NCBI RefSeq assembly: GCF_933775445.1 | Contig: NC_065876.1 | Coordinates: 16,492,001 to 16,556,000 of the forward strand | Source: Argentina anserina | Taxonomy: Eukaryota > Streptophyta > Magnoliopsida > Rosales > Rosaceae | Length of the DNA: 64,000 bases | Reading direction: 5' to 3' | In this document: positions 1 through 64,000 of the stretch, piece by piece | How the letters are laid out: every line of letters begins with the position of its first letter | How positions within the stretch are numbered: position 1 is the stretch's first letter | Notes under the pieces: generated by a model | Told to the model about the DNA's origin: nothing | The model's database searches: none | What the model saw: the letters and a program-made list of their open reading frames with translations, nothing else | Position numbers and translations under genes: made by a program

Positions 1-300
1 AAATAATTTAAGCTGAAAGTTGTGTTTGGTGACTTTTCTCCTTTCCTTCTTACACTCATTCAAAATCCCTTGAATTTTGAAAAGAATGAGATCCCAAGAA
101 GCTGTTGAAATGAGAGTTTAAACAGGTATAACCAATTAATCACAGGTAAATAAAGAAGATGAGTATCTAGAATTTAGACTAAACGTTTCGGATTACCTAT
201 TAGTAACTGGGTATAGAGACACCCCCTACAAAGATGCTAACGTCTTCATCACTACCAAATCACATCACATGGACGAATTCCACATGAATCTCAATCAAAT

Positions 301-757
301 GCAGTAGGACGGCCCTGTGTTTATCAAGGCCCCAGACAAAAAATAGAAAAATATTAATTAAAAAATATTATTAACTAATTAAATAAAGTTCAAGACCCAC
401 ACATTCATAATGTAAATGTAATTGATCATTTTCATACCAAATTTATGATTTTAAGAGTCAAATATCATAAATGATTTACAAAAATGAAAAAATAATAATA
501 TATGTAATCATAATTTGAGCCTATAAAATATGCTAATTGAAGTATCTATTAAATTTTTCAATAAATAATATGTAAAGAAAGAGTTAATCTTGGACCTTAT
601 AATTTTTTTTAAGAAAGGGATCTAATAATTAATTACATATTAATTTTAAGTATTTTTTATTGAAGCTTTATATGTAAATCTTTAAAAAAATAGACCCCTA
701 TTTCTTTTCGGGCACTAGACATGGGCCTACTTGCTCTTGCCCAGAGCCGGCAGAGCT
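301..757. mobile_element. Possible non-autonomous hAT-like element
   Basis: The left edge carries GACGGCCCTGTG and the right edge GCCCAGAGCCGGCAG. Both resemble the GGGCCGGC-type termini of plant hAT elements, and the interior is AT-rich and non-coding. No clean 8-bp target duplication was found, so the borders are approximate and the family call is inference. Confidence 0.35.
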
Positions 758-920
758 TAATATGTAAAATGTTAGGAATTACATAAACTTAGTCTAGTTT
801 TATTATGTCTTTTACTTTAGAAATCATTGTATTAGATGTATCTTCATCCAGCTTTGGTACAATGTGGTGCCCTTAAATAATTTGAGATGACTACTTTGAA
901 TAATTAATTACTACAAAATA

Positions 921-1663
921 AGAAAAAAATGACAAAATTATCAAAATACACTTTAAATTTGGCTGAAATTATCAATTTATACCCTATACTTGCAATTGTG
1001 TCAATATACCTCCTAAAGTTGGTAAAAATTGCCGATTTACATCCCCCATGTTAAGTTTAACTGTTTTCATCCAATTTTGTGTCACATGTCATGCACATGA
1101 GGAGTAATGTTGTCATTTTATATGTTTTTAATAAATAAATAAAAAATTCTTTAAAAGGATGATTTTTTAATCAAAGTATTTATTTACATCTTTTTTCTAC
1201 ATACTCATTCCTACTTCGAATTATATATTCTACATATCCACATTTCAAATATAGTGTGTTACGTATATAATTATATTTGTACACATTTATTTTTAATTTT
1301 TTATGTTATTATATATTTATTTATATTTTTCTAATATTTTTAACATACTATATCACGTAAATTAATAAATATATACAATAACATGTTTCGAAAAACAAAA
1401 ACGTACTTAATAGCAAATCTTCCTCTTAAGTAATTTTATTCATTTATTTTATTATTAAAATGAATAAATATATAATGACAAGACTATTCCTCACATGTAT
1501 TGCATGTGACTTAAAATTAGATGGAAAATATTAAATTTAACGGAAAAGGTGCAAATCGGTAATTTTTACCTAATTTAGGAGGTAAATTGACTTAATTACA
1601 AGTTCGGAGTGCATACTGATAATTATGACCAAGTTTCGGGTGCAAATTGACATTTTTGCTAAA
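921..1663. mobile_element. Long-TIR element (MITE or Mutator-like)
   Basis: About 190 bp at the left end (from about 921) reappears as a diverged reverse complement ending near 1663. Matching blocks include ACCTCCTAAA, GGTAAAAATTRCCGATTT and the CACATG-rich stretch before GGAATA/GGAGTAATG. The central 350 bp is AT-rich without a coding frame. Long terminal inverted repeats around a non-coding core fit a Mutator-type or other foldback MITE. The element lies just upstream of the AP-1 sigma gene. Confidence 0.7.
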
Positions 1664-2095
1664 ACAAATATACCAAAAAGTAGCAGCTTCATGCATGAGA
1701 AAATGAGGCAGAATAGGAAAAATAGGCCTAGGCCACTGATATAAACTATTATTGATTATGTTTTTAATTAAACTTAGATCATTTTTATTAATTTGGTTGA
1801 TATATTGGAACAAAGAATGAAAGATACCAAGGCTGCGAAGCAAGATAAAGTTAATTTTTCTGATAAAAGCATTTATTGATGTTGATTGAAGCATATAAAG
1901 AGGAAGAAAATGCGAATGAAGCGGATCAGTAGGTCAAATCTTTGAAAGCAAATTATTTGAAGCAGAGAATAACGACTTCTCCGATCTTTACCCGAGAAGC
2001 TCTCATAAATTTATTCTAAATTATGAAGATAAATATAAATATATCAATTTAAGCTCAATGTTCCGGCATAATCAAGATCTATATTGTCCTCAGTG

Positions 2096-3912
2096 ATGGT
2101 AATTCTTAGTTGCATAAGTTGCTGATTTGTGTTTCTAGATTTTAAGTACTAAAGATTTCATGTTCACTTGTTTGCAGATTCATTTTGTCATTCTTGTTAG
2201 TCGACAAGGAAAAGTGAGGTTGACTAAATGGTTTGCAACCTATTCCCAGAAGGAAAGATCCAAGGTAGATTCTTAATCACTTATCAATAATCTTCTAAAT
2301 CCAGTATAATATTGCATATCTTCACAACTAAATATGTGTCACAACCCTTATGATTTAATAATAAGTGGCTACTCTGATATGTTTTTTTTTGCCGATGATG
2401 GATGTATTATTTTTCTTACTAAATGGGATGATAATGTATATTTCATTCTCGTTCCTCTACGTTATTGATTTTGCATCTATAGAAAATAATTCTCTCAATG
2501 AGCTACTTTTTCAAAGGTAGATGATCTAAAGCTGGACCTCCTTAAGTATATCTACCCTTACATTCAACTTGCATATCTAGCCAAATTTCCACTAGCCAAT
2601 ATCTCCTGGGTTTTATTTTTAGGAAACTTAGTTCCACTAGCTAAAATAACTCTCTCAATGAGCTTCTTGTATACAGTTTATTACGAACTTATATCACCTA
2701 AAGAGGCTTTATATACTACTTACATATGTACTTGAATTCTTTACTCACTTCTTAATTATCACCAAAAGTGCAACGCCCTCAACTAAAATGAACTAATGCA
2801 ATGATTGAGAGATTCAAAATTTTCCATTGTTACTTCTAATTGTAATTATTATAAAATTTTGTGTAAGAAAGGTAATGCGGGAGCTGAGTGGTATAATTCT
2901 CAATCGAGGTCCCAAGCTGTGCAACTTTATAGAATGGAGGGGGCTTAAAGTTGTCTATAAAAGGTTATGCACCTACATATAGTTAACCTTATTTAAATTT
3001 AGTATGCTAGCTACTATATTTCTCTGTATATAGTTACAACTAATTGGTTTAATTATTGGTTTATATGCAATGTTATGTACTTGATCAGATATGCGAGTCT
3101 TTATTTCTGCATGTGTATTGACCAAGACGATAATGAATTGGAGGTTCTTGAAATAATTCACTACTACGTTGAGATACTCGATCGATATTTTGGTAGTGTA
3201 AGTAATTTTTAAGCATTTTCCCTTACCTATTTATTAATGAACAAAACCAGGCATGCTACTAATGATTATAAATTGTTATGGTGTTTCTGCCCTGCTAACC
3301 AAATAGGTTTGTGAGCTGGATTTAATTTTTAACTTCCACAAGGTATTTTTTTGTCTTTTTAATAAATCATTTTCACAGTTTTAAAGCCTCTCAGGTAGTT
3401 TCATATACTCATTTAGTTTCAACATCTTGAAAAATGTTATTGAAATTTACAGGCTTACTTTATATTGGATGAACTTTTGCTTGCTGGTGAGCTTCAAGAT
3501 TCGAGTAAAAGAGCAGTGGGACGAATGATAGCTATACATGTAAGCATTCTATTATATACTTTTTTATTTTTGATTAAATCTGATGTACTTAAACATATAT
3601 AAAAATCTGAAAAGAAAAGATAAAAATGATATGGTATGAATCATGCATTTAAAAATTATATTAAGCAACTATTTGTCATTGTAGTTTTGTTGTAACTTGC
3701 AACTATTTTGACGTTTGAATGCACCTCAATATTACACATACAAATAGATAAGCTTATGGATGAGTGGGTGCACATATTTTAAAAAGTAATTTTAATTTTA
3801 TAGTTGAAGTGAATGTAAAAATTGACTTTGATGCCTGCAGGATCGATTTGTGGAAGCTGCTAAAGAAGAGGCCAGTTCAATAAGTAATTTTATTGCACAA
3901 GTTAGTATGTAG
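2096..3912 (+). CDS. AP1S: AP-1 complex subunit sigma (clathrin adaptor small chain)
   Basis: Small subunit of the AP-1 adaptor that sorts cargo into clathrin vesicles at the trans-Golgi network and early endosome. I assemble seven exons: 2096-2098, 2178-2264, 2872-2963, 3089-3197, 3307-3342, 3453-3539 and 3841-3912, joined in frame to 161 codons, the usual length of plant AP-1 sigma. The product begins [16 protein letters not shown] and carries the family signature [19 protein letters not shown] around residues 90-110. Exon 1 codes only for the initiator ATG, directly followed by a GT donor (CAGTGATG|GTAATT). The exon 3 acceptor (GTAAGAAAG|GTAATG) lacks a good pyrimidine tract. The last codons (Val-Ser-Met-stop) read through a possible GT donor after IAQ, so the true C-terminus may lie in a further exon. 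No lesions were seen. Confidence 0.88.
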
Positions 3913-6360
3913 GTTGAATAATATATATTCATTTGTCTTCTTTTACCGAAATCATCATTGAACTTGTATCGTTATATACCTATGCAATTGCCTTTATTTT
4001 AAAGGTTACACTTGCCTTTTTTTTAATGGAGCTAGTACGGCTGCCTTCAAATGTTTATTAATATAATTGTGGAAAACAATGAGAGAACGTGAAGCATAAA
4101 CCCTTTGATTACAAAGATCTAAAATAATAACAAAAATCTATAATATTTGATAACAAATAGATGCATTCATAGGTTGACTATTATGCAGCCTTTATATCTC
4201 ATTTACTCACTACTAACAACAATTTAATAATTGTCCAAAATGTGTTCATGCCAATACTTACTACATACGCAGGTCTTCTATTGCGATTGAGAATGAAAAC
4301 CATATGTTTCGGTCAGATTCATGTTTATAGACTTACATGCTCAATGGAGTCTTCATTGCCAACAAAATACAAAAGACTCCAAAAAATTATAAAAACTTGA
4401 GTTAAATGGCATGACCCAATACCATTTAGTCTAGTGGCATAAATATATGTTTATATGTGATATCATGAGTTCTAACTCATAAAAAACTTGTTATAATATA
4501 TTAGTTGTTGTATTTGACAAATAAAATGACGTGGATTAGTTCCACATCATCATTTAAATCTTAATAATTAGGCGGTTGCAATTGAATATCTTAATTGTAT
4601 ATTCCTACCTCCTCTCTATGCGCAAGGTAGTGTAGTGAAAATGATCAATTAAACTGATGAACTTGTTGTAGCATATTAGTTATTGTATTTATTAAAAAAA
4701 TAAAAAATAAAAAAGTTTTCATAATCATGTCTTTCATTTAAATTTTCATGTGCAACTCCTTTTATTTATCCAATTTCTAGATGAGTATTTGTCTCATGGA
4801 TTCTAAATTTTGGTGTGGCATGAGGTGAGGATGATGATGACTGGTAGTATTTGAGAATGTCCCTTGTGTTTTTTGGAGTTCAATTTTTTAGATTTCAGAG
4901 AGAAATTATTTTTTCTCATTTAATGAATGACTTACAAGTTGGAAACTGTAAAAGAAAAAATTAATTGCGCAGTACCAATTTACGTATGTACATATGGTAA
5001 TTTAATATTGACGACGTGCAAATGTGATATCATTTTATAATTTGGTATACTATTTCGGTATCTCTAGCACTCTTTGAAAGTAATTATATTATATTGTTAT
5101 ATCCTCATTTTTGAAGTTGTTCAAAGTCTACTTTCCTTTGAGAAAATAGAAAGACAAAATCGTCACGAGTTCGTCGTATGTTTTAGTGAATTTTTTTGAC
5201 AACTTGAGTTATTTTTAGCGATTTTTCAAAGTTAATCAGAAGAAGATATATATAAATGATGACATGACAAACTCTGATTGAATCATAAGGTACATGTGGC
5301 AGGTTTGGAGGACACCTATTAATGTTGATATCAAACATATATGTAGGCTTCTCATCATTGTTCAAAGAAAAAAATGTAGTCTTCTCATCAACCGCATGGT
5401 AAATTGTGGTGCTTGTAGTGTGGGCTTTTACCATTTCGTCATGTGGTAACATATTAGCTAATGATATGTTGACACATTGCGGTTTTCAACCTATGTATAG
5501 GGACCAAGATAGGTTTATGGTTTTTTTCATGCGTGCGTGCGCGCGCGCACACACACTTTCAAACATTTTATCTAGTTTTGTCATGTAGTATTTAGCGGCT
5601 TAAATTTGGGCGGATCATTACTTTTGATCTATAACCTCGATTTTGAATCTGCAAGAGGTTATGAGTTTGTATCGATGTCCTCTTTCCATGAATAGAGGTT
5701 GAAGTAAAAGTCATTTTTTTTTTCTTAAAGGCTCATTATAAGAGGTTTTGTTCACGGCTTAGGTGACGAATCATATTCTGAAGATGTTTTATGTTATATG
5801 TTTTAAAGATTTTTATATGCTTTGAAAATGATCGAAAACATATTTTTGATCTATTTCAAAATAATCTTTATCATTAAGTGACAATTAATGAAATATGCAG
5901 AGTTTATATTTATTATAGTCTTGGACTTATGGTTAGGCTAGTTATAGAACATGTGAACTTCTTAATTGAGTTATGCCGACATATGGATGTAACACACGGA
6001 TGTATATGGCAATAATGTCTTAAGTGTCTTGTGGACGATCACTATATGACAAATCCCGAACCGATACCGATTGGTAAGTACTCGCCTACTAGGTCCGACC
6101 GTCCGACAACAAGGGAGAGGTGAAAGTGCTTTGCTGAGAGCCTGAGATTCAAAACTTTACAAAATTTTAAGGGAGGTTTATGCAGTAAATAGAGAGCATG
6201 GTAGAAAATTAGAAATGTGTTTGAGAAAGAACATGGAAAATAAAGTAAAATAAAATTGGAAAGCCTTATCCAGATGGCAGGTCTCTGAAATCCACTTCGT
6301 GGCCGCTCTAGGATACACCTTGCCCATCCTTCACTGCTCACTCTCCCTCCCCTTATTCCA
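3913..6360. other. Intergenic region without recognised gene
   Basis: AT-rich sequence. Short open frames on both strands are unrelated to any family I recognise and have no supporting splice sites. A short run of alternating purine-pyrimidine bases is listed separately. Confidence 0.6.
5529..5556. repeat. Alternating purine-pyrimidine tract (Z-DNA prone)
   Basis: 28 bp of strictly alternating ATGCGTGC...GCGCAC...ACAC. The self-complementary GC core also makes it a potential cruciform. It is a simple-sequence tract and no regulatory role is shown. Confidence 0.8.
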
Positions 6361-6410
6361 GAACACTTTCATCGACTCAGTGAGACTCCCTTAACTTGCG
6401 GCGGCTTCAG

Positions 6411-7115
6411 GTCTGTGTTATATCTCAGATTGTTTCTGGGTTTCTGCTTCAGAATCTCACATTGATAAGGCTGCCTTGTGGTTTCTATTCATTACTCAAG
6501 TAGAGACTTGATTGTTCGCTCTAAAAATCTGATAATCTAGTTGGGTTTTCTTTGGGTTTTCCTCCTAACGTTTCTTTGCGACTGTAAGGAATGGAACTGG
6601 GTTCATTTTATTTGTGTGGTCTGTGCTTGAATTCCGGAATTAGCTTTCTCCTATGGTTTTGGCTTTTCTTTTTGGTACATTGTTTTGTTAATTCATCAGG
6701 CATTTAGTTTACTTGAGTTTACTTTCTTTAACAAACTTCAATGTTATGAATTTGTGAATCTCTATTGAAAAACTCATACCAGTTCTGTTTAAGTCATACT
6801 AACCACATTGTCCACATAGGAAGATTCATGTATATAAAATGTAAGCTTTTGCAATTTGCTAATATGCAATCTATCCATAAATCCTTAGTGGATTCTACCT
6901 GCATCGAGATTATCTGAGCTCTCATTATTTTTAAAGAGATTCTCTTATGCTGTCTGAATACACAAAATATTACAAGAGGAAGTGTGTGTGTATAGCTATA
7001 AATTTGGAAGAAACTGTAGAAAGGACATTAGATTTGTTTACTAATTTGGCGTTATATGTTTTTTTTTTGTTTACATTCTCCATGATCTTATTGATTATTT
7101 TGAAACCCATTTCAG
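6411..7115 (+). other. Probable 5'-UTR intron of RPS9
   Basis: Preceded by GCGGCTTCAG|GTCTG and ended by CCCATTTCAG|GTTCG, T-rich throughout, about 705 bp. The first ATG after the acceptor with a long frame is the RPS9 start 67 bases on. Leader introns are common in plant ribosomal-protein genes. Inferred from splice motifs only. Confidence 0.55.
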
Positions 7116-7181
7116 GTTCGTCGTACTCTGCTGAGGGATTGCAGAACGAATTCCTTAGAACGCTATTGAGATCAGGGCAAG

Positions 7182-8151
7182 ATGACAACTTCCATGCTAG
7201 CTCTTACATCCTCCCTCGCTTCCCTCTCATTTTCATCCAATGTAGCTCAGAAACCTACAACTGTTTCATTTCCTCGTGCCAAATCTGCCTCAGTTACAAA
7301 CATATGTGGAACTCCTAGCCGTATGCCTCGGCTTGTTGTGTCTGCCACCGTAGCTTCTCCGGAAGTGGAGACAGTGAACCTCAAGAAATATGTTAAATCA
7401 AGGCTTCCTGGTGGGTTTGCAGCGCAGACAATCATTGGCACTGGTCGGCGAAAGTGTGCAATTGCCCGTGTTGTGCTCCAAGAGGGCACTGGCAAAGTTT
7501 TAATCAACTATCGTGATGCCAAGGTATTTTTCCATACTCTTTATCTCTGGCACTTTTAATTAGGGTTTCCAATTTGTTTTATGTTCATTCATTTAAATGC
7601 ACAATGTTCTTAATGCTGGTTTTTCATTGCTTGCAGACATTATTGTTTAATTATACCTTTTTTTTTCAAAGCAAAAAACAAAAACTTGCCTACTTGTAAA
7701 TACCAATGATTTCTATTAAGTTAGCCATTTGCTACCTGTGAACAATTTTCATGCATAGGGATGGATTTCTGTTTTTATTTGGTGCGTACTCTGTCACTTT
7801 ATCCTGTGAAGTCTTATTGTTTTACTTTTGTGTGTTTATTGTGTTACTTTTAATGTTGTGTAGGAATATCTTCAAGGCAATCCATTGTGGTTACAATATG
7901 TCAAAATTCCATTGGTCACTTTGGGATATGAAAGTAACTATGATGTGTTTGTCAAGGCTCATGGTGGTGGCCTTTCTGGTCAAGCTCAAGCTATATCGCT
8001 TGGCATTGCTCGAGCATTGCTTAAGGTAAGTGAGGACCACAGAAGACCTCTGAGAAAGGAAGGTCTGCTAACCAGGGACTCCAGAGTTGTTGAGAGGAAG
8101 AAACCTGGTTTGAAGAAAGCTCGCAAAGCCCCCCAGTTTTCAAAGCGTTGA
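7182..8151 (+). CDS. RPS9: Chloroplast 30S ribosomal protein S9
   Basis: Nuclear gene for the plastid small-subunit protein uS9. Two exons, 7182-7523 and 7864-8151, join in phase 0 (AAG|GTATTT ... TAG|GAATAT) to give 209 residues, close to what I recall for the Arabidopsis protein. Residues 1 to about 55 are Ser/Thr/Ala-rich without acidic residues, as in a chloroplast transit peptide. The uS9 core follows, with [12 protein letters not shown] near residues 86-97 and the basic tail [12 protein letters not shown], whose final Lys-Arg reaches the ribosomal P site in the bacterial protein. A 5'-UTR intron is likely: donor at 6411 (TTCAG|GTCTGT) and acceptor at 7115 (TTTCAG|GTTCGT), placing transcription start near 6350. 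No lesions were seen. Confidence 0.93.
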
Positions 8152-8699
8152 TTTGGTGGTTTAAGTAGTCTTTTCTGATTTTTTGTTTTTTGTTTTTGTA
8201 ATAGCTTCTCCATTCATCAGAGATCTTGACTTTGATTGTAAATTCAGTTGAAAATTCATATGTTTGGGCCTCTGAAGTTCTAGATTGATTTAGGCTCCAT
8301 ATACAGGTCCAAATTCTGTTGAGAAAACTTTTGATTTAGGCTCCTGAAGTTGCATGTACAACCCAAACATATGATGGTTTATCAAGTAAATGTGAAATTG
8401 CAGTGCTTCCGTGCGCATAGTATTAGATATCTCAGTCCTATCTCTGGTACTCGTTCGGAAAATGTTGTTCTTATCTAATAGATATTCGAGTTTGAATGTT
8501 GCACGAGTTGTACATATCCTATTACTTGAACGTAGCTACACAGCTAGACAAGGGCATACTGCGATTGCATTAGCGCAACGGTGCAACACTGCAACCTGAG
8601 CATAACTACACGGCTAAACAGGTGCATATTGAGGTTTGCTTGTTGCAACCTCGGCCTCTACTCGTCGTAACACGGCGTGTTTAAAATTAAAATTTCTTC

Positions 8700-8990
8700 C
8701 CTATAACTCAATTGCTATGACCATGAACATTAATCAATATTCCTCATTTTGTTGTAGGAGAATCATCTCATATCCATTTTTGGTGTATCTTGTCCTAATT
8801 AGTATAGCCTAACTAGTTAAGTAACGTTATATTATTCCTGATTCATCGAGATATTTGATGTAATGCATATATATAAGACCATATGTATATCAATAAAATT
8901 ACAGTTATTTTCTCGAATTCATTCTATTGTTTCACGTTATCAAGCACGTAGCTTTAGCCCTGAACATCCTAGGCCTAGAACCCGAAAAAA
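8700..8990 (+). mobile_element. Copia LTR and primer-binding-site remnant
   Basis: The stretch ends with TATATAAG, ATCAATAAAATTACAG, TTCTCGAATTCATTC and CACGTTATCAAGCACG. This order (TATA, polyadenylation region, LTR end, tRNA-like binding site CACGTTATCAGCACG) is familiar from plant Copia elements. The left limit is not defined and no pol coding is attached. Confidence 0.4.
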
Positions 8991-9637
8991 TTCATCAATG
9001 TTTTGACGGACAAAAGAGATGCACATTTCTAAATCTTCGGAAGGAAGCCAATGGGTGCCCATTATTTTGGAAAAAAAAAAAGCTAAACGAATGAGAGAGG
9101 AGATGTAGGAAGATGTGAAATTTGTTGTGCACAAATTGGTGCGAGTTGATCAAATATTGAAGTAGTATTTATAGGCAAATTTTTTAGAGAGTTTTGAAAT
9201 TTTTGGGATTTTTTTAACTTATATCCGTTCTGATCAAATAGTCATAGTTGCCTATTAATTCTAACCGTTTGATCGAAATTTCTGATTCAAAATGGCAGGC
9301 CCAGATCTATTAAACCGTTGGCCCATTCGGTAAGCCATGTGTCAGCCATTTATTAGCTCGTTAATTTTTTTTATCTTTTACTGATGCACGCGCCTAACAG
9401 AAAAAAAATTTAAACGCGCATGATGTCACCCACGTGTTGTTGGCTCCGCCAGGCGGTCGCGCAATCGCCGGAGCAAAGTTTGCTCAAGTGGAGGGACGAG
9501 TAAATCGTTCCGGTTGACTGAACGAGCAAATCTCGTCCGGTGCGAGATCGGAAATGGGTTTGCTCGAGCAAACCTCTCGATTCCAGTCGGTGCCCGAGCA
9601 CCACCACCTCTTTTACTAGCCGGTGGGGGTGCTCTAA
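8990..9637 (-). mobile_element. Truncated PIF/Harbinger element end with ORF1 start
   Basis: Read on the minus strand, the right edge TTAGAGCACCCCCACCGG looks like a Harbinger terminus next to a TAA target site. It is followed by a GC-rich subterminal region, a TATA-like CTATAAATACTAC near 9160, an AT-rich leader and an ATG at 9062. The peptide begins MGTHWLPSEDLEMCISF, resembling the Myb/trihelix-like ORF1 start of plant Harbinger elements. The frame is cut after about 25 residues at the junction with the Copia remnant. The layout parallels the larger element at 49.8-54.5 kb. Confidence 0.45.
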
Positions 9638-10427
9638 TAGACGTGTCGTAGCATATTAAATAAAAAAGAAAAGTATATTGTAAAACGGGATGGTGGACCT
9701 TATAAAATTCAGTTGATCGAAAGCAACTCATGAAATTACCCTCTTTCCAGGCGAGACTGACAATTTCAACTAAAAAGAAAACTAAACAATGTGAGAGACA
9801 ATTTCTCCATACTAGTAGTTATAGACAAAAACTATAAAAAGGATTCAAGGAATGAGCTTGATTTGACATTAGACTGAAAACATGTGATAGACAATTTCTC
9901 CAGTGGTAGAGGCATGGCTGGTACGAACTAGGGTTTCTGCCGGTTTCCATTTGGTTTTGGATTGAAACTTGGGTTGAAATTTGGTGAACTAGAACATCAA
10001 AACAGCTACAGGGGTTTGGTAATTCTCCATAACAAAATTGGCGTTAAGTCTATGCACAAGTGTCGGAGCTTCTACATGTCTCTTATATATGGTGTTACTA
10101 TGTTATTTTATTTGTAACACATTCATATGATTATTAACAAGTCTATGGATTTTAAAATTTTCTCGTCCAAATACATCATTATCGTTAGAGGCTTATTTGC
10201 TTTGTGATTTTGAAAAAGAAGATGATAAAAAAAAGGAAAAAAAAAGGATTTACCATGAGTTACAAAGCTTTTCACTCTCCCATCGTCTCTTTGATATTCT
10301 TTGATAAACTGGCGGGCAACACCTCAAACAAAACCCAACGCAACACTCTTCGCTGCGCCACACTTCTCCTCACCACTCCGCCCTCTCACAGTTTCGATCG
10401 ATCATCCACACAGAACCCCTTAATGCA

Positions 10428-10438
10428 ATGCCACACTC

Positions 10439-10476
<38 letters not shown>

Positions 10477-13400
10477 AGATTTCTATTTCACTGAATCATT
10501 AGGGTTTCGATTTCTTTTTCTTCCAGGACCAAACCAACGAATCCGACCTCCGCCGCCTGCAGGACTCCGTGCACAACCACCCAGACGATCCCTCCCTCCG
10601 CTTCGAACTCGTAAGCTCACTCCCAACTCAAACCCCCAACCCTTGCGCATTTTTGATTAGTAATCTGAATCGTTGAATCTCCAATCAGGGAGTGTTGCTA
10701 TGGGAAGACGACAAGGAGAAAGCCGCCGAGCAGTTCATCGTCGCGGCGAAGCTGAACCCGGAGATTGAGAAGGGAGGGGCGTTTAGATACTTGGGGCTTT
10801 ACTACGCCGCTCTCGAATCGCAGCCACATGCGCAAAGAGCTCTCAAGTGCTTGCAGAAAGCCGTGTCGCTGAACTCCGATGACTCTGTCGCCGGGGAAGC
10901 GCTGTGTGATTTGTTGGACCGGCAGGGGAAGGAGACACTGGAGGTGGCAGTGTGCAGGGAGGCGTCAGAGAGCTCACCGCGGGCTTTTTGGGCTTTTCAG
11001 AGGCTTGGATACTTGCAGCTTCATCAGAATAAATGCTCCGAAGCTGTGCAGAGTCTTCAGCATGCTATTCGGGGGTATCCTACCTCTCCGGTTCTGTGGG
11101 AGGTATATGACATTGTTTTATTAGTCGATTTTGTTACTACTTGACTATCTCATTATTCGTTTTTGTATTGTTTTAGGCTCTTGGCCTTGCATACCGGCGA
11201 CTTGGCAGGTTCACCGCTGCTCTCAAGGTGCTTTTTACCTTGTCCTTCTATTATTTTTTTGCTTGCTAGGAGATATGGAGTGCTTTTATTGGAACACATT
11301 CTAGTGTTGTTGCGTTAAGTTGAGCCCTTTCATTTTTTTCTTGGGGAAAAGCATGACATGATCTTCTGTTTTTATCTTAAATTTTAGTTAATATTTCTGT
11401 AGCAATATTTTCTACTTTATTGGATTTGATATTTATTTTTCTTATATTACTCATTCCAACAGTCCTATGGAAGAGCTATTGAATTGGAGGCTACAAGAAT
11501 CTTTGCCTTGATTGAAAGCGGGAACATCTATTTGATGCTTGGTTCCTTTAAAAAGGTGAGTGGTATTTACTTATGCCTTTTTATTGCATATCATTATTTT
11601 TGTCATTTAGTGACTTTTATTTAGGATTCTATCTGGAGATTAGTTTGTTAAACCCGTACTGGTTTATTTGTGTATGATTGTTGTCAAAGCCAGTGTTGTA
11701 GGATTCATCTTGCATGGACATTACCCATATGATATATTGATGTACAAATAAGCATTTGCCCACTGTGTTCTACAAACCTCTCAAAATTTAAATAATGTGA
11801 TATTAATTCTGATGTTGAGTTGTGAGGCATAGTTGGACTTGCAATTTTAGCTCTGTCAATTGGTGATCAGATTGTCAGCTAATTAAGCTGAAGTTTCACC
11901 TAGTGTTTAAAGTTTTCTGATCTATGATTTTATAATATCTCATATTTGCTGGCTTTTATGTGAAGGGAGTTGAAGCATTTCAGCAAGCATTGGAGTTCTC
12001 TCCTCAAAGTGTATCCGCACACTATGGGCTTTCTTTGGGGCTGCTTAGTTTGGCTAAGGAGTGTATTAATCTGGGAGCATTTAGATGGGGAGCTGCTGTC
12101 TTAGAGGTAAATTGTATTTGAACTATTAATAAAATTACAAATCTTGTTGATGAAACCCCCATCGATGAAATCCCCTTTTATTTCAGGAGGCATCTAAAGT
12201 TGCATGGAAGAGTACTCATTTAGCTGGTAATATGTCATCCATTTGGAAGCTGCATGGTGATATACTGGTATGATTCGAATCAGTATCCATTTTTATGCTA
12301 CAAGAAATTCAACTAAACTTTCTCTTGCATAAATCTTGTTGTTCCAAATCCATTCTATTTTCGTTGACCTTGCTGTTTAATAAACAATAATTGACATATG
12401 CTCATTCTGATAAAGATATTTTGCTAGCTCACTTATGCAAAATGTTATCCCTGGATGGAGGAGGACTGTGGTTTAGAATTTGATGTTGAGGCATTCAATA
12501 ATTCTATCCTTTCCTGGAAGCATACCTGCTATGTGGCTGCAAAAACTGCCAGTTGCTCTTATCAGCGAGCTTTGCACTTGGCCCCATGGCAAGCTAATGC
12601 ATACTCCGACATTGCAGTAACTTCAAATTACATAAACACTTTAGATAGCAGTTCTGGACATAACTCAAGTTCTTGGTATGGTGTAATGGTCTGTTTTCAT
12701 CATATTAGTTTGCTGTAATCTGTTCACATCATCTTATTTAGCTATGTATTGCTACCTTAACTACCATTTTCTTTCATGACAGGCAGCCGTCAGAGAAGAT
12801 GGCTTTGGGGGCCTTGTTACTTGAGGGTGACAATTCTGAGTTCTGGGTGGGACTAGGATGTTTGTCTAATCACAGTGCGTTGAAGCAACATGCTTTTATC
12901 AGGGGACTGCAATTGAATGTATCACTAGCTGTTGCGTGGGCATTCTTAGGGAAGGTACTGTCTGGTGTTGTTACTTTAAACTTATCTTTCTCAATATTCT
13001 TTTGCCTTCACTTTATCTCATAAACTTTTCGTATGAGTGATCTCAATTGATAAAGTAATTTTTCAAAGGGAAAAGAGGAAAAACAGATAAAAATTTCCCA
13101 AAATCTGTAGTAACATTTGACTTCTTTGGATTGTTGTACTATGGTCACATTTATCCACTTATGATTGGAATATAAACTGATTGAGACTCACTAATGTGGT
13201 TTTGCTATACTTGAACCATTTAATATTGGGGAAATGCTTAGTAACTCAATTATTTGCCTTTACTTTATGAACACCATTTTCATGCCACCAGATTGACTCA
13301 TTATATACATAATTCGGAACATGTCAATGGTCTCACTAATGTCTGTTAGAAAATTATGGCTTGCAAAATTTCCTGTCGGTTTCTGAGTTGTTGTTGTTTG

Positions 13401-16400
13401 TATAGTTGTACAGAAAACAAGGTGAGAAGCAATTTGCCAGACAAGCATTTGATTGTGCTAGAAGTATAGATCCTTCTCTTGCTTTGCCATGGGCAGGAAT
13501 GTCGGCTGATTCTCATTCCAGGTTAAGTTTCGATGTTTTGTTGGTTTGATTATTTTGTTCAGCTGATTTAAATTTTTGTAACTTCATATTTTTGGTGTCA
13601 AATATCTGATTGATTGAGAATTGACTTTGTCCTTTTTAGGGAGTCTTCCGCAGATGAAGCTTTCGAGAGCTGCTTGCGAGCTGTCCAAATATTGCCTGTA
13701 AATTTCTTTTTTACCCCTTTTGCGTTTTATTATGTTGTTATTTGGTTTAAGGAACATTAATTGTTATTTCTTTTTGTAGTTCTCTCACTGTCTTCATCTT
13801 CTTTAAAATTATAATACTTGTGTTTTTTTGGTTTCCATATTTTTTTTATTTGAATTTTTTTCATTTTGTTTTCTAAGAGTTCTGCCTTTACTGTTAATTT
13901 TCTTATGGACTATGATTTTGTTTCTTACTTGGGCATTTTTTTTATTTATTTTGATTTTTGTGCAGCTTGCTGAATTCCAAATTGGTCTTGCAAAGCTTGC
14001 TCTTGTTTCAGGGCATCTTTCATCTTCACAGGTATAGTCATACCTACATGTTAGCACATATTTTGTTCTCTACCCAGCTAGGCGTGCAGGAATAGAGATG
14101 CTACTTTGATTTTAGTTTAATTGATGGCAGAGCTGCTTATCCTTGCCACAGGTGTTTGGAGCCATCAAGCAGGCTATCCAACGTGCACCTCACTATCCTG
14201 AATGCCACAATTTAAATGGCCTAGTCCTTGAGGCACAGTCCAATTATCAGTCTGCTGCTGTTTGCTATAGACTAGCACAATGTGCATTAACCAATTTATC
14301 AGGCAGTGATACGAAAACTTACATAAAAGATATATCAGTCAATTTGGCCCGAGCACTCTCTAAGGTAAGATTTATAATCTTCTTTCAGTTCTTATTCTGA
14401 GCCTGTAGGGTATATATTTAAAGAGAGTGTGTGTGTGTGTGTGTGTGCTTGTGTAGTGAGATACATGTATGTATATGTACAGTAAGTGTGTCTATTGATA
14501 CATGTAGAAAAACTGAGGAATGAAGGTGTTGCTTCTGACGTTGTTAAACCCTTTCTGAAAAGTGCTCCTCTATGATGCAGGCAGGGAATGCTCAAGATGC
14601 TCTGCGGGAATGTGAACTTTTGAAGAAAGAAGGTTTGTATCTCAGATTTAATGGCTGGATATTAATTAATTAATTAATTATAGGCTGATGCTTTCTTTTT
14701 CAGACCAGATCAACTTGTTCTTATGATAAGGATTTTTACCGTATGCGTTTATCATTGTTTCATTCTTTCAATGAAGATTAATAGTTAGTTTCCAATTGAT
14801 CTAGAATGTGCTCAGCTACCCAAAATTTCTCACAATTACATAAACGGTTCTGTTTCTTCTTTAGAAAGAGATGATTACACTTCAGGTTAAGTTGAGATTT
14901 TATTAATATATATATATATATATGTTTATATATGTGTGTGTGTCTATAATATATATTTATTCTCAACCAGAAAACATTATAGTCCTTCCCTTAGAGCAGT
15001 GTTTACTCTGGTGGTTTGGTTTTCCAATTGTCTTTGAGTACGGTCTCTCAGGAAAGGGGAATATATATCACAGTAAACATTGTGATAGGTTCTTACATCA
15101 GTAACATTTGGTCAATTGTTCTAATGGTCCATGTGCAAATGTCACACTACACAAAATAATATCTTTGATGTCAGTAAAAACAGGTGTTGTTTTACTTTGG
15201 GTTTCTAATGTCAGTAAAAGGTTAGCACAGAAGAAATGATCATATGGCCAATTAGGTATTTTTACTTCCAGATTAAGCTTCAGTGTAATATTGTATTGAA
15301 AGAAAAGTTTATATAGTTTAATCTTAGAGTGTTGTATGTTATATATTAAAGCTTGTCACACTGTTTTTCACTTTTCTAATATTTCCACTTTTATTTCTGT
15401 TTAAGGGTTACTTGATGCGGAAGCCTCACAAATATATGCCTTTTCCTTATGGCAACTTGGTCAGACTGATCGGGTTCTTACTGTAGCAAGAAATCTTGCG
15501 GAGAGTATCTCTACAGTGGAACAAGAATCTGCAGCTGCCGCTGTTATTCTTTTATCTAGATTTGTATATTATATTTCTGGACTGGATTCAACAATCAATG
15601 ACATTCTCCAGATGCCAAAGCAACGGTTTCAGAGTTCTAAGTTCAGTTTGCTAGTATCTGCTATACATGCTTTGGATCAAAGAAATCGACTTAAACTGGT
15701 TGGTTCAAGCATCCGTAACAATCTGAAAACGCCTGAAGAGATCACTGAAATGTTCTTTTTATTAGCGCTGGGTACACTAGTAAGTATATATTTCTCCCTC
15801 AAGACTGTTGTATTTGGTTGGGAGTTGCTTATTTTACATTTATGTTGTGTGTAAATTACATGCATGTCAATATATGCAGGTGAAGCATGGATCAGAACAC
15901 CGTCTTGGGTATCAAAAAGGAATTGATCATGTTAGGAAGTCTCTTCACATGTATCCTAACAGTAGTTTGTTAAGGTATCTCTTATCTACTGAATTATGAT
16001 TTCTGGTAACTGCTGACAGTGCCAAGACTAAGCTGAAAAGGAATCGAGTGACCAATAATTTTGTTGTTAACTTTAGCTTGATAATGCTTTTCGGCTAGTA
16101 GTTAAATTTAATCTTAAATCATTATCTGAACCAACTTTCTTGGAACAGGAATCTTCTTGGTTATCTTTTGCTGTCAAGTGAAGAATGGAATAATACACAC
16201 ATGGCAACTAGGTGTTGCAGCATAGGCACTGACCCAATTAAAGGCGGTTTAAAAATGTCGTATGAAATTTTAGGTGCCGGAGCAGTTGCTTGTTATTCTG
16301 CAGGCAATAGCAATCCTAAGTTCTCCTACCCAACATGCTCATATCAGTGCCTGAATCAACCTGGAACCATACAAATATTGCAGAAGTATATGTTACTTAT

Positions 16401-18273
16401 TTTTGCCTCTGCATTTTTATTCATTAGCCCAATCGGGAATTATATAATTTTTCATGTTACATTTGATTAAAAATTATTTGCTTTTGAATTTAATACCAAT
16501 TTTTCTTCTGGTAAATAATATTCCTTATGCCACTCCTGTCAGGAATTTGGTGAGCTATTTCACAATTAAAAAAACTATAAAAAGATGCTAGGACCTGTCC
16601 ATTTTGGTATTTGTAGCAGTTATTTTTCTACTTAGTAATTCGATACTTTTATTTTCTTGAGAAAATAATTACGTTCTTATTTTAAATGCACAGATGTTTA
16701 CGCCAAGAACCATGGAACCAGAATGTAAGGTATCTGCTTGTTCTAAATCTGGTACAGAAGGCGCGTGAAGAGAGATTTCCTCGTCATTTATGCATTATAC
16801 TTAGGCGGTTGATAATTGTAGCTCTTTCCGATGAACTGTATCACAAGCCAGGCATAGCTTTTAGATATATGAAATTCCAGCTTCTTCTCTGCGCATCGGA
16901 GATCTGTTTACATGATGGTTATTTAATCGACTGCATCAACCATGCCAAAGATGCTTCAATGATTATGCTTCCTGATGCCTATCTTTTCTTTGCACACTTG
17001 CTATTATGCCGTGCCTATGCTTCAGATAATGATGCAGTAAACGTTAATAGAGAGTATAGAAGATGCTTGGAGCTCAGGACAGATTATAATATTGGTTGGT
17101 TATGTCTGAAATTCATCGAATCTCGTTATGAATTGAAATCTGGTTTGGATTCTTTGGAGTTGAGCTTCAAAGAGTGCTCAGAGTGGATAAATTCATCGAA
17201 TATGTGGATGGCTTTATACAATCTGGTTCAAGGTTTGATGTCTATATCGAGCCAGGATGTCTCTTCCGCTGAAGTGTTTCTTTCACAAGCTTGTTCTTTA
17301 GCTGGTCCCGAGAGCACTCTCCTGCTTTGTCATGGTATGTTCCATTAATATATATGGGATCTTGAAGTCACATTTTTTTCTTTGTGCTTTGCATAGTAAA
17401 GACTTCACATATTTCAATTAATTTAGGTAACCAATATTTGGTATAATTGTTTTTCTGGTACTATGAGTGCATTAGGTTTTGTACTTATTGTGTACGTGGT
17501 TACTGTATAGAGTTGGTTTTTGGTCACAGAAAGAGTAGTTGACATCTTTTCTGTAGCTTATCTCATGCACTAATAAGATGATTGATGGGTCCAGGTGCCA
17601 CCTGTATGGAGCTTTCACGCCTGGGCTATGATTCACAATTCTCATCACTTGCTGTAAGGAGTCTCACTAAAGCTCAAGAAGCTTCCCTCATTCCCTTACC
17701 GATTGTCTCAGCATTGCTAGCTCAAGCACAAGGAAGCCTTGGCTCAAAAGAGAAGTGGAAGAAGAACCTTCGTCTTGAATGGCCTACTTGGCCGCCAGGT
17801 ATGATGCTGTGTTTTTACTCAGCTAGAAATGAACCACTATTGCATCAGGATTTACAATTGTAAATTTGCGGTCCTGTCTACAGCTTCTACTCTTTGGCTG
17901 ATGTAGATGTAATGCCTACCTGGGCTGTATTTTTGTACCAGGTCATTGATGTAAGTTCCACTTGTATGAATGATGTGGTACACAGTATGGTGCACAAAAG
18001 TCAAACAGCCGTTTTACTTATTATAGACAGGTCATTTTGTGTGTCAGATATTACATGTTGTTTTATGCTTCCTAATGAGTATTTTTTTTTTCAGAATTGA
18101 GGCCTGCAGAACTGTTCTTCCAGATGCACTTGCTGGCAAAACAGTCGAAAGCTAGTGCAGACTCCACCAGTATTGAGTTCTGTCAGAGTCCACGGGGATG
18201 GGTACTTCGAGCAATCCATACAAATCCTTCTTGTATGAGATATTGGAAAGTTTTGCAGAAGCTTGGGGAATGA
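10428..18273 (+). CDS. SKI3: SKI3-like TPR protein of the Superkiller complex
   Basis: Scaffold subunit of the cytoplasmic SKI complex, which feeds mRNA to the exosome for 3'-5' decay. I place 20 exons: 10428-10442, 10527-10610, 10689-11102, 11177-11227, 11463-11555, 11966-12106, 12187-12267, 12428-12675, 12783-12954, 13406-13521, 13640-13697, 13966-14031, 14152-14364, 14581-14632, 15406-15779, 15880-15974, 16149-16385, 16694-17334, 17595-17798 and 18095-18273. All have GT..AG borders and compatible phases and sum to 3534 nt, giving 1177 residues, about the length I recall for Arabidopsis SKI3. TPR-like helices appear throughout, for example [33 protein letters not shown] and ALAYRRL-type repeats. 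The start at 10428 is chosen because the overlapping ATG at 10423 reads out of frame. The first exon is only 15 nt long. Confidence 0.92.
10443..10475 (+). repeat. (CT)n microsatellite at the SKI3 intron 1 donor
   Basis: About 15 CT dinucleotides begin directly at the 5' splice site of the 84-bp first intron (CAG|GTCTCTCT...). Length change here could alter intron size and donor context. Pyrimidine-rich leader microsatellites are frequent in plant genes. Confidence 0.85.
14425..14450 (+). repeat. (GT)n microsatellite in a SKI3 intron
   Basis: A run of about ten GT repeats within the intron after the exon ending at 14364. An AT-rich (AT)n/(GT)n tract also lies near 14900-14945 in the next intron. 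Confidence 0.8.
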
Positions 18274-19030
18274 GTTGCTAATCTTGAAGGGGCATGCTTT
18301 TTATGTCATGAAGTATATAAAGTATGCTTCCTTCTTCAGTGTTTTCAAAGCTAATTTAATTGTCCTTGTGTACAATATAGAGATCTGCCTACATCTTACA
18401 TGTTCCCTAGGTTTTCCACCTTTGTAAAATATGCCATCAATGCTGACCCCTGTTGTATTAGTCACAATGTTAGGTCAAGTCATTACAGGAATAACAGTTC
18501 TTTTGTACATCAGATTAGATATGGGAATTATATTATCTGCACACTGGATCAAGTTATTGGGCTTCAATGATGTTTTGCGGTATTAGACAGCATGTCTGTG
18601 CCAGTACAAATATGGGACTATAGGTTCATTAAAGCCCACAGAAAATGCATTTCGATTCTTTTGCGTAGTCTTTGTTTTTCTTTGGGTTTGGTTCCCCTTT
18701 CATTTGTCGTTTTTGCATCTTTATAGCTATCTCCGCTCTTGTCAATTGCTCATTTGTTGATATCAGTCTCCTCGGGTTCTGAAACATTTTCCTTTTCTGA
18801 AATTTAGTGTAATATGATGTGTCGGGCATCTTTCATGCCGTCCTAGTTGGTTTGTGGTGTTCCTTCCGGGTCAAGTTGAAAACTCATTTATGTTCTCAGT
18901 AAAAATCGTGACTTGAAGACGTGGGAGGGTTTTATCTAGTTCCCATGTGAGATCACTATCAGTACTCTTGGTTGAGTGAATGATTGTCATTTTTTGTGGA
19001 ATGTAATACTGTGAGGTGGGTTTGTCAAAA
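18274..19030 (+). other. SKI3 3'-UTR and downstream region
   Basis: Follows the TGA at 18271. T-rich sequence without a coding frame, likely holding the 3'-UTR in its first few hundred bases. No single polyadenylation site stands out. Confidence 0.5.
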
Positions 19031-19456
19031 TTTAATATGGGAAAAACTTGCGTACAAACTAGTATGTACGCGTGCGTCCAAACTCTCGTTTATTTGCACA
19101 CTTTGCGAATATAAATACATGATTTTAACCGTTCAAAAGTTTAGTTTATTACTAAAGATCATTTCTGTAAAATATCAACATAAACAAAAATCGTCTTCAT
19201 AGTCGATTGCATCAAACAAATTGACGGTTGATCATGAGACTACTAACTTTCACCATAACCGTTCATTTGTTTGATGCAATCGACTATGAAGACGATTTTT
19301 GTTTATGTTGATCTTTTACAAAAATGATCTTTAGTAATAAACTAAACCTTTGAACGGTTAAAATCATGTATTTATATTCGCAAAGTGTGCAAATAAACGA
19401 GAGTTTGGACGCACGTGTACATACTAGTTTGTACGCAAGTTTTTTCCTTTTAATAT
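19031..19456. mobile_element. Long foldback element (MITE) with 8-bp direct repeats
   Basis: Two arms of about 185 bp (19039-19222 and 19262-19448) are near-perfect reverse complements around a spacer of about 40 bp. The outer ends are GGGAAAAACTTGCGTACAAA and its complement. The flanks carry TTTAATAT at 19031-19038 and 19449-19456, which fits an 8-bp hAT-type target duplication, although the repeat is low complexity. Only a few mismatches separate the arms, so the insertion is young. A transcript would form a long hairpin. It lies between SKI3 and the first LYK gene. Confidence 0.85.
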
Positions 19457-19865
19457 TTATGACCTACTTGGGGGTCTTCCTATTTGTCTTTTGATTTTTC
19501 TGGTCACATCCTATGTGGGAGGATCAGGTGCTGCCTAACTTAATGTGCTCATACATTGGGTATTTGTACAGCAGTACAGGTAATCGGATTATGAAATTGA
19601 CTGTTATGTTAGCAGTAGAACTAGTATTACTAGATTACCAATAGTTTTGAACTTATGATGCAGTAGTATCATTATAGATGATGAAAATATGAGGAACGAA
19701 GTATGTTTGTAAATATTAAGGATAAAAACATATGGTGGCTTGTTTGATAATATATGTTTCAAAAACGAACTTGATCCCAGTATAGCGAGCTACAGAAAAT
19801 AATTATACCAAATATAAGCATCGTGACTGTACAATTTGTACAGTGCTGGGTCTATGTAGTCGTGT

Positions 19866-21866
19866 CTATCTACCTTGATTGAGTGACCTTGAATATTCAC
19901 GATCCACAGCTTCAGATGAATCCCAATCGAGAGTCGAAGAAAGAATCTTAGATAGAGTAGCGGAAGCTTGAGCCATGGTGGGTCGCGAGTTGATCTGAGG
20001 TGCAACGCAGCTCTTTGCGAGTTGTGCCATCGAAAACGCCAGTTCCATAGGGTAGTGGCTCATTAGAGAAGGATCCATAAACCCTTTCATTTTGTCACTC
20101 ACATCATCTCCTTCAAGCACCACCCTTATGGATGAATACAGCAACGTGTACTCATCGTCGCCTGAGGCCGGTCTTCCGGACAACAGCTCCAGCAACACAA
20201 CCCCAAATGCAAACACATCCAGCTTAGGAGTAATCACTCCGTCTTCGAGGTACTCCGGCGCCATGTAGCCCCTCGTACCCACCACATGTCTTGTCTGTTG
20301 AAATCCATGTCCTCCATCTCTGTCTTCGTTATCAAACTTGACAGCTCTTGCCAGACCGAAATTCGCAACCTTGGCTCTCAAGTTTGCATCCAGGAGAATG
20401 TTGCTGCTGCTCAGGTTCTTGTGGATTAATGGAGGGTGTGTGAAGTTGTGTACATAGTTGAGCGCATTGGCCACGTCATTAGCAATTCGAACTCTCTGCT
20501 TCCATGATAGAGGACTACTGTTGCCCTTCAACTCAAGACAACCAAGGAGTGAACCAGAGGCAGCGAACTCATAGACGAAGTATGTGTTGCCTTTGTGGAC
20601 ACAGAATCCACAGAGACTGATAATGCTGGAGTGATTGATCCGCTTTAGTATGTTGATCTCGTCGCCGGAGAGAGACGAGTTGCCTGTCATCACCTTGACA
20701 GCGAGAACGCTACCGTCAAAGGTAGCTCTGAAGACGGAGGAGCCCTCGATTCTGTTGGCTTCGCTGAAAAGTTCAGTGGCTTTCTGCAGGTCCTCGAACG
20801 TGAAAGCCGTTAAAGACTCTACCGCGTTTCTAAGACCGTTAGAGGATAATGGAGACCACCATGTTGTTGTGTTGCCGGAGGTGGTGCTGGGAAGCAGGGA
20901 GTTCGGCGTGTGATCAACCGTCTTTGGTTCGGGCTTGGGATCAGAGTGGCGCTTCTGACGGCGTCGTCTTTTTGCCACGAAGAGGAAGGTAAAGACACAT
21001 AGGAGGACACAACCAGCTCCAGCGCCAACGCCAACGCCGATGAACATCCATTTCTTGTTGGAAGACCCACTTGGCGGTGAGGGAGACGGCGATGATGATG
21101 ACGGAGGTGGAGGACTTGGAGAAGTCGGGGATGGTGGAGATACTGAAAACTGGAGTTGAAGAGGAGAAGGTTTGGTTTTAAGAGGAATTAGAACAGCCTG
21201 GTAGGGATAGATGACGTCGTTGGAGGTCTTGAAGTTGTTTGCTGCGAGCAGGGTGGGTACATGAACACCGAAGCGTATTGCTATCTTGTCGAGATAGTCG
21301 TCCAAGTCGATAAGGTAGGCCAGTAGGTACTTGATCCCGGCGGCGACCTGTTCGGCGGTCAGGCAAGCACACCTGATCGGAACCTCTATGACTAAGCCAC
21401 CAGTGAGGTTCAAGGCGTTGTAGCGGTTCTGATGCATGAGGGCCTGACATGTTGTGAGGCCCTGGTAGGTGTCGTTGGCGATGACGAAGTAGGTGTCGTC
21501 GGGCTTGAGGGTGTAGGAGGCGTTGTGCTGGGAGAAGTTACCGGCGCAGGTGCAATTGACCGGAACGAGGACGGAGGTGTCGGTGGGGATGGGATCAAAG
21601 TCGGAGATGTTGTTGGCAGCGGCGATGCCGGAGGGGGTGGAGCCGAGGAGGTGGGCAATGGAAGTGGGGGTGTTGTAGAGGTTGATGGAGCGGAAAGTTA
21701 GGTACGAGGCGCATGAGGGAGCGTCGCCGTTGCAGATGTAGCCGTCGGTGGTGATGTCGTCGTAGCCGCAGTCGAGCTGCTTGTTGTTCAAGTAGCTCTG
21801 CTGCCCACGAACGACGGCAATTAGTAGAACAGAGACCACCATTAACAACATCAACTGCGTCTTCAT
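19866..21866 (-). CDS. LysM receptor-like pseudokinase (LYK4/LYK5 type), copy 1
   Basis: Intronless gene for a 666-residue plasma-membrane receptor of the chitin-oligosaccharide perception family. It has a signal peptide at about 1-21 and a LysM ectodomain with the typical CXC spacers (CTC at 105-107, CAC at 166-168) separating three LysM modules, the third at about 178-230. A Pro/Ser-rich juxtamembrane stalk (about 233-270), a single transmembrane helix (273-297) with a basic stop-transfer, and a kinase-like domain (about 355-645) follow. The VAVK lysine (K391) and the following helix Glu are present. The glycine loop is degenerate (RIEGSSVFRA), the catalytic HRD reads HKN (482-484) and DFG reads NFG (502-504), so phosphotransfer is unlikely. 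This matches LYK4/LYK5, which act as ligand-binding partners of the active kinase CERK1. A paralogue lies 7 kb away on the same strand. Confidence 0.9.
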   Translation of the reverse strand: MKTQLMLLMVVSVLLIAVVRGQQSYLNNKQLDCGYDDITTDGYICNGDAPSCASYLTFRSINLYNTPTSIAHLLGSTPSGIAAANNISDFDPIPTDTSVLVPVNCTCAGNFSQHNASYTLKPDDTYFVIANDTYQGLTTCQALMHQNRYNALNLTGGLVIEVPIRCACLTAEQVAAGIKYLLAYLIDLDDYLDKIAIRFGVHVPTLLAANNFKTSNDVIYPYQAVLIPLKTKPSPLQLQFSVSPPSPTSPSPPPPSSSSPSPSPPSGSSNKKWMFIGVGVGAGAGCVLLCVFTFLFVAKRRRRQKRHSDPKPEPKTVDHTPNSLLPSTTSGNTTTWWSPLSSNGLRNAVESLTAFTFEDLQKATELFSEANRIEGSSVFRATFDGSVLAVKVMTGNSSLSGDEINILKRINHSSIISLCGFCVHKGNTYFVYEFAASGSLLGCLELKGNSSPLSWKQRVRIANDVANALNYVHNFTHPPLIHKNLSSSNILLDANLRAKVANFGLARAVKFDNEDRDGGHGFQQTRHVVGTRGYMAPEYLEDGVITPKLDVFAFGVVLLELLSGRPASGDDEYTLLYSSIRVVLEGDDVSDKMKGFMDPSLMSHYPMELAFSMAQLAKSCVAPQINSRPTMAQASATLSKILSSTLDWDSSEAVDREYSRSLNQGR

Positions 21867-22114
21867 CTCAGTCTATATCTTCTGGCAATGGCTAGTTAGG
21901 GCTACCTAATATGGCTGTGAATAATTTCGTATTAATATACAAGTAGAGGAGTGGACCAATAATATTGACCCATCATCTCAACCATCGCCTTGTTCGATTC
22001 TCAATTCCACTCTGGTCACATAAGAGATCCAGCCAACTTGTTTCATTTCTCATTTTCTCAGACGGCAATCGTACATGCAAGACTATATTATTTCTTCCTT
22101 TTGTTCGTTTTCAG

Positions 22115-23893
22115 ATTATCTCCATTGACGTATTAGTTAAGGTCTTCCCCATAAAATAAAATAAAAGATACCGCGGCTCTTTTTTCACTCTCTCTAAGCC
22201 TCTTCGACTAGGGTTAGGGTTTTTTCACGAAACCATGAGTTGTGCGGCGTTAATTCCACCGATGGCAACGTTATCTTTCTCTGTTGCTTCCATGGCTGTG
22301 TGTCTAGCACCTAAGCTCTTTCTCTCCAACGATGAACCGGTCAATTTGGGCAATCTCAAATGCCCTAAGGCTGGTTTTGTTGCTCCACGCTTCTACCTTG
22401 TTGGGAAACTCAACACGGTTTGCGTAGCCTCCTTTGATGCTTTCAGGGGAGCAATCCGCTCGATGTGGAGGCTTACCGCTTCGGTGGAGATCCAAGCTAG
22501 GGGCGATCGATATCTGCTTCCGTTTATAAACCTTAAAGATGTTGATCGCGTGAAAACGGGTGGCCCTTGGGGATTTCAGCGTGCCATGATCTTGTTGAAC
22601 GACTATGATGAATTTTTTCATATCATGGCAGTTCCACTTGACTTTATATGGATTTGGGTGGAGATTAAAAACCTCTTGGCGACGCAACACACTCCAGCAG
22701 TGGCACGTCGTGTAGAGGAGACCCTAGGTCCCGTGTTGAAGATTGATACACATAACTTCAGTCGTGGGATTGTTAGGGTTCGTGTCACTCTTCCTTTGAA
22801 CAATCCGGTGAGGCTTGGGCGTCGTCAACAAATTGCACCGGAGATGGAGGAGGTAATCTTGGTTTCCTACCGCTATGACCGTCTTTTGGGGAGGTGTCGA
22901 ACGTGTACCATGATTAATTATGGAGGGTTAGAATGTCTTCTTGAGGCGGAAGAGGAACTAAAGGCGGAGATGGCTCTTGTGACTGAACCGGTGGTGCCTG
23001 TGACTGTTGTGGAGGCTAGGGTTTTGGAACCCCAAACCCTAGTTCCTCCGTCTCAGTCAGAGAGTCATGTACCTGCGCAATCTATTGTGGAGGTGAGGCA
23101 GTGCCCTATTCTAGTGAGGGAGTTGCAATCTCCCTCGAGACTGTGCGCTATTCTGGCGAGCGGCATCGTCGGGAGGATGTTGCATGGCCAGCAGAGAAGA
23201 GAGGAAGGCACAGCTTGAAGCTTGGATCAGTCAACCTTTCTCCAACAAAGCTTGGTCTCAAGGCAACGGCGACGGGAGTGCTAGGTATCCATCGTTCTCC
23301 ACCAAAGCCAGATTGTCCGAGTGGGTGGAGAAACAAGAAAAATTCCTCCTGCCGGCAGCTCAACATGGAGGTGACGACAAAGATGGAGATGACTTTGGCA
23401 ACGTTCATCACAACAACCAATCCCAAAGGAGATGTGCATGAGGAGGAGTAGCCAATGGAGGAGATGGAACATGACTGTGGAAATTAGGACGATGCTGAAA
23501 GCCTCCATGCGGAGGTGGAGGGCGATTAAATTCCTACCTGTACCAAGAAAGATCCTCATTCTAGTTTTTTCTTTCGATTTTACTAACATTGAGAGTACGT
23601 AATTGATGCCCTGTGCTTGATGTGTTATTGTCAAAAGTCGTTAGACTAGACTCGAATGAGTTACTATGCTTTAATTTCTGGCTTTAATGATTTCTATTTT
23701 TGTTTCGGACTTTTTCAGACTTTGGTTTGTATAATAAGCGCGTTTTTTTTCGCATTTATTCGTTTTCTTAAGTTATCATATATGAGAGGTGACATGTCAC
23801 CTCTTATATTTGACCATTGTGGTTGTGCATGAATTTATGTCAAATGAAATTAATTCATTTCCCTAAAAAAAAAACAATTATCTCCATTGACGT
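22115..23893 (+). mobile_element. Poly(A)-tailed retroposon with 17-bp target-site duplication
   Basis: The 17-mer ATTATCTCCATTGACGT occurs at 22115-22131 and again at 23877-23893. The right copy directly follows an A-rich tail (about 23864-23876). A perfect 17-bp target-site duplication plus a poly(A) tail is the hallmark of LINE-mediated retroposition. The 1.75-kb insert carries one intronless ORF (DUF4283-like, 22235-23218), a leader with GGGTTAGGGTTTT near 22210 and a 640-bp 3' region. It contains no recognisable reverse transcriptase, so it must have been mobilised in trans. Confidence 0.88.
22235..23218 (+). CDS. DUF4283 / degenerate zinc-knuckle protein in retroposon
   Basis: A 327-residue single-exon product. 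Residues about 30-150 resemble DUF4283, a gag-like domain of plant LINE ORF1 proteins and their relatives: FYLVGKLNTVCVASFDAF, then MWR, GPWGFQRAMILL and PLDFIWIWVEI. Residues about 230-245 (LLGRCRTCTMINYGGLEC) align with the CCHC_4 knuckle that normally follows DUF4283, but the zinc-binding His is Tyr (C-X2-C-X4-Y-X4-C). The C-terminal third is Glu/Val/Pro-rich. I chose the ATG at 22235, but a Met at 22262 is equally possible. It could be a LINE ORF1-only element or a retroposed copy of a host DUF4283 gene. Binding to nucleic acid is family knowledge and is not shown here. Confidence 0.7.
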   Translation: MSCAALIPPMATLSFSVASMAVCLAPKLFLSNDEPVNLGNLKCPKAGFVAPRFYLVGKLNTVCVASFDAFRGAIRSMWRLTASVEIQARGDRYLLPFINLKDVDRVKTGGPWGFQRAMILLNDYDEFFHIMAVPLDFIWIWVEIKNLLATQHTPAVARRVEETLGPVLKIDTHNFSRGIVRVRVTLPLNNPVRLGRRQQIAPEMEEVILVSYRYDRLLGRCRTCTMINYGGLECLLEAEEELKAEMALVTEPVVPVTVVEARVLEPQTLVPPSQSESHVPAQSIVEVRQCPILVRELQSPSRLCAILASGIVGRMLHGQQRREEGTA

Positions 23894-24344
23894 TCTTTTT
23901 CCGGTGAAATATCTCCATTGACTAAATGATGAAACGCCTAAGTAACTAGTTGTGTACTTGTGTAACAGATTTACATATGTTTAGTAACTTTGGTTTATCG
24001 TATATGAAGTTTGCTTATAGTATGACTATGAATAATGAAGCACATATGATGAAATCGATTTTGCGAGAAGCACATCGGCTCTATCTGTTTTTATTTTTTT
24101 ATTTTTTATTGTTTTTAGTGGTTTAGGTGAAAGCACTCCGAGTGCTTCTTGAAAAACCAGAGAAAGGCGGATGCACTAGTGAACGTCCATTATATTAAGG
24201 GATTCTTATAAAAATATCACATTCCATACATGAAATTAGAAAAAAGTCATATTCTTAAATCTCTTATAGTGTTGCTACTAAAGTTAGAAGTATTTATAAA
24301 AATGCCACTATAGCTTTCTCTGTGCTTGAAACAACTGAGGAGGT
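23894..24344. other. Intergenic, no gene seen
   Basis: AT-rich spacer between the retroposon and the KCS fragment. A partial echo of the target site (ATATCTCCATTGACTAA near 23910) follows the retroposon. No coding or known repeat was recognised. Confidence 0.5.
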
Positions 24345-24731
24345 GCTGATAACCGGTGCATAAGAGTTAGGATGCACCTGAAGAAGCTTTTGAGCGAGAT
24401 CAATTGAGATGAGCCCTGCGCTGCATCTCATTCCACCTAGATTGTAACTGACTATGTTCCCTCGAAGCTGGTAATGGTTGATAACCATGGCAGAAAGCGA
24501 TGTAGTTGGATTGAACAAACGGTAGTTGACAATCAAGATTCCAATGTCCTTGGGCTTGACATATGTCCTAGCAAAAAGCTCGTCAATGGCACCATACATC
24601 AGTGCCTCAACTTCTTTCCTGGCTTCTTTCATTGAGGGATTTGGAGGAATGTTGAGTACAACCTCTAGAAGATATGTTGAATCACCAAGGCCGGATCTCT
24701 CAAGGATCCTTCTCTGGAACTGTAGATTCTC
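24345..24731 (-). pseudogene. 3-ketoacyl-CoA synthase fragment
   Basis: The minus strand encodes about 128 residues typical of plant KCS/FAE1 condensing enzymes of very-long-chain fatty acid elongation: [17 protein letters not shown], then IPPNPSM, DELFART and [12 protein letters not shown], then [16 protein letters not shown] and LISIDLAQ. The segment includes the catalytic-Cys region, but GMGCSAG reads GMRCSAG. Both ends are truncated. A TAG lies immediately upstream of the first recognisable codon (24732-24734), and homology stops after [11 protein letters not shown], before the catalytic His and Asn. It is therefore a non-functional fragment, perhaps an exon piece carried by a transposon. 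Confidence 0.85.
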
Positions 24732-24833
24732 CTATGTGAACGAACCAGTCATCGTAGACTGACCCAAAAAAATCTTTTTCGTACATTTTCGAGTTTCTCC
24801 TTTGTGAACGAAATTTTGTGTTGTGATAGATGC

Positions 24834-25283
24834 TGTGATAGGAAGTGTGACTTGTGACATCAGCTATGATAGGTAGTGTGACAGCAGGTGTGACAGCAGC
24901 TGTGATAATATCTGTGACATGATCTATGACAACTTCTGTGACAGGATCTGTGATAGGTAGTGTGACAGGATATGTGATAAGTAGTGTGAAAGCGGATGTG
25001 ATAGGTAGTGTGACGACATGTGTGATAGTGAGTGTGATAGCATGTGTGACAGTGGATGTGATATGTGTGACAACGGGTGTGATATGTAGTGTGATAACGG
25101 GTGTGATAGGTATTGTGATAGGAGGTGTGACAGTGAGTGTGACATCAACTGTGATAGGTAGTGTGATAACGGGTATGATAGGTAGTGTGATAACAAGTGT
25201 GACAGTGAGTGTGATAGGTAGTGTGATAGTGAGTGTGACAGCAGTTGTGACAGTGAGTGTGATAGGTAGTGTGATAGTGATTG
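24834..25283. repeat. 12-bp minisatellite, about 37 units
   Basis: Tandem units of the form GTGATAGGTAGT / GTGACAGTGAGT, almost all exactly 12 bp, with one 9-bp unit (near 25061-25069). Because 12 and 9 are multiples of three and the unit contains no stop, three overlapping reading frames stay open across it. The minus strand (24700-25443) reads as a Thr/Ile/Val/Leu tetrapeptide repeat. The array sits directly upstream (in KCS sense) of the KCS fragment. I regard the long frame as a consequence of the repeat, not as a proven gene. Confidence 0.9.
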
Positions 25284-28200
25284 GTATAAGTATGCTCAAA
25301 ATGAAGAGAATAACTAGAATTAGGGAACCTTGAGCTTCGGTTTCGCCGGAATTGCTTGGAGCACCTCCATCGATGGCGGCAACCATTTGCGATGGTTGTT
25401 GTGCCTTGTATGGTTGGTTGATTCGGATTGTGTAGTATATCAAATGAAAGAGGGGAGCGAGATCTTTCTAACGGTACCAATTTTGTCAAAATCTATCGCC
25501 AAACGAGAAAGTTATGGCCGAAATTAAAAAAAAAGTGTGAGAAATGGCAAAACAGTCCAAAAAATATTTTTAAAGTGATTTTTTTCTAATTTTATTCTCA
25601 TTTTTCTAATTTCCACTTAAATGTGATGATTTTTTTCTAATATAAATTAGGAGATGTTATATTTTTATAATTTAACCTTATAATAATAGACATGTATGTA
25701 ATGTCTATAGAGAAATGATTTGAGTTGGGCAACTTTCAGTTGACTTGACTATGATGAGGATCTTAGAAATACAAAAATTGATAATGCGCTTCTTCTATTG
25801 AAAGCAATAATTTTTCTCACAAAAAATTTTAAACAATAATTCCTGTAGTTGGAGAAGTGCCGTAGTAAGTGTCACTATCTGCAGCCATCCTAAGAGAAGT
25901 GATTACGAAGCAATGAGAAGCATTCCACGAATGCATGGCTCCATTAGGTCTCTCTACTTAATAATAATATTAGCTTTGTATCCGATGCACGTTGTTTTAA
26001 TCGCACCGATTCGTAAAATTTTATTTAAATTATAGTTTGAATGACAATTCTTTTATGCAATATTGTTTCTTATAAATGATAGTTTTGATAAAATGTATTA
26101 GTAAAATATTTGTATTTTATATAATTGTCTTTTTATTTATATGCGATGATAAAATTATAGAGGGATAGATTAGACAGTTTACAATTTAGAGAAGTTTTTA
26201 GGTGATGATTTTATAGTAGTACCGGCAGTTAGCATCCAAATTTGACTCGATCTCCAGGTGATAAGAAACTATATCATCAAAACTGCATCCTGTCCAAATA
26301 ATTTGTGTTATCCTATATTGTTTTCTCTCTTTCTTACCCTCTTTTTTATTTTTAAATTAGTATGCAACTGCCTCATGAAAATCCATGGAAATCGACAGAT
26401 CGTATCGATTTGTTAACAGCCGAAAACACATTTTGCCGCATAAGGGACAAACTTCAAACAATTTAGCCCGACGTATGGAAACTTCTAAATATAAAGTTCC
26501 TACTTGCCTGCTTCTTCAGGTAATATAATATAATTCCTTCATTTCCCACTCTGAACTCAAAATGGTTTTACTGCAAATGCGTCTATACTTGTCTTTCTAT
26601 ACCAACACACAAAGCAAGCTAGAGGATATTACTCATCGCTTGGTTTGCTCATAAAATGCTGGAGCCCTTTAAAATGTATATTCATCTGTGCCCTGTGCAG
26701 GTTTGTCCAAATTGTACAATTGTACAAAAGATCAATCTTAATTAGAATAAGAAGTTGCTCTATCAGTTGGCACTTGGCAGAGATGGAGAGGACTTTGGTG
26801 AAGGTTGTTTTCAGAAAGTTTGAATAAGTTTCGGCACAAACAAATAGATTTTTAAAAGAATCCATAGTCTTGAGCAATAACGTGAAAGAGGCATCTACGA
26901 CAAGCAACTGGTGATCAACTAGGAGTTGAAACAAAGTGTGGACAAGCATGAATGCTATCTTGGGCATCTGATAAATTATAAGTTACGGAAGAGTTGAATG
27001 TCTAAAATTTATGCATGATAATGTCTGTGTCTGCAACAAACTTCAACAGTGGAGACTGCTGTTTTCCAATGCAGCTGGAAAAGAACTCTTACAAAAGGAT
27101 GATTCCGACAGTTCAATCCGATTTAAACTCTAGTGTAAGGTTCCGAAAGTAACTAAGAATTATCTTTAACATCTTGACTCTCTCACTGGAACAAGTGGCT
27201 ACGTTCCTCACTTCTCTGTGGATAATTTGGACTGCTATGAACGTGGTGGATAGAAAAGGTGAAGTATGTAAATCATGTGCATGTAGTTGCTCTCAAGAAG
27301 ATCAAACTCAAGACAACTCAATACCACAGGTTGCAACTCAATAATGAAACTCAACAACTTCATAAATCCAAATAACACATGCCGCAATTCAGTAATGCAA
27401 ATCAAGCGTTTCAGAAAAAGCAGTTTGTGGTTTATTTGGGGAACACAGAATTAAGCAACACTCACCACCAATGAGAAACTTGATACCAAAAGCTCATTAA
27501 TCTTACACGTGGTTACCTCATTTCAGATTGTCCATTTCCACTTTAGACACCCAAGCAGTTGCACAAAGAAACTCTGAAAGATCAAGATTCAAGAACTACT
27601 GCTGAGACATAACCAAAAGACTAAAAACTAAAAACATTCAGAAACTATTTCTTTTAAATCTATTGAGCCGTCATAAGATAAAACACAAAGACCAACAAAA
27701 GTAGAAATAAATTTAAGAATATCATTGCTTAACTAAATGCCAACAATTGTTCAGAGTAGAATACTCATTGAGCAGATAACTGCTTATCAAGCAGAAACTG
27801 AAATTGCAGTTATTTGAGACCCTGAAATTGAAGCCAACAGACCGAGGAAATAAATACACAGCAATCAAGAGCACAAAGAAAAAATCACATACCAAAACAA
27901 AATCTATTTAATGGATAAAATTATACACAATGCATAAGAAATGAACAAAATACGTGATAGAACCAATGCTACAGCGAATAAACAGTTAAATGCATAGACA
28001 CTGAAATAAAAAACAATGCAACACACCAGAATTCAAAAACTGTTGTGTGCAATTCTGTATAGACTCTGAAACCAGTCACTACTTAACAGGGAAATCAGCA
28101 CACAAGCAATCAAAAACTTAACAAGAACTCAGCTCACCTTTTACAACATAACAATGAAATCAAAATCTGATAGCTGCCTGTAGGAATACTCTCTTCTAAA

Positions 28201-28835
28201 AACACATTCAAGTAAAACAACAAGCTGTTCATTTTGCCAAAAAACTCCAACAAGTAACATAAACGGAACTAAGGTCCATGTGTCTTGTTCAACTTCTTCC
28301 TCGAAGTTAAGAGAGTGTCTAAAGTCTGAACCAAAGAGCTGCTTCTGCAATGATCATGCAATGCTGCAGTCCTTCATACAGGTGATACAGCTATTATAGA
28401 ACTTGCATTATATTATATATAGAATATTTAGATGGTGGCTCTTATACAACAGAACTATATATTAAAGCAATGGATGCATATTGAATTCTTTTGTCGTGTT
28501 TATCTGACATACAAGTCCATCGTCATCTCATCATAACTTCAGACATCTCCACAGTTTTTGTAGCAGCGCCATATACTACAGATTCTGAAACTAAAAAAAA
28601 TCTTGGTACTCTATTGATGTCAAGTTCATTTAGCTAAGATGTCCTCAAATTATCAAGAAGTAACATCATAAAATGTTGGTCTCATGTATAGGAATTTCTA
28701 ATGAAATTCTTGTTGAACCACTCAGTATAGAAGAATTACTAACTAATGTTCTCTTATTGATAGAAGAGAGTATACAGTAAAAATCATACACAAAGTTACG
28801 TCTTACAATGCTGGGCAAATGTGAAGTAGGACTTT
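25284..28835. other. Intergenic region between KCS fragment and LYK copy 2
   Basis: AT-rich. A 112-codon frame at 26629-26967 (-) and a 69-codon frame at 28141-28350 (-) match nothing I recognise. The first 500 bp after 28835 on the low-coordinate side should hold the LYK copy 2 3'-UTR. No RNA gene or transposon ends were identified. Confidence 0.5.
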
Positions 28836-30824
28836 CTATCTGCCAAAACTCAGTGTCCTTGAATCACTAAGGTCCTCAGCATCAGATGGATCCCAGTCTA
28901 GAGTCGACGAAAGAATCTTCGCTAGTGTGCCAGAAGCTTGAGCCATGGTAGGTCTCGAGTTCAACTGAGGCGCAACGCAGCTCTTTGCAAGCTGAGCCAT
29001 CGAAAATGCCAGCTCCAAAGGGTACTCGCCTTTCAATGAAGGATCGATAAACCCTTTAAGTTTGTTCCTCACATCATCTCCTTCAAGCACCTCAGCAATA
29101 GATTCACACAGCAATGTGTGCTCTCCTTTATCACCCGAGGCTGGTCTTCCAGACAAGAGCTCCAACAAAACAACCCCAAATCCAAACACATCTAGTTTCG
29201 GAGTGATCACTCCACCTTCAATGTACTCCGGCGCCATGTAGCCCCTCGTACCCACAACGTGCCTCGTCTGTTGAAAACCCTCTCCTCCATCTTCATCTAC
29301 TTTATCCAACTCAACTGCTCTTGCCAAACCGAAATTGGCAACCTTGGCTCGCAAGTTGGCATCCAGAAGAATGTTGCTGGTGTTGAGGTTCTTGTGGATT
29401 AATGGAGGCTCTGTGAAGTTGTGTAGATAGTTGAGCGCACTGGCCACATCATTAGCAATCTGAACTCTCTGTTTCCATGACAGAGTACTAATGGCGCCCT
29501 TATGAAGGCAATCAATTAGTGAACCAGTCGGTGCGAACTCGTAGACCAAGTATGTGTTACCTCTGTGGACACAGAAGCCGGAGAGTCTGATAATGTTGGA
29601 GTGATTAATCCGCTTGAGAATGTTCACCTCCGGCGACACGTCCCCTATCATCACCTTGACGGCGGCTTCGTCGCCGTCGAAGTTGGCCCTGTAAACAGAG
29701 GACCCATTGATTCTGCCGGACTCGCTGAAGAACTGGGTGGCCTTCTGCAGGTCCTCGAATTTGTAAGACGTCAATGACTCCACCGCACTTTTTAGTCCGC
29801 TGGAAGAAGAATAAGCCGACCATGATTTCGTGGTGTCGTCGGAGTTTGAGGTGGTGATGGGTAGCAGCGGGCTCGGCGTATAGTCACCGGAGCTCTTTAA
29901 GTTGGGTTTGGTGGATTGGCGGCGCTGACGGTGGCGTCGTTTTGATAAGAAGAAGAGGACGATGAGCAGGAGGAGGAGACAGGAAGCTCCAACACCAACG
30001 CCGATGAAGACCCACTTTTTGTTATTTGAAGAGCCGCCACTCGGAGGCGGCGGTGACGGCGGAGACGGAGACGGAGTAGGCGAGGTTGGGAGCTGGAGTT
30101 GTTGAGGAGTTGGTTTGGTCTTGAGAGGAACCAGCAACGGCGTGAAGGGATAGATGATGTCTGTGGACGACAAGTCGTTCGCCGCGAGCAAGGCCGATTC
30201 ATCGACTCCGAATTGTTCAGCGATGGCCGCAATAGAGTCGCCCCAGTCGACAAGGTAGACGAGCAGGTAGTTGACGCCGGCTGCGACCTGGACGGCGGTG
30301 GGGCATGCGCATCTGACAGGGACTTGTAAAACTAGCCCCTTGGTGAGGTTGCGGTCGCCGTAAGAGTTCTGATGCATGAGGGACTGACAGGTGGTGAGTC
30401 CCTGATAAGTGTTGTTGGCGACGCCGAAGTAGGTGTCGGCGGCGGTCTTGAGGGTGTAGGAGGAGTTGTGCTGGGAGTAGTTACCGGAGCAGGAGCAGTT
30501 GACGGGGACGAGGACGGGGGTGTCGGCGGGGATGGGGTCGACGTCGGAGATGTTGTTGGCGGAGGCGATGGCGGAGGGGGTGGAGTCGAGGAGGTAGGAG
30601 ATGGAGGTGGGGGAATTGTAGAGAGGGTCGATGGAGCGGAAGGTGAGGTAGGACTGGCAGGAGGAGGAGACGCTGTTGCAGAGGTAGCCGCCGGTGGAGT
30701 TGTAGTCGTTGTAGCAGTCGAGCTGCTTGTTGGCTACGTAGGTCTGCTGCCCATGAACAACTGCTGCAAGTAGTAGTAGAGCAGAGACCACCATTAACAA
30801 CATCAGCTCCATCTTCATCTTCAT
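28836..30824 (-). CDS. LysM receptor-like pseudokinase (LYK4/LYK5 type), copy 2
   Basis: Intronless, 662 residues from the ATG at 30824. An in-frame ATG 41 codons upstream (30947) would put a polar, His-rich stretch before the signal peptide, so I prefer 30824 (MKMKMELMLLMVVSALLLL). Architecture matches copy 1: signal peptide 1-25, three LysM modules with CXC spacers at 110-112 and 172-174, Pro-rich stalk about 239-265, transmembrane helix 271-293 and kinase-like domain about 352-640. The ATP-site Lys (K390) is kept. HRD is replaced by HKN (477-479), DFG by NFG (497-499), and the glycine loop reads RINGSSVYRA. It is therefore a predicted pseudokinase co-receptor for chitin-type signals. The pair probably arose by local duplication, later separated by the retroposon, KCS fragment and minisatellite. 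Confidence 0.9.
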   Translation of the reverse strand: MKMKMELMLLMVVSALLLLAAVVHGQQTYVANKQLDCYNDYNSTGGYLCNSVSSSCQSYLTFRSIDPLYNSPTSISYLLDSTPSAIASANNISDVDPIPADTPVLVPVNCSCSGNYSQHNSSYTLKTAADTYFGVANNTYQGLTTCQSLMHQNSYGDRNLTKGLVLQVPVRCACPTAVQVAAGVNYLLVYLVDWGDSIAAIAEQFGVDESALLAANDLSSTDIIYPFTPLLVPLKTKPTPQQLQLPTSPTPSPSPPSPPPPSGGSSNNKKWVFIGVGVGASCLLLLLIVLFFLSKRRHRQRRQSTKPNLKSSGDYTPSPLLPITTSNSDDTTKSWSAYSSSSGLKSAVESLTSYKFEDLQKATQFFSESGRINGSSVYRANFDGDEAAVKVMIGDVSPEVNILKRINHSNIIRLSGFCVHRGNTYLVYEFAPTGSLIDCLHKGAISTLSWKQRVQIANDVASALNYLHNFTEPPLIHKNLNTSNILLDANLRAKVANFGLARAVELDKVDEDGGEGFQQTRHVVGTRGYMAPEYIEGGVITPKLDVFGFGVVLLELLSGRPASGDKGEHTLLCESIAEVLEGDDVRNKLKGFIDPSLKGEYPLELAFSMAQLAKSCVAPQLNSRPTMAQASGTLAKILSSTLDWDPSDAEDLSDSRTLSFGR

Positions 30825-32407
30825 ATTCAGATCATCCAGTAGTGTTGAGATAGATGATGAATGATGGGTCTGATTTGTGTATATGAGTTGCCTTGTGAAA
30901 TACAGATGGAGGAGATGACGAATTGACGACCAGGTTTGATTATTCAACGCGTCTTTAATGGACCAAATGCGTCTACATCTCTGATTTGGATTTTTCAGTC
31001 AGGTCAACATCAGCTATGCAAAATTACCAATGCGTATACAAACGTTTTGCTCTTTTTTTTTTCTTCGAAAACTGAAATTGATGAGAATGAAAGTAGAGGA
31101 TTTTGACTTGGTTATCTGCTGATTGTGGGTTGATTAGTTTGATTATAATTAGTCTGTAGTTTCGTTTTGGTGATGGAGTTCCTTGGTTGCTTCAGAATCT
31201 TGAAGTCGATTGAAGGAATTGAACAAAGGATTGCTAGTCTAAAGATATAAATTCTTGGTTGAGGCTAAATTGTAGAAAGGGGCAATTATGCCTTCCAAGG
31301 TAAATTGCAGCCTTGAATTCAGATTGAAGTTTAATTATAAGGCTATTTCTAGATTATTAAATGTGTTGTGACTTCAAACTGAAATGGAATTGGTAATGAA
31401 ATTCCTAGATTGTAGAATCTGTGAAGTTGGTTAATTCCTTGTAATTTGAACTACGATTATAATTGGTGAACTGGAATTGCAAGGAGAGTTTCTACTATAC
31501 AATTTTTTATAATTGGTCGGGTCTGAACATTTTTAAAATGAAGCTGATGGTTCTGTCCAATCTTTGTGATTTGTAGTGTTAGTGTTTTAAACCAAGAAAG
31601 TAAGTTGTTTGATTACTGGACTGGCGCATGCATGTGATTTCTTGGTTGCTAAATGTGCAGGTTCATGTGGTGGTAGTGTTTAAAATCAGAATATGTTCAT
31701 ATAACTTCTATATGTCACAAGTTGGCTTGGTAGTGAATATGAATCTCCTGTTATCAAATGGGCTCTAGGAAACCTCATGCAACCGGGTCTTCTGAACTAT
31801 CATTTTGGATTCCAAATGTGCCTAAACAGATAGCTTACGATGGTAGAAGCTAGTTGAAATTTTTGCCGTTCTAACTTTCCATAGAAAATTTCACTGGCTT
31901 CTTTGATTTTTACTTTTACATGCTTCCATTATTTGGATTGTATGAATATTTCATGATTGTAAGTTGTCTTTCAACTCAATTTAAATATGAAGAGGTGGTG
32001 ACCCTTGATCACTGTTGTTCTCATCTCTTTATTTTCAGTCATCATGTATGAAAATGGTTAATGAGGTACAAGTAGGATATAAGGATTTTAATAACAATCA
32101 CCATAAAAGTTGCAACATCAATAGCAATATTTTGTACATATGTAGAATGTGTATGTTTCTTAACTAGCTGTAACATTCTACAACAAAATCATTGAGCGAA
32201 TATAAAAGCAAAAACTATATCAACAAAAGAGGAAGTGGTAAGCCAACATATGCTTCAAAAGTTTCCTCACTGATCTAAAGTCTAAACTGCATCAAGAAAT
32301 TTCATATAGACAAAGTCATTGTCAAGTTACTGAATGCAAAATTTTAAAAACTAAAATTAATCAATGAATTTACTTTTCTATGAGATTCAAGTGGAATAAC
32401 TTACTAG
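30825..32407. other. LYK copy 2 upstream region and spacer
   Basis: Contains the LYK copy 2 promoter on its left side, with a CT/GA-poor AT-rich background. Also holds T-rich sequence without coding frames. No transposon ends recognised. Confidence 0.5.
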
Positions 32408-34625
32408 TTATAGTTCATCCACCACATCATCTTGTTCACCCACTCCCATGTCAACATCATTTTCTCCAACAGTTGATCTAGCAAACGTAGGAGATTGTTT
32501 GATTATTAGATAAACAACCTAATATAAAGACTTATAGCATTTGAATATAAGTAAACTATTACCTATCAACTCTGCATTTGTTTTTCGTATGTTTAGTACT
32601 TCGACAAATGGAGCAATGTCTAACTTTTCCCTTCCTGTCTCTCCATGATGTTAAGCGTTTTCCACTACTTTTAGTCTTCACTTGAGAAGGATCTAAGAAC
32701 TGGTTTTCTTCAAAAGTCCCCATTGTGAATTTGTTGGTAGACGCTTGCCTAATGGAAAGATTTAATTTATTAATTTGCTCCACAAGTCCTTCAAATGCCT
32801 TCTTCACAAGTTCTGTACCCTTATATGAAATCGCAACCTCATCAATTAAATTGGATGCAATTTTGAACAAGCCATTGTGCCTAAAAATTAATGAATTATC
32901 TGCACCATCTTGCCTTTGACACATTTCTCTACGAACTCTTGAAAACCTTGTCCATCTTCGCAAAATATATTCTTTTGGCAGCTCCATGATCTGTTTCACC
33001 CGTAATAAAGCCAAAATATGCCTACAAGGGATACCTTCAAATTCGAAAATTCTACAGCTGCATGTTACTTTGTTAGATACCTTCTCATGTACAAGCGTCT
33101 GCATTCTAAGGTTCTGAGCAAACACTCTTTTAGTTTTGTAAACACAATGATCATCATCTTCCTTTACGACATCTACAATGTAACTATTACTATCATGGAG
33201 CTGAACTTGAAAGTATTGAAAATATTTTTTGGTATACAAATGAGCCATTTGGACCTCCATCGGCATTCCTAATATTAAATTAGGTACCTCATTCAAATGT
33301 TTATGGTCTTCAACCAATTCTTGATGTCATTGATGAGCAATTGCCTTATTGAATCGTGTGACAAAATCCATCAAAGAGTTTTCATGATCACAATAACGCT
33401 TGAAGAAAGCATGAGCAGATTCTACTCTTTGGCTACTTGACATACCTGCTGAAAAGTACTTATTTACATATGCTGGAATCCACTTGTCTCGCAATTTGTA
33501 CATTAATTCAAACCATGAATTACGGGTTTATTGACTTTTTTTGCAATTCTTCAAACCATCTCCTTTCAAATTCATCTGGAGACTCTGAATCCCATATGCA
33601 CGCCTTGAAAGAATCATAGTACTTGTTCATAAACTCCGTACTAGTCTTATCTTGAAACTTTCTTAGAATATGCCACACACAATACCTATGAAATGTGTTT
33701 GGCAAAACGTGACCTATTGCCTTAGCCATTGCTTGATCTTGATCGGTGATAATAACCTTCGGAGCACCTCTAGGCATTGCTGCAAGCCATGTGTTTAATA
33801 ACCAAACAAACGAATCAAAATTTTCATTACTCAAAAATGTACATCCAAAAACCAATGTTTGCCCATGGTGATTCACGCCTAATAATGGAGCAAAAAACAT
33901 CTTGTAACGGTTGGTGTTGTATGTTGTATCAAATACAACCACATCACCAAAATGTGCATATGATTTTTTCTCACTTGAATCAACCCAAAAACATCTTATA
34001 AGTCTGTTTTCTGCATCTGTATCAACAAGATTCTTCTCTTGCTCAGCTTTGAAGTGCTCATATAAAATGTCAACGTCATGACCCTTGACAAGATTTCTCT
34101 CATCTCGCACCGCATTTCTTAAATCTCTTTCTGTGCAGCCAACATTTTCATGTCCACCAGCTTGTGCCTCCAATAATGCAAATTATTGGTATATTGGAAT
34201 GTCCACCTGTGTCAGGTCTTCTATCAAATTTTTTTTCACTGCAGACATGCTACGATGTGATGTTAACAAGTGAACTCTACTTGGTGTTGTCGGTGAATGA
34301 TTGTGTTCCTCCTTGAAAGTTTTGACCACATAATTACTTCCATCATAACATAAGGTTAATTTTGCATTGCACCTTGTTCGAGTATTTCGACGGTCTCTTT
34401 CCTCAACTTCATTGTTATTTCTCCATGTCTCATATGTTTCCCCTTCTTTGTCTCCTTACTCTTTCGGACACCAAAACCAGCCTTACGTGCATAATCATTA
34501 TAAAACTTGTAGGCTGCATCTAATGAATCGAACTGCTGCCCAGGTTTTGGCTTTATATCATCTTCAACCTCAGAAACATAAGTCAGTTGCACATTGTTCG
34601 GATACTTCCATTGCTCTTGTATAAC
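32408..34625 (-). pseudogene. FAR1-related sequence (FRS) pseudogene
   Basis: The order of a MULE-derived FHY3/FAR1-family transcription factor is intact. A FAR1 DNA-binding region covers about 34200-34600 (FDSLDAAYKFYNDYARKAGF; then CNAKLTL and EEHNHSP). A MULE transposase-like domain spans 33320-34100, with VVVFDTTYNTNRYKMFFAPL and IITDQDQAMAKAI. A SWIM zinc finger covers 33000-33070 (CSCRIFEFEGIPCRHIL). A final exon at 32408-32477 joins 32563 with consistent phase. The frame is broken several times: a shift near 34460 between VRKSKE and ETYETWRNNNEV, TAA at 34183-34185 (expected Gln), a shift near 33530 in an A-run, and TGA at 33327-33329 (expected Arg or Gln). The first listed exon begins at an acceptor near 34625. 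No functional full-length product is possible from this sequence. Confidence 0.85.
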
Positions 34626-36357
34626 CTACATGATGCCAAGACCATTGCAGCTGGTCAAAAGATTTAAAAAAACATCAATTATAAATAATCATCAATTATA
34701 ACATCAACATGTGACTCCAATTTAACTAATTTGTAAGCTGGATTATTATAAGAATAAAACAAATGACACAACCATTCTAAAAGCCCCAAATTCGTAGAAA
34801 CATGCTTGGCAAATAGTCACACTATAACCATATTATGTCAATCTCTTATGAATAATCTTAAAGCCCCAAAATTTCTCTATTTCTAATACGTTTGGATCAA
34901 TGTTTTTCATCTTTAACTCAATACAAGCATATATTTATATTTCCTATCAGACATGATGTAAGAAGGGAGAGCTAACCTTGGTTGGCAAAACAAAGATGAG
35001 AAGATTGAGAGAAGTTTAATCGGCAGTGTTGTGTCTCCGTTGGATATCTTATGAGTTTAGCAATGGATCTTGGTGGAGAAAAAGATCATGAGAAGAAGAG
35101 AACTGATGTTCTGGGTAGAAGAGAAGGTCTGAGGATTAAAGAGAGGGAGAGTTTTTAAGTAAAAGTGTATATAAAATAATGGGTTTTGGTTCAACTTTGA
35201 CCTCATTACTTTCTAACCGTTTGATTAAAAGTATGTTGATCTAAAGACAATTGTGCATATCTCCCATGGTCATCAACTGACTAGTTGAACGGGAGTGGTT
35301 TGCAATTATGGTGGTTTCTTCCATTCCGTCGGGAAAGGGTTAAGCTTGTAGACATTCATCGACATTCATTCGATTTCAACTGGAAAAATTATAATAGTTC
35401 TTTAGAAAAGAAAAAAAAATCTCTAATTTATAGATTAAATAAAATTGTGTTTTGATCTTCCAGTCATGTCAGCATTCCTTATGACAGCAAATCAGCAATC
35501 GGCCCATGTGTTGCACGGTTTTGAATTTGTGTTGTGGTAGTGGATTTAAACATTTATTCTTCTTGTGCTATTTTCTTGTTAATTTATGATAGTAACTCTT
35601 ATTGATTTCATTTATTAATGTAAATTTTAAACATATCATAGGTGATATAAAAATTTTAAAAAATTAGTGAAGTTATTGACACCAAATGATGACTTCCAGT
35701 TATAATAGTGAGATGAGATTTCCATTCGATTGTTATAGCCCGCCGAGTAATACCTACCTAAAAACCATGAATAATAATACCTATCTAACAATTTGTTGGG
35801 TACAGATAATATTTTTTTCATAAATAGGTAAATTCATTACCCACATGTCAATTTTTTTGTTAATTTTAGTCGACATTACATGGCCACATGACAATTTCTG
35901 AGTGATTTTCTACCTTGATTAGGTGTCATTTTGGGTACTTCGAACTTTACCAATGGGTATTACCCATACCCAATATATTTACTCGCGGTATTTTTAAGCT
36001 ACTCATTACCCATCTATCAACTTATGTGTATTTTCAAACTACCCATTACCAAAAAAAAATACGCAAGACAAATTTTACCCATGGGTATGTCCTTACGTAA
36101 ATTACTGGCTTGCTATTATGCATACATAAACATGACCCTTGTCTGAGTCATAGACTTTTTATCTTTATCATCTTTAAGGCTTCATGTGAAGCCTTCTCAA
36201 GTCGGCCGATTATTGACTCAAGACTTCCATCATCTTTGGATAATTCCTTCCCTTAAAAACACCCTTGGTACAATATTGATGATCTCATGAAGATTTTTTC
36301 ACTTACTGATTTCATCTTTTACGGAATCCACTAAATATAAAACAATTTGAAGACATG
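34626..36357. other. Intergenic region
   Basis: May contain non-coding upstream exons of the FRS locus on its left. From about 35820 to 36080 it is rich in TACCCAT/ACCCATTACC-type words on the plus strand, a degenerate simple pattern. No gene recognised. Confidence 0.5.
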
Positions 36358-36424
36358 GAGTCTTTGTAGTATAGTGGTAGGTATTCTCATATGCCACCCG
36401 GGTTCGAACCCGGCGTTGTTTTAT
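36358..36424 (+). pseudogene. Truncated tRNA-like gene (closest to tRNA-Asp)
   Basis: It has a clear A box (TAGTATAGTGGTAGGTAT) and a perfect T-arm/B box (CCGGGTTCGAACCCGG). The 5' end resembles the plant tRNA-Asp start. The interval between D-arm and T-arm is about 10 nt too short to hold an anticodon arm plus variable loop, and the two acceptor strands do not pair. It is best read as a tRNA pseudogene or the head of a tRNA-derived SINE. A functional tRNA is unlikely. Confidence 0.7.
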
Positions 36425-37296
36425 GTTTTTTTTTGTTTTTTGAAAAATATTGAACTTTTGCTAGACTGCTAGTTCTAAAAAAGGAAGATAATAGCAATTA
36501 GCAATGCCTCCACCTTTAGGCAATGTCTGGATCAATTATGCAGATTATGAGCTCGTCACCTCTCTCCTCTTCATCTTTGATCAGTTTTCAAGTTAGTTTA
36601 GCAGCGAGGTATGATTTTGTCACCTCTCCTCTTCATATTGAGTTGGTGTTGATTTAACATGGCATCCAATTAGTACAAGCGTCTCTCACCTATAATGCCA
36701 AATCATTACTTGAAAGCATTGTCTGAATTCTGAAATACTTTCCAGAACCAATGCCATACAAAGCAAAAGCAAATTCAAATTTCAAGCGCAAGTTGCTGAA
36801 ATACTCAGCCTGAACATCTCGACTTCCTCCGTGTTGGTCACCCAAATGGCCAGTCGGTACTCTTCTACAATTCCACCCTTTTCAATGCCTCTACACACCA
36901 CAATTCAAACCCATCACACTCTACAAAACCCTTTCCAAGTAAGGCATTTTCTCCCTTGCCTGCTATAACCGGTAAATTTACGAATCGAAGTAATTTTGTT
37001 AGAGAGCCTATATGGCTTTCTGGATAGGTATTCATCAGCGCATGTAATTTGTCCTTGGACTGTGGCATACTAAGACAAAAAGCTCAACCGAACAACAAGA
37101 GAATAACAAAAGCACATCAAATTCGACATCAAAGACACCAAGTTCAATAGAATATAGAATACATATGTTATCCTGCTTGCGCATACATCGTGGTCATGTA
37201 TTCATTGCCCTTTCGATACAAATTGTTGTAACTAGTTCGATCACGTCACCCCTTCCGCCAGAAGACATTCTTTTTTATCTGGACCTGCACCCTCAA
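36425..37296. other. Intergenic region
   Basis: Holds a 67-codon frame at 36865-37068 (-) that I do not recognise and cannot connect to neighbouring exons. Otherwise non-coding. Confidence 0.4.
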
Positions 37297-38319
37297 TCAC
37301 TGGCGTAAGATAGTTGATATTGATTTGTTGGCCATTTGTAGAAGCTCTTCCCTATGAATAAGGAAGAAATCCAAGTGAGCTCCTAGGTCCTAGATAAATT
37401 GAAGAAATTCTACTACATTTCTGCTACTTGTATTGTATCACAGATGCACCAAATGAGCACTATGGTTGCAACACACGTATCACATACTTACCGAAGAGTA
37501 GAGAATTCCAACAACTTCTAGAGTTCTAGCACAGTTGGGAGAAGTGGCACCTTATCAATTGCCTATCCACGTAGATGGAGGATCAGTAACACAATAAGGA
37601 GCATTGAACCATTAGAGCTATTTTTTTTTTAATAAAGGGAAGTTCACTCATATAAAATCATAAACAGTCTGTGTGTGGCATGGTTAAAAGGATCTGCTAA
37701 AGATCTTTCATAGGTAGGAGGAATGAAGGTGGGAAAAGTTGAATTTTAACTCCAAACTCCACCCCAAGGCTCTTAAATTTTGATTTATTTCCTTCTTATT
37801 TCAAATATCATACCCTTACTGAGGAAAGAAGAGAAAGTATTCGCTAAAAATCATGTATTTTCAGTTTAAACTTCAGCTATTAACCTCAACTTCTGCCTAC
37901 AGTTAACAATAGTGTATTATTCAGTATACTAATTTGTTTCGTACACTGATGAAAGAGGTCAAGAAAATACCATGACCCGATTTGCTGATGCCCAAAGACC
38001 TACAACAGCTGCAAATCCCAAACCAACGAGACCTATCCGATCTTCAGAATTACCCCACTGTTTTCAGTCCAATCCAGGTCCCAAAAAAACAAGGGTAAGA
38101 CAAATGGACCCAGAATCAAAAATTACCTTTTCTTTTGTGTGGAATGAAGAACTGACACTTGAGGTGAAAAGCAAATGAACTCATCAAAACTAAGAGAAAA
38201 ATAAATGCTTAAAATTGTTCAGCTGAATTTTGATAGCCAATTATTTCAACAGTATGAGACGAACACTGTTATAAACTGTGTACAACACTGAGAACTAGTT
38301 GCATGCATTTAGATGCTAG

Positions 38320-38388
38320 GATTTGGCTTCTCTGCTTGGATTTTTTGTGCTTGTACAGCACAAGAAATCCAAGAAGAGAAGCCAGATC
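38320..38388. repeat. Near-perfect 69-nt hairpin in CURT1C-like intron
   Basis: Arms of about 31 nt (GATTTGGCTTCTCTGC... and ...AGAAGAGAAGCCAGATC) pair with 4-5 mismatches around a very short loop at GTAC. It lies in the intron between the second and third CURT1C-like exons. Shape and size resemble a short microRNA-type stem or a snap-back duplication. No expression evidence. Confidence 0.75.
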
Positions 38389-38599
38389 AACCCATAAATA
38401 TGATAAATTTCTTACAACCAAATCATACTCATCCAACATAATGATAAACTCGATTACCAAAAGGATAAAGGAAATGAGAATAGCTTACAGCATTCTGAAC
38501 AGACTCAACTATACTGAGTGAACTGGAGGATTCGGAGCTTTCCCTAGTAGCCCTGACCACAACAGCAACACGATTCTGTCGCTCTAACTCGTAAAAGTT

Positions 38600-39645
38600 A
38601 TGAGCAAATGTTAGAGAGGTAGGAATCAACCTTCAAACCTTAGAATAATGCTAGCAAATGGTTTCTGAATAACAACTACCACGAATATGGAACAGATTGT
38701 CAACTCTATCAGTTGGCAAAGACCCTAGCATCTGATACTAGTAGCACAGATTGATATCTGATATTCCTTTAACTAGTTTGACACATCTCCAGAATCAGAC
38801 ACATAACGCTGTTTTATATTCAATCTGTTGGAATCATCTGGTCCAAATACCAAAAGTCTATTGATTTTTTCTCCTAATAATTACCTTGAAAATAGATAAT
38901 TAATCAACACCTAAAATCCTTAAACACATTCCTATGTCCAAATTTGAAGAACTAAAACACAGTGGAACCGAATATATATCGGCATTGTGCCATACAAAAA
39001 TCTTGCAGAAATGTCCTGTGAAACATTTTGTGGATATAGTTATCACAATTCACAAAGACCACTACATATGTCTAAAAACTGAAACTTCCGTATCTTAACC
39101 TAATTGATTAGCTGAGCTTCAACTTTAGAGAAAATGTTAGAGAAGAATGCGTCAGTGCATAGAATGTCAACCTTCAGTGCGTAAAATATCAACCTTCAAA
39201 ACCTCTGGATTCTGGATAATGCTTACACATGGTTTTCTGGATTCAACTACCACTAATATATTGTTTCAACTATATAAGTTGGCAAAGACCACTATACTTA
39301 CATCTGATACCAGTACCACAAATTGACATCTGATATACCTTTAGCTAGTTTGAATTTTTTTCCAGAATCATATACAAATACATTTTTTTCTAATTCAATC
39401 TGTTTGAATCATATGGTCCAAATACCATGAATTCTATGAAGTTCTTCCTCCGGATAAGTATCCTTGAATATGAAGAACTAAACACAGTGGAACCGAAGGT
39501 ATACAAGCATTTTCACACAACGATATTGCAGAAACTTTCTCTACAACCTTTTCTGTGGATCACATGACAGTTTTCACAAAGACCAGTACATATGACTGAA
39601 ACTTGGGTATCTTGACCTAATTGATTAGCCAAATTACCCCCAAAA
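38600..39645. repeat. Diverged tandem duplication, about 560-bp unit
   Basis: Unit A (about 38600-39120) and unit B (about 39125-39645) share long ordered blocks: CAACCTTCAAA, GTTGGCAAAGACC, ATCTGATACCAGTA-like, TTCAATCTGTT, TGGTCCAAATACCA, ACACAGTGGAACCGAA, CACAAAGACCA and CTAATTGATTAGC. The offset is about 563 bp. Both lie in the first intron of the CURT1C-like pseudogene, so an intron segment duplicated in place and then diverged by point changes. Confidence 0.8.
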
Positions 39646-40317
39646 AAAAACTCTTGAACATGCATATCCCAATGCATTTTTACCATGAACTTATCAAGCC
39701 AACCCGTCTCTCTCAAATAAGTAAACAAATAAAGCAAGACTAGGACTGAATAAGGAACTATTGTTGTTCACAGAAACAAATGTAGTTTAACTCAAAGTTA
39801 AGAGAACTGGTAAAAAGACGCCCAGAACAGCTGCAAGCTCACCTCTAATGGGACACACTGGTAGCTTTGGCAGAGCAGTCAGTAAGGTATTAGAAGTAGC
39901 ATGGGCCAAGAACGGAGAAGGTAAGCTTGCAAGAATAGAAGCCATGTAGTTCGAAAGTTCGGAGAATCTTGTTTAGTCGGAGAAGAACAAAGATAGTAGT
40001 GAGTGCAAGAAAGTGGTCGTGTAGTCAATGCGCTTTAGCCTTCAAGCACCACACAATTTATGTTTTTTTGTTGTTTTTTCTTAATCTTATATAGTACGTC
40101 ATAATCAAATTAGATTTTTCCCTATCCAAATCTTACGCATTATCATTAGGAAAAATGCATTATCCATCAAATTGGCATAAAACTCGAGTTTTGTACAAAA
40201 ATGGATTTGTATGATATTTTGGATAACAAATTACGAAAGTATCAAGTGTTTAAATTTTTTAGTGCGATATTGTTAATTTTTTTTTGTTTTAATGTAGTAG
40301 ACTTGTATTTACAATGA

Positions 40318-40814
40318 CGGCATGTTTACTTACGTAGAATGGAGTTTTATTCTGCTGGAATCAATTCCATTCTGGCGTTTACCTGTCAAGAGGAATGAAA
40401 TTCGTAGTGGGACCCACCTCCAAAACTGGAATGAATTCCGAAAGAGACATGGAATTGTAATACCAAGGGAGGAGGTGGGAATGGGAGGGAATGAAAATTG
40501 CTTCCAAAAATATCCTTACCCCTCTGACTTGAATATATTAGTTGTGTGTTTGGTTTGACATGTAGACAATACATTGTACCTTAATAAGCCTCTACTTAAT
40601 TATTAATAGCTACAAAATGACATACTTAAATGCATATTTTGATCAAGTGTTGCAAAGGAAACACTAAAGAGAGTTTCTTCCTGTTTGTAAAAGAGTATTT
40701 TGGTAATTAACTTAAATTTAATTCTGATTTCTTATTACAAGTAAATAACAACAATCGTAACTAGTTTCTTTCCTATTCCTCCATATTATTCCATTCCGGG
40801 TAAGTAAACGTGTC
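40318..40814. mobile_element. TIR-bearing MITE, about 500 bp
   Basis: The left end GGCATGTTTACTTACG and the right end CGGGTAAGTAAACGTGTC are imperfect inverted repeats, extended inward by AGAATGGA / TTCCATTCC. The interior repeats GGAATGAA-type words in both orientations. ATGA flanks both sides, too short to assign a superfamily firmly. Confidence 0.65.
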
Positions 40815-41536
40815 ATGAGATCTTCGTAAAGTTAATCAGTATGGGTGCTTTCCTTACTGGCAAAAAAGAAAAGGAGCCACTCGTCGAATTAGTGAATAGA
40901 TGAACTCCATAAATTGGATACTAGAAGAAATTGGAAAGCGCCATATGAGAATTTAGTAATCAAAGGACTAAATGCTCTTCTGCTACCCTGATTAATTGTT
41001 ACAATGAAGAAATTGCATTCTGATAAAAAAAAAAAAAAGGAAACATCATTCAGACTAGAAACAGGTTGACGCATTAGTTCTTTCATTAGTTCCTTCCTGT
41101 TATACATAGTATACAGTCATTTAGACAAATAAGAAACTTTCTTTATTTCTAAATTCTAATGGAATTAGCTATTATGAATTTATGATTTCTGGTTTGCTCC
41201 GGGTACAGATACCTTCACTGTGTAAAAGATTTTGAGGCTCTCAAATAACCATTGTGGACTATTACTCTATTAGTGATTTAGTGGTGATAATATGCCGCAG
41301 ACACCGAATAATGGCTCAAAGAACTATTACCAAAAGTTCTTATGTAAGTTTTACTAGTACTTGAGGTCTCCAATTGTGTATCAAACGTTCACTACAATCA
41401 TTGATCCGAAACTTGAAAATCTATACAGAAGTACGTCAATGCACTTACTATTGGGAATACGCAGTTCTAGATATTAGCATGTCAAAACTGGCTACCCTGA
41501 TGAACAAATAAACTACCTCATTTATCAATCAGTCAG
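40815..41536. other. Spacer and probable PhoD-like 3'-UTR
   Basis: Non-coding. The part nearest 41536 should contain the 3'-UTR of the minus-strand phosphatase gene. Confidence 0.5.
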
Positions 41537-44301
41537 TCAGTCGCGCTTGTTCTTAAGCGGACATCTGCAGCAACATAATGCTGCAAGCCAAATCGCACCC
41601 ATCATAGACAGGATCAATACTGCAACATTGGATGTAAAATATCACAATTAACAGATTATTCAACGTTACAACATGCATTTAATAGAAAGGTGGAAGTGTG
41701 AAGAAACATACCAGCTAGAGCACAATAAGCTAAAATAGCCAAGCGATATCTGACAATCCCTGGTTGATTGATTTCAAGATAGCAGTGCTTTTGGTGCTTT
41801 CCTACTTTACTGCTACTCACATAGTTGAAATTTCTTGCTTGCAATTCTGGTAACGGTGCGGATACACCTGCCACAGGAATGCCATCCGTACCCCTCACCT
41901 GAATCTTCAATGTCACAGGATTTGCATCCCAATCTACCTCGATTGCTCCAAAATTAGGCATGCCTGAAGATATATACATCTGAAAACTCAAAAACTAGAC
42001 ATTTTATCACAACAGGGCTCTACATGAGTCAAGTTTAAGATGACAAGCATACCGTAAGTGCATGACTTGCGTCTGCAATTTCCATCCATTACTCTCAAGG
42101 TGGCAGGAGTTAACCAAGCCACAAATCTCACTAAAAAGTGCAGTGGCACTGGAACTACCTTTTCAACTGCTTGGGTGATTCCGCTTGCAGTTACATCATA
42201 CAGTGGATATCCAGTGGCACAATCATATCTCGTAATTTCTCCAAAATGAACGTCTCCACTAATGAAAAACACTCCACCCCTCTACACAAGGAAAAATATT
42301 TGTAAGAACTGGAGCTTGATAGCTCTCACCCAAGAGAGAGGGATCACAAGTCGTAAAAATAATGAACATGCCACACTTCATGCATCTGTTCGTTGTACAG
42401 TATGAATTTGCTACTGAAAGAGGTCAAACTGAAATCATGAACATATAACCACCTTAGTATCAGCCAGCAGTTTAAATAATCGATCTCTCTCTTTCGGAAA
42501 ACGGCCCCATGATTCCATGTAAAAAAATGGCCCAGTTGTTGCTGAGAGATTTGATATGACCTGAATTGTAATTATAAAACAATTATTGCCAGTTTAACTA
42601 AAAGTCTAATCTTATAGATAATGAAGGCGTAAATTGACAAATGCAACTGGAACTTACCAAGCTGAGTGGAAACGGGCATATAGTTTTTCTCTATTCAAGC
42701 ATAATACCTCATACAAGGCATAAATTTATAATTTACCTGTATAGATGACCCAATAATAGTAACGGCTGTCGGCGAACCATGCAGCTCTTTCTCTAACCAA
42801 GTCCACTGTGAACTTCCCAAAATACTTCCATCACTACGTAAAGGATCTCGGTGGTATCTAGTATCTAATAGGATAACCTGAGGAAGTTTATTTGCAGCAT
42901 TAGTACAAACTGTATCCTTACCCATATATTTGTTTGCTTAGACATGATTGCAAATTGGTTTCTTCTATTGCGAATATCATGCTAAATGAATATTATGCTC
43001 AAATTGAATAGCTTTCCACAAATGGCATACTGAAAGAAATTTGCTACGGGAAAGCTCATTTTGAAACCTCCGAAGAAACACCCAGGAAGAGATATAACTA
43101 AAAACCCTGTCGGGCTACCAAACATACAAACAAAAACTGTCAGATAGCATACCTTGATTTGTCTACCTGTGGGGCCAAATGTATAAGATGCATAGACACC
43201 AGCTTGTTTGCGCCTAAAGCAAAGCCACCGTAGCAATTCATTATGATCAAGAAGAATTGGGCATTATCAAAACATTGCCCTCCAACAGAGTAATATTTGA
43301 ATACCAATATTCATTAAAAACAAGGGGCGTGCAAGGGGCGTTGTAACAATATTAACACCAACATTTTCGGATATCAACAAGGCATAACACCACTACATAA
43401 GAATGAACAGTTCCTCACCGTGGACTATCATGAGGCTCGTCTAAGAAATCAAGCATGAGTCTTTGATTAGTTATTTTCCCAACAAATTCTTTTCCTGCGT
43501 CGTTCAATCCATAATCATGGTCATCCCATGTGCCTATGACCTACAAAATTTGACAAAGAATGAAGATTAAATATCATGAAAGGAACCTGAATGAGCAATA
43601 CCAAGAACTGTCAGACACAGAAGCAAGGATGGTAAAACACCTTAGTCTTCTGTCGAAGACGAGAATAACCAGGATTAGACTTGGCTATATCATACTTGGA
43701 CTTCATTTCCTGCTCACTAGCAGGAACAAACCTTTCAGTATTCTTCCATGGACCAATATTCCTTTTCCTTCCAAATAGCTTATTAGGCAGCCTGATGTCT
43801 CCATATATGTTATCACCCAGCCAAATAAAAACTTGGGGATCAAACTTAATGATTGCATCCCATATAGGCTGCACAAAGGCACAAGCTTTAAGTCATTACA
43901 CGAACCATCTAACAAAAAGGGTAAGTTGGAAAACAATAGAACTCAAATTTAGGTATCATCAGATTGTCAGTTGAATCTGGCTCATCTCTATCTATGCTGT
44001 TTCTTCTATGCGCCCAACTTTTATATCATAAACTTGTAGTGAATAACTGAATATCAACAATGTAGCACATATATATCTAAAGACAATAATAACCCACAAA
44101 AGATATTCACAAAACAAAAACAGGTGTGGAAGTGCAGAGAGTTCAAACCTGAGGAGCAGATTGGTTGGCACATGATCCAAAAGCAATACGACTAACTAGA
44201 TTGGTGTTCTTAGTCTCAGAAGAGACACCACTAACCACCACTCCAAGTCCAACCGCTGTAACCGTTAACCACCAACACCACCACTTCAATCGCAACCCCA
44301 T
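41537..44301 (-). CDS. PhoD-like (alkaline phosphatase D) metallophosphoesterase
   Basis: Nine exons on the minus strand: 44301-44149, 43868-43641, 43540-43419, 43213-43153, 42877-42737, 42560-42453, 42281-42053, 41963-41712 and 41619-41537. All borders are GT..AG, phases agree, and the total of 1377 nt codes for 458 residues. A hydrophobic N-terminus (about 5-28) fits a signal peptide. PhoD motifs appear in order: FGSCANQ (41-47), [37 protein letters not shown]. The last exon is a hydrophobic helix ([16 protein letters not shown]) with a basic tail, so it is likely membrane-anchored and secretory or ER-derived. The metal-binding Asp/His residues of the family are retained. An alternative in-frame ATG lies at 44355, but 44301 starts directly before the signal peptide. 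The substrate is unknown; phosphoesters are family knowledge. Confidence 0.9.
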
Positions 44302-44867
44302 TTCTCTCTCTCTCAATTCCCAATTCTCTTTAGATTGTATTATAAACAGAAGCAAAGCAGCTATGGGCTTCTGGGTTTCATGTGATGATTATTCTATATA
44401 TAAATGATCACACTTCAACCCACAAATCTATTAAAATCACTCTGCGAAGGAAAAACTTTTAATATTTTTCGAGCCAAAAAGGGAAAATTAAAAACGGGGG
44501 CTGATTTTCAGGGGTTAAAAATCGTGGAGGAGAAGCAAAACTCTGCACACTGAAAACCAAATTTTAAGAAATATGGAATGAAATGGTTTCCTGGGTTTCG
44601 TTTAAATAAAAAGCAGAAAGGGAAGAGGCATTGCATCTTTAAAGCTCGCCTGGTATGCGGTTATGGAGGTAGAGGTGACCACCACTCTGAATCCTCACTT
44701 TCAACTCTTTCAATGTCCCCCCCCTCCTTCTACAAAGAAAGGTAACATTCCAGTTTCCACATTTCTTTGTTTCTTTTTTACTCTCTTTTTCCTCCTCTAC
44801 TCTTTTTATTTCACCAAAATGTCATCAACTCATTATATCTCACCACATTGGTTTTTTCTTTTTAAAA

Positions 44868-45290
44868 GGTAAAGGAAATTGTATTACATCGGCAAAAAAT
44901 GTCATACGACCAAATATAGTCCTACAAAATAGTCCAAAACAAGCGTACAAACCAAACTAGAAAGCAAATAACCTACATATAGCAAACAAGGAGCTCCAGC
45001 TATACCATGAGGACTAGAGATCTTCATGGTGTACTCTTCCAACTTAGAAGAAATTGGGTCCTCGCTGACCATGTGTAACGATATGGTTTAGACCAGACAG
45101 AGAGAAGAAAAATAGAAAATAGATGGGCCAACCCATTTGGGCCACAACACACAACTCAACCAGGTTAGAGGCCCAAACCCCATAACTCAACTTGCCTCCC
45201 CCTTCCGTCTGATCCAAGAGAACTATGGCATCGACACCAACCGTGATGCCCAACCCATATTTTACTTGCAATCATGATTATAGAAAAAGA
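44868..45290 (-). mobile_element. Possible LINE 3'-end fragment
   Basis: Read on the minus strand the segment ends with GCCGATGTAATACAATTTCC, then a short T/C stretch and an A-rich run. This is a common ending of plant L1-type LINE 3'-UTRs (ATGTAATACAATTTC...A-tail). The upstream part includes a degraded 75-codon frame (45044-45271) with no recognised domain. No target duplication identified. Confidence 0.35.
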
Positions 45291-45775
45291 GGCTATATGC
45301 ATCTCACAATCTGAGGATTTGGTTCCGTTATCAATTCATCATTGTGTGTTGCTATTGAGACCTTCAAATTTGGCCAATAGACCTCAAAAATTTCTCAATA
45401 AATAGATACCTTCACGTAAAAAACATATTTACACATTAAATTTGACAAAGTAAAATTAACAATAAGTTATAATCAAACTAGACTTTCATACGAACCTCTC
45501 AACCAAGTTTTAAAATCGATAATTATACATATATATTCTTAGACCTGTCATCCATAATAACACCAATTTCTCATAAGAATATTCAGTGTTGCATTGAAGA
45601 GCAATTTCACCTAATAAAAAGATATTTCCTAAATAGTAATATGAAGTCTCTTTCAATTAAAAGTCTAGAAAATTGTCATTGAGCTCTACTAAGTACCTAG
45701 TGTAGATTGTTTCAAGGTTTGATCGGAAACATAGAGTCTAGTTGGAATACATTAGTTTATGTTAATTTTTTTTTT

Positions 45776-46134
45776 GGAGTTGCTACCGGGACTTCCACAT
45801 TTACTCACTTGACCTTCCTCTATTTTTATTTATTGAATTACATATATATCCTCTTACGTAATGACTATTAAGGACGATGATTATATTTTAAAATATTTTT
45901 ATTTAATTTCAATATAATTTCCAATTTAATAATAAATTAATTGTAATTTATTAGTTTCCTTATCCATTTTCATTTTCCAATTTTATTATATTCCTTATAA
46001 AATTCAAACGTATGTGAATCAAAACTTTAGTATAGTGAATATCGGTCATGTCATATAAAGTCTCTATCCTCATGCATGTTGAGCTCATATACAAAATATA
46101 TTATACACACACACATATATATATATATAATGTA

Positions 46135-46165
<31 letters not shown>

Positions 46166-46645
46166 TTTACAACAGAATGAGTTAGTAATTAAATAAAATT
46201 AAATAACTATTTAAAATATTTAGTATGAGGCATTGCACATAGAACACACACAAAATAAAGAAAGATAATAGATTCATACAATTCAAATAATCTTTTGTCT
46301 TGAAGTACATGTCATTAAAAAATCTTTATTATAATTTGATCAAAGAATGGTCGTCCTCTTGATATATATTTTTTAATGAAGGTTTGTATGATAAATGACA
46401 AAATCAAAATGAAAAAGTGGAGGGGTTCAAAATTAATGATTTCTGATATAAAAAAACGGAGGTCCAATGAGTAAATGAGAGGTGTAATGGTAATACATTG
46501 AATTACATATGAATAATATAACTAAAGTTATTTTAGGAATTTAAGAGGAGGTCTGGTGAGCAAATGCTTGTATTGAAAAAAAAAAGAGGTGTAGATAGCA
46601 TGAGAGGTCTACTGAGAAAATGTGGAGGTTCCAATAGCAAATTCC
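45776..46645. mobile_element. TIR element, about 870 bp, inserted at a T-run
   Basis: The left end GGAGTTGCTACCGGGACTTC and the right end (reverse complement GGAATTTGCTATTGGAACCT) are imperfect TIRs continuing with CCACATTTWCTCA. T-runs flank both sides (about 9 T), which could be the target duplication. The interior holds an (AT)n/(AC)n microsatellite around 46087-46168. A related end-like piece (GCTATTGAGACCTTCAAATT) occurs near 45352. Confidence 0.65.
46087..46168. repeat. (AT)n/(CA)n compound microsatellite
   Basis: Alternating ACAC and ATAT runs, with nearly mirror halves (CACACACATATAT ... ATATATACACACAC) around TAATGTAATA. AT cruciform-prone simple sequence. Confidence 0.85.
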
Positions 46646-47400
46646 TTTTTTTTTTTCTTCTTATCTTTCTTTGCATTCAAATACATGTTTTTTTTTTCAT
46701 TCTTTGATTAACTTCTAAAAGAATGATAGTGGTGGTAATGAATGTGGGAACATGTGAAATTGTTGGTGGTGGTGGATTTGGTGCGTTTTTTTGTTCAAAA
46801 AGCCATCATGATGCTCTTTCTGCACTATTATTGACCTTTTGCCCTCCCAACCAACTAACTTCTACATCCAACTACATCGAAATAGTCTTAATGGGCATTT
46901 ATCACTATCTTTAGAGATCTTCATTGAACATTTGGCGGCTTACACTTGTGGTTTCAATATAAACATCCTTCAACTTCATTTTCTTTGCCTTCTTAAATTC
47001 AAGTAACGCAACTTTCTGGTTTTCCCCTAATAATGAGGAAGAAGAATTGAGCTTATAGTTCAGATAACTATGTCACTATGGTTAATTCTGGCAACTACTG
47101 CAATCTCAGAGTAACAATCAAGATAAGACCATGCAAAATCTACATTGATCTTAACTTGTCTGGTAGGAGGAGGGGTCTACCTAACATCATATTTGAGTGA
47201 ATCAACACTAATTTGTTACAAGAATCACAATTCCGGCCTCAATTGCAGTAGCTAAAACATCTAATTTCTCAAGCTTATTGTCCACATCTGATGCTCTCAA
47301 TGACACAACATCTAACAAGCTTTTAAATAAGCTTCGTATCCTCTTAACTAATGCTCAACAAATTGATTTTTGGTGCCTCACTTGAACAAACACTACATAT

Positions 47401-47703
47401 TTTTCCTTCTTCAAGACTTTAAAGAGTAGCTTTATCAGTCTTAATTTCACCTATATGTCAGCACAAATGTTTTCATCCTGATCTTGGACTATTACTATAA
47501 TTGGTTGGCCAATAGCCACATCCTTCAAACCCTTCAAGTGCAAGTATTTTAACCAAGTATTTGTCTTCATGACTTTCAAATTCAAGAGTAGCTTTGTCAA
47601 TTTTGATTTCACACAATATATCACCCACTTCAATCGTATCTCGTTCATTCTTCCACCTTTTATCAATGTTACCTTGCATTATTGTAAGAGACAAATCAGC
47701 CAT
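47401..47703 (-). pseudogene. Lipoyl-domain fragment of pyruvate dehydrogenase E2
   Basis: The minus strand begins [17 protein letters not shown] and continues [21 protein letters not shown] and KILALEG. This is the lipoyl domain of plant PDC-E2 (dihydrolipoyl acetyltransferase), including the DKA lysine that is lipoylated. The frame then shifts within [17 protein letters not shown] near 47530. A second copy of the core (GEIKTDKATL, then a stop, then SLEEGKY) follows directly at 47401-47455. No acetyltransferase or subunit-binding domain is present. The region is a decayed gene piece, possibly from an E2 with two lipoyl domains. Confidence 0.75.
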
Positions 47704-48290
47704 ATCAAGGACAACATGTAAAGGATTTTTAGTCGAGTAATAAGGCTTGACACATAACGAAGACTTGAAATTTAAACACTAAAAGTGATGTTTGGTACAA
47801 ATCCAATTCTTTACTCATTTTCATGTACAATATCCAGATGGATTGAATATTCGTCTTTAACATTTGAACCTCGACCATTTTGATTTCATCAATTGACTAC
47901 GAGCTTATTGAAATTGACTATCAAATTATTAGATTTGTTCTCCACATGATTTTCTGTCTTTGTCCTTGTGTTTTACTTTGCCTCTTTTCTTTTCAGTTTC
48001 ACTTTCACATCCTCACATACATAATCAGAGACTATTGAGTTTAAGGTGTTGTACTAAAAGCAGTTGAATTACTAAAGCACTACCTACTAAATAAATCTAT
48101 TAAAGAGAAGAGTTTTCAATGAAGAGTGGAAAATATTTGCACTAGGTATTAGAGGTTCATTTAGTAATTCTTACAATTTAAATTTTTTCATGTACTTTTA
48201 AATCTTAGCAACATAACTTGCTACGTTTAATTTCAATTGAACATTAACTTTGATTTTTGTTCAGTTCGAGAATCGAGATGCCTAAACTTA
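47704..48290. other. Intergenic, no gene seen
   Basis: AT-rich and non-coding. The lipoyl fragment has no recognisable upstream exon in here. Confidence 0.5.
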
Positions 48291-48826
48291 GGTCATTTCC
48301 AATAAGGGGACTAAAGTGTGCTCTCTAGCCCTAAATGAACTCTAATAGCTTAGGGTTATAATGTTATATGACCGAAAAATGGTGGAGAGAGTTATATATT
48401 TGGCCATGATAATGGCTCCTTAGTCCTAGTGGGACCCACAATTAACCACAATAATTTAACTCCAATTGAAAGAGATTTCCGCGTAATGCTTCTTTCAAAA
48501 GTAGATCTAATGGTCTGAATTACATGTATGTTGATCATGTGGTGGGAAACTACACCTTTTTTGTTTTGGAATTAGAACACTTTAAGCAGCCTAACTGTTA
48601 TCTCATTTAAAAAAATCATTTGTAACTTATATATTTTGAGAACAAGAAAAAAAAAGGGTCAATTTCTCCAACAATGCCTATTTATGTATCAATCATAAAA
48701 TTAAAATCATCTAAATGGCTAAAATTTAGCCATACGTTATTGGAGATGGTTTAATAAAAAAATATTTAGGGGGGTTTATTATAACTCTGACCCCAATATT
48801 GTCCTCCCTTACTGGAGATGACCTTA
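48288..48826. mobile_element. Tourist-like MITE (PIF/Harbinger), TTA target site
   Basis: The element at 48291-48823 starts GGTCATTTCCAATAAGGGGA and ends CCCTTACTGGAGATGACC, imperfect inverted repeats of about 20 bp. It is flanked by TTA at 48288-48290 and 48824-48826. TTA/TAA duplications with GG..CC ends and a 530-bp non-coding core are characteristic of Tourist MITEs derived from PIF/Harbinger. Confidence 0.88.
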
Positions 48827-49840
48827 CAAATGTGTTGGAATATGATAAAGCAAATTACTATATCTCATAGTCTAAACCCTATATTTTCTATTCATGTCTT
48901 TGTTTATCTCATAGTCTATGCCTTGAGAGTTTTTTATGTTTGTTACATTTTTCTAAAATGATTTGGAAAATTGGAGACTAGGGACTTTTATGCTTTATAA
49001 TTTTAATATGATATTGTTGTCCTGATTTCCAGTACTGTGATTTAAGAGTGAGTGAGGCCTAGCACGTTGTTTATTCATATGTTGTCGATAACCCCTAACC
49101 TCCAAAGGGGCAATGCCATATTTTCTCTTACATAAATGTCGCTCCTAGTAAGTGATTGTTGCGGTGATGTTAGACCTTGACTATAGTTCGCGTTTATTTA
49201 TAGCAGGGTCTGTTAATGGAAATTATCGGTGAAATATCACTAAAAATATCATTTTCTTCTGTGTAACCAAATTTATACCAGTTACCACATTAATATCATA
49301 TCATTTTCTTGATATTTTCGATTACTTTGTCAATTTTGGAGAACTCGTAGGGAATTTTGGGACAGGTGGCAATAATAACACAATAGTCTAGAAATTGAGC
49401 AGAAACTCATACGCAAAACTAAAATTTTAGGAAAATTACAAGAATCTCGAGACAATGGGCAACAATATCATGGTATTCTATATACTAAGCAAGAAAATAT
49501 GAAAACAAAATTGAAAAGAGTATTAGCTATTGACTAATGTGATAGATGGAGAAGTAAATTTAGTTTTCAACGTACAATAATGCATATATTGTAGTAAAAT
49601 ATGAAATCCAAATCCGTGGGGTTTAAACTGCAATGTAAGAACAATATAAATATTTCAATTATTATGATTGATGATCGGATGATATACTTGGGGAATACAA
49701 CAATGAACTATGGCAATGGATTGCAATCATATTGACTTGTATCATAGTTAAAACAACATAACTCACCATGCCTCGTTTTCCACAAACAAATTCATGGTCT
49801 ACAATACTTTCTTAAGATTCAACTCTTCTGGTTGTATGTA
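48827..49840. other. Spacer between MITE and Harbinger element
   Basis: AT-rich, with no gene or further terminal repeats recognised. Confidence 0.5.
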
Positions 49841-50433
49841 AGGGCAAGTCCAACGGTGGACCTAGAAGGTGGTTTTGGTTTTATTTGAGAAGTTTTCATC
49901 ACCAACAGGTAAAAAAATGAGGTTTTAGTCTTATAAATATAGATCCCATACTCATTCAAAATCTCATATATGAGCCAAAACTAAGACCAAAACTAGAACA
50001 ATAACACGGGCCAGCAACAAATCAGTCATAATTGAATTTTTTCCTACGCACCTAGATAGGAGAAGAAAAGTCACGCACATTTATTTTGCTATTTGTGTGT
50101 GGGGACACGCCAAACACATGTGTGGGAGACAAAATAGGTCCATGCGGTTCTAGCTGATGCAATATTGTCCCTTTTCAGTTAATAATGAGTTTTTAACAGT
50201 AAAAAAAAAAAAATCAAGGGCATTGATTTATTCAATTCAAATTTGTATAGTGTAGATTTTAAGTTACAAATACTTTCCAACGGACAAAAAAACATCAAAG
50301 GGCTGAGAATTTATGGGAATCAAAATCTAACGACCTTTATTCATTATGATAGGATTAATTCCAAAATATAACAAAAAATTACCAGAAAATTCATTTTAAA
50401 AAATTTACCCGTTGGAACAGTAATTTTGATTAT

Positions 50434-50441
50434 ACTCTATA
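50434..50441 (+). promoter_or_regulatory. TATA box of the Harbinger ORF1
   Basis: CTCTATAAATGTC lies about 115 bp before the ORF1 ATG at 50551, followed by a C/T-rich leader. The same spacing is seen in the truncated Harbinger relic near 9160-9062. Confidence 0.5.
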
Positions 50442-50550
50442 AATGTCAACTCATTGTTTCCTAATTCCTCACACCAAAATCTTATCTCTCTCAATACTTC
50501 TCATTTATTTACTTCCTTCTTGTTCTTGAAATCTTTCTAGAGAAAAAAAA

Positions 50551-52325
50551 ATGGCACCAAGAGGTACTTTAAGGAGACACAATGATGAAGCTATTCTTTG
50601 TCAAGCTTGGATCAATGTTGGGGGTGATGCTTGCACCAGAAAAGATCAAAAGGGAGAGACATTATGAGAGTAGATTGCGGAGGAGTACAATCCGCAAATG
50701 GCGGCATATTGCATAACAAGATCACCTAAAAGTTGTCACTCTCGTTGGAAGATAATAAGTCCAGCATGCATGAAGTGGCGCCAAGCTCTTTTGTTGTCAA
50801 ACTTTGTCATAGAAGCGGCAAAAATAAGGAAGATGAGGTAATTATATTAACTATTACATAATTTAACTATGTCATAAAATTGTGATAACTAGGTTGTGAT
50901 AATGAAGTTATGAACCATTAATTTTATAATCTATTTTTATCTAGATGATGATACACTTTATATTATTTATGTAGCTTTTAAGTGCTAAATCGGCCTACTA
51001 CGACGTGGTTAATGCGGATTTTACTTTTGATCATTGTTGGAGATTCTTGAAGTATACTATTAAATTTGGGAAGACGCCGTCACTGGAGAATATGAACACG
51101 TCTATTGGTACTCCCATCAACTTGGATGAGGAAGGAACACCCACAACTAAATCGGAGACAACTATAACTACAACTACAACAAGGCCAGGGGTGGAGCTAG
51201 AACAAGAGAGAGTGGGACTCAAGTCTTACCCAAAATTTTAGGGAGAAAAAAAAACCTACATATAATATACATGTTAACATGGGATAATTAAGATTTGATA
51301 TAGTATATTAGTCACACCCAAAAGGCCAAAATTATAAGTCCAACACTTATATTGTTCAAGCCCATGATGTATCAATAATAAAACAAACTTGGTGTCTTGG
51401 TCAGAGTGTGCATACTATGAGAAAGACATGTATATTGATGCTAAATTTCGAAATTTGACTTCTATATGTGAGCTATGCACATTGTTAGTTCAAACAAGGA
51501 AGTCGGAATTATTTCTCGTGCTAAATAGATTAATCTATCTAGTTTTGACTCTTTCAGAGTTCCAGTATCTACAACAATAAATGAAAACACATTTTTGGCC
51601 ATGAATATCATCAAGAATAAGCTTAGAAATAAGATTGAAGGAAATTTTTTAGATGATTGTATGGTCCTTCACATTGAGAAGGAATATGCTGATTCCATTA
51701 ATAATGAATTTGTGATAAAGAAATATGAGGTTTCGGGTACTCGTAGAGTAAAATTTTGTTAGCTGAGTTAGGTTTGCATCGATATATTTTGTATTACAAA
51801 ATGATTATATATGTACCTTATTTAATTTGTCATACAATCGAATGATTATTGAGCTTATTTTCAATTTATATTAGAGTACCGTCGAAATGTTTTTTGTAGG
51901 CAAATTCAAGTCCCACTCGGTTTGAATTCTTGGATCCCCCACTGAACAAGGCAAGCACACCCTCAAGGACAAAAGCATCAAAATTGGCCAAGAAAAAAGA
52001 AAAACAACAATATGTGAAAAAATTACGTAATCAAATGCAAAAAACGTATGAGCAAAATGAGCGTGAGTATCGACAAAGGCAATAACAATGGGAGGAAGGT
52101 CAATTAATTGAGAAATGCGCCGAGGATGTTTGTGCAATGATGGTTGATCCATCAAAATTCGCTCCAAGAAAGAGGAGTTATTGGGAGAGAAAGCAACAAA
52201 AAATAATTGAGAGGGAAGAAGAAACATCAAGTATCCCAATAGACCCTCAATGTCAAATACCCACCGAAGATGACAATGCAAGCTTGGTGAATTATGTTCC
52301 TTTTGGTGAAACACAATGGATTTAA
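50551..52325 (+). pseudogene. Harbinger ORF1 (Myb/trihelix-like DNA-binding) relic
   Basis: Starts MAPRGTLRRHNDEAILCQAW and continues INVGGDACTRKDQKGETL, then a TGA and a TAG in place of the expected Trp and Arg, then IAEEYNPQMAAYC and SCHSRWKIISPACMKWRQAL, the Myb/SANT-like fold of plant Harbinger ORF1 proteins. A second exon near 50975-51186 (DVVNADFTFDHCWRFLKYT) and a C-terminal exon from about 51899 to 52325 follow, with a Lys-rich coiled-coil region and KRSYWERKQQKIIEREEE. The second intron holds an unrelated hAT fragment. In the intact element this protein works with the transposase in binding element ends. Confidence 0.75.
51187..51895 (+). mobile_element. Nested hAT (TTF/ZMYM-type) remnant
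   Basis: Begins CAGGGGTGGAGCTAG, a familiar terminus of plant TTF-type hAT elements, and near its right end carries GAGTACCGTCGAAATG, the matching subterminal block, with the last dozen bases missing. Between them about 51500-51760 encodes the C-terminal hAT dimerisation region: LVLNRLIYLVLTL, frame break, FLAMNIIKNKLRNKIEG, DDCMVLHIEKEY. The rest of the transposase is deleted. It sits inside Harbinger ORF1 between its second and third coding blocks. Confidence 0.75.
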
Positions 52326-52632
52326 ATTTTAGTAGAATCATGTATTAGGTTGTCACAATTTCAATTCACTTTAGTTGTACGTTGTTGGTAATTTTTAGTT
52401 GCTTCATTTTATTTGTTTGAATTTAATCGATTTATGAAATAAGTAATTATTAGTTTTTATTATTACAAACTAAACAAGATATAATAAATAAATAAAATAC
52501 TTTATTTTCATATTAAAAGCACACCAAACAAAGTCAAAACACACAACACAACAATAAAAACAAATAAGGCTATGACTACTTATCATGTCACATAGCCACT
52601 TATTGAAAGCAATAAATTAAACTTATAAGTCC

Positions 52633-54242
52633 CTAGTTCTTATGATCCTCTTGTAGCTTCATCTCCCATAGGTGATTAACTAAATTTTGTTGGAGGTTTT
52701 TATTAGTCACTGGACATCTAACCTCCCTGTAACGGTGCAAGAATTGATCCTCTTGTAGCTTCATCTCCCATAGGTGATTAACTAAATTTTGTTGGAGGTT
52801 TTTATTAGTCACTGGACATCTAACCTCCCTGTAACGGTGCAAGAATTGATTTAGACAATTCGGATTGTGGTAGACATCAGTATCAACTTCTCTTGGTCTT
52901 TCATATATTTTCGCATTCCTTGGTTTGGTTGGGATATCATTTATATCAAATGACACTTTTTTTATTTTCATCGTGTTCGTCTTCCACAATCATATTGTGC
53001 AAGATAATACACGTCATCATGATGTATTGAAGATTTTCTTTACTCCATCCACGAGCTGGTCCTCTTATGATTATCCAACAAGCTTGAAGAATGCCAAATG
53101 CTCTCTCCACATCATTTCAGTATGCTTCCTGCATCTTTGTGAAATATTGCGTCTGCGGACTCCTTGGGTTTCTAATTACAGCTTGAAATTCTCCTCAATT
53201 TGGTTATATGTCATCAACTAGATAATAACATTGGTTATAATGTCTATCTCCTACCTCGTAGCTCACCTAAGGAGTTTCACCACGACAAGCATCATTAAAC
53301 AAAGGTGAACATCCAAAGACGTTAATATCATTGAGAGAACATGGAAGTCTGAAAAAAAGCATGTCAAATCCAAGTGTCATAGGATGTCACTTCCTGCAAG
53401 ATGATTGTTGGTTTCCCTTTAGATCCAGTATACTGCCCTGCCCATCCAGCGGGACAATTTTTCTATTGTCAATGCATGCAATATAGGCTCTTGATCATGC
53501 TTGGAAATCCCCTTTCTGCTGCCTTATCGAGTAGTCGTCGAAATCTGCTGGTGTTGGTCGACGAAGGTAATAAGTCTCATGTTACACATTCCATATTGCC
53601 TTAGTGAAGTGCTCTAAAATCTCGACTGCAGTGGATTTTGTAATGTCTAGATAATCATCACACATGTCAGTTGTTATGCCATAAGCGAGCTGCCTCATGG
53701 CACATGTCAGCTTTTGTTAAGTGGATAAATTGGCTCTCCCAGTGGCATCCATTTTCTGAACAAAGTATGGATCGTAGTTGGCCACGTCACACATCATTAT
53801 GTCAAAGACCCAAGGTTGCATTCTATATCTTCTACGAAATATGTTTGGTTCATACCTACATGGATCTGTGAAGTATAATGCTTTCAGTTGTCGATCCATG
53901 ATCTCTCGATCTCTGGCAATATAATCGCGGCCTTTCGAAGACCCCCCCCATTGAGACTCCTCCATGTTTGGATTTGCAAGGTGTTTCCACGACTCTACCG
54001 CCCAGTCAATTCTGACTGTTTTACCCACTCCAGCTCCCCCAAAAGTCTGATTTCAAGCTCTTCTATTCTGGTTCATGGTTTCTCTTGGGCATACATTTCA
54101 TGCTTGTTTGAGTAATAGCCATATTTGGTTTACTGTATGGGGAAAAACATGTATCAATGACGTTCATCAACAAGGATCTTCGGCGGTTTCTCGCAACAAC
54201 TTCTTCTTGGTCTTTCAACAACCATTTTGTCAATCGATTCAT
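52633..54242 (-). pseudogene. PIF/Harbinger transposase relic (HARBI1/ALP1-like)
   Basis: From an ATG at 54242 (MNRLTKWLLKDQEEVVARNR) the frame runs through ESWKHLANPN, FRRRYRMQPWVFDIMMCDV, FVQKMDATGRANLST, TCAMRQLAYGITTDM, GFPSMIKSLYCMH and GKPTIILQEV, then DVERAFGILQACWIIIRGPA and MMTCIILHNMIVEDE. These are the ordered blocks of the plant Harbinger DDE transposase. Several stops (after CMH, WI, NDIN-equivalent, VDDI) and frame changes interrupt it. The expected DDE Asp of SIDCMH appears as SLYCMH. The C-terminal tail contains the 102-bp tandem duplication. Confidence 0.85.
52644..52847. repeat. Exact 102-bp tandem duplication in the transposase tail
   Basis: 52644-52745 and 52746-52847 are identical by eye. 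102 is divisible by three, so the minus-strand frame stays open and the peptide block from QFLHRYREV to EMKLQED is repeated. The lack of any difference contrasts with the heavy decay around it. Confidence 0.9.
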
Positions 54243-54670
54243 TACATAAATAATTAAAGAGAACCGAAGATAAAGATTATTTAAGAGGGGGTGGGAACTA
54301 ATAATTGGAGTGTATGAGAGGTGTTTGTGAATTTTTGAATATGAATGTGAGAAAACAATATTTAAAGAAGAATTGAATAGGATATGATCAGATAAGATAT
54401 GACATGTGACAGACGAACATAAAACTGTAATTTGGATAACCAATTACAATATGACACTGTTGGGCAAAAATGTGTAGAGAATATACCTAACATAATTTCG
54501 TCCTATTTCATTTATTTGGAAATAAAACTTTTTGTTATGTTGTGTTCGATCCATTCAAGACAATTATGTCTTTTAATTACAACTCCTTATTTAAAGAAGT
54601 AAACCCTTTGATTCAGAATATGACGAAAATAACGAATGAAAAATGTGTGTGTGTGTGTTTGTTTTTGTGG
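54243..54670. other. Harbinger subterminal DNA and flank
   Basis: AT-rich upstream region of the minus-strand transposase followed, after about 54465, by DNA that leads into the PMD-bearing element. A short (GT)n run lies at 54644-54660. No gene. Confidence 0.5.
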
Positions 54671-54735
54671 CTGCACCCAAAAAATAAACGGGCTGCCTAC
54701 GTACCCTGCGAGAGGGATCAAGCCACTCGTAGTTC
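54671..54735 (+). repeat. Double-hairpin motif, copy 1
   Basis: First of five related units: a variable stem (GCACCC ... GGGCTGC, imperfect), then the invariant TGCCTACGTACCC, a 6-8-nt loop, GGGATCAAGCC and CGTAGTTC. CTACG pairs with CGTAG and CCC with GGG. Confidence 0.75.
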
Positions 54736-55037
54736 TAGAATTCCAATGCGTGAATGACACAGTGAAAGGCTATGATTTTGGAATGATATTTGTATTTGGG
54801 ACCAATTTGGTGCAAGTGAACCAGGGATTGGATTTTGTGTTTGGGATATGGGTTTAAAGCCCATGGATTTGATTTGGATTTGATTTGTGATTTGGGAGTG
54901 GATATGATTTTCTGGTGTTTGATGAATGTGACTACAGTCAGTGATTCATTTGGGACTAGCCGAATTTAACTGGTGGTGTCAGAGATTCTGTTTGGGCGAA
55001 TTTGACTGGTGGTCAGGGATTCTATTTGGACATGTGG

Positions 55038-55100
55038 TTGCACCTAGTGGGCCGCTAGATTGCCTACGTACCCTTTGCGGGATCAAACCGACCGTAGTTC
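55038..55100 (+). repeat. Double-hairpin motif, copy 2
   Basis: ACCTAG ... CTAGAT can pair in five of six positions, followed by TGCCTACGTACCC, GGGATCAAACC and CGTAGTTC. Lies 250 bp before a TATA-like box upstream of the PMD gene. Confidence 0.75.
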
Positions 55101-55346
55101 ATTAAAAGTCCGTTTGGATTCTTTAACGAAACATTGAAACTGGGCCTAAAGCTTTAAGTGGGCCTTGTACAACCCATAGTCTTGCTCCATGTCGAAAACT
55201 CTCTGTCAGAAGTTAATTCCATTTTTTAAATTGCTATAACTCCAATGCTTCTGAAAGACTGAGAGAGAATATCGCCTCTCATTTGATCAAATTGATTGAA
55301 GGAGATTGAATTCGACTTGGAGATGGAGTCATCATATAGGACTCTC

Positions 55347-55353
55347 TATAAAT
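55347..55353 (+). promoter_or_regulatory. Candidate TATA box of the PMD gene
   Basis: CTCTATAAATGG, followed 85 bp later by a good donor (TTTTCG|GTGAGT, 55434) that could begin a leader intron with a later acceptor such as TGTGCAG|GC near 55966 or TTTGTTAG|GAC at 56976. Inferred from motifs only. Confidence 0.35.
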
Positions 55354-56137
55354 GGATAGAAATCCTCACTGATTCCCCACTTCTTCTGATCACGCATACG
55401 TGACTAGGTTTCAGTGCTATCTGAGAATTTTCGGTGAGTGCTGATTCCTCTATGTATTTTAAGATCGCCAACTCACATAATAAGGAATCTGTCTTTTGTG
55501 TGAAAATTATGTATGTCAAGCTGGGTGTGTACTACCCCAAGGCTGCCACCATATGATTCAGATATCAATCTCTGACCGCTTAAGCACCTGATTACATTTG
55601 TAGGACTTGAGTACCAATTCAACTTTCTACCGCTTGATTTCCTTGTGGATCTTTAATTGAAACCTTGTCTCATGTACACAACTCAAGTCCCTACCTCTTC
55701 ATCATCACGGTTTCACATAAAAAGATTTCTTTTCAAACTTCAAGTACCCACACCTTTCGTCCTTTCATCCTCAATCCCAACTATTACCTTAGTTAAATAA
55801 ATCTGTCACATATCAATCTGTTTGTCAGCAGACAGCACCGCTTAGCACCATTCCACCTATCCATCACAATTTTGATTTGCCTTCTTTCAAATATTGTTAA
55901 TTGAACCAGTACATCCATAGTCGAGGAATGAATTCAATGTATTAATAACATGTCTCTGATGTGCAGGCTTTATCAAGACCTTGACATTTGAAGTCAAAAT
56001 TGAAGGTGAGACCCTGGTCACTATACTCGACAATATTCAGTGTGGTGGTTTCTTCCTCTCTCTTTCTCTATTTTTTTTGTGGGAAAAGGTAGAACTTTAA
56101 TGATATGTCGATGGTATATTTGACTTGAGGGAATTTT

Positions 56138-56361
56138 TTGTGCTCGAGGGGATTTTTGTGCTCGAGGGGATTTGGTGAGGATGTTTCTGGTGTTTGGTGC
56201 TTGAGGGGATTTGGTGAGGATATGTTTATGACTTTATGGTGCTCAGTGCTTGAGGGGATTTGGCTTGGATATGTTTATGACTTTATGGTGCTCGGTGCTT
56301 GAGGGGATTTGGCTTGGATATGTTTATGGTGCTTGGTGCTTGAGGGGATTTGGCTTGAGAG
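56138..56361 (+). repeat. GC/TTGAGGGG minisatellite
   Basis: Five to six copies of TGCTTGAGGGGATTTGG separated by related spacers (GATATGTTTATGACTTTATG in the best copies), full period about 49 bp with shorter degenerate units at the left. Lies in the presumed leader region of the PMD gene. Confidence 0.85.
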
Positions 56362-56980
56362 GATGCAAAGTCATATTTTGATATAAACTGCACTTATTGA
56401 GAAGTTTAGCAAAGATAAATAGAGATGAAGACGTGAGACCATTGAGAGATGAGATACCTGAAATTGGAACCTCTGGTATTCTTCTAGGTAAGAATAAAAC
56501 TCTTCACTCTACTATTTCACTCCTTTAATGCAAAAAAAATGAATATGCCTTCTTCTCTTTTTTGCTTCACCGTGTGCTCACCTCCCCTCTTTTTTTCTCC
56601 TCCCTTTGTTGTGCAGCTTGTGCTCTTTAAATAGAGGGGCTGAGCAGATATCTACTCATCCAAATTTTGAATTTTCCATGAAGATAGCTATTGAAGATCC
56701 CCATCTTTTGGAAATGATTAACTAACCTATCTTCAATTTGAATTTGGAAATCTCCCGTAACTTTGTTGGTTATGCATTCTGTTGGAAGAGTCAATTACAC
56801 AGTCTTCTTCTGAATTTTGACTCCACCCAAAAACGTTTTGGATATATATTCGTCAACTATTCAATATGTATTTACCTAATCATGTTTTATCATTCAACAG
56901 TTGCCCCCTCAAGCATCGTATATGTAGCTGCCTTACATGTGCGGGGCTTGACCATTAACCTATTTTTTGTTTGTTAGGAC

Positions 56981-59900
56981 ATGAATCAACGTGGAGAGCT
57001 TTATTCTGAACGTGTCTCTGGTAGAGATGGAAGAAAAATCATGAGTGCTCTAGAATATCAGAGGTCTCTTCCACTTAAATCAATCAAACTCACTATGTCA
57101 CTTGAGAGTCGACCGACATGGGCTATTCAGGAAGACCTGCGTTCTGGTTTCCTCAAATTTGATCCTCGTTCAGAAGACCAAGTAATCAAACCATGTCCTA
57201 ATTATGGCAGCTATTTTAAAGCTTGTACTCTGGAGAAAGTCAACAACAATGAAGATGGAGATGACAAGATGATAGTCGGAACTGATTTTTACCCCATAAT
57301 GCACCAGATGTTACAAAAGAAACGAGACTGGGAGAACAATTTTTCATTTCGGGGACGCTCTCTTTTTACCTTCGGTGTATTGGAATGGACTGAAGATGTA
57401 TTGGAGACTTTCAAAGAGACGCTATATGAAGCAGGCATATATGGTGCCATTGCCATATCTCGTTATCCTTATGAGCTTCCGAAGTTTGTTTGGAAGGCAT
57501 TCTGTGAATTATGGGGGCCTTTGTCAAATACACTGCACTTTGCCGACGGTGAAATGGGCATTTCTTTGTATGACTTGAAGGTCATTGGTGGCTTACCAAT
57601 ATCTGGTTTTCCTTATGAGGAATTTTTACCAACCAATACAGATCTGCTACAAGAGCAAGAATATCCTCCAACTGTTTTGGAGCTCTTGCGGATTCATTCC
57701 TCATTATGCACGGAGTATAAATGTCGAGAGATTTATTGGGACCAGTGGCTTGATCATTTTTATCGTGGGGGACTTGTTTATGCTGCTATTGGTGACACAA
57801 AAGCTCTTCCACCAAAGGCGAGGTCGTCTAGATCCCCATTAAAGGTTTCAAGAGAGGGCAAGCTTGCTGCTTTTCTTGTATTCTGGCTATGCAGGTTTTG
57901 TGCCATTTTTTTTTCATTAATTTTATAGTCTCGTCTTATACGAAACTCTATCATCTAATGACAGCTCTTTTTGACAGGTTTGTCCTTCCAACATGGGATT
58001 CGACAATAAGACCTGAAACCTTCTATATGGCATGCTTAATGGCGACGGGAGTCAAAGTTTCCTTAGCACCAACAACATTGGGGTATATTTATCACTGCCT
58101 TGGGAAAGTAGCTGTCCACCAACTAGGAGAGAAACCTCTAGAGATAGGTCTTCCAATTCACTACGTGATTGGCTGGCTTGGAGAATATTTCCCGCAGACA
58201 TATAGCCGTCGCCCAGACAAAGACTTTGGGGAAGATTATCCACTTCTGGCGAGATATGCTTGTGTTTCAAGTAAAGACCTTTCCATCACTTGTGCTAGAA
58301 TGATTTTTCGAGATAATAAATCTGTGGTATACCGACCTTACACATTTAATGAAGCTGAAGGCCAATTTCTAATTGATGATGAGACTTTATCGAATGAGAA
58401 GTTTGACTTTTTATTGAGTTTACGCTCTGCGTGCCTTCCTGTAAGAGTCGATGGTCAACTGATTTTAGAGCCATATTATCCCAATAGATTTGCTCGTCAA
58501 TTTGGGTATGATCAGAGTGTGCCCTCGAACCGCCTCACTTTTAGCGTTCCAAAGAGAAACCAGTGTTTTGTTGAGGAGTTAGCCAAAGCTCAGATTATTC
58601 TTCACAACAGGAACACTAATGCTCGTTTTTATATCCCGAGATATGCCTATCAGGGGCAATGCACCTGGTGGTATTGTAGATGGTGGTTGAAAGCTTGTAC
58701 GCCATATTTAGGACTTTCGGTGTCAAAGACTTACAAGACCTTTCGAAAGAGATCACCTGAACCCGAACATCGTATCTTTACAATGAACACGCTTGCTGAA
58801 ATTTCCAAAGATTTGAGGGAAATGGTCAAAATCTTGCCTTTACAGCAAAAGATTCATAAATCACCATGTGCTAATAATGGCAAGAACAAACAGCCAAGTG
58901 CCAGCAATAACAAAGATAGCAAGGACAAGCAGCCAATTGATATTCATGTTAAGAGGAATCAACATGTCCCTCTTAAGAAGACTGAAAGTGTCAACAAGAG
59001 TAGTATTCAGATGAGAGGTAACACCCAAAGAACAGTGAAGCAACATGTTCCAAAATTTGAGAGTGTAATCGTCTCTGATCCTTTAGACGATGTTCAAAAC
59101 ATCAATCTGACTGAAAGTGACTCCAGTTCCAGTTTTGTTCTTCCAAAAGCAAAACTTATATCTCAGCCTTCGAAGAGAAAACGTGAAGAGAGCTCAAATA
59201 AAACCTGTACTCAAAAGACTCAGAAAACTATGGAGAATGATGTTAAGAAGGTAATCCAAAATGCAGGTGAATTGATAAACCTTCTTCTTCCAGGTGTCTT
59301 CCGAATGATGATGATGTAGAGAAGGTTCTATCATCTGTGCTTGATCCTACATTGGCCACATTCACGAAGGACTATATTGTTGGGCACGTGAGAAATATCT
59401 TTGTGAAAGCTTCTTCTTCAACAGTACCGAAAGATTTGCTAACTCATGTTGAAGATATCAAATTATCCTTGACTTTACTACGTCCAGTCCTTCTGATATT
59501 GAAATCTGGTAAATCTTTACTCGAGAATTTTATGACCTCCATTGATGATATGCTGAAAGTAGCAGTTGAAACTTCTAGAGCTATGTCACTTCTTCAAGCG
59601 AACACAGGAGTTGATGTGGAATTTGCCTGTGATCTGATTTCTGACTATGAACGATGCATGAAGGTCAAAGAGGACTTAACTTCTCGGTTGGCTAAATCTT
59701 CTGCGATACTCAACGATTTGCAAGCTGCGGAGCTTGATATTATATCTGAAGAGAAACGTGTTGAGAAGAGACGCCAGAAGCATAATTCCGAGAAAGCAGC
59801 TGCTGAGGAGACCGCTGCTCTTTTAAGGAAATCCATCCAGGAGCAAGAGGATGAGGGCCAGTTGATTTTAAAGGAGAAGTCTGCTTGCATGAAAGAGGAA

Positions 59901-59999
59901 CTTCCAGAGATTGAGAAAGTTATTTCTTCAAACAACGTGGAGACGAAGAAGTATCAACAATCATTTGATTTCGTCCTGTCGCTTTTTTTCGTTGAGTAG
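56981..59999 (+). CDS. Plant mobile domain (PMD) protein, retrotransposon-borne
   Basis: Exon 1 56981-57894 and exon 2 from 57978 join in phase (TGC AG|G TTT; CTGGCTATGCAG|GTTTTG ... TTGACAG|GTTTG). The PMD (residues about 60-560) is recognisable from RGRSLFTFGVLEW, GPLSNTLHFADGEMGISLYD, LKVIGGLPISGFPYEEF, KVSREGKLAAFLVFWLCRF and YFPQTYSRRP. A Lys/Ser-rich linker follows. Near 59270 the frame shifts by one base (a stop then follows at 59317-59319), after which the next frame continues to TAA/TAG at 59999 with PNDDDVEKVLSSVLDPTLA and a long charged coiled coil (about 59640-59930). A single-base deletion is the simplest reading. PMD proteins are known both as host silencing and genome-stability factors (MAIL1/MAIN) and as cargo of transposons; here the antisense Gypsy pol and flanking repeats favour the latter. 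Its molecular activity is unknown. Confidence 0.8.
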
Positions 60000-60235
60000 T
60001 TGTTTAGATATCCCTTTCGTAATTTTGATGTAGGATCCTTTATTTCTCGTCCTTTCATTGCTTTGCAAAGTTCTCAGACTATTTTTTGAACTTGATTTCA
60101 TTTGTATTTGTTGCTTTTTTTTCCTCATTTCCTCGAATAACATTTTGATGCAAATGCTTCCTTAATGTCTTCCTTTGCTTATGAATCTGTGATAATTCAC
60201 CACTAAAGAACAAGAAAGAATTTGTTTGAAATTAT

Positions 60236-60300
60236 GACTGGATCTGGTGGTAACCAGACTGCCTACGTACCCAATTACGGGATCAAGTCAATCGTAGTTC
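60236..60300 (+). repeat. Double-hairpin motif, copy 3
   Basis: Stem TCTGGT/ACCAGA with loop GGTA, then TGCCTACGTACCC, GGGATCAAGTC and CGTAGTTC. Followed by CCTGATTGATTCAGG, itself a third 5-bp hairpin. Confidence 0.85.
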
Positions 60301-60346
60301 GCCTGATTGATTCAGGAAAGGAGTGGATTTTGGGATTTTTTTTTGC

Positions 60347-60411
60347 GACTGTACCTAGATAAAACTAGGTTGCCTACGTACCCAATAAAGGGATCAAGCC
60401 ACACGTAGTTC
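60347..60411 (+). repeat. Double-hairpin motif, copy 4
   Basis: Stem ACCTAG/CTAGGT with loop ATAAAA, then TGCCTACGTACCC, GGGATCAAGCC and CGTAGTTC, again followed by CCTGATTGATTCAGG. Confidence 0.85.
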
Positions 60412-60445
60412 ACCTGATTGATTCAGGAAAAACTTTTGGGATGGG

Positions 60446-60514
60446 GTGACTGCATCTAACTTTTGGAGTTAGACTACCTACGTACCCGATGAAGGGATCA
60501 AGCCGTCGTAGTTC
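60446..60514 (+). repeat. Double-hairpin motif, copy 5
   Basis: Stem TCTAAC/GTTAGA with a 7-nt loop, then ACCTACGTACCC, GGGATCAAGCC and CGTAGTTC. Ends 68 bp before the 3' end of the minus-strand pol. Confidence 0.85.
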
Positions 60515-60581
60515 AGGGAGGTTTTATGCTCTAATTTTTGCCTGGATCGCCTCCCCGGCTATTTAATCCAGTGAGCTTTTT

Positions 60582-61962
60582 TCATATATAGAACTTTTTG
60601 ACAAACTTTCCGTTTACACAAGCATAGACACAATCTCCATTCTCATTTGAAAGTTCGTATGCCCCTTTAGTGAAGACTTTGGTGATGACATAGGGTCCCT
60701 CCCATTTCGGCTCGAATTTCCCTTTGGACTTTCTGGTGATAACGATGGGTCTTCGTATTGTCAGAACTAAGTCCCCGATTCTGAAAGATCTGAACTTAAC
60801 TCTTTTATTGAAAGCGCCTGCTACCTGTGCTTGGTAAATCTCGAGCTTTTGTTGAACCGCGAGTCGTTTTTCATCAAGGGCTTCCAATTCAGCAAGTCTT
60901 ACTCTCGTATTTTCATCTGGATTATCAAGCTGAATAGCTATGCTTAATGATGGTAATTGGATCTCAAGTGGTAACACTGCTTCGGACCCGTATACCAAAT
61001 TATATGGGGTACATCCTGTTGCTGTACGAACCGTAGTTCTGTAGGCCCATAATGCTTCAGGTAGACGTTCGTGCCAATCTCATTTTTTTTTAGACCATTT
61101 TTTTTAGGATGTTGCCAAGCACTTTATTGAAAGCTTTCGCTTGCCCATTCGATGTAGGATTGTAGCTTGCAGAAAATGCATGCTGAATATGGTATTTTTC
61201 ACACAATCGAACCATGGCCTTGCATTTGAAATATGAGGCATTGTCTGAGACTATTTTTGAAGGAACACCGAAACGATAGATGATATGGTTTCGGATAAAA
61301 TCTGCAACATCTTCTGCCTTCACTGTCTTTAAAGGAATCGCTTCAGACCACTTAGAGAAATTATCAGTCGCAGCCAATATATATTGGTGTAGTCGTCATG
61401 ATTTAGGGTTTATGGCACCTATGACATCTAATCCCCATGTTTCAAAAGGATACGACAAAATGGAAGGGTGAAGAGGTAATGGAGGTTGGTGTATAAAATC
61501 CCCATGTAGTTGGCATGATTTACAGGCTTTGGCACAATCTATTGAATCTTGTACCATGGTTGGCCAGTAATAGCCTATTCTCTTCAACTGAGCTATGAGC
61601 TTTGGGCCGGCCTGGTGAGCTCCACAAATTCTTGCATGAGTATCATTAAGAGCTTGAGTTGCCTCCTCTTTCGATAAACATCTTAGAAGTACTCCATCAA
61701 AAGATCTACGGTACAAGGTGTCGTTTAAATATACGAATCGAAAGGAAGTCCGTCTCACATATGCTCTTTTTCTTGGATCACTGGGCAGTTTCCCCCTTTG
61801 ACAATAGTCAATCATGCTCTTTCGCCAATCAAATTCCTCTTCAACCTTGAATACTGTGACTGCATAGGTTTCTTGAACTTCATCCATTCTCTCAAGTGCA
61901 TAAGGCAATAATTGACGTTCCCCAACTGTGATCTGGACATCTCTCTCATCTGGTAAAGTTAG
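60582..61962 (-). pseudogene. Ty3/Gypsy integrase region, 5'-truncated
   Basis: The minus strand encodes, in order, the RNase H/integrase connector, the HHCC zinc finger (DTHARICGAHQAG ... CAKACKSC), and the catalytic core with the first Asp (GLDVIGAI), the second (IVSDNASYF) and SNGQAKAFNK. The third catalytic residue, normally Glu in GQAEA, is Lys here. A C-terminal chromatin-type region follows (VYGSEAVLPLEI ... GPYVITKVF), ending at 60582. A TGA interrupts the core near 61396 and an A-run near 61085 shifts the frame before DWHERLPEALWAYRT. Gag, protease and reverse transcriptase are absent; the upstream end is cut by another LTR element at 61963. Confidence 0.9.
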
Positions 61963-64000
61963 TGTAACGACCCCAAAATTTCGAGCTTAAAAACTCAAAA
62001 TTCTAAAGTCGTTAAACACAAAATAATCTCAAATAAATCGAAATCATTAAAGTGTAACAGCGGATCAATTCTGAGTTCTCAATACAACTCAGACAACCAA
62101 TTATTACAACCCAAATTTATAATCCATACATAAAATGGAAATGTAATAATCCTCACAAATCACTCACAAATCTCACAAATAAAATTACACAAATTCTCAC
62201 ACACAAATCCACGCTAAAACCTCACCACAAGTAGGATACGAACGACGTCGAGCCTCTGTAGTCGTCACTCAACCTCCACTAATCAGCACCTGCGGAATTA
62301 TCCCCTACACCATCGAATTGGTGCACCGGGATTGTAAACACAAACCCGGTAAGCTTATAGCTCGTATGAGTAAAAATCAAAATATAATTCGCATATCAAA
62401 ATATACGAAAGATCACAAAACAACAAATATAAATGCCCTCATGAGTCAATGGACAGCCCATCTGGTTGTCCTAAAGAAATATGAAATGAAACGCTCATGA
62501 GAAAATTAAGTAACCCTTCTGGTTACCCAATGCATTTATAATACGGGTACCAAGAACGCTGGTACACATCTGTTACCCCTCTCGTAATACACCGCTGATA
62601 TTGGATAGCCACCCGCTACCCAACATCCAAAATAAACTGAGTACCCATGAGCAGATAACCACCCGTTACCTCACATGCAGTACTAAGGCAGACATACTAG
62701 AGCTTTAACTGTATCGTAACTTTCGCCCGGCCAAAGGCTAGGTTTCGACTTGCCAAACACGTACAATAATCTCACTTCATATTGTACCAAAAATCAGGTC
62801 CGAAGACAATTCACATTTTAACAATCTCAATGTTAAAAATCACGTACAATAATCTCACATCATATTGTACAATTCAAATCACATGCTCAATATAATCACA
62901 ATAAAATCATAACAGTATATTATATAGCAAACTATATATATTCGTACTTATTTACCATTTATACAATACATATATAGTCCACTATATCTTATACATGTCA
63001 TATTTCACCACACATGCTCAATACACAAACTTCCGTCATCGAAATGACCATTTCTAATGAATTAATAACAGTATATAATATAATGAATTATATATATATA
63101 TGTACTTATTACCATTATACAGCATATATGTAATCCACTAAATTGTATACATGTTGTAATTCATTATTAAATACTCTTGCGAAAATCTTGAATCACCGCA
63201 AGGGTAGATTCGTAAATATGTGAGATTTTACTCACCTTATTGACTTGAGCGTAATTCCACAATTCCAGAAGATAATTTCTTTCCTCGATTTAACGATCAC
63301 CTTGAAAAGATAAGAAAAGAATTTAGAATCGTTTCGTAAACCTTTAAATGCCGAAACAGTAATAATCGGTTACTGTTAAGCAATTTTCGGTTTTACGAAG
63401 TTACTGTTCAGTGTTACTGTTACTATTCACGGTTACTGTACAATAAACAATTAAAACGTATTTCTGTACGTATAAATGCTATATACGTATTTCTGTACGT
63501 ATAAATACTGTTTAAATGTAAATACAATCTCAGTAAATAAAATTTACTAAATTACCCTTTTACAAATTACTTTTTACATTTACTGAAAGTAATTTATATT
63601 TACATTTACCGTAGGTAAAATTTAATTACATTTACCGTGCGTAAATAAAATTTACATTTACATTTACCGTACACAGTAAATTACCAAAATACCCTTCTGT
63701 CAAAACTGTTCACACCGCCGCACGTGGCGGCGCCGGTAGGCCGCGCGTGGGGCCCACGCGCCGACGCCCCCAACGGCTCATATCATGCCACCGCCGGGTC
63801 CAATCTCTTCTCCCCCTCCTCCTCTTCCTTCCTACAACATCAGACCCTTCCTAAACTCATCCACGCGCCGCCTCTAGGCGGCGGTAACCCTAAATCTCCT
63901 CCCCCTCCGATTTCTCCCAAAACAACTCTGATCCAACAATCAAGCACATCAATCGATCTATCTATCAAACCCTTACCTCGTGGGGGTGCAGCGATGCCGT
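61963..64000 (-). mobile_element. LTR-type sequence inserted in Gypsy pol (partial)
   Basis: On the minus strand the segment ends ...CGAAATTTTGGGGTCGTTACA exactly where Gypsy coding begins, a common LTR 3' end (TTACA) in plants. The segment has no long ORFs, contains TACCC/GGGTA-rich and AT-rich blocks, and turns GC-rich (GGCGGCGCC, CGCCGCC) near 63710-63890, as in some long plant LTRs. The element continues past the window, so whether it is a solo LTR or a full element is unknown. Confidence 0.5.
63457..63509. repeat. 28-bp direct repeat inside the LTR-type sequence
   Basis: ACGTATTTCTGTACGTATAA occurs twice, 28 bp apart, and is followed by TTACATTTACCG-type repeats with short palindromes (63590-63680). 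Confidence 0.75.

Follow-up and report, generated by a model that had tools for sequence, protein, structure and literature searches.

A folded, covarying module in Ogre/Tat-type and apparently non-autonomous LTR retrotransposons of Argentina anserina

Results

Host element and motif copies

All five copies of a folded motif lie within a 19.2-kb Ty3 LTR retrotransposon of Ogre/Tat type, which lies on the minus strand and extends beyond the window, by which we mean the whole 64,000-nucleotide stretch analysed. Between its LTRs, the minus strand encodes gag (PF03732), reverse transcriptase (PF00078), RNase H (PF17917), a second RNase H (PF13456) and integrase (PF17921). The LTRs are 99.26% identical over 2443 bp, the second occupying window-equivalent positions 71193-73628. 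A GACAC target-site duplication flanks the element on both sides, and a PBS-like TGGCGACTCCGCTGGGGA adjoins the right LTR on the minus strand. The first-pass annotation had offered a retrotransposon origin among its suggestions, and an LTR retrotransposon is indeed what bears the motif. The features are listed below, P1 denoting the variable stem of the motif.

54458..56900, minus: 3' LTR of the Ogre/Tat-type element, which reads in the minus sense; motif copies 1 and 2 lie within it
54667..54735, plus: first motif copy, LTR-borne, with about 209 nt between it and the PBS-side LTR end (in U5 when read in the sense of the element); P1 pairs imperfectly
55034..55100, plus: second motif copy, also LTR-borne, with about 578 nt between it and the PBS-side LTR end; P1 has a single C-A mismatch
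56981..59319, plus: PMD gene (PF10536), an additional ORF antisense to pol, between pol and the 3' LTR
59337..59999, plus: 220-aa ORF, judged by position to be the C-terminal part of the PMD gene
60234..60300, plus: third motif copy, in the interval separating the PMD stop from the pol end
60345..60411, plus: fourth motif copy, in the same interval
60446..60514, plus: fifth motif copy, 67 nt away from where the integrase reading frame ends
60582..61908, minus: pol end, where the zinc-binding and C-terminal parts of integrase each have an ORF of their own

The PMD gene matched PF10536 in two overlapping ORFs (E 8.6e-10 and 3.6e-22) and probably contains an intron near 57895-57978, read by eye from the sequence. 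The 220-aa ORF gave no family in a Pfam search; by tblastn it matched beside a PMD match in locus L027 and, at 25% identity, in L044. The integrase ORFs matched PF17921 (E 8.8e-8) and PF24626 (E 1.7e-4, below the cut-off of that family). With PMD in an additional ORF, a second RNase H before integrase and a very large size, the element resembles PMD-bearing Ogre of the Tat clade (Ty3/gypsy). According to excerpts of PMC6317226, PMD is present in 57% of Ogre elements, and Ogre and Retand carry a second RNase H between RH and INT.

The five copies previously described in one orientation were all recovered on the plus strand, with cores at 54694, 55061, 60260, 60371 and 60475. The 13-mer with at most two mismatches was found 5 times in the window, while dinucleotide shuffling (100 replicates) averaged 0.29 occurrences and never reached 5, showing that the copies are real and excluding chance. 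The variable stems of copies 3-5 (TCTGGT/ACCAGA, ACCTAG/CTAGGT and TCTAAC/GTTAGA) pair as claimed, and those of copies 1 and 2 pair imperfectly, also as claimed. Two copies do precede the PMD gene and three follow it, but this placement does not have the meaning it was given: the former are LTR copies and the latter post-pol copies, just past the pol end and beside the antisense PMD gene. Lying inside the LTR, copies 1 and 2 have counterparts in the second LTR, outside the window.

Fold of the module

Besides the variable stem P1 and a constant hairpin made of P2 and P3, the module has an outer helix, P0, which crosses P2. P0 follows from the complementarity of a conserved 5' flank, GTGGYT, to a conserved ARCCAY within the part previously read as constant; the hairpin of that part stood, and the complementarity had been missed. 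Copy 3 has an A-U pair in P0 where most copies have G-C.

Searching Rfam with 8 kb of the window at E<=5 gave only four weak snoRNA/lncRNA matches, away from the copies, and six further loci gave none at E<=1; with no credible match, a named RNA family is ruled out. A literature text search for the motif letters returned nothing on the subject by title among the matches listed. Two crossing helices with a small inner hairpin also characterize delta-type (HDV-like) ribozymes, and the strand order of the module resembles that of nested-pseudoknot ribozymes, which runs through an outer helix, an inserted hairpin, a second helix, a small hairpin and two closing strands. HDV-like ribozymes are, however, defined by a fourth helix and a catalytic cytosine between the closing strands, where the aligned copies hold only a few bases, with no space for a fourth hairpin. 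Rfam reported no match of that family in the 8 kb of the window or the six further loci, and tandem intact copies within genomic RNA would cut that RNA. We thus find a self-cleaving ribozyme of the pseudoknot type barely credible.

Genome-wide occurrence

The exact 13-mer occurs 163 times genome-wide versus 2 for reversed controls; the corresponding counts are 101 versus 0 for the pattern TACCC..GGGATCAAGCC, 42 versus 0 for the pattern ..AAACC and 359 versus 46 for the pattern with P3 left free. Viral contigs searched with one pattern gave 0 matches. Similar sequences may also occur in the LTRs of other eudicots.

The module adjoins an Ogre/Tat-like integrase in three further loci (L044, L020 and L158), and this post-pol position is common to elements whose integrase C-termini are only 51% identical. 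An apparently non-autonomous family (L042, L138 and L139) carries it in the LTR, and it is also present in a further family (L002/L062/L078). The window PMD, gag and pol proteins found no credible match in elements of the apparently non-autonomous family, and L138 and L139, read from LTR to LTR, contained only LTR copies (pattern with at most 2 mismatches). Frames beside the family L002/L105/L106/L107 were of low complexity and gave no credible Pfam family. The apparently non-autonomous family first looked like a short dispersed element with a 160-bp unit, a candidate rejected on finding that its left edge is the LTR end TGAGACGACC. A PBS adjoins this end in three loci (L012/L138, L023/L139 and L042); at the other listed loci of the family none adjoins it, as expected of a 3' or solo LTR. 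PBS types differ among the module-bearing families.

These occurrences do not support the earlier tie to the PMD gene, since the module is present in LTRs of elements lacking credible matches to the window proteins and, in L158, adjoins integrase with no PMD match in the 3.2 kb read. A role tied to that gene is ruled out as a general explanation.

Covariation

The helices were evaluated in 147 copies, with 1000 tree-aware reshuffles as the null. P1 underwent 10 same-branch double changes from one Watson-Crick pair to another (null 2.3, 0/1000) and had 167 double-changed cells (null 41.7, 0/1000); its paired fraction by itself was at 40/1000 (enlarged set). Sliding P1 by -1 left 4 events (2/1000) and 36% of cells paired. 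P1 therefore covaries beyond phylogeny at the level of the helix, and the claim that pairing is kept under sequence change holds genome-wide. Stems are paired in most copies, at 86% of cells for P1 and 87% for P0.

The P0 and P3 helices are supported less firmly. Their paired fractions exceed the null (0.874 versus 0.624 for P0 and 0.921 versus 0.613 for P3, both 0/1000), and P3 events stand at 42/1000; P0 covariation (3 events, 139/1000; double-changed cells, 129/1000) and P3 double-changed cells (217/1000) are within the null. P2 is conserved, with its paired fraction at 38/1000 and its covariation within the null (events 587/1000, cells 867/1000). An alternative helix between the P0 5' strand and the P1 3' arm was paired at 0.909 (7/1000), with 53 double-changed cells (29/1000) and no same-branch event. 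Among the 100 listed of the 359 matches with P3 left free, which are related to each other and some of which may be chance, the first P3 pair was C-G in 58, U-A in 29, U-G in 4, C-A in 3 and other in 6, and the third pair was standard in 68. Across 12 folds, folding energies were ordinary, with z between -1.74 and +0.44.

A pairwise test against simulated evolution, of the R-scape type proposed earlier, found no significant pair: the lowest E, 3.9, belonged to a pair in the P1 loop, and the best pair within a helix had an E of 17. The evidence for covariation is therefore that of the helix-level tests. The negative pairwise result, together with the few founder families that make up most copies, is consistent with passive hitch-hiking, by which an old module would have been copied between LTRs through recombination or template switching and its pairing inherited from founders. 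We consider this very unlikely because the motif is conserved where LTR flanks have diverged past alignment, P1 lies above the tree-aware null, and orientation and place are the same in readable loci.

Most rows retain P2 and the palindromic TACGTA core even where these were left unconstrained, and G-U cells (167) and A-C cells (154) occur in similar numbers, giving no wobble strand bias. Both observations would suit a DNA-level site, namely a cluster for a host or element protein whose half-site symmetry would produce the complementarity. Duplex binding, however, would not need the P1 arms to change jointly into unrelated sequences, as they do, and such a site is in our view strongly doubtful.

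Orientation and place in the element

The motif is antisense to the element in 7/7 loci with a clear diagnostic: the window element; L044, L020 and L158 (by integrase); and L042, L138 and L139 (by a PBS beside the LTR end). At face value L041, with pol-like DNA on the motif's own strand, is an exception; we read it as an LTR inserted into older pol because no PBS adjoins. The count leaves out the family L002/L062/L078 and L028, whose weak integrase match (27% identity) lies on the opposite strand in an ill-fitting place. Several families share the module, with one direction and corresponding positions wherever these were readable, which suggests a folded signal of element RNA over a feature of a nearby gene. 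The sense strand folds better in 17/24 representatives for P1+P2+P3 and in 14/24 for P0+P1+P3.

In the non-autonomous family, 13/31 rows have a TATA box in sense orientation 810-893 nt upstream of the motif; the rows come from a loose flank test, L043 and L137 among them are Ogre-type, and some are one place fetched twice. In L138, the LTR end and PBS follow within ~130 nt after the motif. A TATA box upstream and a PBS close behind would place the motif within the transcribed leader. This position fits in the non-autonomous family; the sense TATA box of the window LTR is weak, and a clear one stands antisense to the element (plus strand, 55347).

The latter box raises an antisense-strand role, in which the module would act as a 3' UTR or promoter-proximal structure of a PMD transcript starting from the left LTR. 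On the PMD strand, the last stop of the PMD region precedes copies 3-5 by 235-515 nt, as this would predict, but copies 1 and 2 are upstream of the box, the sense strand folds slightly better, and modules are also present in DNA that gave no PMD match (the non-autonomous family and the 3.2 kb of L158). This role is distinctly unlikely.

Discussion

We tentatively propose, with a probability of about 0.42, that the module is a cis-acting structured signal of LTR-retrotransposon genomic RNA, a packaging or dimerisation handle being its most likely role. The RNA of the element would carry the reverse complement of the motif, and this sense RNA would be the acting strand. The module would be placed in U5 of the 5' leader, on the PBS side, and in Ogre-type elements again right after pol. 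P1 and P3, with the crossing P0 and P2, would give a pseudoknot or two alternative folds; we infer that P0 and P2 form together. The fold would be recognised on genomic RNA for packaging or dimerisation and would be a handle common to autonomous Ogre-type elements and the non-autonomous family.

Retroviral dimerisation and packaging signals are folded leader elements near the PBS. The parasitic BARE2 has conserved dimerisation and packaging signals and is packaged by its partner BARE1 (excerpts of PMC3735527). The module would resemble these systems as a folded leader element near the PBS and in the putative pairing of a parasitic family with a partner. Unlike them, it is multi-copy, also post-pol and common to families with different PBS, and its link to Gag is putative.

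Post-coding transport elements of some simple retroviruses export unspliced RNA. The module may similarly be a nuclear-export or anti-splicing element, whose structured copies, chiefly post-pol, would let long unspliced sense RNA leave the nucleus. Consistent with this are the tandem post-pol copies, the copies adjoining the integrase end in L044, L020 and L158, and the splicing of Ogre RNA between its ORFs described in excerpts of PMC3735527. The module is, however, also in U5, L138 and L139 yielded only LTR copies at <=2 mismatches, and the likeness to the retroviral elements is a putative one. We judge an export role quite unlikely, and return to the genomic-RNA signal as the preferred reading.

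Excerpts of PMC6317226, PMC7264820 and PMC11963269 on PMD-bearing Ogre do not name a conserved folded module, and the words hairpin and secondary structure are absent from the main text of PMC11963269. Repeats of the same region described in excerpts of PMC11963269 are likewise repeated units but family-specific, whereas the module is dispersed and common to families. An 82-bp Coffea repeat at Gypsy/TAT 3' ends, cited in the same paper, could be related to the module.

A broader and unlikely proposal is that a transferable pseudoknot or switch (P0 versus P2) serves as a shared genomic-RNA recognition signal in unrelated families, with non-autonomous elements using Ogre-type machinery. To our knowledge, cis-acting RNA signals are poorly characterised in plant Ty3 elements. 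Recognisable by sequence and fold, the module would provide a concrete target for studying how these abundant elements mark their RNA, and its sharing by autonomous and apparently non-autonomous families may give a handle on the mobilisation of parasites.

Motif copies and their host element

All five copies of the two-hairpin motif reported by the first-pass annotation were recovered on the plus strand, with cores at window positions 54694, 55061, 60260, 60371 and 60475, far above chance (5 vs a mean of 0.29 in shuffled sequence). The LTR retrotransposon around them spans 19.2 kb. GACAC stands at the outer end of each LTR, and next to the right LTR there is, on the minus strand, a PBS-like sequence. 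The internal region encodes Gag, reverse transcriptase, two RNase H domains and integrase on its minus strand and the plant mobile domain (PMD) gene on its plus strand. This layout is that of Ogre elements: 57% of these carry the PMD according to PMC6317226, which also places an additional RNase H domain between the first one and integrase in Ogre and Retand.

LTRs of the window element (element sense, minus strand)
54458–56900: LTR, 99.26% identity over 2443 bp to the second LTR
71193–73628 (window-equivalent): second LTR, matching the first

Copies 1 and 2 lie inside the LTR and are therefore LTR sequence, occurring twice per element, and copies 3–5 fall in the interval that separates the converging ends of pol and PMD. 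The LTR also carries five 49-nt direct repeats (TTGAGGGGATTTGG...; 56145–56371, spacing 39–49 nt). A plus-strand TATA box (CTATAAATGG) at 55347 in the LTR runs antisense to the element; it lies upstream of PMD and is a candidate antisense promoter for that gene. By eye, GT...AG intron-like breaks separate the PMD reading frames at 57895–57978 and about 59250–59300. Such breaks suggest that introns have been retained in this gene, which is what its orientation antisense to the genomic RNA would lead one to expect.

Fold of the motif

On the motif strand, the order is the 5′ strand of P0 (GUGGYU), the variable P1 hairpin, the 5′ strand of P2 (CUACG), the P3 hairpin (CCC/GGG plus an extension), the 3′ strand of P0 (ARCCAY) and the 3′ strand of P2 (CGUAG), with linkers UA and AUCA retained in most copies. 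The outer helix P0, absent from the first description, was detected by RNAalifold; since it crosses P2, the two helices imply a pseudoknot or else a pair of alternative folds. Minimum-energy structures include P0+P1+P3 (L028, another genomic locus) and P1+P2+P3 (window copy 4), among others.

The motif matched no credible Rfam family. Among top-ranked titles and abstract openings of open-access papers, none described it; the topics covered were the motif letters, pseudoknots or conserved motifs in plant LTR elements, PMD and additional ORFs, packaging and dimerisation, Ogre splicing, and covariation with retrotransposons. A word search of the main text of a study of new structured RNAs in plants (PMC12218528) returned no words starting with transpos or LTR. 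An 82-bp Coffea repeat of Gypsy/TAT 3′ ends, cited in PMC11963269, could be a related sequence.

Four groups of motif-bearing loci

Across the genome (237 Mb, 146 contigs), an exact 13-mer occurred 163 times vs 2 for its reversed control. Other motif patterns, whose match sets share members, gave 101 vs 0, 42 vs 0, 93 vs 0, 6 vs 0, 18 vs 0 and 359 vs 46 for their controls. Profile searching on sequence only returned 121 matches in 99 sources, and a second set, partly the same as the first, held 92 matches in 60 sources. Of these we kept 129 distinct copies of at least 68 bases each, or 147 once 18 short loci were added.

Four motif-bearing groups were distinguished. The first comprises Ogre/PMD-type elements: their LTRs carry two or three copies each (window, L031, L043), and further copies adjoin the end of integrase (L020, L044, window). 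The second (L138, L139, L042) has an LTR starting TGAGACGACC, a PBS (TGGTATCAGAGC) in three loci and about 4.8 kb from LTR to LTR; comparison with gag, pol and PMD gave no credible match, and it is apparently a non-autonomous LTR family. The larger pieces common to L138 and L139 are 84–95% identical. The third comprises L002, L062, L078 and others. The fourth holds 16 of the 18 loci of one set, and its better-kept copies carry TCCTTC/GAAGGA as P3 stem instead of CCC/GGG. L158, the one locus of this group read further, is an Ogre/Tat-like element in which the motif directly follows an integrase whose C-terminus shares 51% identity with the window's. A tandem repeat of ~116 bp occupies 1037–1393 of the L158 reverse complement, on the motif side away from pol, and in L011 short-period direct repeats at 711–1167 adjoin a motif copy.

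Covariation and tests of selection on the helices

The first-pass annotation had proposed compensatory stem changes. This held for P1 at the level of the helix (Table), but no single base pair reached significance. In the first 13 copies, P1+P2+P3 exceeded shuffles on 4 of 5 measures, and in comparison with slid controls it was ahead in paired cells, double-changed cells and score; 46 distinct copies with P0 added gave the same outcome, the fifth measure standing at 12/500. Against alignments simulated on the tree, the lowest E among all column pairs was 3.9 (two columns of the P1 loop), and the best helix pair had E 17; this test yields no significant pair because a few founder families dominate.

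Helix-level test on 147 copies, the null redistributing each column's substitutions at random over the tree (observed vs null, count out of 1000)
P1: double changes 10 vs 2.3, 0/1000; double-changed cells 167 vs 41.7, 0/1000; paired 0.864 vs 0.764, 40/1000
P0: double changes 3 vs 1.3, 139/1000; double-changed cells 62 vs 41.2, 129/1000; paired 0.874 vs 0.624, 0/1000
P3: double changes 2 vs 0.3, 42/1000; double-changed cells 20 vs 12.4, 217/1000; paired 0.921 vs 0.613, 0/1000
P2: double changes 1 vs 0.8, 587/1000; double-changed cells 6 vs 20.1, 867/1000; paired 0.947 vs 0.866, 38/1000

Runs with 109 and 129 copies agreed in outline. Sliding by one column in the 147 copies lowered the paired fraction to 0.38–0.49 for P0 and 0.36–0.44 for P1, with 4 events (2/1000) for P1 slid by −1. 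A rival pairing of the P0 5′ strand with the P1 3′ arm was paired at 0.909 (7/1000) and had 53 double-changed cells (29/1000) and 0 same-branch events. Because conservation alone also raises the paired fraction, tests based on it carry less weight than double changes.

The patterns that retrieved most copies fixed one P2 strand or the greater part of P3, which gave these helices less scope for variation. When P2 was unconstrained, most of 93 matches kept CTACG and CGTAG, and the changes noted look like decay. With P3 left free, the first pair was C-G in 58, U-A in 29, U-G in 4, C-A in 3 and other in 6 of the 100 matches listed of 359, and the second and third pairs were standard in 89 and 68, these rows being related, the U-A state mostly one family and some rows possibly chance. 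Selection on P1 pairing is thus firmly supported and that on P3 and P0 moderately supported; P2 is conserved, without covariation evidence.

Direction, position and probable acting strand

The motif is antisense to the element in 7/7 loci (window, L044, L020, L158, L042, L138, L139), counting only those with a direction readable from integrase or from a PBS adjoining the LTR, and thus lies in U5 in element sense. L028, left out of the count, has a weak integrase match, also on the strand opposite the motif. A possible exception is L041, with pol-like DNA on the motif's own strand, which we read as an LTR inserted into an older pol. Positions 1–1972 of L041 recur at 7029–9000 (100% identity, 7028 bp apart), either a recent duplication or an assembly artefact.

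Ogre-type elements carry further copies right after pol in element sense. A sense TATA box lies 810–893 nt before the motif in 13 of 31 rows and at 1084 and 1355 in two more, the remainder having none or others; the rows were chosen by a loose flank test, some of them duplicate a single place, and L043 and L137 belong to the Ogre type. The motif should therefore lie in the transcribed leader of the non-autonomous family. The LTR of the window differs in that its clear TATA box is antisense, and the sole sense match is weak and near the LTR start.

The case for sense RNA as the acting strand comes from this direction and position. G-U cells (167) and A-C cells (154) are similar in number, and the element-sense strand is more stable in 17 of 24 representatives for P1+P2+P3 and 14 of 24 for P0+P1+P3. 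Folding energies of six copies on both strands showed no clear advantage over shuffles (z −1.74 to +0.44).

Proposed role

The likeliest reading of the motif is an RNA signal that acts in cis within the genomic RNA. The main rival to a packaging or dimerisation role is a putative export element, which the splicing of Ogre RNA between ORFs (PMC3735527) would fit too. Three features would fit a putative packaging or dimerisation signal: its location in the leader close to the PBS, its tandem copies, and its occurrence in an apparently non-autonomous family as well. A parasitic family described in barley has conserved dimerisation and packaging signals and relies on its partner for packaging (PMC3735527).
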